A stretch of DNA of 64,000 nucleotides from Paracyclopina nana (lineage: Eukaryota; Arthropoda; Copepoda; Cyclopoida; Cyclopettidae): assembly GCA_019096065.1 (NCBI GenBank), contig JAGUCH010000003.1:9362001-9426000 (forward strand), written 5' to 3'. The notes under the pieces are model-generated. The model saw nothing but the letters and a program-made list of their open reading frames with translations. It was not told the DNA's origin and searched no databases. Positions 1-64,000 of the stretch are shown here, one piece after another (the first letter of the stretch is position 1; each line of letters begins with the position of its first letter). The translations under genes were made by a program, and so were the position numbers.

Positions 1-736
1 TATCAAAGGGAGCAAAAAAGGAAGAAAAATTCAAAGAATTGTTCGACACACACACACACAAGCGCACTACATTTCTAGATAAATCTTAGTTTTTGGAATA
101 AAAAATCCGCAAAAATGGAAAAATTCACATCTTTTTTTTAAACGTGGGGACGCGTGGAAAAATTCAATTTTGCGACACATTAGCTTAATTTGCCGGAACT
201 TGAGTGGAGAAGACGGCAAAAAGGTGAAATAGATTTGTCAGTGTTGTGGGTGTAAAAAAAGTGAAAGTCGCGCCGGCCACAAAGCTAGACAAAACAATGA
301 ATGCATTTGCCCAATCTTATCGATATGTGTTTTAATAAAGTGCAATGACTTTTTTGAAGTACTGCATTTTATGGACCACTACGCTTGCACGTACTGCCGT
401 ACTATGCAGTGCGCGCGCGCGCGGATGTTCGCCGCCACTTGCGCTTTCGCGGAATTTCGCCAAGATGTTTCGCAAATCGAAATGCGATCTCAAACATGTG
501 ATATTCCCAGCTTTTGTTTACACCCGGGTCCATTTTCAACCTTTGCTTTCCAGGTTTTGAATTTCTTCCCACATTTCGATTTTCTGCCTGAAAAAGATGA
601 TTGGGCCGAGCCAAGCATCGGGAAAAAGGCCATTGTCCAATTTGGAAGAGGGGCCATAAACAGGCAGTACTTTTAGCGAGGTTGATGATGATTGTAACCC
701 GACGCCAATTTATGTTAGCTTTACGGCAATTCTGCT
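1..736. other. no gene resolved; probable 3' intron of Six4
   Basis: Starts with a short CA microsatellite (about 50-60) and has an alternating GC run near 409-421. Short open frames exist on both strands, but none resembles a Six C-terminus or has convincing splice sites. It most likely lies within the intron that follows the homeodomain exon of the minus-strand Six4 gene, but this is inference. Confidence 0.4.
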
Positions 737-742
737 ACTAAC

Positions 743-3700
743 CCTCTGCAATTTGGCGTTCGATCGCGTTGTCGCCGATTCTTGAACCAATTCGAGACTT
801 GCGTCATGGTGAGCCCGGTCTTCTTGGCCAGCGTTTTCTTCTCGTCCGGGGTTGGATAGCGGTTGACTTTGTAGGTCTCCTTGAGGGAGTTGCGCGACTT
901 CTCCTTGAAGCAGTACACCGTTTCTTCGCCGTCCCAAATCGTCCGGGGCAGGGGAAATTTGCGCCTCAGTCTGTACTTGTCGACTGCACCTGCAAAGCAC
1001 GAAAAAATGCAATCAATATGCACAGTGCACTCAACTTTTGACCTGATTTCCAGCCTAATTTATGAAGTTTCTTTTTAAATTGCAATCGCCAGTGCATTGC
1101 TCCTTCTCTTTCTGATCTTTTTGCAACGGTCAATAACGTCAATTCTGCTCGCTGAAGTCAGTCCAGGTGTGCTTTGCGCTCAACAGGCGGATATTTAGGC
1201 ACAAGAGCCAAAAGCGCGACTTATTCATCAACAAAAGGAACCTCTGGTAACGCGCTAGCGAGTAGTGCGAAATGTAAACAAATAAATAAGTGCATTCTTA
1301 TGCTCTTTTCCTTCAGGATCAAGTTTCTTCACCTTGAAAAATTGAAAAACCCGCCTTGAACTCTGTTTTACACATATTTTTTCGTCATGCCAACTTGTTG
1401 CCATGAGTTCCCATGGGTATGCAAAAAAATCTCTTCTACACACCACAACAACGAACAATTTTTGAGTCTGAAATGCCACAACAATGTGCTCTCACATATG
1501 CAAGTCGCGCGGCGCACACTGTGAAAACATATTGTAAATCCTTCCAGCCAAAAAAAAGCTGATTTCCCATTTTATTGCTTGCTTCAGAAACTCTATATTT
1601 TAAACGCTGGTTTCATTTTATGTCGCGCTGCTGAATTTGGCGAATTTAGTTTTACAGTGCTCATTTGAGAGACATCATCACGCAGTGTATGTGAGCTCTT
1701 GCAGTTGTAAAAGAATTCAGCAGTGAGACCACAACAGGATTCGAGGACACACATTTTAACAAAAGTGGTGTAGACAAACACCTCCCATGGTGACACTTTT
1801 CTCATCGCGAGCATTTTTCAGTAGCTCTAATGTGATGTTCATGTAGCGAATTCCACATTTCTCCTGGTTCATTAGAAGGGTCAAAATCACGTAAATGCTA
1901 CAAATGGAGAGCTTGACAAATTGCTCTTTTGTTGGAGCTACGAGCAAATTGGAATTCTTGAAATTCATAATGATTTTCGAAAGCTGAAACTTGAGAAGCA
2001 ACTTTTAAACTGTTGCAGCGAAAAGCAACAGGTAATACTGCTACTGCTACACCTCATTTGTTTTATGCTCTGGCCATGAAATGAAGGAAATGAACTCATT
2101 TTATACATATGGCTGCTGACCCACTTACATGATCAGGTTAAGCCCTTCCTCACGTTAAAGCTGAAACGTGGACAAATGTTTTAAATTGGGTTTTTTGCGA
2201 AATCTCAGCGGGCGCCAATTTGAGGCTTTTTATCGTGATGAAAATATGAAAAATGGAAGTTTGAAATCGATTTTCTTCTCCAGAGAGACGATAAGGGTCT
2301 GTGAGCATGTTGTTTGTGAGCACGGATTATCACTGCGCAGTATTTTGACCTCGGTGGCAAATCCAGCAGAAAATCCACTCAAAACACAAGCAGCAGCAAA
2401 TAACATTAACAGGCTGGCCTTTGTGTACTGTGTGATGATTCGCCTACTAATTGAGTTGTGTGACGACGACCTCGTGGCCTCCAACAGGGTCACGCTTTTG
2501 GCGGACAAACCTCGCAAATCACGCGAGATCATAGAACGGAATATAATGAAAAGTTACATATGCTACTACGTACGGAATGTTATGTGCTCTATGGTAATCC
2601 AACACTTTTGGCGCAAGGTTGGAGGTCAAAAGAGCACTTTCGTTCGTTAAGAAAGAGAAAAATACGAAAAAAGAGGAGGAGGAGAAAGCGAAACGAGAAA
2701 GTATCAAGTGACACCAAATTGCCCATGCGCCATTTTGTGTGTGTACATATCTTATTCGTATTCTTCTTGTTAACGAAATCACCAATTTGGCCAAATGCAT
2801 TACCGAATCACAGCAGCTCCAATTTGCCACTTATCAGTCGTTGCTCTTTTACAGTTGCAAAATGGCAATTTTGTGTTCGATCAAGTCACACAGCTTGAAA
2901 GTAATGGCATTTTTTAATAAGCATATATGCGTTGCAGTGGAATGCCAGCAGCCTCAAAGTGGGCAATTATGAGTCATATTCAAAAAGGCTATTGTCCGAG
3001 CTTGACAAGGTCCCACAAAAGGCCATGTTTGTTTTTGAATGGCTGCTGTCCCGTCCGATTGAGTCTCGGATTTCATCATCCATGAAGCATTAATTTGTGC
3101 AATCGTGCTTGAGAACAAAGCCATTTTATGCAATATGCACTTGCCTGCTACGAAGCAAACGTAAGGTTCACTTTCAAAAAGTGGTTCAAAGATCATTAGT
3201 CACAAAAGCTTTTGGGAGCAGCAGCAGCAGCAGCTCGGGGCTGTGAAACACATGTGAACCCAATCCCATGTCGACTACAATTCTCCAAATTGAAAATCTT
3301 AATGAACCCATTTCCCAAGAGAGTTAAGACTCAGGCTGGACACTCACACTTGTTGCACCTTGGCCACTCAAAGAAGAAAGAGCCGCAAGAACAAGGAAGC
3401 TATTATTGTTTTATGGGAAAGACGGAGTCAGCTGACGTATTAACGCGCTCTTATTACCAGCATGCAGGTCAATATGCATAACACATAAAGGATAGCTAAC
3501 AAATGAATTGTATTGGAGAGATGCAGAAAAAGGCGAGCATGTTTAATTTTAACGAACAAAGCGTCAGCTGATGTCACGTCAGCTGATGTCACGTCAGCTG
3601 ATGTCACGTCAGCTGATGTCACTGCATCATAGCTGATGCTATGGGCATACCGGTGAACCTACATAGTGCTTGATTACAAATGGGTAAAAATGGAGTTGTA

Positions 3701-6700
3701 AAGGTTAATCATGGCATTGGAGAGATGCAGATGAAGAACTCGGAAAAAGAAGCATTTTTTGGTCGGTTGTGGGAGATTACAACTGTTATTTTTGTGCCAT
3801 CAATAGGCAAAAACCACGCACTAATCTATGGCAAATAATGGTAGATGTGCTTCCACTGATAGTGTCAGCCTTCTGGATTTTTCACAGGATTTCAGCTAAT
3901 TTTGCCTAGCTGTGTGCTGTGGTGGTCAGTCAAGTTGGCAAATAACAATAATCATAAATATATGGTTAGTTAGCACATGCCAAACCAAAACAAACAAGAG
4001 TGTTAACCCATAATCCGATGAGGAACAATAGCTAGTAGTGGTGAAAACCTGAGAAAATGGGTACGACCCTGCCCTATGTTCACTGGAGCATTTCTGACAG
4101 CAAAACAAACAGATTACTACTAAAACTCTTCTTTTTTGCCAATGACATCTGCTGTAGCCGACAAATTGGCCACTTTTTACTATTGATCAAGATTGAGCAT
4201 TGCATTGGCAAAAACTAGGGAACACACAAAAATCAGCTTCAAAAGGGAATTTTCTATTGGCAAAATATTCACCTGTGTCCAGATGTCCACCCAATGTCAA
4301 ACATTTGTTTATTTATTGCCAACACCACCCATTAAGACAACACATTTTGCGGGAAGCTGCCATTATTATTGCTGCGTAACAATTTACAGCAATTGGGAAA
4401 AATTGACAAATTTCTTGATATGAGGAATTTATGGACTATTGTAAATTAGCCCTCGTGCCAGTGAAGCCACTAATGAGGAAAAGACTCTGTTTACAAAATA
4501 TTGATCTCATTTTCCGCTCCGTCAACTCGCGTCCAAGGAAAACCATCAAATTATCACAGTGATTTTGAGGCATTTGCATTATTTTCCGTCGACATCATCT
4601 GCATTGGCTAAACAATGGGCAATGCAAATTTAGAAAGCCTCCTGCTCAATGTGTGCAAAACTACGAGCTGCACAAAAGCAACAAATATACTGAGAGTTGA
4701 TAAGCAATGTGTGCATTAAAAAATATTTGCTGCTGAGGGAGGCAAAAAAATCCGGAGCAATTCTGCAAGCAAGGCAGCTTTTTGAGTTCAGCAGCAATAA
4801 AAGGTGTGTGACACACGCACACACTGAATTATTTCCAGTTACTAACTACACTTTTAAAAAATACTGCCTCAACTAATCCTCAGAATGGCTCTAAATTAAG
4901 CCACTTTTTAAAGGAACAATCCGCAATTGAGCCATTTATGTCATCTTTCCATTTTCAAATAGTTAAAGCAGGATTTCAAATGAAAATTAGATATACTTTC
5001 ACTTAAAGTCTTCACAATTCTCTGCAATGCATAAAACCGTTTTTTTTGGTTCGGTACCAAAAGAAGGAAAGCTCAGGAAAGAGCAATAAGATGGCCACTC
5101 GTAGTGGAAAAGCTCAAGTGGGTTTTTTTCTATTAGAAATCTCATTAAATGTCTGGTATCATGTGACAACAGGAAGTTTTTCAAAGTGGCAAAATTCGTT
5201 TTGCCTCCTTGAGCATTGGAGCTCCGGGATCCGGATTAGTGGCACACAAAATGGCAGATTTGCAGCGCTGCTAGTATACCATCTAGTACTGGTAATCCGG
5301 CAGCAGATCTGTCGCTTTTCCCCCGAAAACAACACTGATATTCGATTCTATATGGAGCATCGGGTTGCAAATAGTGCTAACTTTGATGACATTGAGTCTA
5401 GGCCCTGTCTGAATCAATGAACTTGATCCTCGTGGTGAAAATTGAGATTTCCTATGCAGGAATGTTTCCGCTTTCAAGGTCCGCAACTTCTTGATTACAA
5501 GATATAATTTCCGCCCTAAAAATCGCGTGCCGCTCTTCTAACGCGCGCCCAACCCAAACAAACGTGTCCGCGCGTCAGCTGCACATTTGATTTGGCGCAT
5601 GTCTTTTAAATCATGCTTCCTAGGTCTTATTTTCCATTTGACTTACCCAATGCTCGGCCTCTCACACTTTCGGCCTCCTTGTAGTGCGCTCGATACCACA
5701 TGTCTTGCAAAATGGGGTGGAATTTCGAGTCGAACTCCCGCGTCTCTATGATGTTGTACAACTCACGATACCGGCCGCGTTCAAAGGCCACGAAGGCCTT
5801 GGCTCGCATGAAGGACTCGGAGGCCTTGCCGATGACGGCCATTTTGGGCTTTTCGGCCTCGTACAGCTTGAGGAAGTATTCGAGCTTTTTCACGTCTCTC
5901 TTTTGCTGTAACGAGTCACAAATGCAGTCCACTTGCTCGTCGGTGAAGGACAGGGTGGTGAAGCGTTGCTTGGAGCTGTTGTTGTTGGTGGTCACCCTGT
6001 TGTACTCGTCCTTGATGCTGAGAGCCTGCTGCTGCTTTATCAACGACTCGGCCGTTGAAGTCACTGAGGCTGCTGCTGTTGCTGCGGAGGAGGAGGAGGC
6101 CGCAACGAGAGGCTGGAGGCTGCTGTAGTTTGACGAGGGAGATTCACAGTGAGAGTCGCTGCTGGGGGAGGGGCTAAAGCTGAAATTGGTCCTGAAACAA
6201 AGGATTTTGGTCAATTTTTCCCTCAGTTTTTATGCCTAAAACACTCTAGCGCCCGCCAGGTGTAGCCTTTCAAAACGGAGAGTTATGTATTGACCTACTA
6301 TATTTTTCGGGGGGCAAAAGCTTTTTTGCTCCTCAAGTTACATATCGTGTTAACCGCCATTAATTAAGTCTAAACTAAACCAGCCTCGGTTCATTTATTT
6401 ATGCGAGCCTTGAAAAATTCGAGCAAATATAGCTATGAAAAAACGTACCCAGAATTTCCTGCTGAGAGCCGGTGGTGATTTTCCACAGCCTCAATTGGAG
6501 GCTCGGAGGTTGAGCTTGGATTGAGCTCCAAATGGTGGTAGTCTGCACTGGATGGTAGAAGCAGGCTCGAGGCCGCGAGGTTGTTGTAGGGTGAATGAGC
6601 TGAAGGGTGGGCATAGCCTGACACTGTGGCAGAGTCCAAATTGTACAAATTCGAGCTGCTCATCGACTCCAAGTGGTGACTGGAGGCCGTCGACTGGTGT

Positions 6701-6738
6701 TGGCCTCCATTATTCGGGGCGGTCTCTAATGCATACAT
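743..6738 (-). CDS. Six4: Six4/5-type homeobox transcription factor (3' end missing)
   Basis: SIX-family homeodomain transcription factor, a nuclear DNA-binding regulator of mesoderm, muscle and sensory development in animals. Coding exons on the minus strand: 6738-6449 (Ser/His/Asn-rich N-terminus beginning [10 protein letters not shown]), 6191-5647 (SIX domain) and 989-743 (homeodomain). Phases join exactly: exon 1 ends in phase 2 at GG|GTACGT, and exon 2 ends G|GTAAGT and joins GT GCA GTC to give the family hallmark G-A-V-D-K-Y-R. The SIX domain contains [15 protein letters not shown] and [11 protein letters not shown]. The homeodomain contains [20 protein letters not shown] and [16 protein letters not shown]. 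The [15 protein letters not shown] segment matches Six4 rather than Six1/2 or Six3/6. A donor AGG|GTTAGT at 743/742 implies at least one more exon to the left. If unspliced, translation stops at 721. The activation domain is not seen. Identity as a SIX protein is very secure, Six4 subclass likely. Confidence 0.9.
3563..3622. repeat. 15-bp tandem repeat, 4 perfect copies
   Basis: Four identical head-to-tail copies of GTCAGCTGATGTCAC, followed by a degenerate relative (TAGCTGATGCT). Each unit contains a CAGCTG E-box and a TGATGTCAC half resembling CRE/ATF sites. It lies in the large Six4 intron. Confidence 0.95.
5520..5582. promoter_or_regulatory. CpG-rich patch in Six4 intron
   Basis: Local cluster of CGCG and CGCGCG motifs in an otherwise AT-rich intron, about 65 bp downstream of the SIX-domain exon and ending in another CAGCTG E-box. 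It could be an unmethylated regulatory islet or an alternative start. Only base composition supports this. Confidence 0.3.
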
Positions 6739-6797
6739 TTTCTGAAAACCAGCATGCGCTTACAGATGCGTAATTTCAAGCCTTTGTCAAGCCTTAC

Positions 6798-7060
6798 CTT
6801 GAATTGGTTTGCAGGCGAAATTAGCACATTTTCACGCAACTGCTGACTTTTTCTGTTGGCACTACTAACTCAGGCGGTTCATTCACAACTGCTGAATTCG
6901 TGGCTTTCACGCAGCGCTCGCACAATTTCCGTCGCGGCCTCTCGCCACCCTCGAAGAGCTGACGCTCTAACGGCGAATCGCGACGCCACTCGCCGTTCGC
7001 AACTCTAGACGAAAGGCTCACCTGGCTTTCCAACGTTTCATTGGGCACAAACTACAAAGG
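6798..7060 (-). promoter_or_regulatory. probable untranslated first exon and promoter of Six4
   Basis: On the minus strand a good donor (TTCAAG|GTAAGG, exon end at 6798) faces an acceptor (GGTTTTCAG) just 5' of the Six4 start codon, whose downstream exon begins AAAATG. This gives a 50-60 bp intron and a non-coding leader. The 6900-7030 stretch is CpG-richer than its surroundings, as expected for a developmental-gene promoter. The upstream boundary near 7060 is a guess; no TATA box is evident. Confidence 0.5.
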
Positions 7061-8740
7061 CCGTTTCTGGACACGCCTTTGCAATGCACTCATTAAATTC
7101 ATAATTCCATGAATTCTTCAGCCTCTTCATGCATTTATTATAGATAAAAAATGAAATTTTTTAGAATGTCATCTTAGTGATAGACGTTCATGTAAGGAAG
7201 ACTTGAAAATTGAGGCCGCAAAAAAGGCTGTAATGATTTAGGTGTTTTCTAAGTTGCTTTCCTTGCTTGTTTCTTCACCTATTTTTTCTCGAAGAAAAAG
7301 ACAACAAATTAGGAATGGCTTACTGTGATATCCGATACGATACTTGATCCACTTGACAGCTCAGATCAGATTTCTTTACGTCTTTTCACAAATTATGGCT
7401 TGCTTGGAAAAAGTAACATTGTTTTATCCAAAGCTAGCCAATTTTGTCGCGTGCTTTGCATTTTTTTCCAGTGTCACATTTCAGCGCAATTTCCCAGCAA
7501 CATTTCCTTGTTTCGTGGGAGCAATCAGAGAAAATGGTAACGGAGAAAAAGTGTCTTCTCGGTTCATGGAGGCCAAACGAGGTTTTATTTGAAAAGAGGT
7601 CAAAATGGCTCGAATTTCTGCTGGTGTCACAATTCATCTTTAGGCGACAGTTTTAGCCCAGAGGTTGCGTGATCAAAAAAAACAAACGTTGCGCTTTGCA
7701 TATTATTATTTTCTGGTAGTTTTTCATGAAAATAAGACTTTTTCATAATCTAGTATTATTCAAAATTAGCCGTTAAAGGACCATTTTTATGATTTGATTT
7801 CAATTTAATGATTTCTATCAAATTCTGCAGCATGATAGATATTCTAAAAATTTTTTTACAGAGTATCACTAAGGTTTGTTGACCTGACCACGTCTGCGAT
7901 TTAAACCAAGTTCTTACAAATCTGTTGCAAAACCAAAATTCTTTGCCAGAACTGGTTTTGGACGCAACCAAAGCTGAGATGGAACAACCGTACTTTTACA
8001 CACAAAAAAGAATATTTGTAATTGGAATACTTGATTGCTTGCACTGCACCGATTTCGTTGTCGAAGCCGCCACAAATGGCATTAGATGCTTGGCGCTAGC
8101 TCTTAAAGCCATTAGATTACGTAATGATCTAAATTAAACCTAAATTTCAATTTTGAACGTTTTCTGTAGTGAATTCCTGAAAATATTATATCACAGCAAG
8201 AAATTTGCCAAAAGGGAAAGAAATAACTCCTTAAAGATATCTGTAGTGGCTGAACAATTGTCTGTCTGCATTTGTGTGAGTGGGAATGGCAATCTTTTTT
8301 ATGGTAATTTGAGCCCATATTTTGGATTTTTTGCTTTTTTCGGGTCTGATCTACTTCAATGGTGTTGGAAAGATTGTAATGTAACCTTTTATTACTCTTA
8401 TTATTTATGAAAGAATCAAGAAAAAGCGGAAACTTCTATGAACCCGCTTCATACGCCAATATTTGGTGTTCGAATTTTAGCAGCGCCCCCTAGCACCGCA
8501 ACTGGGCTTAAAATAAATCTTACTCCAAGCAATCAAGTATTCAAATAGGCATATTTTCAGGTGCATGTGTACCATGTCTTATCTTACGTTTTCTAACAGC
8601 TTCCTCCCAAAACTCCCCTTTTTCAAAACAAAGAAAATACCGGAATTTTGTTGTCTCCGTTTGCAATTTGAAATCTTGTCATTAATTGCAGATCAATTGT
8701 AGCTGTGCTACTCTTTGGTAAAGTGACGCGCGCGTCTTTG
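7061..8740. other. intergenic, no gene seen
   Basis: AT-rich spacer between the divergent Six4 (minus) and carboxypeptidase (plus) genes. Short open frames (7325-7656, 7925-8137, 8153-8410) overlap frames on the other strand and have no domain signature. It presumably holds both promoters. Confidence 0.6.
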
Positions 8741-8801
8741 TGGTCACCAGTTGATGTTGTGCCCTTGCTCTGGTAGCAACAACTTGGAACCGAGTAAAGA
8801 A

Positions 8802-10525
8802 ATGCCCTACGAGCTATTAATTTGGGCACTGTTGGGCTTGGCCTTCACCTCATCAGTGGAAGGCCGAGGTGGACCCTTCAAGAAAATGTTTGGAGACTTC
8901 AAACAAAGTCCAACTTTCAGCGCAAATGAAACTGGTAATTCATTAAAGACTGAATCACCATCAACAACAAAAAAAAATTATATTTTGCAGGACTCCCTTT
9001 GTTCTTGACCCCTTTGCTAACTGCTGGGAAATGGCAAGAAGCGCAAAACTTGGCTAAAGTGGAGGGATCAGCCTTTGGAAAGGAGGTTTCCAACGTGGAA
9101 AGCTACTCTGGATATTTCACAGTGAACACAGCTGATTGTGGATCAAACCTGTTCTTCTGGTACTTCCCAGCAGAGGTAAGCTGAAAATTCCTCCACTAGA
9201 TGGCACTTTTTAAATGCCGCCCTCTGATTGGCTGTGCACTGACAGGCAGCAATAAATTACGCGAGAAGCTTTAAAATCACTGTTTTGCTTAGCACAACCC
9301 AGAGACTGCTCCAGTTTTGCTGTGGCTTCAGGGAGGCCCTGGAGGATCCTCACTGTTTGGCCTCTTTAATGAAAATGGACCCTACATAGTAGACAGCAAT
9401 TTGGATGTGAAAAAGAGAAGCACTTCATGGTCATTGACCCACCATGTGATTTACATTGATAATCCTGTGGGCACAGGCTTCAGCTTCACTAAGTCAGACA
9501 AGTGCTTTGCCCAGAACCAGGACAATGTGGGCACTGACTTGTACTTTGCCATGCTCCAGTTCTTTGTCATGTTCCCTAACCTGAGGCAGAATGACTTCTA
9601 TGTCACCGGAGAGTCCTATGCTGGCAAATATGTACCAGCCTTGGCCTACAAGATCCACACCCTGAATCCTAAATCCACCCAAAAGATCAACTTGAAAGGA
9701 ATGGCCATTGGTGATGGACTCTGCGATCCAGTCACCATGACAGACTACGGAGATTTCTTGTTCAACATTGGCCTTGTGGATGAAATTGACAGGGATTATT
9801 TCAAGAAGATTGCCCAGCTCCAGGTTCAGTTCATCAACAAGCAGCAATGGCTTCAGGTACTTTATGCTAAAAATGTAAATAAGCTGCAACTAACTGGATT
9901 TTTTGAAGGCTTTCCAAGTATTTGATGACCTTTTGAACGGAGATCTGACCAATCACCCTCCTTACTACACCAATTCTACTGGATTCACAAATTACTTCAA
10001 CTACCTGGTACCAGACTTACCCAAGTCCCTGGACAACTACAATGGACTCGTTCAGCTGCCTGTCATCAGGAAAGCCATCCATGTAGGAAATCTCACCTAC
10101 AATGATGGAAAGGCTGTGGAGCAGCATCTCATCAATGACATGATGCAATCAGTCAAGCCCTGGATTGAACAACTGATTGAAAATTACAAGTAAGCTTTTT
10201 CAATTACTTTTTTTCAAGATGAAAACTCTAAAATACTTGTGTTTTGGATAGGGTCATGATTTACAACGGACAATTGGATGTCATCATTGCTTGGCCTTTG
10301 ACAGAGAACTTCATCACTTCCATGAAATGGAGTGGTGCCAAAAACTACACACAAACAGCCAGGAGCAAATGGCATGTTGGAACTGAGTTGGCAGGCTATG
10401 CTAAGCAAATTGGATCCTTCACCCAGGTTTTGGTGAGAAATGCCGGACACATGGTACCTCTGGACCAGCCCAAGTGGGCGTTTGATCTCATCAGCAGGTT
10501 CACCAGTGGAAAATCATTCAACTAA
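8802..10525 (+). CDS. serine carboxypeptidase (S10), vitellogenic carboxypeptidase-like
   Basis: Peptidase family S10: a secreted or lysosomal enzyme that removes C-terminal residues from peptides. Five exons join in frame: 8802-8934, 8991-9175, 9293-9856, 9909-10189 and 10252-10525, giving 478 aa, the usual length for the CPVL/vitellogenic group. The start at 8802 is chosen because it gives a signal peptide (MPYELLIWALLGLAFTSSVEG); an in-frame codon at 8751 would bury it. The substrate-binding WLQGGPGGSS stretch is present. The catalytic triad is visible: Ser214 in GESYAGKYVP, Asp397 in NGQLDVIIAWP and His454 in NAGHMVPLDQP. All are intact, so an active enzyme is expected. Introns are 52-117 bp. 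The gene converges on the BIR-domain gene, with only 54 bp between stop codons. Confidence 0.95.
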
Positions 10526-10579
10526 ACAGAGCTAGACTCTCTTCAATGCTTGGAACAATATAGTACATGTACTAGTATA

Positions 10580-12301
10580 TTATTCATGAATCTTCAGCTG
10601 CTCATTGATCCAAGCTTGGCCTTTGGTCTTCTCCAAGAAGGTGCATCCAGGACTAGCCCTGACATGCTGGATCCAAGGATCACTATCACTACTAATCATG
10701 ACATTCCAGCCACTGAGGACACTCTGACAAACTGAGCACTGCACACAGTCATTGAGTCCAAGGAAGAAGAATCCAGCTTCAGCCAAGGCTGACACCGATG
10801 GCACTGATGCATCACCTTCAGGGTAGGGCCAATTATCTGAGAAAGTGTCCAGCCTATCCTGCATTTCCTGTTCAATCTGCTTCTGCTTCTCTTTCTGCTT
10901 TCTCCACTGGCTGGCCAAAGTTGGCTTTCTGCTTCTTTGCCCTCCTACCTTGGGGATTTTGACATCATCTGGGACATTGTATTGCAGTGAAGGAGCTTGA
11001 ACTACCACTGGCTTTTGGACTTTTCTTGATGGCCCTGGACTCCTTGAAGGCTTCAGAGAGCCATGATCTGGAATCTGCAAAATCACTGGTTTCACAGGAG
11101 ATGACGAAGATACATGGTTGGAATCTGAATGATCGACAGATTTACATGATGGCTCTTTGTCTCTATTAGAATTTTCTAACAGAGGTGCTGGTTTAGGTTC
11201 ATTAACTATGACTTCTTTTGGAGGGCTGGGTGAGGGCATCTTGGCCACAATTGGACTTTCAATAATGTCAGCTTCTTGAAAGACAAAGGCTTCCTCAAAA
11301 ATGATGGCTTGCTTCACATCCAGCTTGAACTCAAAATCTGTGGCAAATAAAAGAGGCTCCTCTGGGATAATGCAAAGATCAGCTTTTTCAGTCTGAATTT
11401 TTACTTTTGCAATGGAAGGCTTTGGAGCTTTCTCCAGTGAAGATCCATTCTTTTTGCCATCACTAAGTAGTTGTGATTGGAGTTCAAGATTGATTGTAGT
11501 TTCTTTTTCGCTTTGAGGTACAATCACTTCATCACCAGATAACTTAAGAGCCTCCTTCTTGGATGATGATATTTGAGAAAAGGTGGGCTCGTTTGGTAGG
11601 ACCACTGCAGCTGCTACAGTCATGGAGTCAGCTAATACAGCTCCTACTGCATCCTCTGGAACCTTCTTTCTCTCTTTGTTACCAGTAGTCTTCTTAGAAG
11701 TTGCATTAGCAGAGCTTGGGTTGCTTCCAAACAAGTTAGGAATGCTCACAGGTAAGGTAGGGAATTTCATCAAGGGACTGGCAATATCAGAGGATCTTTC
11801 CACTCCACTGAGCAACACTGCAGGCATGTAGCACTTATTGGACTCAACCTTAGGCTCTTTCTTTGGTACAGGAATTGGAGAGGGCTCAGCTGGCTGAGGA
11901 AGCTCCCTTTGAGGCGTTGGCTCTTTGACCACCGAAGGCTCCTTTTGTGGTGTTGGCTCTCTGGCAGGACTTGGCTCTTTGACTTCAATAGGCTCTTCGA
12001 CCACCACTGGCTCTCTTGGTGGTGTAGGCGGCCTTGGCAAGTCTTCAATGCAATCCTCCCACTCCTCTTCAGCATCAGTGCCATTGTCATCATCTGCTCC
12101 TTCCACATAGCTGCTCCCATCATCACTCTCAGTGCCGTCATAGAATGGAATTTCTCCTGGTTTGTATTTGGGCTTGACATCATTCAAGAAGTCAGTGGCT
12201 GCACCTTCAAGGGCTGAAGCTGCACTCTCACTCCCTCGCTCCTTGAGCACCTCAATCAGCCTTTGGAGCTTCAGAGTATCACTGCGAGTTCTGTAAGCCA
12301 T
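10580..12301 (-). CDS. intronless 573-aa protein with a single C-terminal BIR domain
   Basis: Single uninterrupted frame starting MAYRTRSDTLKLQRLIEVLK. The N-terminal part (about 55-95) is strongly acidic. Residues about 95-150 are a Pro/Glu/Lys-rich low-complexity tract with repeated KEP and REP units. The middle is Ser/Pro/Glu-rich and probably disordered. The C-terminus (about 483-565) is a baculoviral-IAP-repeat zinc fold: RLDTFSDNWP, then LAEAGFFFLGLNDCVQCSVC, then DPWIQHVRASPGC. Zinc ligands are Cys522, Cys525, His546 and Cys553. The C-to-H spacing (20 residues) is longer than the usual 16 or so, and no RING follows. The domain resembles IAP/survivin BIRs, so a role in apoptosis or chromosome segregation is possible but unproven. 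Intronless structure beside intron-rich neighbours suggests an old retrocopy or a genuinely single-exon gene. Confidence 0.88.
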   Translation of the reverse strand: MAYRTRSDTLKLQRLIEVLKERGSESAASALEGAATDFLNDVKPKYKPGEIPFYDGTESDDGSSYVEGADDDNGTDAEEEWEDCIEDLPRPPTPPREPVVVEEPIEVKEPSPAREPTPQKEPSVVKEPTPQRELPQPAEPSPIPVPKKEPKVESNKCYMPAVLLSGVERSSDIASPLMKFPTLPVSIPNLFGSNPSSANATSKKTTGNKERKKVPEDAVGAVLADSMTVAAAVVLPNEPTFSQISSSKKEALKLSGDEVIVPQSEKETTINLELQSQLLSDGKKNGSSLEKAPKPSIAKVKIQTEKADLCIIPEEPLLFATDFEFKLDVKQAIIFEEAFVFQEADIIESPIVAKMPSPSPPKEVIVNEPKPAPLLENSNRDKEPSCKSVDHSDSNHVSSSSPVKPVILQIPDHGSLKPSRSPGPSRKVQKPVVVQAPSLQYNVPDDVKIPKVGGQRSRKPTLASQWRKQKEKQKQIEQEMQDRLDTFSDNWPYPEGDASVPSVSALAEAGFFFLGLNDCVQCSVCQSVLSGWNVMISSDSDPWIQHVRASPGCTFLEKTKGQAWINEQLKIHE

Positions 12302-12911
12302 TTTTTTAGCATATCACAGAAGCGTTAGCTCTCCACGTGAAAGATAGCATGACACTGAGGCTTAAAGAGTGCTTTCTTCGCGGCTTTTTTCTCCGTTTAC
12401 AAGCCCAACTTTTGTTATGGGCCATTGAGCGATACAGTGTAAAAGCACAATGTCCCAAGCCAAGCTGGGGGGAAGATTTGAATTAAATCAAAAGCATGTC
12501 ATTCTCAATGTCTGTGTCACTCACTATGAATCCTTAAAAAGCTGTAAACCCCAAGCAAGACACCTTTATCCCTGAGTGACTTCGCAGGTGCTCAACATTG
12601 TATGACTCATCAGTTCTCCTGTCAATTTCTTGCTTTTTTCTTTTTTGTTTCACCAACACCTTTGTGTAACGGTAGGCCAGTCATCTTTTTTTCTCAATTT
12701 CTGCTTTTTTTCGGGTTTTTTGCTACTCCAAGTTGGCACAGTATTTATGCACAAAGCATGTGGCCATGCCTAGAAATTATTGGCCCATAATCATCAAGCA
12801 ATTACAAGCTTATTACTTGTTTTAAAAACGGTTTTTGTTGATTAATCCTCATTCTATCCCTTTTATCAAATATCTGATATATAAAAAGAGCGGTGCTAAA
12901 ATTCGGCAAAC

Positions 12912-13138
12912 TAAGGCCCTGTTCACCTGCATTATTATCAGCAAAATAACGCGCGATATTATGCTGATATTTGCAAATATCCGGTATTAGTAAAATCATT
13001 TTTCAGATTTTGACTTCGGAATCGATCTATTGGTACCAAAAGCCATCCTACACCAAAAATAAAATTCTCAGGTTCTCAGTATTTCTTTCTAATATTTTGC
13101 AAAATAACGGCCATAATAAGCAGGTGAACAGGCCCTAA
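12912..13138. mobile_element. PIF/Harbinger-like MITE with TAA target-site duplication
   Basis: Terminal inverted repeats GGCCCTGTTCACCTGC (from 12915) and, on the opposite strand, GGGCCTGTTCACCTGC (ending at 13135) bound a 221-bp AT-rich element without coding capacity. TAA flanks both ends (12912-12914 and 13136-13138). GGSC-starting inverted repeats plus a 3-bp TAA/TTA duplication are hallmarks of PIF/Harbinger elements (Tourist-like MITEs). It lies between the BIR gene and the P450. Confidence 0.85.
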
Positions 13139-13491
13139 TTGCTCATAAAAGGTTGCAATCATAAAATTCGGAAGCATATCTAAGAGATACCGAGTAGATT
13201 TGAGATGTGTTGAAAATAATAATGCATACAAAGTACATTCACAAAACGTTCATATTGCCCTCGTCATAATTGGGATTCTGATCATGTGTCCCAAGAATTT
13301 TAAACCCCTGATGCTTCGCATAGCAGCATGTAAAAGTGCTGAAATGCAAGTATTTTTTGAGGGCCGGCTTCAGAAAAATCGTACACAACTCAATGAGTTG
13401 GAAAAATCCCCTCTTAAAATATTGGGACACAGGTACTGCTTATGAAATATCACAACAGAAAACAGCAACAGATGAGCAACTCCTCTTGAAC

Positions 13492-15168
13492 ATGATAGTA
13501 CAGGTCACTCTCATTCTGGGACTTGCCATTATTTGGTGGATCAGAAAGAGTTCCAAGCCTGCGCACTTTCCACCGGGACCACCAAGGTACCCAGTGCTTG
13601 GTAGCTACTATGCAACAATCAAGCCTGGAGAGTCCAAGCCTAACCTCTTTTGGACAATCAGGAAATTTGCTAAGGACTATGGATCAGTGTTTGGGTTCTA
13701 CTTGTCCAATACTCCTTTTGTGGTGGTCACTGAGTTTGAGGACTTAAAAGAAGTCCTCAAAAGGGATGAGCTGGCTGCTAGAGGCCCCAATGAGCCTGGC
13801 AACAGGTTCAGGCCAGGTTGGAATACCATTGCCAAAGTGGATCCAGAGGTGAACAAGGGAAGAAATCCTGGTGTAATTGGAGGAAATGTAAGCTTTTGGA
13901 AGATGCATAATTGTAAAATTGCTATAGAAGTATTTTTTGTGGAATAGGGAAGATATTGGAAGGAGCAGAGAAGATTTCTTCTCCGCAACCTGAGAGACTT
14001 TGGCTTTGGCAAATCTTCCATGGAAGAATCTTTGCAAGATGAAGCCCAAAAGCTGATCAAGTTTCTCAAGACCAAGTCTGACAAACCCATTGATCTCAAT
14101 CGGACAATGAACATTTCCATTGTCAATGCTCTCTGGGGGATCCTGGTTGGTGAACGATTGGAGCTGACTGATCCCAAACTCTTGAAGATCCTCACTGCAT
14201 TCGATGAACTCCTACGTGGCAACAACGGCAATTCCTCCTTGGCCAGATTGCTGCCATTCAAGAGCATGGCGCTATGGCCTGGTTTCAAGCATTGGACAGG
14301 TTTCGAGGCAGCTCGAAAAGTATTCGAAGACCTGCAGAACTTTGTCAAGCCCTACATTGACGAGCACAGTTCGACCCTGGACACTGACAACGTGAGAGAC
14401 TTCATGGACCTCATGCTGTTGGAGGTGAAAAACTGCAAGGATCCGGAGTCAAGCTTCTTCGGCGAAACTGGCCACTTTGCTCTCTTCAACAACATGATTG
14501 ACTTGTTCATAGCTGGCATGGAGACCACTTCCTCAGCGCTCTTGTGGACCATTTTGTACATGCTGCATTATCCCGACATTCAAGCACGAGTCCATGCTGA
14601 GCTTGACGAAGTAATTAGCTAATTTCATCATTAGCTAAATCGAGACAATTAATTATGATGAGCTTTATAGGTTGTGGGCAAAGACAGACCACCCAGTCTG
14701 GATGACAAGCCAAACCTTCACTTTACCAATGCTGTGCTTTTAGAAAGCTTTCGAGTCACCAGTTTTGTGCCCATGTCTGTGCCACACTATGCGTTGGCAG
14801 ATATTAAGCTGAGAGACTATGTCATTCCCAAGGGCTGTGTGGTGCTACCAAGCCTCTTTCACGTGATGTACGATGAGAAGCACTTTGCAAATCCAAAGAC
14901 ATTTCATCCTGATAGGTTCATTGATGAGTCAGGCCATTTTGTGGATGATGAAAGAGTCATTCCTTTCAGCATTGGCAAGCGCTACTGCCTGGGCCAAAGT
15001 TTGGCAGAAAAAGAGTTCTTCCTCTTCTTTGCTGGACTCATGCAGCAGTTTGAGTTCCAAAGAGTTCCAGGTGCTCAGTTGCCACCTTACTCAGTGGATG
15101 AGGTGCAAGTTAAGGGCATTCTCAGGAGTGCACCTCCTTTTGAAGTGATTCTGAATGAGAGGCAATAA
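13492..15168 (+). CDS. cytochrome P450, CYP2 clan
   Basis: Microsomal haem-thiolate monooxygenase. Three exons (13492-13887, 13948-14610, 14671-15168) join in phase 0 to give 518 aa, a normal length. The start at 13492 is chosen because it begins the membrane anchor (MIVQVTLILGLAIIWWI). All landmarks are present in order: proline hinge HFPPGPPRYPVLG; helix C WKEQRR; I-helix AGMETTSS; ExxR as ESFR (Glu378); HPDRF; and haem loop FSIGKRYCLG with the axial Cys at 459. The proline hinge, I-helix and haem loop fit the CYP2 clan, which in arthropods includes ecdysteroid, juvenile-hormone and xenobiotic enzymes. The substrate cannot be assigned. Both introns are 60 bp. No disabling change was seen. 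Confidence 0.95.
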
Positions 15169-15483
15169 AGAGCATTTCTGACTGGCATTCATTATGTGAG
15201 ACAAGATTTTGTCAGTTTCTACCTAGAATCATTAATTTCCGTCAATGCTGCCCACTCCAGTTAAGTTTTGAAGGCAAAACAGTCACACTGGGAATAATTC
15301 AGAAATAATGCGTACTATTACGGTTTGCACAAATTCTGAATTAATTAGCAATCCTGAATTTATAAAAAAGTACTTTTTATTTGAGTGAAAGTCGTTGAGT
15401 AAAAGTTTGCTCTATTCAACCCTTAAATTAGGTAGTTAGAAAGCTGGACTGACCTAAGCTAGAGAAAGCTACTACAGTTTGCA

Positions 15484-15489
15484 AATAAA
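15484..15489 (+). terminator. candidate polyadenylation signal of the P450
   Basis: AATAAA about 315 bp after the P450 stop. Another AATAAA overlaps the stop codon itself (15164-15169) but is too close to be the only signal. Confidence 0.35.
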
Positions 15490-16279
15490 GAAGAATTGTC
15501 GATTTCACAATGCAAATCAGAGATTTATGATGACACCCACTGTTTCAGAATAAAAAAATGCTTTTGGCGCATTTTTTCCTCGACAGGCAAGAGAAGTAAA
15601 GTGTATTGATTTCAGGCTCAAAAGAGCATGTAAGCATGACTTAAAAAAAATTCAAGCTTTTGGACAACTTCATGTTATCTAGCAGCAGAACAACAAGAAA
15701 AGCAAATTTTTCTTCGCTGCAGCGGTGATTAGAGAATTCTTGGGAAATTCTTCAGCTTGTCCTGATGCAGCTTCAATCACTTTCAATACATACGACAGCC
15801 CAACGATCAATTTTCCTTTTTGACATACTTTGGAGCTAGCTATTTGTCAGCAAAGCCAATTTAAAGCTACAGAAATTATAAATGATTCCTAAGAACGGAG
15901 TAGAATTTTCTATAATACATTTTAGAGATGTTTCAAACGTGAACGCAATTTGCAAAAAGCTTTTTGAGAGCATACTATATTTATGAGCCCACAAATTCCT
16001 CAAGTTCCAAGAGATATGATACATAAAAATTTGATTCTCACGATTTTTAAGCTTGTTTGGAATGTAATCGCGCCCAAGCAAGAATATAATCGTCGCCATT
16101 TTGAGCTCTAGAAAGACCTGAGCAAACACAATGACCGAATTGATTGTGCTTTCCAAAAAAAGGGCAATCAAATATTACCCAAATTGGTTGCCAAGCATTG
16201 AATATTTGATCAGGTAAAATGTCCCAGGGGATCACAGGCACTGCGTCAAAACTAAGCCTAGTTAGGAAATTACTGCAAA
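15490..16279. other. intergenic, no gene seen
   Basis: AT-rich spacer between the P450 and the lectin mosaic gene. Minus-strand frames at 15836-16292 lack homology and splice context. It should contain the lectin promoter, but no motif stands out. Confidence 0.55.
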
Positions 16280-19062
16280 ATGACAAAGGCACATGCAGTT
16301 TTATGCTATTTCCTAATTATTTTCACGAATTATGAAACCCAAGCTGACCCAAGATGTCCGGAAAGCTACACTCACTACTTGGGGTAAGTTTTGATCATAT
16401 CATCCAACTTGACTGCGGAAAAACTCCCTTTCAGTGGCCAATGCTTGAAACAGGGAAGCTCAGTTGGATGTGGAACTGAGGATGGAAGGGTTTACTTTCC
16501 AGACATTGTGCTAGAATTCAATCAGACGCTCAAAACCATGAATTTGGAACTAGCGTACATTTCTACAGGTGCTGCAAAAATGTGACTTTCTCATTCCTCT
16601 CAAACGCATGCATGAATACTTGCTTAAATAGGCTACCACTACGACAGTGGAAGGATCTTAGGCTGGAATGGAGAATGGGTGAGGAAAAGGGCAGCATTGC
16701 ACATGAACAGCCCTTTTCAGCCAGGGGCTGGAAGCTTGCCAGTAAAAACTACTCTGCAAGCAAGCTCCATATTTGTGGTGCGACCTTACAACTACGGAGT
16801 CTGGATGTATGCACCAGAATGGACTGACTACACATCAACATTATATCACCCAATTTGTATCTACCAAGGTACACTCCACAAAAAAGTGATTGCGAACCAA
16901 ACATTTAGGCTTACCTTGTTGCTTCGTTTTATCACTGTTATCCTGGTTCGATGGATTAATGCCGCGTGTCCCGATTCTAGCTATATTTCGTCATGGGAAA
17001 ATCAAAGTATCATGATATTTAACGGTGCGCGTCGATGCGCAAACAAATCATGGCTTTGATATTTTACCCCATTTTTTTACTGAGCAGTGAGCTCCGTTGT
17101 CAACTGTCACCGGTTTTTTTTGTATTGCGGAGTCTGGCCAGCAAAGCCTTCAAATAATCAGCGATACTTCGTGGCTTTTATTGTAACCAACGTTTTTGTC
17201 TTGCAGGGAAGAAGTGCCGACCTGGATTTGAGCTAGTGCTTGGGAAATGTTTTGGTGAACTCGCGATGGGTGAAAAGGAGGATCATGTGAATTACGCTAG
17301 GGCAAAATGTAACCAATTGTCAAGCGGGCAAGGTCGATTATTGCAATCAGTGCCATCTGTAATTGTTCACGTTATTTTTTTTTCAAATGTCTAATAAGTC
17401 AAATTTCAGTTTGTGGCTGATTACATTTCTGCTATGAAGGTGCTTCCTGGAAGTGTCAAACTTTTTGAGGCCGCTTCAAAAAACCTAAGTGAGATTAAAG
17501 ATGCATATATTGTCCGTCTTTGTGAACAGCTAAAATTGATTTAGATCCCTGCCCTAATGGATTTACTTTCATTGCCAATCGATGTTACAGAACTCAAACT
17601 TGGCCTCAGCTGATAGACGCTCCACCAAGCTGCCCAAGTGGATCATCGCTAAGTCTTGAATATGATGACATACAGATTTTCTATGCCAAAAGTGGTAAAT
17701 CTTCAGTTTCTCAATTATCTAGTGGAATTAAAGACTGAGTTTTAGCATCCCCATTATTTGGCACCTCTGACACTTACGTTGAGCTTTTGGCTCAACGTCA
17801 GGATCCTCCAATCAGTAAGCTGAAAATTAAACTTTTAAATGGTTCAATTGATCAGAATAATTTTGTCTATAGTTGTGCCAGAAGATTGCATGGCCAGATT
17901 AGTTGGAACCTCACTACATGACTTCGGGATAAAGTCTTTGGCATCATCAATCTCTACCTACCAGCTTTTTGATGTGCCTTGTGACCTCAAGTTATCCTAT
18001 GCTTGTGGTTTCATTTTACCGCCAACAAAGAAGTATGAGAACATCATGGTTGGAGATGTGAATGCTCCTTGGCCGGCTTGCATTATACCCAATAAGAGAA
18101 TTGTAAGCTTTACTTGGTGGCTCAACTTAGGTCTATAATTGTAATATTGTACCTCTTTGCAGGGCATCATTTATGGTTCTATCTATCTAGTCTCAGGATC
18201 TTTTTCCGATGACCTCCTGAGATGCCAGGAAATAGTTCAAAATCCCTCTTACTATGCCACCATGTGGACATCAGATGGACAGAACTGCGTATATTCTAGG
18301 TCAGATGTTGATTTGAATCTTCTGATCGATGCACCAGGACATTTTTCTGCTCATAAAAACTGTACTCCAGACATGCTAGATGCTTGGACTAATCCATTCT
18401 CACGTGCAAACACCATGTATACCAAGGTATGCGTCCAGTGTTTTATTAGCAATTATTTTCTTAACATTCAAAATGCTTTCACAGACGATCAATGATGAAC
18501 CCAAGACATACGAAGAAGCTGCAGCAGCTTGTAAAGTACAAAGATTTATTTATGGAACAGATGAAATTGTCCCGCTGATGCCTGCTTTTGCTAGAGCTGA
18601 ATCTAGCGTACTTAATCTCTTTCATCAACTGTTTGTAACTGGTAATAATTTATCTAGAAATAATGAAATCTTAAGAAATCCTTAATTAGTGAGCTTAAAA
18701 CTTTTTTATACAGGCAATTCTCCGAGAAGCAATGCCATTTGGATACCTTACAAAAATGTGAATGGGCAGTTCTTAAAGGATGCTGATAACTGCGTTTACA
18801 TGGAAGGTTCGTCCACATATACGTAAGCTGGCTTCAAAATCAACATTACTTGGTGAAACGTTCAAATTACATTAAAGGGATTATGAGGAGATTGTAAGTG
18901 GAGCAGCCATATTTAAATTTGCTCCAAGTGAGCCAAATGCTGGAGCAGGGTTTGAATGTCAAAAAGCTGTTGTGTCACTGGATTCTGATATTGTGGAATT
19001 CTCCCCAGTTTCTTGCTTGGAAAAAATACAGTACATATGCCAAGCCCCTGTATCTCTAAATG
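16280..19062 (+). other. lectin mosaic block 1: signal peptide and C-type-lectin-like domains
   Basis: Exons 1-12, for example 16280-16383, 16435-16568, 16632-16868, 17207-17358, 17410-17488, 17545-17694, 17746-17814, 17873-18102, 18163-18426, 18485-18641, 18714-18822 and 18878-19062. Recurrent CTLD starts have the pattern C-P-x-G/S-(F/Y) followed by G-x-C (CPESYTHYLGGQCLK; CRPGFELVLGKCFGE; CPNGFTFIANRCYRT). CTLD ends are of the Y-x-C-Q type (IQYICQAP; HPICIYQ). The fourth unit keeps a NCVYMEG strand. Classical calcium-binding EPN/QPD and WND motifs are not obvious, so sugar binding by the canonical route is doubtful. Confidence 0.75.
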
Positions 19063-22000
19063 GTAGGCCTTAAAACCCTTTTTCTGTGCTAACTGCTTTT
19101 TACATGTCTGATTTAGATTTTGGTGAGCAATATAAATCCAAGACTGCAGTTTGCATATCAGAGCGTGAGTAAAAGGGGAAATTGAAGTTGGATTTTTAGT
19201 CTATATCTTGCTCACTTTTAGCATATGATGGAGACATTGCATGTGATTTTGAGTCCCAATTTTGGAATGAGGGTCATTGCAATTGGCACTATTCATACCT
19301 TTCTCGCCAAACTTTAGAGTGGTTTGATGAAGAGTTGGGTAAGTTAACTGTTTTACTGCTATCTAAGCATTTGAAGATATGTTAGCCATCCTTGTCTTTC
19401 TAGGAAATCATGCTGTTAAACTGGAAGGCATTGGTATGGTTGTCTTGCAGTCTGTGGCAGAATACCATTGTGCCAAGATTTCATCTGGTGCTTTGCTTGG
19501 ATTTCGCTACAAGGCTAAAAATTCTGTGGTAACTTTAAATATTTCTTGAATCCGCTAGATACAATTGTGAAATTGAACTTAATTATCGGTTGATTCAAAA
19601 TTACTCTAAGGGATCTGTCAATTCATCCATTCATAAGCTCATTAAGCATAGTTGTGAATGGAAGTTTTTGTTTACAATTGGGCTACATTTTTCAGATCAC
19701 TGTAGGCAAAGAGTCTGTGATTGGGCCATTTAGATTTGGAGGATTCATGAAAAGCAAAGACTTTGAATTATCTGAGGACTTCAATGAGTGGACTTATTTC
19801 CACCAGGAAATATGTCTGAATAACCCTGGAAGATACTTTAAGGTGAGAAGTTTTTTTTCGTTGTCTGTGACAAATCGTTATGCTTCTTTTTCAGGTCATA
19901 ATCAAAATTGAAAATTTGGGCGCTGATAGTTTTGCAATTATTGATGATATTGGTGAGACAGCCATTTTTGAAAAGTTCAATTAAAATTTGAAATTGTCTG
20001 ATTCCTGTTTAAGGTCCTTGCGCATTCCATCAAAATTACAATGCAGAGACTTCAACATGCTGGCAGAGTGGGTCAATAGGTGACTCAACTGACTTGAAAG
20101 AGGTTTAAGCTTCCTTTAATGCACTAATTGCCATTTATTAAGAAGGATTAACATTTAATTAGCTATCGCAGCATTGCATGGCCACTGCCATTGATGGCAA
20201 ATATTTCAACATTGATCCAGTCCACCCGCTCACCAAACAATTGAAAAATCAACATGTGAGATGGTCATCAGCTGCTAAATAGTAATTATTTCTTTGCAAA
20301 ATTATATCAACTCTTTACGTTGAACAAACGCTATTAAGTTACATGCACATGGGTGTGAAGATTAATAATGGATTTGGCCAAAGGAAATTTTTAAATGATG
20401 GTGGATTTGTTCATAGCTATATTGATTCTGAATTGCTCATTGAGAAAGATCCTGAATCGCTGTACAAAAAGAATTGTACTGATTTGTACTGCAATGTAAA
20501 GGCTGCAACAATCCAAGAAGATGGCAGTGCAAGCAGCAATCCTGACATTGATCTAGTTTTAATTTGTGAAGGTAAAGTTTACTTGAACATTTCTTGCTAT
20601 GATATTCTAACACTAGTCTAGGCGACAGGAGAAGTTCTCCTCCATATGAATCTGGCACTTGGAAAGAGCTGGAATTTTGGATTACAAAACAAGCAAAAGA
20701 TGTTAATCTGGAATTCAGCAAGGCTACAAGAATCGTGTTTTTATGCACAAGCACTAAGATACAGATGGAGGAATATGATGACAAGAAGGACGAATGGAAA
20801 ACAAAGGATAAGTTTCAGGCTGATGTAAGCCTTGCTACTGGCTGATCTCATAGCATATTTAATTCTTCCTTTCTGTGAGACAGACAGCATGTGATCCCTC
20901 AGTTAAGTACAAAGTCAACATGACTAAAGGGGGGAAAGACACGATTGATATAGGCTTGTATGCCTCTGGTGCTGGTGCTACTGAAGAATTTGTTGGGAAC
21001 ATTTCCATGAAAGAGAAAGATTTCAAAGACTGGACTTTTTCCAGCTCAGATTTTCTTGTCAGATATCTTGGAGGTGCGAGTGTTGGGGAGCCTGTTTCAT
21101 GCAATTAAGAGCGAGATATCTTCTTGTCATTTGCAGGATGTGACGATCCCTTAACATGGTCAACTGACTATAAAACATGCTACCAATTTTTCCCCAAAGT
21201 CATCGCTCCAACCATAGAAATTGGCACTGAAAGGTGCAAGGAATTGGTGACAACTAACCCAACCATGAGAGTGGCCCAGTATTCAGGTACCTTTTTTCTT
21301 TGCCTTGGGGCACATTTACTATATCGCATCCTTACGGCAATCTTCGACTTTATAGGACACATAGTTAACTTCATCAAAGGCTATGTGACAAGCAATATTT
21401 TTCCACCCAAGACCCCTTATTCGTATTACGTTCTTCTGCAGAACAAGAAAACTTACAGGTAAATTACTTACTAGATTATTGGTTAGCTGTATGTCATTAT
21501 ATTGCAGAATTGACATGGCTGAATGCAACCCTCAAATGAAGGTGTCTGATTGTGACAGCTCTGAAATTATTGCTTGTGCATCACCTGCTAAAACGGCATC
21601 AAATGTGCTATTAAACAGTAAGTTAGAAACTTTCAAAATTACGGCCCTCTTTGCCATCATTAATTTTAGGGGAGCTTGGATGCAGACATGTAGCTAGCAC
21701 TACAGAAGGCCTTTTCAATTACACTTCTCCATTTATGACAGTTCAATTTTGCATAGAAATATGCAGGGGAAAAGGATACCAGATTGCTGGTCTTCAGTTT
21801 GACTATTGTATTTGTCCACCAAGTCTTAGTAACTTGGAGAAAAGGCCTCAGGCACTGTGCAATGGATCATGTGCTTTCAACAAATTTCAAAGTTGTGGCT
21901 CAGATAAATCATTTGAGTACTTTTCCTTCTATAAAATTACAGACTTTTTCAATCCATTGAATGGAGAGTCAGGGAGTAAGTTTCTGTAGATCAAGTCAAA

Positions 22001-25000
22001 TCTAAGTAAACATGTATTTTTGCGCAGCTCTGGTGCCTTCTGGATTAGCAGTTAGTTTTCAGCTTGAAAAGCCAATGGTATTCAAGCTTGGGTCAGGATC
22101 AATCTTAAGCTTTTCCTCAACTAATGACTTAGCAACATCTGAGTATTCACTTGACTTGACAAGTGGTTTATTTAATGATGTTGCTACCTCTGCCTCCAGT
22201 GTTATTTCCTCCTCAGTAAGTAGAATTGTATTGGAAAAGTATTTAAAAGCTATCTGAAACTCTGAGTAACAATTTGAAAACTTATAGTTAGATCTTGATG
22301 CTGTCCTTGCATTAAAAATTACAGCAAACCAAGAGATTTGCATTGGAAAGCTAAGTGAAGAGTATGTATGCTTACAAATTCCTGATGTTGATTTGAGCTT
22401 GATGAGCTTTATTGGCTCTAATGATGGAGATTGGAGTCTATTTCCATGTGAGTAAATGAGCTTTTTGGCACTCTCCGAGTTCCATTGCATTTACATTTCA
22501 GATACGTATGAACCTATTGCTGAAACGTGCAAACAATTTTATATGCTGGGAATCATCCCTGATCAAGGAGAATGCCTAGAGCTGCAAACCAACATTTCAA
22601 CAAACATAAAATGTTGCTGGAATAACATTGATCCACTTATAGAAGGCCAGGTATTTCTAGAGTTGATATGCTTTATATTTGATTGTAAAGCTGGGCTGAT
22701 TAGGTTTGCTCCAGCGATAATGCTATTTTATGGGATGGGGACTGTTACTTTGTGTCACCATTTGTGTCAGATATGAGTAATAATTTCAGTGCTTACGAAG
22801 TTGTTAGGTAATCAATCGGAGCCTTCTATTTAAAAAACGATTTTCTTGCATCAAGCAATTGTAGGCAATGCTTTTTGAATGGGAGCACAGTATCCACTGC
22901 TTCATCTGAGGCTCATGAAAAAAGTATTGGAGAGCTGCTGTTTTACTACCCATCTTCTTACTTGTTTGAGATGCCTTTGTTAACTGGGCTATATAACAAT
23001 CCTTATGGACTTTTCCGAGTTTCTAGTAATTTCTAGTAAGTAAAGAAAAGCCTATTAGTCAGGGAATCGTGGAATAATTTTTTTCTTGATAGTAAACCAT
23101 CAATTTTGGACCCAAGAGAAGGCACAAGACCTTCATATGTTCAAGGAGCTTGCAATTTCATGGATATTACAAAGCCCATTCACCAATATGAGTTGAAAGC
23201 AGAAGCTTGTAACAAGCCCTCTTGGGCCATCTGTCAGAAAGAAGAAGAATTCATTCCTTTACAAATCAAGATGGAATCTTACCCCAATGGAGACATAGTT
23301 GGAGGCTATGTGCATTCCCTCAATTCTATCAGTAGCTGCTTTGCCTATTGTGGAACCAAAGATGCCACAGAGAGCATTGTGATAACAGCTTCAACCTGCA
23401 TTTGCTCATCAAGTAATGTTTTCCTATTGGTTTTATTCTATCTACTTGATTATATCATAGGGGCGTCACATAATGACCTGCCTTCAGCAAGTGGTTGCAG
23501 CCACCTTGTTCCATGTGCAGGATCACCTTTGCAAATATGTGGGTGCTTGGAATTCCTAAATGATACTGAAATTTATCCTATGTCGATGAAAATGATTGTG
23601 CCAGCTCTGTACAAAGACTGTGATGATTTGAGAGCCCATGGAATTTTTGTGAGCGGTTCGTACAACTTTCAAGATGGAACCAGCAAGAAGTGTTTTGGAT
23701 GGGGTGAGTTTACATTTTTATTTACTATGCTAAATTGCTTAAGAGTGCTACTGATATCAGATACCGTTTGTCCTGATGATTGGATCCTATTTGGGGATCA
23801 GTGTTTAAAACTCAGTGAGTCTGAGGGAAAATTTAGTGACAAAGGCTCACTATGTCCTCATGGATCAGCTTTCACTCATTTTCTCCTCAAGTTCTGGATG
23901 GAGGTGATGCCTAGATCATACAGTGTTTACTTTAGATAAACTGTTACGTAACTTTAAGGAGCATGGAATCAGTAGTCCAAGTACAATATGGGGGCCATAT
24001 GATAGTGATGGTAAAATTTGTCACGATGGTTCGCTATCTGAGACAGATTGCAATGAAAAAAAGTTTATCTTCTGTGCCATGAAAAGTACCATTCACTCAT
24101 ACTAAAACTTGCAGCCAACATTAATTTTCCACCTTAGTTTGTGCTGATGACGAACATCTGATTGGTGACAATTGCATATCCATCAGCGCAACTGCTGGTG
24201 ATGTGAAGGGAAAACCTGATTGTGAAAATTTACCTCATTCATTCAATAATCCTCAAAACTCCTTGAATGATGTGACAACTTTGCTTTCAATCCATGCCTA
24301 CTTAGTGAATCTCAAAGAAGTTGGCATGCTCTCCGAAAATGATGAATTTCATGTTGGCCAATTTGAAGGAGAGGATTTTTGTATGAAGCTTGGATCCCCA
24401 AATGAAACATATGCCATGACCTCATGCACTTCAGGGATTTACCAATGTTTCACGCCTGGTGATTAAATCTCAAAACTTAATTGAATTACCTTAAATGGCT
24501 TTTTATAGTGACTTGTCCCATTGGCTCTGTCAAAATAGCTCAAAAGTGTGTCGTTTTGAGTGACATGTCAAACATAGGAACTGAACTAGCATCAAGCAGT
24601 GAGTTTTGCTCATCAAGGGGCCACCATTTACCATCAGTCGTACAGGCTGAAGAAGCTCAATTCCCACAGATAGCTATGAAAGTTCTTGTAAGCAAATTTA
24701 TTAAAAAAAAGAAACTCGGTCGTTCAACTATGATTGTAGGGGCTTTATGGAATTCATTCCTCCTCAGCCATTACCTTTCCTGTTGGACTTTATCCTGATC
24801 TGGGGGGCAAGACATTGAATTTGGCAGATGGGCAGGGAACTTATGGCTTGAGTTCCATCAGCTATGAAGATTTGGTCAAAAAACTTTTTATTTCCAAGTA
24901 CCCTAGGTCCTCAATTCCTAATGCCAATGGAGCCTTGGCCTATGGAGATAATGCAATATCAAGCATTTCAGTTTGTGAATCATCATTAAAGGGGTACTGC

Positions 25001-28000
25001 ATAAGCAAGACTGGACTCCAAGGCTCTGGTTTCAAAACTGACATGAATAAAAAGCAAGGAAAGCACTTGTCTACTCATCAGTGCATTCAAATGTGCCATC
25101 TCAATGGCAAAGAAGTATCTATCATAAAGTTCATTAGAATATTTTAAAGAGCAAAACTTTCTTCTTTCTAGCTGACCTTCATTTGGAAAGAAGGTCCCGT
25201 GACCACATGTAGCTGTGAAGATCAGCAAGCAAAGCATCACCTTTTTGAAATTCACAGATCTCACAGAGGAAGGTGCAATGAAAATTGTGAAGGCCAGATT
25301 TGTGGTGATTCAGACAGTGCATTTGTCGCTTTGAATGAGAACTATCCAAAAGTTGGATCAAGCTGTGAAGAAATTATCATGTTTACTTCAAATCCCCCTG
25401 CAAGCAACTTGGTGTCTTTTGAAAATGGCCTTGAGGTAAGAAATTACGCTCATTTTCAGCTAGCCTTTAGTCATATTTTCCTAAAGGTGAATTGTGGCTA
25501 TGCAAATTTTGCTATATGCCAAGCTCCCTTGATTTCTAAAGCCACTGATATCAAAGTCAATGGTAAGCCAGTGAACTTGCAAACTTCCCCAACTTCCTTA
25601 AGGCAGTGGTACTTGGTGGGTGGAGACAATCTGGAGGATACTTCACTAGAAGTTACTTTTTCTAAAATCATGGCTGTCAAGTTCATTTATGCTGCCTGGT
25701 CAGTTCACAAAATTGAATACTCACTATATAAGCCGGAAGTTCTTCAGACTTTGAGTACTTTGGTCAATTATATTTTGACTTTGAATATTTCATTGAATTG
25801 GTCACTTTTGCAGAGAATGGAGAGTCAGATTGGACTTTTTCCAATGAAAGCCCTATGCCACTGGACATCAGCTTGCCTGGAGGTGTACTCATTGGATGGA
25901 AGTTCTTGATTCATTTGAAACCATCCCAAAATCAATTGTCACCCTTTTTTGAGCTTAGAGGATGTCTCATAGATGGTAGAATGCAACAAATGACTTGACT
26001 TTTCATGCTTACATGTTTTTTTGATATTTTTCAGATGGATTCATCTCAGTTCCTCCATCAAGCTCTGAAGACCACTTTGTGTATTCCATCAATAATGGGC
26101 TAGTTTATGCAGCCTCAAAGTTAGTTGATGAAACTATCAAAAACTACTCCTCAGCTCAGGACTTTTGCAAGTCCAAAAATGATGGCTCTTTAGTCATTGT
26201 TGATAGTTTTGTTACGGCTGAGGGAGCCAGAAATGTCATTTCTAATCACTTAAAGGAATATAATTATCAAAGTCCCAAATTTCTGGTTGGGTTGGCAAGA
26301 GATGGAAATGATTGGTCCTATGTCAATGGTCTGCCTTTAGGAAATTTTATGATTTGGGCAGATGGGTATCCTAACAACTTAAAATTGACCTTAAAAATAA
26401 AGCAGGGTTAAGCAAGCTTTATTTCAGAGAGCCAACATTTGATAAAGACTGCATAGTGATTGATGTCCCTGATAATTCATTGATAGCCACTCAAGAATTG
26501 ACATGGACAACCCATGATTGTGATGAAATTCCTGATACCTGGCCAATTTGTCAATACAACTATAAAGTCAACTACACGCTCCCACAGCAAATTAGTAACT
26601 TCTTGCCTTCTTTATTAAAATAACTACTTTATCAGGTTATTTTTAGCCTGTGTGACTTTCACTGAAAATGATTGGACCTTGAAAGCAAATGACTCCTCCA
26701 CTAGCAATTGCAAAACGACCTGCAGAAATGAACATTATCATTGGTCTTATGCCAACCAAACAAATTGCTATTGCTCAGACATTCTAATATCAGGTTTGAT
26801 GAATATCTTTACATGCTTGAAATGTTATTTAAGTTATTTCATTAAGGAATTATCTCTGATGAAAAATGTGACTTGGAGACCTCAATTGACCCAATTGGAT
26901 TATGGACTCTAACTTGCAATGATTTGAAAAGCTTCCCAGAAAAAAACTTGTACTTGAGAGATCACTTCTCACCTTATTATATTGGGAGCTTTGCTGTTTA
27001 TGAATGTGCAGCTGGCCATGCCACTGAATCACTGGTAAGGCATCTTTGGTTTTTTATTTACTATTCTCATCTTGTTTTTAGGTGGTCAATGCAACAATAT
27101 ATTGTGAGCCTGGAGGCCAATGGAGTCTTCCACCAGACCAGTTGGATGAGTGTAGTCCAGTCTTTTGTACAGCTCCACCAAAAGATATCCCAAAGAATGC
27201 TTTATGGAGCTTGGAATACAGGCTTTACTTTCAGGATGATGTGTCACCTGTTGACACTGCCTTTAAAGTAAGCTGTCCAGAAAATGCTTACCTGGCTGAT
27301 GGAGTTAGTGAATTTGAAGCATCCTGCCACGTTGATGGGTAAGTTCTTGAAAGACTCCTTCTATTTCCTTAGTGATAATCATTTTTATTAGGTGGCATGT
27401 AACTGAAGGCATTGGCTGTTCTTTAGAGGAAGATGCTACGACTTGCCAAAATTTGACGCTGAATGAAGGCCTTCGGTGCATGTATCCTCTGTGCCCAGAA
27501 CCTAATGGAACAGATGCAACTGACTTGAAGTTTGTTGTCGAAGATACATATTTCAAGTATCTTAATACTGATGGTTTTTTGGAATTGGAAACTGACCAAA
27601 TCATCAGCTTTTCATGCAAGGAACCATGTAATTTTATTCGTAATCCAAAGTTACCCTCACTTAATGCATTTTGTAGTCAAGCAATTCAGGATGCCTGAAA
27701 CTGAAAAGCCACTTCAAAAACTGAACTTCACTTGCAAGTTTGATGCTTCTCAGAAGAAAAGTTCTTGGGTGCTTGCTTATGAGGGTGCCAATATTACTGA
27801 GATTCCAGAGTGTGCTTACCATTGTCTCAAAAGCCCCAAGGTGACTGCTGCTCATTTGGATGTATCATGGAATGGCCAAAATTGGTCTGGGTCATTTCCA
27901 ATCTTCAAATGTGTTGATGGTGACAGCTTCAAATTTAAAAAGAGTCAAAGCATGCTTAATATATTGTTTTAGGAACTGCCTTTGACTTACCAAGGCCTGA

Positions 28001-29153
28001 TGTATCGACAGACTTGGTCATGGCTTGCTCCCCATATCCTAATCCGGAGAATGCAACTAAAGTTGATTGGTACTTTACTCATCCAGTCAGCAAAAAGCTT
28101 TCACAGACTCTGCCAAAATGTGTGTTTATATGTTCTGATGATCCACCCTGGGATGAGGAATTGCACAACCGAACATGGAGAGAAGGTTACAAAGGCATTG
28201 GAGAAAAAGCAGAGTATTTTTGCAAAGGTAAGTCCTCCAAATGCGTATTTAGCAGAAACAGTTTGCCATAAAGAACCTTTCAGAGGAGGGATTTATGTTC
28301 AAGCAGTTTTTGGTATACAAATCAATCCAGTTGGAATGCATGTTCAATGATGGTGAGGCCCGATGGCAGTGGTTGGATCATAATAATGAGCCTCAGACAG
28401 AGCTTCCAGAGTGCATTGTAAGCTGAAATGTCTTTTTCGAGTGCATCACTAAAACATCGCCATTTAGGATACTCCTCTGTGTCCTTCAATACAAGATCAA
28501 GTTGACCCTAGTCAGCCATTTCAAGAGGATTATGTTACCAATGGGTTTGTAAGCTATGTTGCTGTCAAAGGGGATTACTACAACTCATCAATGCCAGTTA
28601 CCTCTGCAGTGACACTAGCTTGCTTCTATCCTGGTACATCTTACTTTTAGCCTCGTGTTATTTTTACACCATAGCCAAATGCTTCATTCTGATTGTAGAT
28701 GAAGTTTTTCGCATCAATGACAATGTTTACTTAAAAATCAACATGACTTGCAATTTTTTCCCTGAGGAGTCGATTGCCAAGTGGGCATGGACAAATCCAG
28801 AAAATAAAACTGAAGAATTTGACTTGCCCCTCTGTTTGAGTAAATGTCGTTCCAAACCACCTTCCATTGAGGGAACTTTGAGGACTTGGTCTGGAATGGT
28901 AAGTTGCTTTTTTCTCATTAGCATAGAGACAGATTACTTCTTGGAAACTATTATTTTTAGAATTGGCTCGGAGAAAAAGCTAAGTACCGCTGCAAAAACC
29001 ATTTGCTTTTCCAAGTATCTGACACTCACGGAGTTGAGTTTATTGAGGCTGAATGTTATGCATATGGCACGATGGAGCCTTGGTGGAGGGTTGATCAGCA
29101 GAAGCCTTGCAAAGAGGGCTTACAGGTTTTACCAGAACCAGTGGATCAAATTG
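16280..29153 (+). CDS. giant secreted/ectodomain mosaic: CTLD-MAM-WSC-discoidin-CCP protein
   Basis: One plus-strand gene of about 53 short exons (50-370 bp) with mostly 45-80 bp GT-AG introns. Almost all junctions I followed keep phase, predicting about 3,200 residues. It opens with a signal peptide (MTKAHAVLCYFLIIFTNYE). Module order is several C-type-lectin-like domains, two MAM-like regions, CTLD, WSC, CTLDs interleaved with WSC, a discoidin-like domain, a well-formed CTLD, WSC, then tandem sushi/CCP-like repeats. All are extracellular carbohydrate- or protein-binding modules, so recognition (immunity, adhesion or matrix) is inferred. No single known family with this order comes to mind. 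The last confident exon is 28961-29153, ending in phase 1 at ATTG|GTAAGC. A final exon at 29279-29454 would end the protein without a membrane anchor, but this is uncertain. Junctions near 20340, 21070, 23890-23930, 25754 and 26407 are approximate. Division into two or more genes is not excluded, although phase continuity argues against it. Confidence 0.8.
19222..21076 (+). other. lectin mosaic block 2: two MAM-like domains
   Basis: Exons 19222-19338, 19404-19528, 19696-19842, 19895-19952 and 20014-20102 onward. The first unit starts CDFESQFWNEGHCNWHYSY and closes with a strand and AIIDDIG, matching the MAM pattern (C-x-F-E ... W ... A-I-D-D-I). A second, more divergent unit starts PCAFHQNYNAETSTCW and includes YMHMGVKINNGFG, reminiscent of the MAM F-Y-Y-H-M-x-G strand. 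MAM domains mediate adhesion and dimerisation of surface proteins. The exon boundary near 20340 is uncertain. Confidence 0.6.
21137..23412 (+). other. lectin mosaic block 3: CTLD, WSC and CTLD modules
   Basis: Exons include 21137-21286, 21356-21458, 21508-21617, 21670-21975, 22028-22215, 22288-22447, 22502-22650, 22704-22807, 22865-23035 and 23093-23412. A CTLD start (CDDPLTWSTDYKTCYQF) is followed by a Cys-rich WSC-like module (LGCRHVAS ... QFCIEICRGKGYQIAGLQ ... YCICPPS ... CNGSC) on one exon. A further CTLD then runs from ILWDGDCYFV to PSWAICQK. The 22028-22447 segment between them has no recognisable fold. Confidence 0.65.
23230..25435 (+). other. lectin mosaic block 4: alternating WSC and CTLD modules
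   Basis: A WSC-like unit spans 23230-23590 (GGYVHSLNSISSCFAYCGT, then CICSS, then CSHLVPCAGSPLQICG). CTLDs follow: CPDDWILFGDQCLKL to FIFCAMK (about 23764-24085), CADDEHLIGDNCIS to GIYQCFTP (24138-24458) and CPIGSVKIAQKCVVL to GYCISKT (24509 to about 25020). Another WSC unit (about 25030-25310) contains CIQMCHLNGKE and TTCSCEDQQ. The exon junction at about 23890-23930 is not resolved by phase. Confidence 0.6.
25487..26793 (+). other. lectin mosaic block 5: discoidin-like, classical CTLD and WSC modules
   Basis: After a CTLD terminus (CGYANFAICQAP), a stretch of about 140 residues with MAVKFIYAAWSVHKIEYS and a closing SPFFELRGC resembles an F5/8 type C (discoidin) domain. The best-formed CTLD of the gene occupies 26035-26594 (exons 26035 to about 26407 and 26430-26594): AQDFCKSKNDGSLVIVDSF, KFLVGLARDG and a C-terminal DTWPICQY. 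A WSC-like module with CKTTCRNEHYHW and CYCSDIL follows at 26647-26793. Confidence 0.6.
26847..29153 (+). other. lectin mosaic block 6: tandem sushi/CCP-like repeats
   Basis: Exons 26847-27034, 27082-27338, 27392-27627, 27677-27919, 27973-28227, 28284-28417, 28468-28633, 28699-28898 and 28961-29153 keep phase throughout. Units show paired Cys, an aromatic before Cys (VYECAAGHATESL; AEYFCKG; AKYRCKNH) and a conserved Trp before the last Cys (EARWQWLDHN; EPWWRVDQQKPC), as in CCP domains. The later units are divergent and share an extra insertion with paired Cys (for example AYHCLKSPK, CVFICSDDPP). Such strings occur in complement-like and adhesion proteins. Confidence 0.65.
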
Positions 29154-29860
29154 GTAAGCATTTTTCGGTTAAATGATCCAATATTGCCATGTGAACTCGC
29201 TCTGACTGCAATTTTTTCATTGACTCAAATTAACTGTCCTTCTTGAAATTACTTTTACACATTTTTGCTATTTATTAGAGATGTACAGGCCTTGTAGACC
29301 AGGCAAATTCAGTTCTTTTTTTACGTATCTAAAATTGAATATGATCATTTCATTGAAGAGCAACTTTTTGGTTGTGGGTCACAAAACCTCTTCTTTGCAA
29401 CCAGAAGGTGAACATTTTCTATTGGTATACTCAAAAGATTCCAAGTTCAGTTAAAAGAAAATCAGTGCCAAAAGTTGAACTGCTGCATATTAAGGCTCGA
29501 GGTGATTTCTACGGAAATTCTAGAAAACTTTTTTATTTATAAATATGTCAGAGTGTCCCGCCAAAAACAGAGATAATAAGTTTTCAGATGCATTGAGCCT
29601 TTTTTAGTCAACTCTGGCTTGGAGTTCGATCAGTCTTTAGTTCATTTAATCACTGTACACTCTGATTTTGGTGGGTCACCTTGTACGTATATATCACAAG
29701 TACCTATGTTGAAAAGGATCAATTTGCTCTGCATAGTTGCCATAGAAATCGGCAAGCTCTCATCATCATCATTGCCAGATTTGCTCAATTATGGGCTGCA
29801 ATCTGGGCATATCATCAAAGAGCTTTCAACTCACCAGGTAGGTTGACAGAAGTAAAAATT
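29154..29860 (+). other. unresolved 3' end of the lectin gene / 5' end of the 7TM gene
   Basis: Several plausible exon pieces compete. After a good acceptor (ttattag), 29279-29454 reads 58 codons to a stop. A different frame around 29375-29406 reads LFGCGSQNLFFATR and ends in a donor-like AG|GTGAAC. The frame from 29666 to the 7TM start is open and hydrophobic (ALIIIIARFAQLWAAIWAY). No choice can be proven without transcripts. Confidence 0.4.
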
Positions 29861-30868
29861 ATGACGAATTCAACAACAGGCTTTGTGCTTGTGAATCAAG
29901 GCATGGTAATCTACTTGTCGAGTTCAACTTCCCTCGGTCTTATTGTCAACCTTCTATGCCTGTTGCACATCAGCTTCAAATTGAAGGTGTCAGTGCACAT
30001 CAAAAAAGTACTTTTCGCCGAGGCTGCCTTTGTTTTGGCTGGCTTAAGTTGCAATGGGCTAGGCCTGATATTTCTTGTGGCAGAGCTACCAAGCCTTCGG
30101 TTGTCTTGTGCATTCCTCATTGACTCATTTCCCCTAACATTTTGCTCTATAATACTAGTAAGCCATCTGATGTCTGCTGTAAGATATTATATGGCTGACA
30201 GAACTGGGAGAAACAGAGCTATAGACCATGCCAAAATATCATCCTTTTCAAATGCCTACCTTTCACTCTGGTCCTTAGTTCTACTGCTCAGCCTTGCTGT
30301 GAGCTCTGCTTCCCTGTACCATTTTTCCCCTCTGTGCTCACTCTGTGCAGGGGATCCTCACAACTCTAGTTTGTCTCTTTTTTATTTGAATGTATCATTG
30401 CCGACTTTGGTTGGCAGCATCTGCTTTGACATTGCTTTGGTCAAGTTCATCAGAAACCAAAATAAAACTCAGCCACTGAGAATGGTTGCTTGGTCCACTG
30501 TGCCATTCAGGTAAGCTGTCAATTTCATAATTGTCATTTCCTTTCAAAAAAAGTTGATGCCATGTTTCAGGTCTACCAATAGGATACATGATCAGTTGGA
30601 AGACACCATACCAGTTCAGTCAACTTTAATTTCCATCATAGGCCTGGTAGCGTCCATTCTAATCATGTCAGGAGTCTATGTGCTTTTCAGCTTCAGTGGC
30701 ATTTCCTTTACCAATGCACAGTGGATACTCTTAGTCCCACCACTCCTAAATGCCTCCCATTTGCCTATAGTGTTGGCATTTGCAGTGAGGTCCCAAGGGA
30801 AGAAGAAAGCTCAGAGAAGAGCAATGCAGCCACAAGTTGGGTTGAACTTTCATGAGCCTTCAGCATGA
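29861..30868 (+). CDS. divergent rhodopsin-like 7TM receptor (orphan)
   Basis: Two exons, 29861-30510 and 30571-30868, join at AG|G (phase 2) to give 315 aa. The short N-terminus (MTNSTTGFVL) has an N-glycosylation sequon. Seven hydrophobic segments follow, beginning YLSSSTSLGLIVNLLCLLHI with the TM1 Asn kept. A Cys sits at the top of TM3 (SCAFLIDSF), with a CSLCAG pair in extracellular loop 2. The E/DRY position reads S-A-V-R-Y, and the TM7 motif is N-A-S-H-L-P instead of NPxxY, so G-protein coupling may be altered. A basic C-tail (GKKKAQRR) ends the protein. The class A fold is likely; the ligand is unknown. The open frame extends about 65 codons upstream of the chosen ATG, leaving open fusion to the lectin ectodomain. 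Confidence 0.75.
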
Positions 30869-30944
30869 TGTAACAATTATTATACCATCACAGTACTTAA
30901 CAATTCTGGAGATTCATCAGTACATAAAACAATGTTTGTATCAA

Positions 30945-30950
30945 AATAAA
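30945..30950 (+). terminator. polyadenylation signal of the 7TM receptor
   Basis: AATAAA 77 bp after the stop codon, at a usual distance for an animal gene. Confidence 0.6.
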
Positions 30951-31885
30951 GGCCCATTATTATGCATTGCAGCCACGGTTAAGCCAAGGATAAAGTCTAG
31001 TACTGGTATTGATTGATTAAGTCCCAGTCACGTCTTAGCCAAAAGAAAGCTTGGTGAGATGGCTGATACTTATTTGTAACCTGATCAAGCTCCTTTTCTC
31101 TCAGTGTAGTGTGTTCGAAAAAGCAAAACAAGAGGCTTGAAATGTGAGCTGGCAAAAATGAAAAAAGCAACTTCTTCTCTCAGTACAGGATGTATTTTTA
31201 ACTAAATGGTTTGTCGATGGCAACATTCAAAATAATTAGTCAACGCAAGGACTCTCTTTGACAATTATAGGAACAGTAGTTTTCAACAAATCTTGGTTTA
31301 AAAAACACTGAAGGAAGGTTTCTCAAGCTTTGATTTTTGCCCTTTCGCCAGTGGCATCAATTCTGATAGGCTGATCAAAGAGATCAAATCTCAGCTTGTT
31401 TTCCCTTTTTTTGCTTACAAAATGGCTGAAATCGACCATTATACAAAATACCAGCAGACACATTACAGTTATTATAAGCTTTCTTTTTTGCTCTTCAGAC
31501 GAAATCACATCATCTCGGAAAACTTTCCACTTTGAAAGACTTGCTACTTTTCGATCGATGCAAAATGGCCTCTATCAAATATAATGGCAAATTGCACCAG
31601 GGAAAAGTTACACGTATATATAGAGAGAATATAGTACACATTTTTACAAAATTCATATCAATAGTCATTTCAAACAGCCTTTCTCGCGTCGGCCATATTT
31701 CCAAATTAGCCACAGTCAAACTTTTCAACTGAGCATGGCAAATTGCAACTTGAAGAACAAAAGGCCATAAATCAAAGTGAATTTTTCATAGAAGTAAAAA
31801 GAGCAATTAAAATTGTTCTGGAGTCGATTGGACAATAAATAGAAAGTCGCGAGCTGTGATGAGGAAAGCGCATGTTCAGCACGTG
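30951..31885. other. convergent intergenic spacer
   Basis: AT-rich sequence between the 7TM receptor (plus) and the neuropeptide-receptor-like gene (minus). It presumably contains both 3' UTR ends. No further gene is recognised. Confidence 0.55.
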
Positions 31886-34800
31886 CTAAACGGTCTTGAT
31901 CTCCTCCATGATGGCTTGTTGATCTTCCTCAATGTGGTCAGCTTGCATGTCAAGGACAAAAGTCGTGACTCGAGACTGATTTTGATCGACGATCGCGGAA
32001 TTGTTGGAGGCCGTTGTTCGGTCACCATTGGCCACGGCGTTGGCGGGAATGGAAATGCTCCCGCTAATTGTGGTCGTGGCTGTCAAAATTTGGGTCACGA
32101 ACTCGCTGCCATTGCGGTGGAGGGGCAATAATCCCATGGATTCGCCATGTCGAGAATTTTGAAGGTGGTTGGGACTCCGCCAACAAAAGAGCCAGTTTTC
32201 CAGCCCGAAAGTACTCGTGAGAACTTCCCGGAATTTCTCGCCTGCAAAGCAAAAAAAGGTAGAAATACAATATCTAGCTCACATTCCAAAAATCGCAATT
32301 CTGCTCAGAAAAACCCATTTTGTAACTGTGTGTTAATTATGAAATGACCAATGTATGTATATACTGAGCCCTAATGTAAAATGTTATAGTTTTGGGGCAA
32401 CCATAAAAAACCTGATACACACTAATCTAGTGGGCATTGACAGTTGGGCACAATGTCATAAATGTTAATGAGAAAAGCACCTGCATAAATAAAAGAGTAT
32501 CAGTAGCTAGCAATAATAGGCCACCATTACTGTATATAAGCGGCGAAAACATGTCAAATTCTCGAAAGGCTTTCAAAGCGGTGTAGTATCAAAAGCAAAA
32601 ACAGCTGTTGCACTTATCCAATCATCAAAAAGCAGCTCAAAGCGTTTTGACGTACGTTGATTGTAAGTCTTGAGCTTAAAAGGGGATAACACAAATCAGA
32701 TTAGTGATTACATATGAAAAGCTTGAATGAAAGCAGGCGACTACATCTGAATACACTTATCACCTCTCAGTGTATAAATGATGACATTCACTGATGAGTT
32801 GATAGCCAGGAGGAGATGAGAGACATCTATCAATGAGTCAATGATTGGATTGTTGTTGCAGATGCCCTCGGCTTGCGGCCCATTGAGGCTGAAACGGCAA
32901 GTCACCACCTCATACAAATCCGGGATAATCTTGACAGATTGACACAAGATGAACAGGACTGAGATGGAGACCAAAACGATGCCCAAGTTGGCCTCCCTCC
33001 GCTGCCTGGCGGTCATTTCAATTTGGTCCGAGGGCTGCTGCTGCTGACTGTGCATGCTGGACTGGGACACTTGCAGGTTCGCATGCCCGTTGTTGCTGCA
33101 CGCCTTTATGGCAGCCGTACTACTCGATACAGCCGATGTATTCGTCATTGTGTGCTGATGGCTCCAATTGGCGCTGCGGTTCGAAGTGGCCATCATGAAT
33201 TGAACCCCGTTGACACCCTGAGGCGTTTCGTTGACCTGAAAAGGCTGAACACCGTAGTTTTATGTCGTCTACGTGAGGGGATGCAGAGCACCGCATTAAT
33301 CTTCATTCTTGCGCCAAGTCGTGGTCATCTACTGCCATAATGTGGAGCGTAGATGACCTCAAGATAAGTGCTCCTATCCATGCCACACGATTGGGCTCAA
33401 TTGGGGGGCTACTTATTGCTAATGAGAATATTTTGTATCTCAACATTGATATTGCAAAACTCGATGAATTGGAAAGCCCCTTGGAAGTGTACCTTTCTTT
33501 GATAAAGCGAAGCAAGATTATTTTCCTTTGATTTTCCCTGTTTTGCACTTTCGTAAGATATTTGATGTTCCACTTTTTTAAATTGCTTTTCGAACAAAAG
33601 GCCTGCTATGTGCAGCTTCATATTTGGCAGTGGAGTGTGTCCTTCAACATGATCTGTCACAAAAGAGAAAGCATCACGCTTACCACAAATCTCCTCCTGA
33701 ACTGGTTGGACTTCCATATTTTGCGAATGATGGCCGAATTGAGGATGACGATGGTGAAATATGGAATCACTTCGATCAAGATGAATTTTGACCAGAAAAT
33801 GTACCACGTGACGTAGGCCTTATTTGACCGAAGCGGGGTGCTTTCCACATAAAATACGCCGCCTTTCTAAAAAGGAATTTAAATCTGCCTCAATATGATT
33901 CTCTCTAAACATCTCACAGGTGAAGAACGTGGGTTAGTAAGCTAAAAGGCCTTTTACAACTGGAATAATTCAAAAGAAGTGAAGTGAAAAAGCTATAGAA
34001 AGGCCCTTTTTAAACTGGTGGCATTATTCAATGCCTGAAATGTGTATTTTCAGCTCATTGTCAGCTCTTAATTTTAGCTGAACTGAGGCAACGCGAAAAA
34101 TTCGGCTCTTTGTCTTTCTCACCTCGACTTTTTGAAGCTCGAAAAACTTTGGAATGTTGTAGAGGACTGAAGAAACAATGGGAACAACGAGCAGGTAACG
34201 TTTCCCAGAAAAGTGCTTCAGAGGATGAACAATGGCGAAATATCGCTCTATCGTTACTGACATGGTGACGAACACGGATCCAACCCGGCCAATGTGGCCG
34301 ATTCCGAAACCAATTGGGGATACATAGGGCAAAATGTCCTCTTCGTACCGCGATGACAGCGCTGGCAGCCCAAATATGGCAATCCCAATTGTCAAATAGA
34401 GCAAATCGAAGGAAGACAGCCCTAAAAGCAGAGAGAAAGCAATTTACCCTGATTCATTTATTAACTTAATTGATTTACTTTTTGATAGCCCTCATTCAAT
34501 ATGCTGTTGCATGAAAGCCTAATAAAGGTTTTCAGGCTTATATAAGGAATATATGCAAATAGAACGGAAGCTTTGTGGTGGCAATAAACGTGTTTGTTTA
34601 CTCTTGGCTCAGCTGCTCCAAGGGTACACTCAAATAATATAATGGTGCATTTTTTCAGAGTTTGAACACGGCCAAACTTTTCCTTCGTCTACTTCATGCA
34701 ACATTTTGCCCGCAAATTGAGTAAAAGTGAAAGGCAACTTGATGAGCTATTTGCAATTGAAAAGGTTCCTCCATCCAAAAATAGAATGGAGAGACTACTC

Positions 34801-36658
34801 GAAAAAGATCATAAAATTTGCTACGGTATTGATTCTCCTTGCTTTTTCTTATTGTGTGCATGTCCCATGGGAATCATCCCTTTTTGCTACATAGGCAACT
34901 TTTAGCTCAACAATGATTTTTTCTGAGCAATGTGCATGAAATCCATATTCTTTTACTTGTACAGTTTCCTCTCGTTTTGTACATGTGCCATTGCCAAAGA
35001 TTGATGACTTACTTTGCCGTAGTAGGTACAACAAATAATGCATGTGACTTCCCAAATATACGCCTCCATTAAGTCTCTTAGCAAATTATTCATTTTTCCT
35101 ACAAAAAATGCACTTGTCAATGCACATTATTATTTTGCTTTGAAAAGGCTTTCTAAGTACATTTATATGTATGACTATCTGAAATCTGATGAGGTGGATT
35201 TTTCTTTAGCAAAATTATTACGACATTTGTGCAGATGTAGCAAAATCAAAGGCCAACTGCAGGGTGGCACTGAAAAGTGGGCAAAATATATGTCTACAGT
35301 CCGAAACAGGAAATGTGGAGAATCTTGTTAAAAGTTGCTGTTAGAGTGCTCACAATTCTCTGAATCAGACTGCACATAAAAAAGAGGTGGCGGAACTTTT
35401 CCTTCAAAGTTGGTGTGTCCAAGTTTTCCCTCACACTCTACTGGACAGGTTATAACTTTTGCAACAAGTGCGAGGGCCAACTCAAATAACTACTGCAAGC
35501 ATGTGGCGTTCATGTAGTGAAGAAACTCTTGTTGACGGATCGAAAGGGTGAGACAATCTCACAATCAGCGGGATGCTATGCAATAAGCCTTCATGTAAAA
35601 GCTGCCATGGATAATTAACTAAATAGAAAGTCTTTCATGCCACTACTGCACTGCATAAAGCCTAGCATAGTTAGATATACTTATGAAACTGTAACAAAAA
35701 CGACCATATTTGCGAGTTGTAATCCCCCCAAAGTTTTCACTGCTAATTTGGCCATTTTGTGGAATTGCTTCCTGAGCCCACTTTAAAAAAAGCATGTTGA
35801 GGCAATGCTCTTTTTAATGCTGACATTGCAAGAAAGGCTGAATTAGTAATGGGTTCTCAACTGAGCTCAGTTCTAGATACTAATGAAGTCTGGTGTAGTA
35901 GACAGGAGAAGCTCTCAAGGTGAAGCACACTTGAATAATACAGGATAGAAACTTGGAACTATATAATTACTCCCCAGGGCTGCTCAAATGAATACAATAC
36001 AGTGCGGAAGTTGTGAGCGACAATACAAAAGCATATAGCAATTAAAAACCAAAACCTGGCCTATAATATGCAACCTTAATTTGTCATTGGGTAATTTGAA
36101 CTCATGAAAACAAAACATTATTGATACAGTATATGGGTAAGTTGGTGAAAAACAAGTTTTTCCCAAAGAAAACGAAAGCCTTGTTTTTAGCTGAATTGCC
36201 AAAACAACACTCTTAGGCCAAATCGATCTATTTAGAAATTAATTAGACTTCCAAAAATGAGAGAGTCGCTTACCTATAAGCAGGGTTGAGAACGATCCCT
36301 TCATGACTGGCCTGGATAGGACGATGATTGCCACCACGTTTCCCAGCAGCCCAAAAACTGAGATTGTTGTGAGCAAAATTCCCACTGTGATGAACTCGAA
36401 AGGTCCTTTGACTGGTGGAGGTGAGGAGGGCTCCGATGGGAACGTGAAGCATGGCATGGTGAAGTTTTCGAATTGCAGCATGCTGAATGTGTTCTGGAAT
36501 GGATTTTCCTCGTCGCAGATTTTGAAGCCAGGTATCAAGTTGGGCACTTCGTTCGGATTGATGGGAATCGTGCCGTTGAGGTCAAGGATTTCGGAGAAGA
36601 CTTTCGAATTCAAGTCCATGCTCGAAAGGATCTCACCCTCGCCAGAAGTGTCCTCCAT
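31886..36658 (-). CDS. FMRFamide-receptor-like class A neuropeptide GPCR
   Basis: Five coding exons on the minus strand (36658-36274, 34421-34123, 33866-33684, 33235-32764, 32241-31886) total 1695 nt, exactly 564 aa plus stop. A long Ser/Asn-bearing N-terminus with sequons (DLNGT, FENFT) precedes TM1 (LLGNVVAIIVL). TM2 starts LIGLSSFDLLYLTI across a phase-1 junction. The TM3 end reads MSVTIERYFAIVHPLKHFSG (E-R-Y with HPL). TM4 contains P and TM5 contains P-Y-F. Intracellular loop 3 is long and rich in Ser, Asn and Gln. TM7 ends NSSVNVIIYTLRGEKFRE, with helix 8 correctly rebuilt only by the AGAG|GTGATA splice. These motifs best match arthropod FMRFamide/myosuppressin-type receptors; the exact ligand is not assignable. 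The start at 36658 is chosen because a splice acceptor (TTTTCAG) lies between it and an upstream in-frame ATG at 36709. Confidence 0.9.
34422..36273 (-). other. 1.85-kb intron of the neuropeptide GPCR
   Basis: AT-rich intron after the TM1 exon. Small open frames (34696-34905, 35038-35331, 35984-36202) have no homology. No nested gene was seen. Confidence 0.65.
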
Positions 36659-37780
36659 TGCTGTATACTTTATTGTATGACGTACAAAAGGGGCTGAAAA
36701 TTGAAACATACTCTACATATGTTAGTCAGCTATGTAAGCTATCACCCTGGATGTCATAGAGAGCTTGAAAATTGGCAGAGCTTTCCAATTTGCTGAGTTC
36801 AGCAAGTAACTAGCAAAAAAGGCGCATAAACTACTTTCTGTACGTTTTCCAAGTAAAAACAAAAATTGAACACTTGTTATCTTGTACGTAGTACATTATT
36901 CTTTAATGTTGGCAAAAAGTTGTCTGCTTACATGTACAACATTTTCTTCACTTCAAACAAAATTAATTTCAACTTTATGAGCAAAGCCACCGCGTTGAAA
37001 CTTTTTATCAATAATCAATTTCCTTAAAAAATCAAGTGGAGGGAGTTGGGAGCAAACTTTGCTCATGCCCCGTTCATCTGCAAAAATCAGTCTGAGCATG
37101 CACTGTCTCATGTATCTCCCATATCATGTAGAAAAAAAGAAGAGATGGAGGCAAGATTGAGCTAGTCAAAGAAGTTGGACAATAGGTTGTAGAACATGCC
37201 TAAGTGGCATGGTTATAGACCTTGTACTGGATCGTGCTCAACTCTTTTCTACCCTAATGAGCTACTTATTCTGAAACATTGGGCAACGAGATATGTAGCA
37301 GTGTGCAAAACTATGGCTTTTTCTGGAAAAAATTTTACGACGAGCATCTCTCTGCCAGGATGCCAATATCTGATAAATATCTCATGAAAAACGTCCTCGG
37401 CTCAGTTGCAGTTTTGCACATGAATTATGAGCTGTTCATCTATCTCAAAAACCGAAATCATTCACCTCAGAAAATTAACAAAACAGGTTTTTTTCTAAAA
37501 AGCAAAATCATAGCAGATGAATCTCTCATTCCTCCATACACTGGCAGCAATTTGGAACATAGATGAACATAAGAAGAGTCGTTTTTCCTTGGTATATATG
37601 GTTGAAGAGATGGCTGATATCAAGCCTAATTGAGTGTTCAAATTACTCAACCTCTTATGAAGCAATTAGCTAGCCTTGATTGCTCAACAAATCTTGGGAA
37701 AGCTGAATTAGTGAGGCCTTAACATCAAGGGCATTTGAAAAAGGTTTCAAGTTGGAGATAGGGGAAAATAGATGACTTAC

Positions 37781-37990
37781 TGTCTAGTGGTGGTGGCAAT
37801 TGTCCATTTAGGGCCTTCACAAGGCTTTGCTCGGCGAAACTCTGCGGCAGAGGAAAGATAAAAAGCGCGAGTCGCGCGCGAGCTGAGCGCCCATACAAAA
37901 AATTCCCTCCTAAAAAAAGAAAGAGAAGCAGACGAAGAAGAGCAATGCTCAGCAGCACCAACTCAGTGACCCGAAAAAAGACTTCCATGA
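37781..37990 (-). promoter_or_regulatory. candidate untranslated first exon and CpG-rich promoter of the neuropeptide GPCR
   Basis: On the minus strand a strong donor (TAGACA|GTAAGT, exon end 37781) follows a CpG-dense patch (37862-37893). It could splice to the acceptor at 36694-36695, placing the leader 35 bp before the chosen start codon. An alternative reading is a first coding exon with a hydrophobic N-terminus (MEVFFRVTELVLLSIALL). The 5' UTR reading is preferred because of the neighbouring gene. Confidence 0.4.
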
Positions 37991-38690
37991 GGTTGATGAT
38001 GATGTTGAGGCATATGTATTATTATTATCAAACTTTCTCTTGAGATGTCGAAAAAGTTTTTAATTAGACCTTTCTGCTCTTAATTTAGCTTGAGTGGTGA
38101 TACATACAAAAATTAGATTTTATTCCGATAAGAGATACCAGTGACATTTTGGAGGAGTGAGCGAGGCTCTTCCTCATCACCAATGCAATGCCTACATCCG
38201 AAAAATGCTCAGGTTTGCTTGATTGCAAGCAATCTTGAGTAATATCCCGTTCATGTGCCCCCAAATTCCTTACGATAATGCACACCTTATGAAAAGGAGA
38301 AAAATTGTCATATGACAAACACAAAAGTAAACTTCTGCTGATGCTAATACTTAGGAAAAAAACGGGTCAATTTTAAGACTATCAAAAAGTAAACACTCAA
38401 AGTTTATTTCAATTTCAGAGCCAAACTGGTTACTTTTGAATCAATATGTTTCTCGCAAATTCACATGAACCAACTCAAAAATTGCAGAGTTATTAAATGA
38501 AAGAAACAGGTGAAATAATCAATGTTTATCGGCATATTGCCCTAAATTTGTTAACTCAACTCCTGGTTCAACTAGTTGAGAAGCCCTTCTTAAGTGGTTT
38601 GATAGCAAAACTCCGTTGCCTTATGACAATTTTTTAGTTTCCGAAAAGCAACTTTGCACATGAACGGGATATAAGTCTCCTGATCCCACA
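37991..38690. other. intergenic, no gene seen
   Basis: AT-rich spacer between the presumed GPCR first exon and the FAD-oxidase pseudogene. The minus-strand frame at 38085-38324 has no recognisable domain. Confidence 0.5.
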
Positions 38691-38694
38691 GCCT

Positions 38695-39670
38695 GTTCTT
38701 CCATGGTACTCTCTGTGGCAGGAGCCCTCAGCAAATTGGTACGGCTGAAGCCACCTCATGAATAAACTCAGTCTTCTCTTCCCAACTGAGATCATCGTTA
38801 ATGCTCAAACCGATGCCAGTGGTGAGATGCAAATCAGCCTCTCTCAACTTTTTGAACAATGCAATGTATTCAACAACAAGTGATTCCAGCAGCTGAGACA
38901 GGGTTTTTTCATTGAAGGTGTTGAACACTTTTACTTCCCAGCTTGCATTTTTGATCCGGATACAGGTCAAAGAAATTCCATTGTCCATTATCTTGCGAAA
39001 AGAAGCCTCTCCACGAGGCATTGGCCGCGATGTAGCAGGCCTCTTGGCAATCATAGGGATTCTTGTGCAATTTGATAGTTATAGCTGTGACCACTCCCAA
39101 TGTGCCTTCTTCTCACCCCTCAACGCCCAGAAAAGGTGATTACCTCCATCCTTGAGCCATCTGATGACTTGATCGTAGTCCCATCACTGTTCGCAATGAT
39201 CAAGTCACCATCTGGGCCAACCAGCTCCACTTCCAGGATCTGATCGACACCAAAGCCAAAGTATGGCCACAATCGACTATGGCCTCCTCCAAGGGAACAT
39301 CCAACAACTCCAACCTCAGCAATGACTCTTCCTAGCTCATTTACCTCTTCGTGGACACCTTTCCAGTTCAACTTGGAGTTGCCCCAAGTCCTTCCGGATT
39401 CTACCCGCACTATCCATAGAAAAAGGTTCATTTTCAATGCTTTAAAAATTAACTAAATCTTCATGACCTAATATGTTTGAAGGATCAATATCAAGGCTTC
39501 AAAGACACATTGCCTTGGCTAATAAGCCATTTGGTGCCAGAAGACCATTTTGATCTCATGACCAGTGGCGAATACCGAAAGAGGCAAATTATGCTTAGCA
39601 GCAAATTGCAATGCAGTGGACACATCTTGTTCATTTCTGGGTAAAATGGCAAAAAGGAGCAATGTCAGTT
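38695..39670 (-). pseudogene. FAD-linked oxidase (berberine-bridge-enzyme-like) pseudogene
   Basis: Minus-strand remnants in family order but different frames. First a PCMH-type start (PRNEQDVSTALQFAAKHNLP), then a stop. Next comes GRTWGN ... VGVVGCSLGGGHSRLWPYFG ... DQILEVELVGPDGDLIIAN (about 39437-39150). LFWALRG follows in a second frame near 39125-39150, then GVVTAITIKLHKNPYDC in a third frame (about 39095-39045). The C-terminal substrate-domain remnants end near 38700. S-L-G-G-G-H and L-F-W-A-L-R-G are signatures of vanillyl-alcohol/berberine-bridge oxidases that bind FAD. At least two frameshifts and an in-frame stop make a functional product unlikely; no splice sites rescue the frames. 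Such oxidases are common in fungi, plants and bacteria and patchy in animals, so an origin by transfer is possible but not shown. Confidence 0.85.
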
Positions 39671-41830
39671 GCAAAAACTCCTATGGGTGTATGAAAAGAA
39701 CAAGCTCATGATCCCTACAAATTATAATCTCACAAGTCGTATGTTTCATGACCTCTGAGATTTCTTGTAGTGAAATTGTATTGTAACTTCAGGGTACGTA
39801 CCATATTTAAGATCTCCAAAGCCAAAAAAGTAGCATTTTGAAAGGAGTCAAAATGCCTCAGTTTATTGTGATTTTCCTTTGTTTGATATAGCTGCTCAGG
39901 TTTGGGATCAAAGCTGATACATAGTAGGAAGCTTTCTTTCTCCAGAATAATGATAAGGGCACTTGAGCTGCCTTCTGATTAAAAATAATGGGACTTGGAG
40001 GCTATATATCCCTTCTTTTCGAATCTCCTCTCTAAAAGCCTGAGAAATGAAAGGATTTCATTCTCATCAACTTTATATTAGTGTTGCTATAGCGCCATAC
40101 GCTTGATTTCCCATGTGTGGTTTATGACTCAGATTTTTGCGACAAATTGGAAGCCTCTCTTTGACATTGCGCAACCCTTTTTTCTGTAGCAAAATAATTT
40201 TAATGCAGTTTGCAAAATGTAGCTCATAACAGACAAAATATCCTGGCATTTAAAAATTGCGCGAGCATTTCATTGGGAGCAGCCAAATAAGCACTTTTCC
40301 TCTGGCTTGCTTACTCTCCAAATACAAATGTGTACTACTATGCTTTGGTGGGCTCGTTAGATGTTTATTATGACAGTAGTAACCAGTCGCCTAAGTCTGA
40401 AACTGCAATCAACTTACCAACGCAATTTAAAGAATTGAACTCAATGCGAGACGGATCCTTTTCAAGTTTCAACAATCAAGTGATGAGTTTTCCTCGTGCA
40501 TAATCAAAAGGATTCAAATATAGCGACTTCATTGACTATTTGAATAGCTTCTTTTAGTAAGCCTTTTTTGCTGATTAAAGCTAAAAGCTCAGTAGCATCG
40601 TATTGCACGTAGTTACAACAGAGTAATTGTAGTCAAGGTTGCGTGATTATCCAGCAAATTATTGCGTTGAAGAAGCCGTAAGATAAACTAAACCAGTTTT
40701 TAAGCAAGTGTTTTTTATGCGTTCACTTGTACCTTAAATCAGTTTTACGAGGACCATTTTGCAGAAAAAATGTGGTATGAACTTTATAGGAGGGGAATCA
40801 AAATTCTTTAAATGTTGGTTCATGGTCGGAAATTGCAATTTTTAGGAGAGAATGAGATGAAAGACAACAGCTAATAATAAGAATCATCCCGTCCGTCGTC
40901 CTCTTCTCGCTTTATGTGACTGAGGGGGACATAAAATTGGTCCCCAAGTTATTACACAAAAGATCATGAATCACAGTAGACCATCTGGAGCCAAAAAGCA
41001 CCCATGTTCAATAAAAGCAAAAATGCTTGAATAAATATTCTTTAGTGACTTCAAGCTCAACATTGCGGCATATTAAGCAATTTGTAAAAGATCGGGGCTT
41101 TTGAGGTCACACATTCCCACAGTGGTGCGTCAATTCTGTCCTGACACTTTCAACTAGACTCAAGGGAGAATTTTCAATACTGGCTGCCTTTCTCCTCCAA
41201 AATTGGCTTATTTCGAGATAAATCCATGTACGAGGCGTGAATTTTAACATTTTGACTGTCCTATTTTAGTGCCATTCAAATCTTTAAAATATCAAGAACA
41301 AAACCCTGGGAAATCATTTTATTTCGATAAAGAAGAGGACATTTATTGCAACGCTATTATATAGAATTTTTGAGCTCCACATTTGAATTCATGGGTGACG
41401 CACGACATGCTTTTTGGCGTAGCTAATTTTATTGCCGCAACCCCTCTTTCAGCATTTTACTATTATATAGCACATACCACCACCGTCATCAGCATGAACT
41501 GAAAAATCTTTTCTTCTAGTCTGCATACTCAACTGCTTGTTCTATTTGCTCAAGTCGTGACTTATGGGGTGCGTATATCACACCCTGTCCTGACATTTGA
41601 CTGACCCCTGGCTTGTGTTTTGTTTGGACTAAATTAACACCACAGGGTCACTCGTCTTCTTCTTGGCAAGGCAGGAAAAATGCCAACTCATTACTGAGAA
41701 TCCTTTTTTCTTTGGTTGGAGCAAATTCGGTCCTAGGAAGCAATTAACACAACAGTGCAGTTACGTTTACAAAAATCTGAGAGAAGTTTGGAGCTGAAGC
41801 TGTTCAGCACTTCAATAACTTTTGAGGGGC
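39671..41830. other. gene-poor AT-rich sequence
   Basis: No frame of note on either strand and no recognisable domain, RNA gene or repeat boundary. It may include further 5' debris of the oxidase pseudogene (39671-40000), but I could not align any. Confidence 0.5.
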
Positions 41831-41839
41831 TCAAATATG

Positions 41840-42330
41840 CTTTAGTGGAACTGAAAAAAATATTTGCAGAAGTGATGTAACTTTTGTGGAACTGAACTAA
41901 CTTGTACGTATGTGAAACTGAAGTAACTATCAGTGGAACCGAACTTTTCATCTGTGGAACCGTGCCAAATTTCTGTGGAACCTTAGATAACTGCTATGGA
42001 ACCTAAGATAACTGCTATGGAACCGAAGCTCACTTCTGTGGAACCGAAGGTAATTACTTTGGAACCTAAGCTACCTTCTGTGGAACCGAAGCAATCTTCT
42101 GTGAAACTGAAGCAATCTTCTGTGGAACCGAAGCAATCTACTGTGGAACCGAAGCAATCTTCTGTGGAACCGAAGGTAATTACTTTGGATCCTATGCTAC
42201 CTTCTGTGGAACCGAAGCTTACTCTGTGGAACCGAAGCTAACTTCTGTGAAACCGAAGGTAATTTTCTGTTTGATCGTATTTAACCTTATGTGGAACCGA
42301 AGCTAACTTCTGTGGAACCGAAGCTCAGTT
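41840..42330. repeat. 21-bp minisatellite (core TCTGTGGAACCGAAG)
   Basis: Imperfect tandem units of about 21 bp with the core TGTGGAACCGAAGCAATCT, best preserved at 42070-42180 and decaying outwards. Because 21 is a multiple of three, one plus-strand frame stays open (41996-42241) and reads V-E-P-K-Q-S-S repeats, but nothing else supports a gene. Confidence 0.9.
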
Positions 42331-44624
42331 ATGTTTATCAACAATTGACTTCGTGTGGACCCGAATCACACTGTTATATATTGTCACCGCTCTTTTGAAT
42401 GCGAGAAAAGCTCTTTCTCGCTTCTCAAGATAGTAAGAAATTTCTAAATGACCTTGTTTGGCCCGATGATGGGTGTAACAAAGGCGAGAAAAGACCTTTA
42501 TCGAGTTCTCATCTGCTTAACCAACAAAAATATTTCGGGGACCCGAATTTTTTCCGAGGAGAGACAAAAAAGGTCAAATTGGTGATAAATTACGCGGTCA
42601 GTCTTGCAAGAGAATACACACACAACCTGCGGGTGGTCATAATCCTTTTTTCTCCTCCACTTTGCCTGTTTGTCCAATTTTTCCTGCTTTGATCCACTGA
42701 AGAATGTCTTTTGTGATTTTGGCGAGATTTCTTAAGATGCTCACAAGCTTTTCTTCTGCTGCTGTGAGAAAATCATCTTTTATTGTGGCTTTTGGACAAA
42801 TAAAAAGATAAATTCCGCGCTCACAAAGCCACTGCTGGTGAATCTTTTATGTAGCTTATTGACCAAAGAAACACCAAACAACAGTTCACAATCTCTGTAA
42901 ATTGACAAAAGACATGAAAAATCACAATTAAAAGGAGATTCCACAAAAATAAAAAAACTCGGAAGAAAACAGTTACATAATTTTTCTCATGAAAACTTGT
43001 ATTTTGCACAATGTGCATAAAGTGTTGAAAATATCCTTGACTGATTTGTGATTTATTTTCAGTAGTATATTCGGGCTTTCTCATTGCGTTGCTCGCATCA
43101 TTTCACCGCCAAATGGACGATGAACCTACAAATAATTTTTCCTGCCTTGCAAAACCAGCCAAGTTGTTCTGGTTTCGAAATTAAGCCCGTCTTCATATTC
43201 AAGCAGACAACCATGACAAATTCTGCTTTTGTTTCAAGAAACCGAGAAAAACGTCGGTGGTGAAAGCAACTGCTGACAATGCTTTTGTTTGCCATATATT
43301 CCAGAATTGTGATTCTGCTTTTGTGTTTTCTATTAATTGTCTTTTGGCTTAATGCGAAAAAGTGGGCGACAAAACTGAGGAAATGACAAAATGCACGAGC
43401 ACGCAAAGATTGCCGAGTTCATTTACACAATTTTCAAAATTACTCAATTTTAATCTATTAAAAGTATTTCTTAGCTTTTGAATTTCTAAGGCAAATTGAC
43501 TTTTGTACATTTGCACACTTAAAGCAGATGAACGGCGCATTAAAAGAAGATGACGACCAAGGCGTACACAATTCTTCTACAAAACAGCCGCTTCCGTTTG
43601 TCCACGTAATGGTCTGAATTTTTTTCATCGTGTTAAGGAAATGGGCAATTTTCTTCTTGGAATCAAGCGAGCACGTGTGCGAATCTGAAGATTTGAGATT
43701 TTTCTTCACAGAAAAGATATGGCAATTAAAAATCAGAAATATTTTCATTAAAAGCTCCTCTCATTTTATGAATTGCTGAATTTTTTCAGTTTTCTTAGCT
43801 TTATTCACAATATTATATTCATAATATTAAAATATGAACGTTGGCCGAATCTTCCTGGCCACCACAATTCTTCCTGAGGTTTTTGGGCATGCCACCATCT
43901 TTTGAGTTGGACTAATGGAAAAATCACTTAAGCGTATGCTAATCCTCACACCGTTCATTTCCACCCAAAGGAAAATATCATCATCGTCATACCAACAGCA
44001 AATTCTAAGGATATGAATTGACTACTACTACAATTGGAGGTGCAAAAACAGAAGTGGTAATTTTGACACATTCCAAACCATGGTGATCACCAATGCAACG
44101 ACTTCCTTCAAAGCTCCAGAAAAATACCCTTGATTGGTAGCAGACAATTGAAATATCTTGCACACTCCAATTTTGGACCCTAGAATTACTACACAAATTC
44201 AAACTCAGGACTGCAGACAAAAGCAATTTAAAAATGCTCATATCCTTTTTTATTGCTGCAAATAGTTTATTCATTTAGGTTCTGTTGTTGTCTGTTTTAT
44301 ACTTTTGGGCGGGCCGGTCACGTTTCTGACCCGTGCGCTCCTTTCCGTTACATCAGCTGACTCATTTAAAAAAACAACTCCAAATTCCTTTTTTATGCGT
44401 TGTTCACTTATAGAAAAGATATAATAGGTTGCTTTTTGAGAAAACATTAGTTCCACTGCGAGACAATTAATCAAAGAAAACGAAACTCATGCTTCTCTTT
44501 TTCTACCCCTGTGGAATCACAATTGTGGCATTTTATGATTCACGAAATGTCTAGCCTGTCTGGCTTTTTTCTTCTTGAGAATTCTATTAAAAATGTATGT
44601 AAAGGAAAGCCATTCTTCAACTTT
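42331..44624. other. gene-poor AT-rich sequence
   Basis: Several short frames on both strands (42399-42692, 42821-43084, 43098-43406, 43458-43748, 44005-44274) without domain, codon or splice support. Nothing else was recognised. Confidence 0.45.
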
Positions 44625-44710
44625 CGAGCCGTGACCGCGTTTCGCGCGTCGAATCGCCGTTCGCAAAAAGTGGACGGCGCGTTGGCGCGCAGAACTCGCG
44701 CGCTTGCAGC
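44625..44710. promoter_or_regulatory. CpG islet, candidate promoter
   Basis: About 85 bp with many CG dinucleotides (GCGCGTCG, GGCGCGTTGGCGCGC, CGCGCGC) in AT-rich surroundings. It lies 220 bp upstream of the candidate signal-peptide exon at 44930. Function is inferred from composition and position only. Confidence 0.35.
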
Positions 44711-44929
44711 CACTTTGTAAGCAAAACAGCTAACTTGGAATTGCTTCAGTACTAATCCAGACATTGGTCAATTAGGAGCGATTATTGTAAAAGTGCAGCC
44801 GGAAAAGCCTCTCTTTTCATAAGTGAGTCAGACATAAAGCAACAAAAAGACTGTTGTTTCAGAGTGAGAAAAAGTGGGTGGAATTCCCACAATTTTGAAT
44901 TGGGAAAAAAGGCCATTTTCGCCAGGAAG

Positions 44930-45957
44930 ATGCAGAACCAGCAGCCAAAATGTACCAGCATTTTCATGCTGTTGTTCATTTGCGGAAATTTCGTTTTACA
45001 AGGTAAGAAAAGTTTTTATTGGTGCAGCATATGGAGTAATTCATTTACTCCCTGTCCTAAATAAAAATCTTAAACAGGAGTTGTAAAAGTGCTGATTCAA
45101 AAATGCTCCATTGAATGGAAATACAATACTACTGCCATAAGCAAAAAGTGCATTTGTGCAAAAATAATGCGGAGTTGTTAGTATATAGAGAGATTTTTCA
45201 GCACATTTGCAGGAAAAGGAACAAAATAGAAGAATTTGGTTAGGAAGCTAAGAGCAAGCGGTTTTGTTCTCAGTTTGTAGCTTGTTCTTCTTGTCAGCTG
45301 ATGTTGTTCTGTGAGAACAATGGCACCATATTTTCCCTTGGCATATTACTCATGAGAAGATCTGTATTGCAGATATTATATAGTAGTATTATCTTCTGCC
45401 ATCCTCTTTTGAATTGAATGGAACCATTACTTAAAGTAGTAAACGAAAAAAAACCTAGTTAATTGCTGTTGTAATGCTTGAAATTGCTAAGAAAACCAAT
45501 TTATATGACACAATAAAAAAAGGGAAATCCAACTGAGGAATTTATATTCAATCTGGCTGAAAAGTGTCCATTTTAGGGCAAAAAAGGAGCTCTGCATAAC
45601 ATCAGAGTAAATTGTGCCATTTCCCACTTACTTAAGCAAACATCTCAACTAATACTACAGAAATGAGATGGAGAAGAAGTGTCTTGTCTTGCATATTAAG
45701 TAGATTGGATATTAACATTCAGCAGGTCATTTACTTGCTTTGCATTGAACATTTCCCCTGTAACAACTTCACTTAGTAGATCTACACAAATCTATAACCT
45801 GGATGTCCACTTTAAAAAAGTCCTCCAATTGTTAATTCTGTCTGTTTTACCCCTTTTTCTCATTTAGCAAAAAAAGTAAATTGTGGCTTTTTCTTGAGTT
45901 CATCCCCACTGTGCCACATCATCATTGATGAGGCAAAAGAATCCTCAAGTGCAGACA
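44930..45957 (+). CDS. candidate small secreted protein, first two exons only
   Basis: ATG at 44930 opens MQNQQPKCTSIFMLLFICGN, a plausible signal peptide, and ends in phase 1 at CAAG|GTAAGA (45002). The next strong acceptor (a pyrimidine tract ending CATTTAG, exon from 45868) continues in phase as AKKVNCGFFLSSSPLCHIII and could leave at ACAA|GTAGAT (45955). No homology is recognised and further exons were not found, so this is a lead rather than a call. A CpG islet upstream at 44625-44710 is consistent with transcription starting there. Confidence 0.3.
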
Positions 45958-46490
45958 AGTAGATTTATGTTTCAAGTGGTGCTTTCCCCATCATTTTCTG
46001 GTGTATATGCTATTCTCCATGGTTCATACAAGAGAGTGGTGGTTTGCAAACCTCTGGTCAAAATTTTCCCATTTGTCAAGACATTATTCAGTAATGTACC
46101 TGGAAGAGTTGTAAAAGGTGAACCGCAGAAAATTGGCACGCCACAAGATCATCATCATCTTGTGCCAGATTATTACTGCTAGCAAAATTGATGAAGATGT
46201 TTCTGCTCTCAAGCTCTATATGCTATGAAAATTTTAAGTTTCCTCCTCTGGATCATCATTTGTCAGTTGGCAATGTCGAAATGTGGCTGATCCAAAAATG
46301 GGCATTTTTCAATAGAGCTAACTCATCAAGTAGATCGAGAAAATATTCAATAACAAACTGTAATCTATTTATCTGCTACACGTGCTCTATAGCTGCTAAA
46401 GACCCTGAATAGGCTATTCAGTTTGAAGCAACTATGCCATTTCTTAATTTTTCTCCGATCAGCATGAACCCATGCATAAGTGATTTATAA

Positions 46491-46659
46491 GGGCGTTTTC
46501 ATATTGCAGTTTGGTCTAACCAAAACTGATTTTAGTTAAACCACGCTGATACTGGTTAAACTAAACACTACAAGAATGCTGACTTTTGTCCGGACAAAAG
46601 TCAGTTTGGTCTAACCAGTATCAGCTTTGGTTAAACTAAAACACAATATGAGAACGCCC
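46491..46659. mobile_element. short MITE-like element with imperfect terminal inverted repeats
   Basis: The left end GGGCGTTTTCATATTG (46491) matches the reverse complement of the right end (GGGCGTTCTCATATTG, ending 46659) with one mismatch. The 169-bp element has no coding capacity and is internally palindromic: GACTTTTGTCCGGACAAAAGTC sits near its centre, and a GTCTAACCA block and a TTGGTTAAACTAA-type block recur in it. Flanks are TATAA and ATAGG, so the target duplication is TA or ATA at most. Superfamily is uncertain (Harbinger- or Tc1-like). Confidence 0.75.
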
Positions 46660-49600
46660 TATAGGTTCAATAGGAAAAGTGTTAACTCACTACTTTTCAA
46701 AAGAATCAAGAACATAATTTTCATTATTTGAGCACGATATTTTGATGATTGTAGAGGCAGTGCATAAGTTATATTTGGGGTTGTAGAACCAATGCACAAG
46801 TTATTGTTTGGCTCTTATAGAGCCAATGCACAAGTTACTCTTTCAAGGCACATCTTTCTACTCAAAAAGGGCAGCATTTCAAGCTATGATCTAATATGTT
46901 TTCCTATGGGAAACCTGGCTGACATATGATCATTTTCTATAGAGTGCAATTATACATCATAATCCAGATTCTTTGTTGTTGTGGAGCAGAATGTAGGGTC
47001 AAGATGAAATGATTATTGGATGGCTGCAAAGATCCTTTTTATCCAATACCAATGCTGAAAATGAATCGTTTTTTCATGCCACTCACTTTGTGGTGTATTT
47101 TTGCCCCAACAGAAGAGGATCTTTAATGATTTTTGGGTGATTTTTTCCTTCCATATTTCTTCTTCCTCCCTTTTGGTCTGAGAGCATCGTTAGTATTGCA
47201 TGCTGTCCAATATCATATTGGACACACAATGATGCAGATTTCCTACAGGGTGACCCAAAAATAATAGAAGTATATATACTAAGTTTATCTTTTAAAATCT
47301 CATTTTGTAGCAAGAAGAAGTTTTTTTTACAGTGTATCAAGATTCTCCTGGAAAATGTTCCAAACTTTTTACCGTGAATATGAAACGTTAAATTGAGTAG
47401 GAAAAAGTTTATATTTTCCATGCAGAAGGAGGAGCTGTATGTAAAATTATAGAGGGGAGAATATACTTGTACATTTATGCATTTCACCCTTTGTGGCTAA
47501 TTCCATTTTAACTACTGAGCACACTGGGATGATTGATCCAGCAAAATCGTGACTATTGCCTTAAAAAAATGCAAGATCAGATAACTTTTCCTAGACATTT
47601 TGGGTGTCTTTTTTTGCACAGCCACAATTTTTTCCTGGCTGAGAGAAGAGAGAAGAGATGAGATCAGTGGAAAGACAAAATTCAAATCTGTGGTCATAAA
47701 AAAGTCAAAAGCAATGTCTAAATCTAAAATCTACATTTGCAGCTGTTAGTCAAAACACTTCATAAAAAGTCGTAAAAATATTGAGTCACCCTTTTTATAA
47801 GACACAGCTGAGCTTTGCTTTAGTGGTGGGGTTGCATCTTGGACCTATTCAAGTGAACAGAGGCGAAATAAAGAGATCTCCACAGAAGACAAAAGCTTCT
47901 ATGCTACTCAAGCCAATCTTAGCATCTTAGCTTCCCCCTGGAAAAATATATATCATTATTTTTTCAATCATTATAAATATCCTGAAGTTGGTTTATGGTT
48001 GAATACACCTGACAGGATTTACAGCTATGATGACAGCAGCCTAGATTTCAGTAATAAATACATGTAAGTGACCTTGTCAAAAAAGGTAAAAATATGCAAG
48101 GAAAAAAAGTAGCTCAGCGTAGCATAAAGTCAAGGTAAATAAACAATGGAGACAAGGATATGTACAACAAGGAATTCTTTTCCTCTGTTTTTTTTTGCTG
48201 AAAAGAATTGATAACTTTGCTGTAGTAGAATTATCTAGGATGAAGCATAATAATAGGGAAGATGGAGAAGATCATTGCCAAAAAAGAGGGGAAAGAGAAG
48301 GGATCAAGCTGATGTGAGAGATTACACTTGCTTGACTTTATTCTGCCTCAACCCTTTAGTTGATTTTTTGGGGACTGGTTGCATGCCAGGCACAACAGTA
48401 AAGAAATTGGCTACTTCCAAGCCTTACTCATCTGGTAGCCCGGCGAGCAAGCAACAACCAAAAATACAACATCAACACTTGAAAAACAAACAGAAAGTCT
48501 AGCATTGATAATACATGTTTTTAATGAAAGTCTCAGAGATGACTGCTGTATTTATGTTGTGCCAGGCATGACATAAGGAGAATGTGACTTGGAAAATTGT
48601 CGTGACGGCAACTGAGATAAATCCTTTGTGATTTACGGCAACTGATGGTTATATGGCCAAAAGCCAGGAGCTCAGCAGTCCAAACTTGACGAGATCTTGT
48701 CCTAGAGAGACCGAATTCCCCCAGTTTCCACAGGACATCAACTGAGAAATATTGCCCTTCATATTTTTATTTTTGTGCGACAAATTCCGTGCCATCCCGC
48801 CCAAAAAGGGGCACATGAAGGTGCCTTTTTTGCTGGTTCAGCTTCTTCTCAAAATAGGCTACTATCAGTCAAAACTTGGCTTCTTTTGTTCCCATGCCAA
48901 ATTAGCATTTGATAATTCAACTGGTTTATAGTTACAACTTTAGAAAAGAGGCTGCTAGCTTCGAGTTATTTTCGGTAGCAAATTGAAAGTGTAGCAGAGG
49001 ATCAGCATAAATATGGATAATTTTCATAAGTCAAAGCCCACACAGTGAGTCAGCCATTGCTGTAATAGCAGTAAAGATCCCCTTTTTATGGCCTCTTGAT
49101 CATAAAGTCAATTTTCTGCCATAAAGGAGGAAAAATTCATTGTAAAAAGTCAGTATAGTTATAGTATTGATGGAGATGCTTTTTATTTTTGTGAGGCTGC
49201 AAAATAAAACCTGATAGGGATGCAGAAAGCTCTTGAGAAACATGAGATTTCCCCTCCCTCCTTTTATAGAAGTAGCATCAGCAGCAAACTTCTTCAGATG
49301 TTTCTGGAATTTTTTGCAATGTCACTTTTAATGTGCCCAACTCTGCATTGCAGTGCCAAAAGCTTGACGGGGAATTCCATCTTTTAGCACTCTGTCTGAA
49401 AACTAACAAGAAACTGAGTGGGATGAAATTCACCAGATTAGTTTGCCAAAAAGTGACTAAGGATGCAAAAAAGATTTCAAGGCTAATCTCCAAATAAGAA
49501 TTGGCAGCTTTACTTTTAAAAAATAAATTTCATTAAGAAAATAAATGCTCTCAATTTTTATGATGTAAACTTGGTCTGGTTGCAATTTTTTTTTATTCAA

Positions 49601-49740
49601 GACTCCCTTCAACATCAGTATAATTTTAACAATGGAGAAAACTTGGTCTCTTCAGCAAAAAATCTAGTGTGTAGCTTTTAATTTGAGAAAATGCTCATTG
49701 TCAAGTCTCAATTGTCTCCTATATGCGCGGTATATATAAC
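46660..49740. other. gene-poor AT-rich sequence
   Basis: No recognisable coding, RNA or repeat feature. Short frames at 47083-47487 (minus), 48275-48502 (plus) and 49278-49493 (minus) lack homology. The stretch could be intronic or regulatory. Confidence 0.45.
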
Positions 49741-49914
49741 GTTACTGGGACATAGAATTGCACACCCGGGCTATTGGGACCCGAATGAACACGATCTATT
49801 TTAAGGCCCTTAGGCCTAGAAATTTCAACTTTTTAAATTTTTTTCATAAAATATAGGCCTTCAGGCCCCTCTGGGCCAAATTTCATAAAAATCCAAGGCC
49901 TTCATTTTTTTCAT

Positions 49915-50145
49915 GTTTTATTGGGACATGAGCATGTGCAAATTGCTATTGGGACATCAATCCACATGCACTGTTGGGACAAAAATGTGCAAATTGCTAT
50001 TGGGACATATATGAACATGCACTATTGGGACCAAAATGTGCAAATTGCTAGTGGGACATCAATCCACATGCACTATTGAGACCAACATTATAAAATGCTA
50101 TTGGGACTGAAATGAACATGCACTATTGTGACTAAAATTAACACT
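49915..50145 (+). repeat. irregular direct repeats with TTGGGAC core (left subterminal zone)
   Basis: About eight copies of a unit of the form CTATTGGGACATNAATNNACATGCA spaced 25-35 bp apart, with variants such as GTTGGGACAAAAATGTGCA. The orientation is the same as the left terminal repeat. Confidence 0.8.
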
Positions 50146-50490
50146 TTGGGCCAGTGGCCAGTAGACTTTGGGCCAGTAGACTTTGGGCCAGTAGACTTTG
50201 GGCCAGTAGACTTTGGGCCAGTAGACTTTGGTGCCAATAGACTTTGGGCCAGTAGACTTTGGGCCAGTAGACTTTGGGCCAGTAGACTTTGGGCCAGTAG
50301 ACTTTGGGCCAGTAGACTTTGGGCCAGTAGACTTTGGGCCAGTAGACTTTGGGCCAGTAGACTTTGGGCCAGTAGACTTTGGGCCAGTAGACTTTGGGCC
50401 AGTAGACTTTGGGCCAGTAGACTTTGGGCCAGTAGACTTTGGGCCAGTAGACTTTGGGCCAGTAGACTTTGGGCCAGTAGACTTTGGGCA
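50146..50490. repeat. 15-bp satellite, about 23 copies
   Basis: Nearly perfect head-to-tail units of AGTAGACTTTGGGCC, with one variant (GTGCCAA) at about 50231-50237. Period 15 keeps five of the six frames open, creating frames of 110-207 codons on both strands that encode P-V-D-F-G, S-R-L-W-A, S-T-G-P-K, K-V-Y-W-P or S-L-L-A-Q repeats. These are artefacts of the satellite. Confidence 0.97.
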
Positions 50491-50524
50491 AACAAGCTTA
50501 AAGGAGCTGAATATCACTGAACTG

Positions 50525-50690
50525 TGCATTTTTGTCCCAATAGAAAGAGTGCTTTTCTCCCAATAGAAAGAGTGCTTTTGTCCCAATAAAAAGTGTGCTT
50601 TTGTCCCAATAAAAAGTGTCCTTTTGTCCCAATAAAAAGTGTGCTTTTGTCCCAATAAAAAGTGTGCTTTTGTCCCAATAAGAAAAGCTA
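50525..50690 (-). repeat. 21-bp array carrying GTCCCAATA, about 7 copies
   Basis: Units of TTTTGTCCCAATAAAAAGTG, the inverted orientation of the TTGGGAC core found at the left end. Two of the first units read AATAGAAAGAG instead of AATAAAAAGTG. Confidence 0.9.
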
Positions 50691-50750
50691 TAGAAATTAA
50701 GGAGGAGCCATAAATAGCCAATCATTTAATTACCTCAACAAATCCCCACA

Positions 50751-52768
50751 ATATGGGGTAAAACGATTTACTTTGCCTCACACTAGAAGTCAAGCTGCCT
50801 CAAATTATCAGCCACAACTGACATTTTGACTCAAATTTGACCCTATCAAGAATTCCGAGTTTCCTTAGCAGTTTATAAGTAGAATTACGCGATGCGCAAG
50901 TTTTCGCTCTTGCAAACCAATCATGAGTCAAAAGTTTGACTTTGCCTCACATTTAGAATCCTTTTGCCTCAAATTATTAGCCACTACTGACATTTTGACT
51001 CAAAATTGACCTTATCAGGGATTTCGCGTTTTCTTAGCAGTACATTAGTAGAATTACGCGATGCGCCAGTTTTTGCTCTTGCAAACCAGTCATGAGTCAA
51101 AAGTTTGACTTTGCCTCACATTTTGGTTCCAATTGCCTCAAATTATCAGTCTCTACTGACATTTTGACTCAAAATTGACCATATCAGGGATTTCGCGTTT
51201 TCTTAGCAGTACATTAGTAGAATTACGCGATGCGCAAGATTTGGCTCTAACAAAATCAGAATGTGTCAAAAGTATGACTTTGCCTCACATTTTGAGTCGA
51301 ACTGCCTCAAAATATCAGCCACTACTGACATGTTGACTCAAAATTGACCTTAACAAGGATTTCGCGTTTTCTTAGCAGTACATTAGCAGAATTACGCGAT
51401 GCGCAAGTTTTGGTCTTGAAAACCAATCATGAGTCAAAAGTTTGACTTTGCCTCACATTTAGAATCCAATTGCCTCAAAATATCAGCCACTACTGACATT
51501 TTGACTCAAAATTGACCTTATCAGGGATTTCGCGTTTTCTTAACAATACATTAGTAGAATTACGCGATGCGCAAGTTTTCGGTCTTGCAAACCAATCATG
51601 AGTCAAAAGTTTGACTTTGCCTCACATTTAGAATCCTATTGCCTCAAATTATCAGTCACCACTGACATTTTGACTCAAAATTTACCTTATCAGGAAATTC
51701 GCGTTTTCTTAGCAGTACATTAGTAGAATTACGCGATGCGCCAGTTTTCGCTCTTGCAAACCAATCATGAGTCAAAAGTTTGACTTTGCCTCACATTTAG
51801 AATCATATTGCCTCAAATTATCAGCCACAACTGACATTTTGACTCAAAATTGGCCTTATCAGGAATTTCGCGTTTTCTTAGCAGTACATTAGTAGAATTA
51901 CGCGATGTGCAAGTTTTGGCTCTAGCAAAATCAGAATGTGTCAAAAGTATGACTTTGCCTCACATTTTGAGTCGAATTGCCTCAAAATATCAGCCACTAC
52001 TGACATGTTGACTCAAAATTGACCTTAACAAGGATTTCGCGTTTTCTTAGCAGTACATTAGCAGAATTACGCGATGCGCAAGTTTTCGGTCTTGAAAACC
52101 AATCATGAGTCAAAAGTTTGACTTTGCCTCACATTTAGAATCCAATTGCCTCAAAATATCAGCCACTACTGACATTTTGACTCAAAATTGACCTTATCAG
52201 GGATTTCGCGTTTTCTTAGCAATACATTAGTAGAATTACGCGATGCGCAAGTTTTCGGTCTTGCAAACCAATCATGAGTCAAAAGTTTGACTTTGCCTCA
52301 CATTTAGAATCCTATTGCCTCAAATTATCAGTCACCACTGACATTTTGACTCAAAATTTCCCTTATCAGGAAATTCGCGTTTTCTTAGCAGTACAATAGT
52401 AGAATTACGCGATGTGCCAGTTTTGGCTCTAGCAAAATCAGAATGTGTCAAAAGTATGACTTTGCCTCACATTTTGGGTCCAATTGCCTCAAATTATCAG
52501 TCACTACTGACATTTTGACTCAAAATTTACCTTATCAGGGATTTCGCGTTTTCTTAGCAGTACATTAGTAGAATTACGCGATGCGCAAGATTTGGCTCTA
52601 ACAAAATCAGAATGTGTCAAAAGTATGACTTTGCCTCACATTTTGGGTCCAATTGCCTCAAATTATCAGTCACTACTGACATTTTGACTCAAAATTTACC
52701 TTATCAGGGATTTCGCGTTTTCTTAGCAGTACATTAGTAGAATTACGCGATGCGCAAGATTTGGTCCA
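50751..52768. repeat. 169-bp satellite array, 12 copies
   Basis: The anchor ATTACGCGATG recurs at 50884, 51053, 51222, 51391, 51559, 51728, 51897, 52066, 52235, 52404, 52573 and 52742, a period of 168-169 bp. Each unit contains TTTGCCTCACATTT, TGACATTTTGACTCAAAAT and TTTCGCGTTTTCTTAGCAGT. Two variants of the segment after the anchor exist (CAATCATGAGTCAAAAGTTT and AATCAGAATGTGTCAAAAGT), and their order suggests a four-unit higher-order repeat. Confidence 0.95.
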
Positions 52769-55700
52769 AAATGGTCCCTGAGTCATAAAATGAGTCATAG
52801 ATGGTCAAAGTCTTCAATTTGAGTCATTTAGGTAAACTTGACTCAAGTACCAGAGACATTTCTGAAGTTTGAGTTGCTAGCTTGGAAAAGTAGGAAAATG
52901 CACACTCTTTGTTGGGACATTCCTTCAAAGAGCCTTTTTGCCTCAAGTGTACTTGACATTATGTTAAAAGATGGTCCAAAATGGTCCCAGAGTCATAAAA
53001 TGAGTCATAGATGGTCAAAGTCTTCAATTTGAGTCATTTAGGCAAACTTGAGTCATGTACCAGAATCATTTCTGAAGTTTTAGTTTCTAGCTTGGCCAAG
53101 TAGAAAAATGCACACTCTTTGTTGGGACATTCCTTCAAAGAGCCTTTTTGCCTCAAGTGTACTTGACATTATGTTAAAAGATGGTCCAAAATGGTCCCTG
53201 AGTCATAAAATGAGTCATAGATGGTCAAAGTCTTCAATTTGAGTCATTTAGGCAAACTTGACTCATGTACCAGAATCATTTCTGAAGTTTGAGTTGCTAG
53301 CTTGGACAAGTAGGAAAATGCACACCCTTTATTGGGACATTCCTTCAAAGAGCCTTTTTGCCTCAAGTGTACTTGACATTATGTTAAAAGATGGTCCAAA
53401 ATGGTCCCTGAGTCATAAAATGAGTCATAGATGGTCAAAGTCTTCAATTTGAGTCATTTAGGCAAACTTGACTCATGTACCAGAATCATTTCTGAAATTT
53501 GAGTAGCTAGCTTGGACAAGTAGAAAAATGCACACTCTTTGTTGGGACATTCCTTCAAAGAGCCTTTTTGCCTCAAGTGTACTTGACATTATGTTAAAAG
53601 ATGGTCCAAAATGGTCCCTGAGTCATAAAATGAGTCATAGATGGTCAAAGTCTTCAATTTGAGTCATTTAGGTAAACTTGACTCAAGTACCAGAGACATT
53701 TCTGAAGTTTGAGTTGCTAGCTTGGAAAAGTAGGAAAATGCACACTCTTTGTTGGGACATTCCTTCAAAGAGCCTTTTTGCCTCAAGTGGACTTGACATA
53801 ATGTTAAAAGATGGTCCAAAATGGTCCCTGAGTCATAAAATGAGTCATAGATGGTCAAAGTCTTCAATTTGAGTCATTTAGGCAAACTTGACTCAAGTAC
53901 CAGAATCATTTCTGAAGTTTGAGTTGCTAGCTTGGACAAGTAGAAAATGCACACTCTTTGTTGGGACATTACTTTGGTTGCTTGGCCAAGTAGGAAATTG
54001 CACACTCTTTGTTGGGACATTCCTTCAAAGAGCCTTTTTGCCTCAAGTAGACTTGACATATTGTTAAAAGGTGGTCCAAAATGGTCCCTGAGTCATAAAA
54101 TGAGTCATAGATGGTCAAAGTCTTCAATTTGCATCATTTAGACAAACTTGACTCATGTACCAGAAACATTTCTGAAGTTTGAGTTGCTAGCTTGGACAAG
54201 TAGGAAAATGCACACCCTTTATTGGGACATTCCTTCAAAGAGCCTTTTTGCCTCAAGTGTACTTGACATTATGTTAAAAGATGGTCCAAAATGGTCCCTG
54301 AGTCATAAAATGAGTCAAAGATGGTCAAAGTCTTCAATTTGAGTCATTTAGGCAAACTTGACTCATGTACCAGAATCATTTCTGAAATTTGAGTAGCTAG
54401 CTTGGACAAGTAGAAAAATGCACACTCTTTGTTGGGACATTCCTTCAAAGAGCCTTTTTCCTCGAGTGGACTTGACATAATGTTAAAAGATGGTCCAAAA
54501 TGGTCCCAGAGTCATTAAATGAGTCATAGATGGTCAAAGTCTTCAATTTGAGCTATAGGCAAACTTGACTCAAGTACCAGAATCATTTCTGAAGTTTGAG
54601 TTTCTAGCCTGGTCAAGTAGAAAAATGCACACTCTTTGTTGAGACATTCTTTCAAAGAGCCTTTTTGCCTCAAGTAGACTTGACATATTGTTAAAAGGTG
54701 GTCCAAAATGGTCCCTGAGTCATAAAATAAGTCATAGATGGTCAAAGTCTTCAATTTGCATCATTTAGACAAACTTGACTCATGTACCAGAAACATTTCT
54801 GAAGTTTGAGTTGCTAGCTTGGACAAGTAGGAAAATGCACACCCTTTATTGGGACATTCCTTCAAAGAGCCTTTTTGCCTCAAGTGTACTTGACATTATG
54901 TTAAAAGATGGTCCAAAATGGTCCCTGAGTCATAAAATGAGTCAAAGATGGTCAAAGTCTTCAATTTGAGTCATTTAGGCAAACTTGACTCATGTACCAG
55001 AATCATTTCTGAAATTTGAGTAGCTAGCTTGGACAAGTAGAAAAATGCACACTCTTTGTTGGGACATTCCTTCAAAGAGCCTTTTTGCCTCAAGTGTACT
55101 TGACATTATGTTAAAAGATGGTCCAAAATGGTCCCAGAGTCATAAAATGAGTCATAGATGGTCAAAGTCTTCAATTTGAGACATTTAGGCAAACTTGACT
55201 CATGTACCAGAATCATTTCTGAAGTTTGAGTTTCTAGCTTGGCCAAGTAGAAAAATGCACACTCTTTGTTGGGACATTCCTTCAAAGAGCCTTTTTGCCT
55301 CAAGTGTACTTGACATTATGTTAAAAGATGGTCCAAAATGGTCCCAGAGTCATAAAATGAGTCATAGATGGTCAAAGTCTTCAATTTGAGTCATTTAGGC
55401 AAACTTGAGTCATGTACCAGAATCATTTCTGAAGTTTTAGTTTCTAGCTTGGCCAAGTAGAAAAATGCACACTCTTTGTTGGGACATTCCTTCAAAGAGC
55501 CTTTTTGCCTCAAGTGTACTTGACATTATGTTAAAAGATGGTCCAAAATGGTCCCTGAGTCATAAAATGAGTCATAGATGGTCAAAGTCTTCAATTTGAG
55601 TCATTTAGGTAAACTTGACTCAAGTACCAGAGACATTTCTGAAGTTTGAGTTGCTAGCTTGGACAAGTAGGAAAATGCACACTCTTTGTTGGGACATTCC

Positions 55701-56250
55701 TTCAAAGAGCCTTTTTGCCTCAAGTGGACTTGACATATTGTTAAAAGATGGTCCAAAATGGTCCCTGAGTCATAAAATGAGTCATAGATGGTCAAAGTCT
55801 TTAATTTGAGTCATTTAGGCAAACTTGAGTCATGTACCAGAATCATTTCTGAAGTTTGAGTTTCTAGCTTGGCCAAGTAGAAAAATGCACACTCTTTGTT
55901 GGGACATTCCTTCAAAGAGCCTTTTTGCCTCGAGTGGACTTGACATAATGTTAAAAGATGGTCCAAAATGGTCCCTGAGTCATAAAATGAGTCATAGATG
56001 GTCAAAGTCTTCAATTTGAGTCATTTAGGCAAACTTGACTCAAGTACCAGAAACATTTCTAGCTTGGCCAAGTAGAAAAATGCACACTCTTTGTTGGGAC
56101 ATTCCTTCAAAAAGCCTTTTTGCCTCAAGTGGACTTGACATTATGTTCAAAGATAATCCAAAATGGTCCCTTAGTCAAAAAATGAGTCACAAAAAGTTAC
56201 TGAGCATAATTTGTGTCAGTTCTGCTATGTCAGCTGTATGGCTTGAGTAA
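52769..56250. repeat. 210-bp satellite array, 16 copies
   Basis: The anchor AGCCTTTTTGCCTC recurs at 52931, 53141, 53351, 53561, 53771, 54031, 54241, 54451, 54658, 54868, 55078, 55288, 55498, 55708, 55918 and about 56112. The period is 210 bp except one unit about 50 bp longer (53941-54000 partly duplicated) and three shorter ones. Period 210 is divisible by three, which explains the recurrent 64-codon frames on both strands. Each unit holds GTTGGGACATTCC plus several TGAGTCA/TGACTCA heptamers. Confidence 0.96.
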
Positions 56251-56703
56251 CTTGTTCAAGGCAAATAATGCACACTCCTTGTTGGGACATTTTAAAAATT
56301 CCAGTTATTCTAAAGCTTCAAGACTTTTTAATTAATAAACCTATGTTTTAGTGAGCTTATTTGTCCCTTTTTATCCTTAATACTTAATTTGACTTAATTT
56401 CATGAGTCTACGTTAAGTCCTAATAATTCATGTTTATTTTCAAAAATGCACATGCTTTATTGGGACAAATGCACACGTTTTAGTGGGAAAGGTTGCGTGA
56501 TAATCAAAAATTAAAAATAGAGCATGTGCATTTTTTGCAATTTTCATGACACTATTGGGACATTTTAGTTTTAGGTTTAAATTAATCAGGGGGGTCCAAA
56601 TAGCCAGAAAAACACGTTTTTAGAAAATGTCCCAATAGCCCGTCCCAATAGCCCAAGATCGCATTTTTTATGTAGCGCTATTAGGACGCCATGTCCCAGT
56701 AAC

Positions 56704-59555
56704 CGTCATATGAGGAACACCATGCTTGACTTTTGGGTCTCTTGAGCTGAAACAAAGCATGTAATTGTATAAAGATAGGATTTCCCATACTTGCCACAAG
56801 ACATGTACACAGCACAAATCATGACAGAAACACTGCTACAACAAAAGTTATCTGATTTTTGCCAAGCAAAAATGCCAATGGGAGGTCTTTTTCTTCTTCT
56901 CAGCAGAAAATGTGAATCTTGACACCATGTGCACTGGCTGAAAAAGGTCAAATGACATTCTTCACCTTGAAATTTTAATTTCAATCATATTTTCAGTTCA
57001 TCTTGAGACTAGCTGGCAAATGGGAGAAATGGGCGGCTCCAAAACTCTGCAAATTCCATTTGTACCAGTATTTTAAATGCAAAAAACTTGGTCATGCCTT
57101 CTTGGCTTGGAATCTTTTCCCATGATGCCTTGTTGTAAACTTGTAAATTAATTTATGATTGCTTTAAGCTTGGTTGCAGCCATTCTTTTGAACTGAAAGA
57201 TTTGAAAAAATCAGCTAATTTTTCTTTAGCTGAAAGCAAAATAACATTAGCATTTCATCATCTGAATTCGGTTGAATTTGGCAATTTAGGGCAGTATTTT
57301 TGGCTGCTCATTAATGGAATGTTTGCTCCTATTTAGTGTCAGATTTCTAGTCATGGAGGTCAAATAGAGTGTAACGCTTTTATTTTGGCAGCTGCGGTTT
57401 TCCATTGATGTGCCATGTTGATGGTCAACAATCCCTTGAAGCGTATCGATTTGAGTAGCATTATAATGAGAATGATGTGCATGTGGTCAGAATAACCAGA
57501 CTGATGATCAATCTTTTACTCATAATATTATCACACTCTATAAGCTTGCATAGGAGTAGCAGCAGTAACTTTGACCCCAAGGGTGCAATGATTCAAAATT
57601 GCACGTGCATACTCAATTTCCGTCAAGAGTACTCCATCACTTTGTGTCATACTTTCCTACATACCACTCTATGAGGCTTAAAATAGCTTTTTCGTAAGAT
57701 GTTCATGGGTGAATTCATGTCAAAATTTCATTTAGAGTATTTGCTGTATTGAATGTCTCTCATAAAAATCTATTTTTGGGAAGACTAAAATTGCGTCAAA
57801 AATAGAAGCTTAATTTTTTTGCTATAGTAAAGAAGGATTATTCTGCAGAAGGCAAACAAAAAGTTTATGGGCAGAATAAGGAGCCAAATTGGCTGATGCC
57901 AGCTAGAGAGTGTGAGATCGGAAATGCTAAAATTACTCTAGTCCGGTGTCAGACTGTTTACTTTAGGGATTTCTCAGCTCCCAGGAAGAACTGAGTAAAC
58001 ATAATCTTTGCGAGCATAGAAATCTATGGAAAACCTCGTTGGACGAGTCTGAAAGCTGCAGCTGAGTTTTTCTCAGCAGCAGCAACTAAAGCAAATTATC
58101 ATAAAAAGGTATAGGAAACAATGGGTGACTAATTTGAATTGTAATTCTTTCTGAATTGCGAATGACGTCATGCCAAGAGATCAACTCTTCTAGCAATTTA
58201 TTACTACTGTACAATAATGGTTGGCTTCCATTTGCACCGATTAGTTCCACATCCACTTGGAACATTCCGAGCTGAAATAAAGCTGAATTTTTAGCACCAG
58301 CATAGCTCACTAGTGCTATATTATAAGCTCTGTGATGCTTATCTCAAGTTGTCTCGTCTTACAAAACTACTAAGGCATCATGACATATGTTAAAATCCCA
58401 AACATTTGGCACTGACCCAAAGAATGTTGCACTCCTTTAATAGCAAAATGGTACTTTATACAGTGCTCATTTGAGAAAAAAAAATAGTGTCACATAGTAC
58501 ATATATTTTGACAACTTTCAATTAAGTTTTCAGATTGTTTATGAATTCTGAGCATCGAATTAAAAATAACTCAATTGCACTCCCTACATATGCTTAACAT
58601 TTATTTATAGTGGTCATTTGGAAAATTAGCATTAAGAAAATGCACATACTACTGCATGCCACTTATGGTAGTTCTGACCTCGATTTTTCCCCCATGGAGA
58701 TGCAATGACCCTTAAGGCAGCAATGGTTGTACACGAAAAACTAAAAGGGATCGTGACCACATCAGTCTTTTGCCATATTGAGTTTTACATTGCCTCAAAG
58801 AAGCTTGTTAAGCAAAGATGTAAAGCAACATTGCTGGCAAGGCCAACATGAGATCAAAGCCAAAAAAGTTCCTTTTCCAGAACTAGCCATCCTCGCTTTT
58901 GCTCGCATAATTCACTTAGCCTAAAATGAACCGCATATTTTTTGGACTTACAGAAAGAAGCTTCTAAAAAAGTTTGTCAAAGTGAAAGCCTGACTTGTGT
59001 GCTACATGAGAAAAGATGGAAGATGCTTGCAGTATGCCTTATGTGGAAGTAGCTTGCAATTTATGATCCGATCTGTTTTGCTGAACATGGAAAGTTAGTG
59101 AGAGATTCTGGGGCCAAGACAAACATACATGGATCCATTTGAGCTTCATTAGCTTAATCAGGCACAACTATCTTGGTCATTAATCAGCTGCTGCTAATGC
59201 TGCTAGCTGGTGGGGCTTTGTAGTAGACAAATCAACCTGCTCACATATGATCCCACTTGAACTGGGATCCCCATCAGGTCAACCTACTGCAACAACAAAT
59301 GTGGCAAAAAATAGAGTGAACATCATTAGCAGCTTGAGGAGGAGGAAGGAAAATGGCGGGGGCGTAATGGTCATCTACCTGGCATGTATGCTGCAATGTG
59401 CTACTATTTGCTCAGGAGTGATCAGGAAAAGGGTGGAAAATGGCCAATGAGATGCACACAGCCTCTTCCTCTCATGTTTCTTTGTTCGCAAAATCCCTGC
59501 TGCTGCTGCCTTTGACCTACATCAATTTGCATGCTGCGAGGCTTCTTGTTTACAT
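56704..59555. other. gene-poor AT-rich sequence
   Basis: Frames at 56706-56984 (minus), 57477-57674 (plus), 58086-58310 (minus) and 59247-59450 (plus) have no recognisable homology or consistent splice context. No RNA gene was seen. Confidence 0.45.
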
Positions 59556-62500
59556 GATCAGCTGATGCGCGCGCGATGTAAACAACGCCCGCCCGCCCAT
59601 TGATACAAAGTTGAATTGGGGCAGAAGCATCAAAAGTCCATTAATAAGCTAACTGGTTTCAAGTCTTATCAATTTATATAGCTCCTCCTGATGCCATGTC
59701 AAATGAGCATTAAAAACAGCACATATTTTGAAACAGATACTATTTGACATGGCTGTCATTCAGGGTTCACACAGTTTTTCATCAACAAGAGCTGCATGCT
59801 CTCTTATCTTGGATTCTTCACATTTGAAGAGTGACATGGCAAGTCTGAGATCATTAAGAGAAGACTCTTTTTGCACCCACCACCAGCTTTAAAAGTTCAC
59901 TTTTTTAGCTGCTCAGGAGCTTTACTTATCTCAAAGTATCATCAGAGACTGTGTGTGTCATCTTTTTAGCTGCCTTTGTGAGAGAAGTCAAACCAAGCAG
60001 AAAAATGGGAGGCTTTTTCTCTCCAAAAAAGCCAACAAGTCATGATGATGCAATTTATTCAATTTAAACTTGAAGCCCCGTTGACTGACAATAGAAACGC
60101 AATTGGTCATGCCTTGGCTCAACCTGTTTAACCTATGAAAAAGCCAATGACTATGCAAAGCCTTAACTCATGCAAGTAGTAGTAAACTTTGGTCAATTGT
60201 TTTAAAACGGGAAATTTTCAAATTATGCTTGCTAGCAAAGGCTTTTTTGTGGCCGAGCCGAATAATTGCCTTTTTGTGGTTTTTTTTTCGCAAAGTGCTG
60301 AGGGAAATGACGATTTTTGGCTGCTGCTTCAAAGCTTGCAGTAAAGCAATGCATATTAGCAGCTTAGTGGGACATAAAATGGGATTAGCTTTATGAGAGT
60401 TGCAAGAAGTCATTATTATTTGACATGAGCATTTCACCCCAAAAGGGCATGGCTTTTTGACATTTTCACACTTCAAACATGACTAATGAAACTTTGCATA
60501 ATTCCTCCTCAACATTGAATATTAGAAAATCCTCAAAATGAACAAGATACAAGGAAAATTGTGAAAAATGTCAAATGCTTTTGTGGAACTGGGTCATTTT
60601 TGTGGATCATGAAAGCATGAATGTCTTTGCAAAGGCCAAAAAACAAACAAACGCCTTGAAAACAAGGCTGTCAAGTCAAAAAATGTGAGAGGAGAACTTT
60701 TGACTCCTGGTTGGGAAGCACAAGTTGGCCTAATGGAAAAAGTGCTTGATTAATGGCAAGGTGTATTGAATGACCCTGCCATAATATAAAAAATGACCCT
60801 GATCACAAATAGAGAAAGCCACAGCAGCAGTAGAGGAGAAGCTTGCCAAAAGACCTTTACTGTGACATAAAAGAGACCCAATGCACACAGGCTTGCTAAG
60901 AAACAAATGACTTGCAACTTGCCTCAAGGGCTGCTGTCAATAACAGAAAAAGCACAAGGTCCTTTTTGGACTGGGAGGGGAAATATTATCTGGGAAAATT
61001 ACTTGCTTTTGTGGCCATTCTCCTCACTGAAAAGGGGATTTTTTCCCTCTTTCTCCACACTCTATTAGCAGAAAAAATTTTTTTGGGGGGGAAATGAATT
61101 CTGCCCAATTCATCAAAAGTGCTATCTGACCATAATTGCCTGTTTTTGTGATTCTGGATCCAGATAATGTAGTAAAGTAAAAACGTTATTTTTTCTGCAA
61201 ATGGTTCAGGTTTTCTCTTCCAAAGTGGCCACTAAAAACTGCTTGCTTTTAAAACTCAGAAGCTGCATGCTTGGCTAAAAAGTAGATCTTGATTGAGATC
61301 ACTTGACTGACATTCCTGCTTGAGTTGCACACAACGTATTTCTATTTCAGTCATGTCTTTTGATAGCTAGCCCTATTATAATGAATGCCTCTTCTTTTTT
61401 CAGGTAAGGCCACTTTGATGACTGGAGCAAATTCAAAACTGAATTTAAAACAGCTAAAAGTTGAGAGTCTGCTGACTGGCGATGGGTTTTGCATATTGAA
61501 ACACGTGCTTATGTTTTGAAAAGGCTTATTAGTAACAGGTTTCAATATTGGGCTCCCATTCAATTTGTCCCATTATGCTAGAATATCTTTTTTCCAAAGT
61601 TGTGGTCAGTGAGATAAGCATCAGGCATTGGAATTCCATTGCACGCGGTGGGTTCCTCTTCATAAAAAGGTAATAGAATTAAAGGCAGGGATGTGCATAG
61701 TAGTCAGTGGCCAAATATGGGCGTGAATGAATTTTCTAGGGATCTCCCATTAGTTTTGACGGGCTCGGGCCACCTTCAAAGAATGCAGAAAAGAAACCTT
61801 TAAAAATGGCTGCTGCTTGAGCTCATTTCAAATTCTGCTTGAGCCAAATGGTGATGGAATCAGGACAACAACAAGATTACAATATTGGGTGTGGTGAACT
61901 TTTAAGAACATCATCCATAACTGACTACACTTTATTGCATGCTGGTATTGCTTTTTTGGTCTTTACTTCTGGGAGGTTTTCAACACCTGCCAAAAGCAGA
62001 GCCAATTATCAGTAATGGATTTTGGCAATTATTCAATATATACTTCTGCAGTGGTAATTTTTCCCCTCTTCAATGAAAGATGATGAAGATTCAAGAAGCT
62101 TGAAGTGCCTTGAATCAGAGATAAAGTAGGAGATATGGCTGGGCTGGCAATCATGTGGACTGGAACGTCATTTGTTGCGGCAACATAAGCTACGCACAGT
62201 ACAGGCTTTTACCATAAATTGACAACTGCTCTGGAATGTGCATTTCTAGCTGGAACACCCTGTATTCAATGTGCCTAGTATGTCACTCAGACTGCTTCCT
62301 GTAATTGCTAAAAGCACAGTTTTTCCTAGTATATTCCTGGATGTTGCTGCTTGCAAAAAGCCACGAAAAAGAACAGTTTTCCCATAAAATCATGTGTTCT
62401 GCTCACGCTCAGCGCACTGGTCAAAGCCACGCGTCTTGCACGCATGCGCAGAGGCCGCAGCCGCTCGGCGCGCACGTGCAAAGCGTAACAAAGAACCAAC

Positions 62501-64000
62501 GCGTGCGCAATTTCCTTAACGCCCTCTAATTAAGCGGCCATCAAATTGAAAAAGTTGCATTTTCCTTTATTGATGTCATACTTTTAGCATGTTGTATGCC
62601 AGTTGTTTACCTGTTGAAAAATCTCTTTTTGGAGGGGGGATGTGTTATAACTAAGTAGAACTCTATGCTTGAAGAGCGGAAATAGAAACCACTATATCGT
62701 TAATCTCTTCCTGCGGTAAATCAATGAGCTTTGTCCCATCATCAAATGTTCTACAATGGAACAAGCAAAAAAGAGGAAAACTCAACTTGATTGTATCAAG
62801 CTGAGAACTCCTTTGATTTATTATTAATCAAAGAATGCTATGATGCATGGAAGAGATTTTGCTCCCCCCTTCCAACTTGATTTAATTTGGGACTTTTTTG
62901 CTGCTGCTCAGGAAATTTCTCTGTAACTATTAGATAAGGATCACATCCATTTAGAAATTCCTGAGCTAGTAAACTAGAATTTGGGCCATAGAGATGATGA
63001 TGATTTCTGGATGATCTATTCAACACAAATTATCATCAAGTTTTCCAGAGCTCACACAAATGACATCAGGATTTTTCCTGCCAGCCTCCCCCACATGAAA
63101 TTACTACTGCAGAAATTAGAGGGTGGAGCTCAATTGCTGGAACCAAGGCTCAACTCCAACTTGATTCAGAGATTCTCAAGCCATCACCAGAAAATCAGTT
63201 GATGCTTGCTTGAAAGAGCATCTCTACAGTTATAGTTGCTACAATAGTAGTACATGTTGAGGGAGGTTAAGGTGGTAACCAGCCAAAGAAACCCTCAGGG
63301 GACCTGTCCTTCTTCCTGTGTGACATCACTTAATTGGGGGCTCTTCATCTTAATTCCCAGTCCATGAAACAGTGTGGTAGAGCACACAGTTTTCCACCAA
63401 ATTGGCTCCATACCAAGTCATGTTACTACAGCTGCAGGCAATAAAAAGTGTCTTTGAAGCAGCTTTGAAGTGATGAAACATTTATGTGAAGACACATCCT
63501 GAACTTCCTGTTTTTTAAGTCATTCTAGCCTTTTTTGCTTTGAAAAAACAAATGATACACAATTGAAATTGTGGGAAGAATTGGACTTTGCATTCATGCT
63601 GTTGGCCATAATAAAAGTGGCCAAATTTGGACCATTTTCAAGACCTGTGCTATGGCAGTAGAGCAATGTAGCTAGGCACTATAAGCTAGGCGCGGCTAGT
63701 GCTTTGAAGTAAGACTTCCTGTGAGCTTTATGAATGTGAATTCAAAAACTTTTTTCCCTGAAGTACATCTTTTGGAAGTAATGTTGGATGGCGGGGACAA
63801 TTTCTTAAGAAGAAAGTTGGATTTGGGGTCACCTTCTCCTTCTTGAGAGCCTTGATAGGAAAAGTTGGTTAATTCCCCTTTTTCTTTGTTGTTGTTTTGG
63901 CAGGTGAATAATATGACATTTCCCTGTGATGATCACAGAATTGTGGTTGTGCATGTCACATTTCATCAATTTGTCACTATGGTAGAGTAATGCTAATGAA
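59556..64000. other. gene-poor sequence with two CpG-rich patches
   Basis: CpG-dense patches occur at about 59563-59600 (GCGCGCGCG, GCCCGCCCGCCC) and 62405-62520 (GCGCACTGG, GCATGCGCAGAGG, GGCGCGCACGTGC). The second has GCATGCGCA, an NRF1-like core often found in CpG promoters, so a transcription start beyond or within this zone is possible. Frames at 60168-60476 (minus) and 62305-62529 (plus) have no homology. Confidence 0.4.

Follow-up and report, generated by a model that had tools for sequence, protein, structure and literature searches.

The non-autonomous HINE/Helentron elements, which include Drosophila DINE-1, HINE-Mo from a mite and oyster Cg_HINE, are non-coding, insert without target site duplication (TSD) at TT or T-rich targets and, in the available sections of their descriptions, have tandem or satellite-like arrays in the centre, 12-15-bp inverted repeats in subterminal position (11-12 bp in oysters) and a palindrome beyond the 3' subterminal repeat (PMC4067079, PMC7492417). 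According to the same sections the oyster elements contain one or at most two arrays each. Central tandem repeats are not required in all HINEs. Helitron2 elements also create no TSD; the accessible part of their description gives them a hairpin at each end, asymmetric inverted repeats of 8-15 bp at the termini, the 5' one lying 0-2 bp from the end, and a fixed tetranucleotide 5' of the insertion (TTTT, then T or C) (PMC3627910). In the excerpts at hand, the Tetris/foldback transposons of Drosophila bear arrays related to satellites (PMC7492417). In foldback elements the arrays form inverted arms. Canonical Helitrons insert between A and T and have the ends 5'-TC ... CTRR-3'. The IS200/IS605 elements are single-strand transposons of bacteria that leave no TSD and in which a short target motif 5' of the left end matches the motif closing the right end.

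The window, a 64,000-nucleotide stretch of Paracyclopina nana DNA, contains a mobile element (copy E01, Table 1) which is one copy of a transposon family carrying five kinds of satellite. Sixteen copies in the 92 Mb assembly have both ends, in the same relative orientation; they are 3.4-21.7 kb in length and spread over seven contigs in unrelated flanks, with both edges stopping at the identical base. All 16 contain the same five array kinds (51/25, 15, 23, 169 and 210 bp) in one fixed order, as does E17, whose left end is 88% identical, and array copy number differs among the paired copies. Copy ends are 95-100% identical to those of the window copy, with the exception of the truncated E11, which is also the only one of the 16 without an exact right-end 18-mer CCGTCATATGAGGAACAC; the 13-bp inverted repeats are perfect in 15 of the 16, E16 having one mismatch in its right repeat. 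The 13-mer GTTACTGGGACAT has 40 matches in the genome, of which 32 lie at the ends of E01-E17, more than chance given that a reversed control pattern has only two. The remaining eight (six of one unrelated repeat and two singletons, with TTGGGAC absent within 600 bp) were set aside. All 51 genomic matches of GGGCTATTGGGAC fall by position within copies E01-E18. Not every end belongs to a full pair: seven of 23 left-end matches are unpaired, namely E17, E18 and five more, as is one of 17 right-end matches, that of E18; such an excess of left-only fragments would fit a transfer beginning at the left, and decay accounts for it equally well.

These 16 pairs bear out the initial annotation, which had described a non-autonomous mobile element with paired inverted ends and arrays inside, and had proposed a search of the assembly for paired ends. 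The idea of a non-mobile family of segmental duplications or satellite arrays with convergent edges draws on the ease with which arrays duplicate (E11 holds a duplicated block), but is refuted by 16 copies on seven contigs that share end bases within unrelated flanks and by clean empty paralogs of two of them (E12 and E14). No credible protein gene is present in the window copy, as had been noted; its open reading frames of at least 120 aa (130, 135 and 207 aa) arise from read-through of the 15-bp repeat, and the element is non-coding.

Table 1. Features of the window copy E01 (positions within the window)
Feature	Position	Strand	Basis or remark
Target-derived CWC triplet (CTC in E01), adjoining left edge	49716..49718	+	Flank base counts; empty sites of E12, E14
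Whole element, 7002 bp	49719..56720	+	Extent common to copies with unrelated flanks
Left terminal 22 bp, outside earlier boundary	49719..49740	+	Common to copies, unique flanks beyond
Left subterminal inverted repeat GTTACTGGGACAT	49741..49753	+	13 bp, perfect
Inner motif GGGCTATTGGGAC	49768..49780	+	Motif search of genome
Left subterminal region, many AGGCC palindromes	49799..49908	+	ssDNA fold better than shuffles, z = -3.9 (element positions 81-190)
51/25-bp direct-repeat array with CTATTGGGAC	49934..50143	+	TRF
15-bp array GGCCAGTAGACTTTG, 22 copies	50156..50489	+	TRF
23-bp array with GTCCCAATA, motif inverted	50530..50681	+	TRF
169-bp array, 11.8 copies	50770..52762	+	TRF; ~80% relatives elsewhere in genome
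210-bp array, 16.2 copies, one TTGGGACA per unit	52762..56189	+	TRF
Right subterminal stem-loop, 15-bp stem CTATTGGGACATTTT / AAAATGTCCCAATAG	56552..56638	+	Last 200 bp fold z = -2.5
Two tandem inverted GGGCTATTGGGAC motifs	56629..56654 (starts 56629, 56642)	-	Motif search
Right subterminal inverted repeat GTTACTGGGACAT	56691..56703	-	13 bp, perfect
Right terminal 17 bp CGTCATATGAGGAACAC, last bases CAC, like target triplet	56704..56720	+	18-mer CCGTCATATGAGGAACAC shared by copies

The ends had been placed at 49741 and 56703, the outer edges of the 13-bp inverted repeats. Both these repeats and the inner inverted motifs are present as described, but the copies share 22 bp further left and 17 bp further right, so that the true ends are 49719 and 56720 and the 13-bp repeats are subterminal. 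The termini read CTATATG... and ...GGAACAC (GTGTTCC... and ...CATATAG on the reverse strand). With positions counted outward from the 13-bp repeats, the left flank has C at -25 in 16 of 17 copies (p 7e-11), A or T at -24 in 16 of 17 and C at -23 in 17 of 17, and the right flank has C at +18 in 11 of 15. The target is 5'-CWC^Y and the element inserts without duplicating it. For E12 all 18 paralogs fetched are empty at the target (38 rows cross that junction), as are both of those fetched for E14, and in each case the occupied site equals the empty site plus the element with no duplicated base needed. The consistent target duplication that was to be looked for is likewise absent from the copies at large: no TSD, at any length and offset tested, is shared by all of the 15 copies open to the test, no 4-6-bp terminal direct repeat of the kind over which Cryptons recombine is constant among them, and the best short repeat across the junctions is a shared CAC in 10 of the 15 (k = 3). 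The empty site of the window copy is predicted to read ...AATTGTCTC followed directly by CATGCTTGAC..., with no base lost or gained.

Two copies, E10 and E16, fix the junction to approximately 1 bp, since flank and element disagree at -24 on the left and at +18 on the right and only one base in each stays ambiguous. Left junctions retain target bases and right junctions retain element bases without mixing, and the same CWC/CAC motif is found, on one strand, to the 5' side of each nick point. The lack of duplication, the CWC^Y target and a junction defined to 1 bp argue against ordinary DDE transposition and against serine or tyrosine recombination of the canonical kind, and fit single-strand nick-and-join (HUH/rolling-circle) transposition. 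Serine recombinases of the IS607 type use a 2-bp crossover dinucleotide, and an element moved by one could show both the absence of a TSD and the CC (GG on the other strand) seen at the junction in most copies; this is very improbable, as E10 and E16 leave no room for a shared 2-bp crossover, barring a repair that restores one and the same side every time, and the base at +18 is not C in four of 15 copies.

A non-autonomous DDE cut-and-paste element that cuts its target flush and is recognised by its subterminal inverted repeats is unlikely. Spy elements, in the portion of their description available, also lack a TSD and have a fixed target (PMC4482050), and the symmetric 13-bp repeats with inner inverted motifs would suit such an enzyme. 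However, the target here is CWC^Y and not AAATTT, the extreme ends are dissimilar (CTATATG... vs ...GAGGAACAC) with the repeats 22 and 17 bp inside, and the motif common to left flank and right end is found on one strand only. Distinctly unlikely is a non-autonomous Crypton-like element, whose tyrosine recombinase would excise a circle and integrate it by recombination between a CAC(C) junction and the CWCY target. Cryptons, in the part of the source accessible, share with this family the lack of a TSD and short terminal direct repeats matching the target, here a short homology between target and right end, and inverted repeats lie near both ends, but the tyrosine recombinases of the same account use 6-8-bp overlaps, whereas the unmixed junctions together with E10 and E16 allow at most 1 bp (PMC3212892). 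Furthermore, Phage_integrase gave no match in the genome where 14/14 controls were positive, a search that divergent tyrosine recombinases could escape. DUF3504 matches occur at two loci only, which have no sequence in common with the element, look like multi-exon genes with MYM-type fingers and are presumably ZMYM. Two 13-bp inverted 'arms' round a core (CCGTCATATGAGG / CCTATATGCGCGG) were considered as a tyrosine-recombinase site and dropped because their alignment, made by eye, needs two indels.

The best explanation, with a probability of roughly 0.5 that jointly covers recent activity of the family, is that this non-coding family is moved by an enzyme of the HUH (rolling-circle) class, the likeliest candidate being a Rep-helicase of Helitron type that acts in trans. 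One contig of the genome carries Helitron Rep-helicase genes encoding Helitron_like_N and PIF1 domains, one of them in an open frame of 1443 aa. The resident Helitrons were considered as the partner and not adopted; their copies on contig C2 lie in a repeat-rich region, and no termini could be delimited for them. E04 is located between two resident Helitrons, 3.9 kb after one open frame and 7.6 kb before the next, possibly by chance. The search suggested earlier for an autonomous relative with the same termini gave no such copy among the end matches of the genome and no Rep-helicase gene between such ends, and the right-end 18-mer with up to two mismatches is found in 15 copies and at one further place with two mismatches. 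A locus at C2:10.73M was rejected as an autonomous copy, being an old left end cut by another repeat, with inner ORFs that look like ordinary genes. Counting against the HUH reading are the lack of an autonomous copy and of a demonstrable terminal hairpin, the C-rich rather than AT- or T-rich target and a spacing unlike that of HINEs.

Terminal pieces fold with z from -0.7 to +1.2 against shuffles, which gives no support for a terminal hairpin; good folding is confined to subterminal stretches, with strong stem-loops only inside the subterminal repeats. Pairings seen by eye, TATATRC with GTATATR on the left and the repeat with GTCCTA on the right, do not beat shuffles. The family resembles HINEs in being non-coding, in the absence of a TSD, in its central arrays and in its 13-bp subterminal inverted repeats, but differs in its CWC^Y target, in its five kinds of array, in having no demonstrable palindrome beyond the 3' subterminal repeat and, as far as the available HINE descriptions go, in the 22-bp (left) and 17-bp (right) spacing of its repeats from the ends. 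Like Helitron2 it has asymmetric inverted repeats, no TSD and a fixed motif, here CWC, 5' of the insertion, but neither hairpins at both ends nor a 5' repeat 0-2 bp from the end, and unlike Helitron it does not insert between A and T or have the canonical ends on either strand. It shares with IS200/IS605 the absence of a TSD and a left-flank target motif that matches the right end, but shows no terminal hairpin, and there is no Y1_Tnp match in the genome. In contrast to the arms of foldback elements its arrays are direct and interior. Transposons of this kind (TSD-less, non-autonomous and satellite-array-bearing) are already described in flies, a mite and oysters, and the label 'undescribed' holds, as far as could be seen, for the family only, which is set apart by its five arrays, C-rich target and lack of a demonstrable terminal hairpin.

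TRF confirms the arrays listed initially (direct repeats, 15, 169 and 210 bp) apart from the '21-bp' unit, which is 23 bp. TTGGGAC occurs in the window copy 26 times on the plus and 8 times on the minus strand, whereas 300 mononucleotide shuffles give 0.6 on average; it is found in the 23-bp and 210-bp units, as had been claimed, and also in the 51-bp unit, and is absent from the 15-bp and 169-bp units. A bipartite GCACA...TTGGGAC motif is contained in the 51/25-bp, 23-bp and 210-bp units, and growth from the terminal motif, as proposed, is plausible for these three arrays but not for the other two. That TTGGGACA is functionally conserved within the 210-bp unit was considered and rejected: its value of 0.993 vs a mean of 0.960, computed from the 169 units that are exactly 210 bp long (of 192 extracted at 205-214 bp, 23 were dropped for length), is not significant because 17 of 203 8-bp windows are equally conserved. 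The further suggestion of a seed of dispersed satellites is unsupported. The 210-bp matches, among those listed, all lie inside known copies, and the two sites fetched for the 169-bp satellite outside them, where it occurs at ~80% identity, belong to another, foldback-type element. A true foldback element bearing the 169-bp satellite in the same genome is L051.

It is proposed that the HUH enzyme would nick one strand after CWC in the left flank and again, on the right, behind the CAC that closes the element itself, and that the nicked strand would be peeled off or replicated, perhaps via a circle with a CAC^C junction (GAGGAACAC joined to CTATATGCG). Joining of this strand into a CWC^Y target that has itself been nicked would leave nothing duplicated. 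The inverted GTTACTGGGACAT repeats and the iterated GCACA...TTGGGAC motifs are putative enzyme- or host-binding sites, and array copy number may shift by slippage or unequal exchange inside an element that is copied as one composite unit. A tentative and rather doubtful variant is that the family represents a separate lineage among eukaryotic transposons that transfer a single strand, one that lacks a terminal hairpin and has a nick specificity of its own, 5'-CWC^Y, and in which the GCACA...TTGGGAC motif iterated over three satellites forms binding-site arrays; satellite growth would then be a replication strategy and not passive cargo.

How satellite DNA scatters through euchromatin is an open question, for which this family is an unusually clean case, with sixteen near-identical carriers, a fixed order of five arrays, variable copy number and exact empty sites. 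It separates dispersal, in which the whole unit moves without a TSD, from array growth, in which copy number changes inside. One of the satellites also occurs in a foldback-type element of this genome, so that the transfer of satellites between transposon families is open to study. For whichever enzyme moves the family, CWC^Y is a precise prediction of the nick site, and the TSD-less insertion of an array carrier suggests that satellite DNA is moved about the genome in a rolling-circle-like manner.

The window copy belongs to a real and recently active family of satellite-carrying transposons which, in the 92-Mb genome of 10 contigs, is represented by 16 copies with both ends (E01-E16, the window copy being E01) on seven contigs, the two ends being oriented alike relative to one another in all of them. 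Genome matches number 23 for the left 300 bp and 17 for the right 300 bp. Paired copies are 3448-21712 bp long, have flanks judged unrelated by eye, and in all 16 the five array types follow one another as 51/25-15-23-169-210, with an additional small 15/23 block in E04. Identity to the window copy is 95-100% over the first 215 bp, and also over the last 520 bp with the exception of E11, and E08 and E09 differ at only 15 positions, all within the 169-bp array region. The 13-bp inverted repeats described as terminal in the initial annotation are indeed perfect but lie inside the element, since sequence common to the copies extends 22 bp further left and 17 bp further right; the element ends are corrected to these limits, and the unit of the "21-bp" array measures 23 bp.

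Features and their positions
Feature	Position	Description
Window	C3:9362001-9426000	animal genes incl. SIX1, BIR, P450
Element, window copy	window 49719-56720	7002 bp: left end, five tandem arrays, right end
Separate 21-bp array	window 41814-42325	degenerate, apart from element; TGTGGAACCGAAGCTAACTTC, ~20 copies
E11	C7:5725963-5747638	21.7 kb; final 14 bp absent
E18 (L037)	C2:14458106-14458605	~500 bp, subterminal parts of both ends, zero arrays
L050	C2:1036500-1042500	foldback-type, inverted 9-bp-unit arrays around 169-bp array
L051	C5:446500-451500	foldback-type, inverted 9-bp-unit arrays around 169-bp array
Helitron Rep clusters	C2, 17.15-17.26 Mb and 14.49-14.66 Mb	
DUF3504 locus L081	C4:618476-619090	
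DUF3504 locus L082	C7:1824549-1825263	

TTGGGAC occurs 26+8 times in the window copy versus 0.6 expected, mostly as part of a bipartite GCACA/GCATG...TTGGGAC motif inside the 51-, 23- and 210-bp units, and within the 210-bp unit it does not stand out as unusually conserved. E17 is an older copy with all five arrays, a left end 88% identical and no right end. The fragment L038, also 88% identical, carries the first four arrays, and no 210-bp array match was found within the stretch extracted. E18 is an array-free, MITE-like form of the family. The length of E11 is due to a nested LTR retrotransposon between the 51-bp and 15-bp arrays, read by eye from its open frames as gypsy-like, and to a duplicated 210-bp array block in which an inverted-repeat insertion of ~490 bp occurs twice. 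Six of the eight 13-mer matches outside the family (L043-L047, L049) were rejected as members; they are an unrelated near-identical repeat containing the 13-mer GTTACTGGGACATTCG by chance.

Empty sites were sought by comparing the joined flanks of 15 copies (E11 excluded) with the genome. The target of E12 is a high-copy repeat whose junction (^) is crossed by 38 rows among the matches listed, and its empty paralogs read CAC^T in 18/18 extracted; E14 has two empty copies nearby, both of which, when extracted, read GGAC^CT. In both cases the occupied site equals the empty site plus the element, requiring zero duplicated bases, and no target site duplication (TSD) of any length or offset fits across the 15 copies. 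Insertion without a TSD is thus proven. CAC is common to left flank and right end in 10/15 copies at k = 3 because the target itself is CWC (C 16/17, A/T 16/17, C 17/17) and the element ends in CAC; the following base is C in 11, T in three and A in one of 15 copies. E10 and E16, unlike the element on both sides, leave one ambiguous base each. Left junctions retain target bases and right junctions element bases. Four of the 16 copies (E10, E12, E13, E15) have six substitutions between them at element positions 2-4, each to C, with at most one further change per copy in the first 215 bp, which may be a mark of error-prone repair upon insertion; the first target base right of the element is other than C in four copies, three of them among these.

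The motif common to left flank and right end lies on one strand. This, together with the 1-bp-exact junction, the lack of a TSD and the unlike ends, is what would be expected of an enzyme nicking one strand after CWC, and we give roughly even odds that the element works like a rolling-circle element. It is not classed as a Helitron or Helentron because some of the defining features tested are lacking. Its target is unlike those described for either group, and its terminal hairpins are not significant. Rep-helicase genes are present in the genome: Helitron_like_N gives seven rows, five above cut-off, all on contig C2, with one match within a 1443-aa open frame; a PIF1 helicase accompanies it and a ubiquitin-hydrolase domain lies in the adjoining frame. 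Two Rep copies have 171-bp tandem arrays upstream, E04 is located between two Rep copies and E18 36 kb from another Rep match; no Rep-helicase bearing the ends of this family was found. Phage_integrase and Y1_Tnp have zero matches genome-wide, and the two DUF3504 loci, presumably ZMYM-like, look like domesticated host genes. Canonical serine recombinases use an overlap of 2 bp. An overlap of 6-8 bp is given for canonical tyrosine recombinases in PMC3212892.

The family is new in detail and of a kind already known. HINEs of Drosophila and of a mite have central as well as subterminal repeats and lack a TSD (PMC4067079), oyster HINEs carry one or two satellite-like arrays per element (PMC7492417), and Helitron2 inserts without a TSD next to a fixed tetranucleotide on its 5' side (PMC3627910); among other multi-satellite carriers, five arrays in one element were not found in a limited open-licence literature.

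Units of the 210-bp array are 96.4% identical within a copy versus 93.4% between copies, and the arrays therefore homogenise in place. This satellite has at least 292 matches, and all among the matches listed fall, by eye, in known copies. The 169-bp satellite has at least 244 matches and occurs at no fewer than 21 places beyond the family, of which two were extracted (L050, L051); their 169-bp arrays are ~80% identical to that of the window, and L051 has visible outer terminal inverted repeats (CAGTATTGGGCGAGGACTGCATTCCCAGCC...). Since both are foldback-type elements, two transposon families that are not related to each other carry the same satellite.
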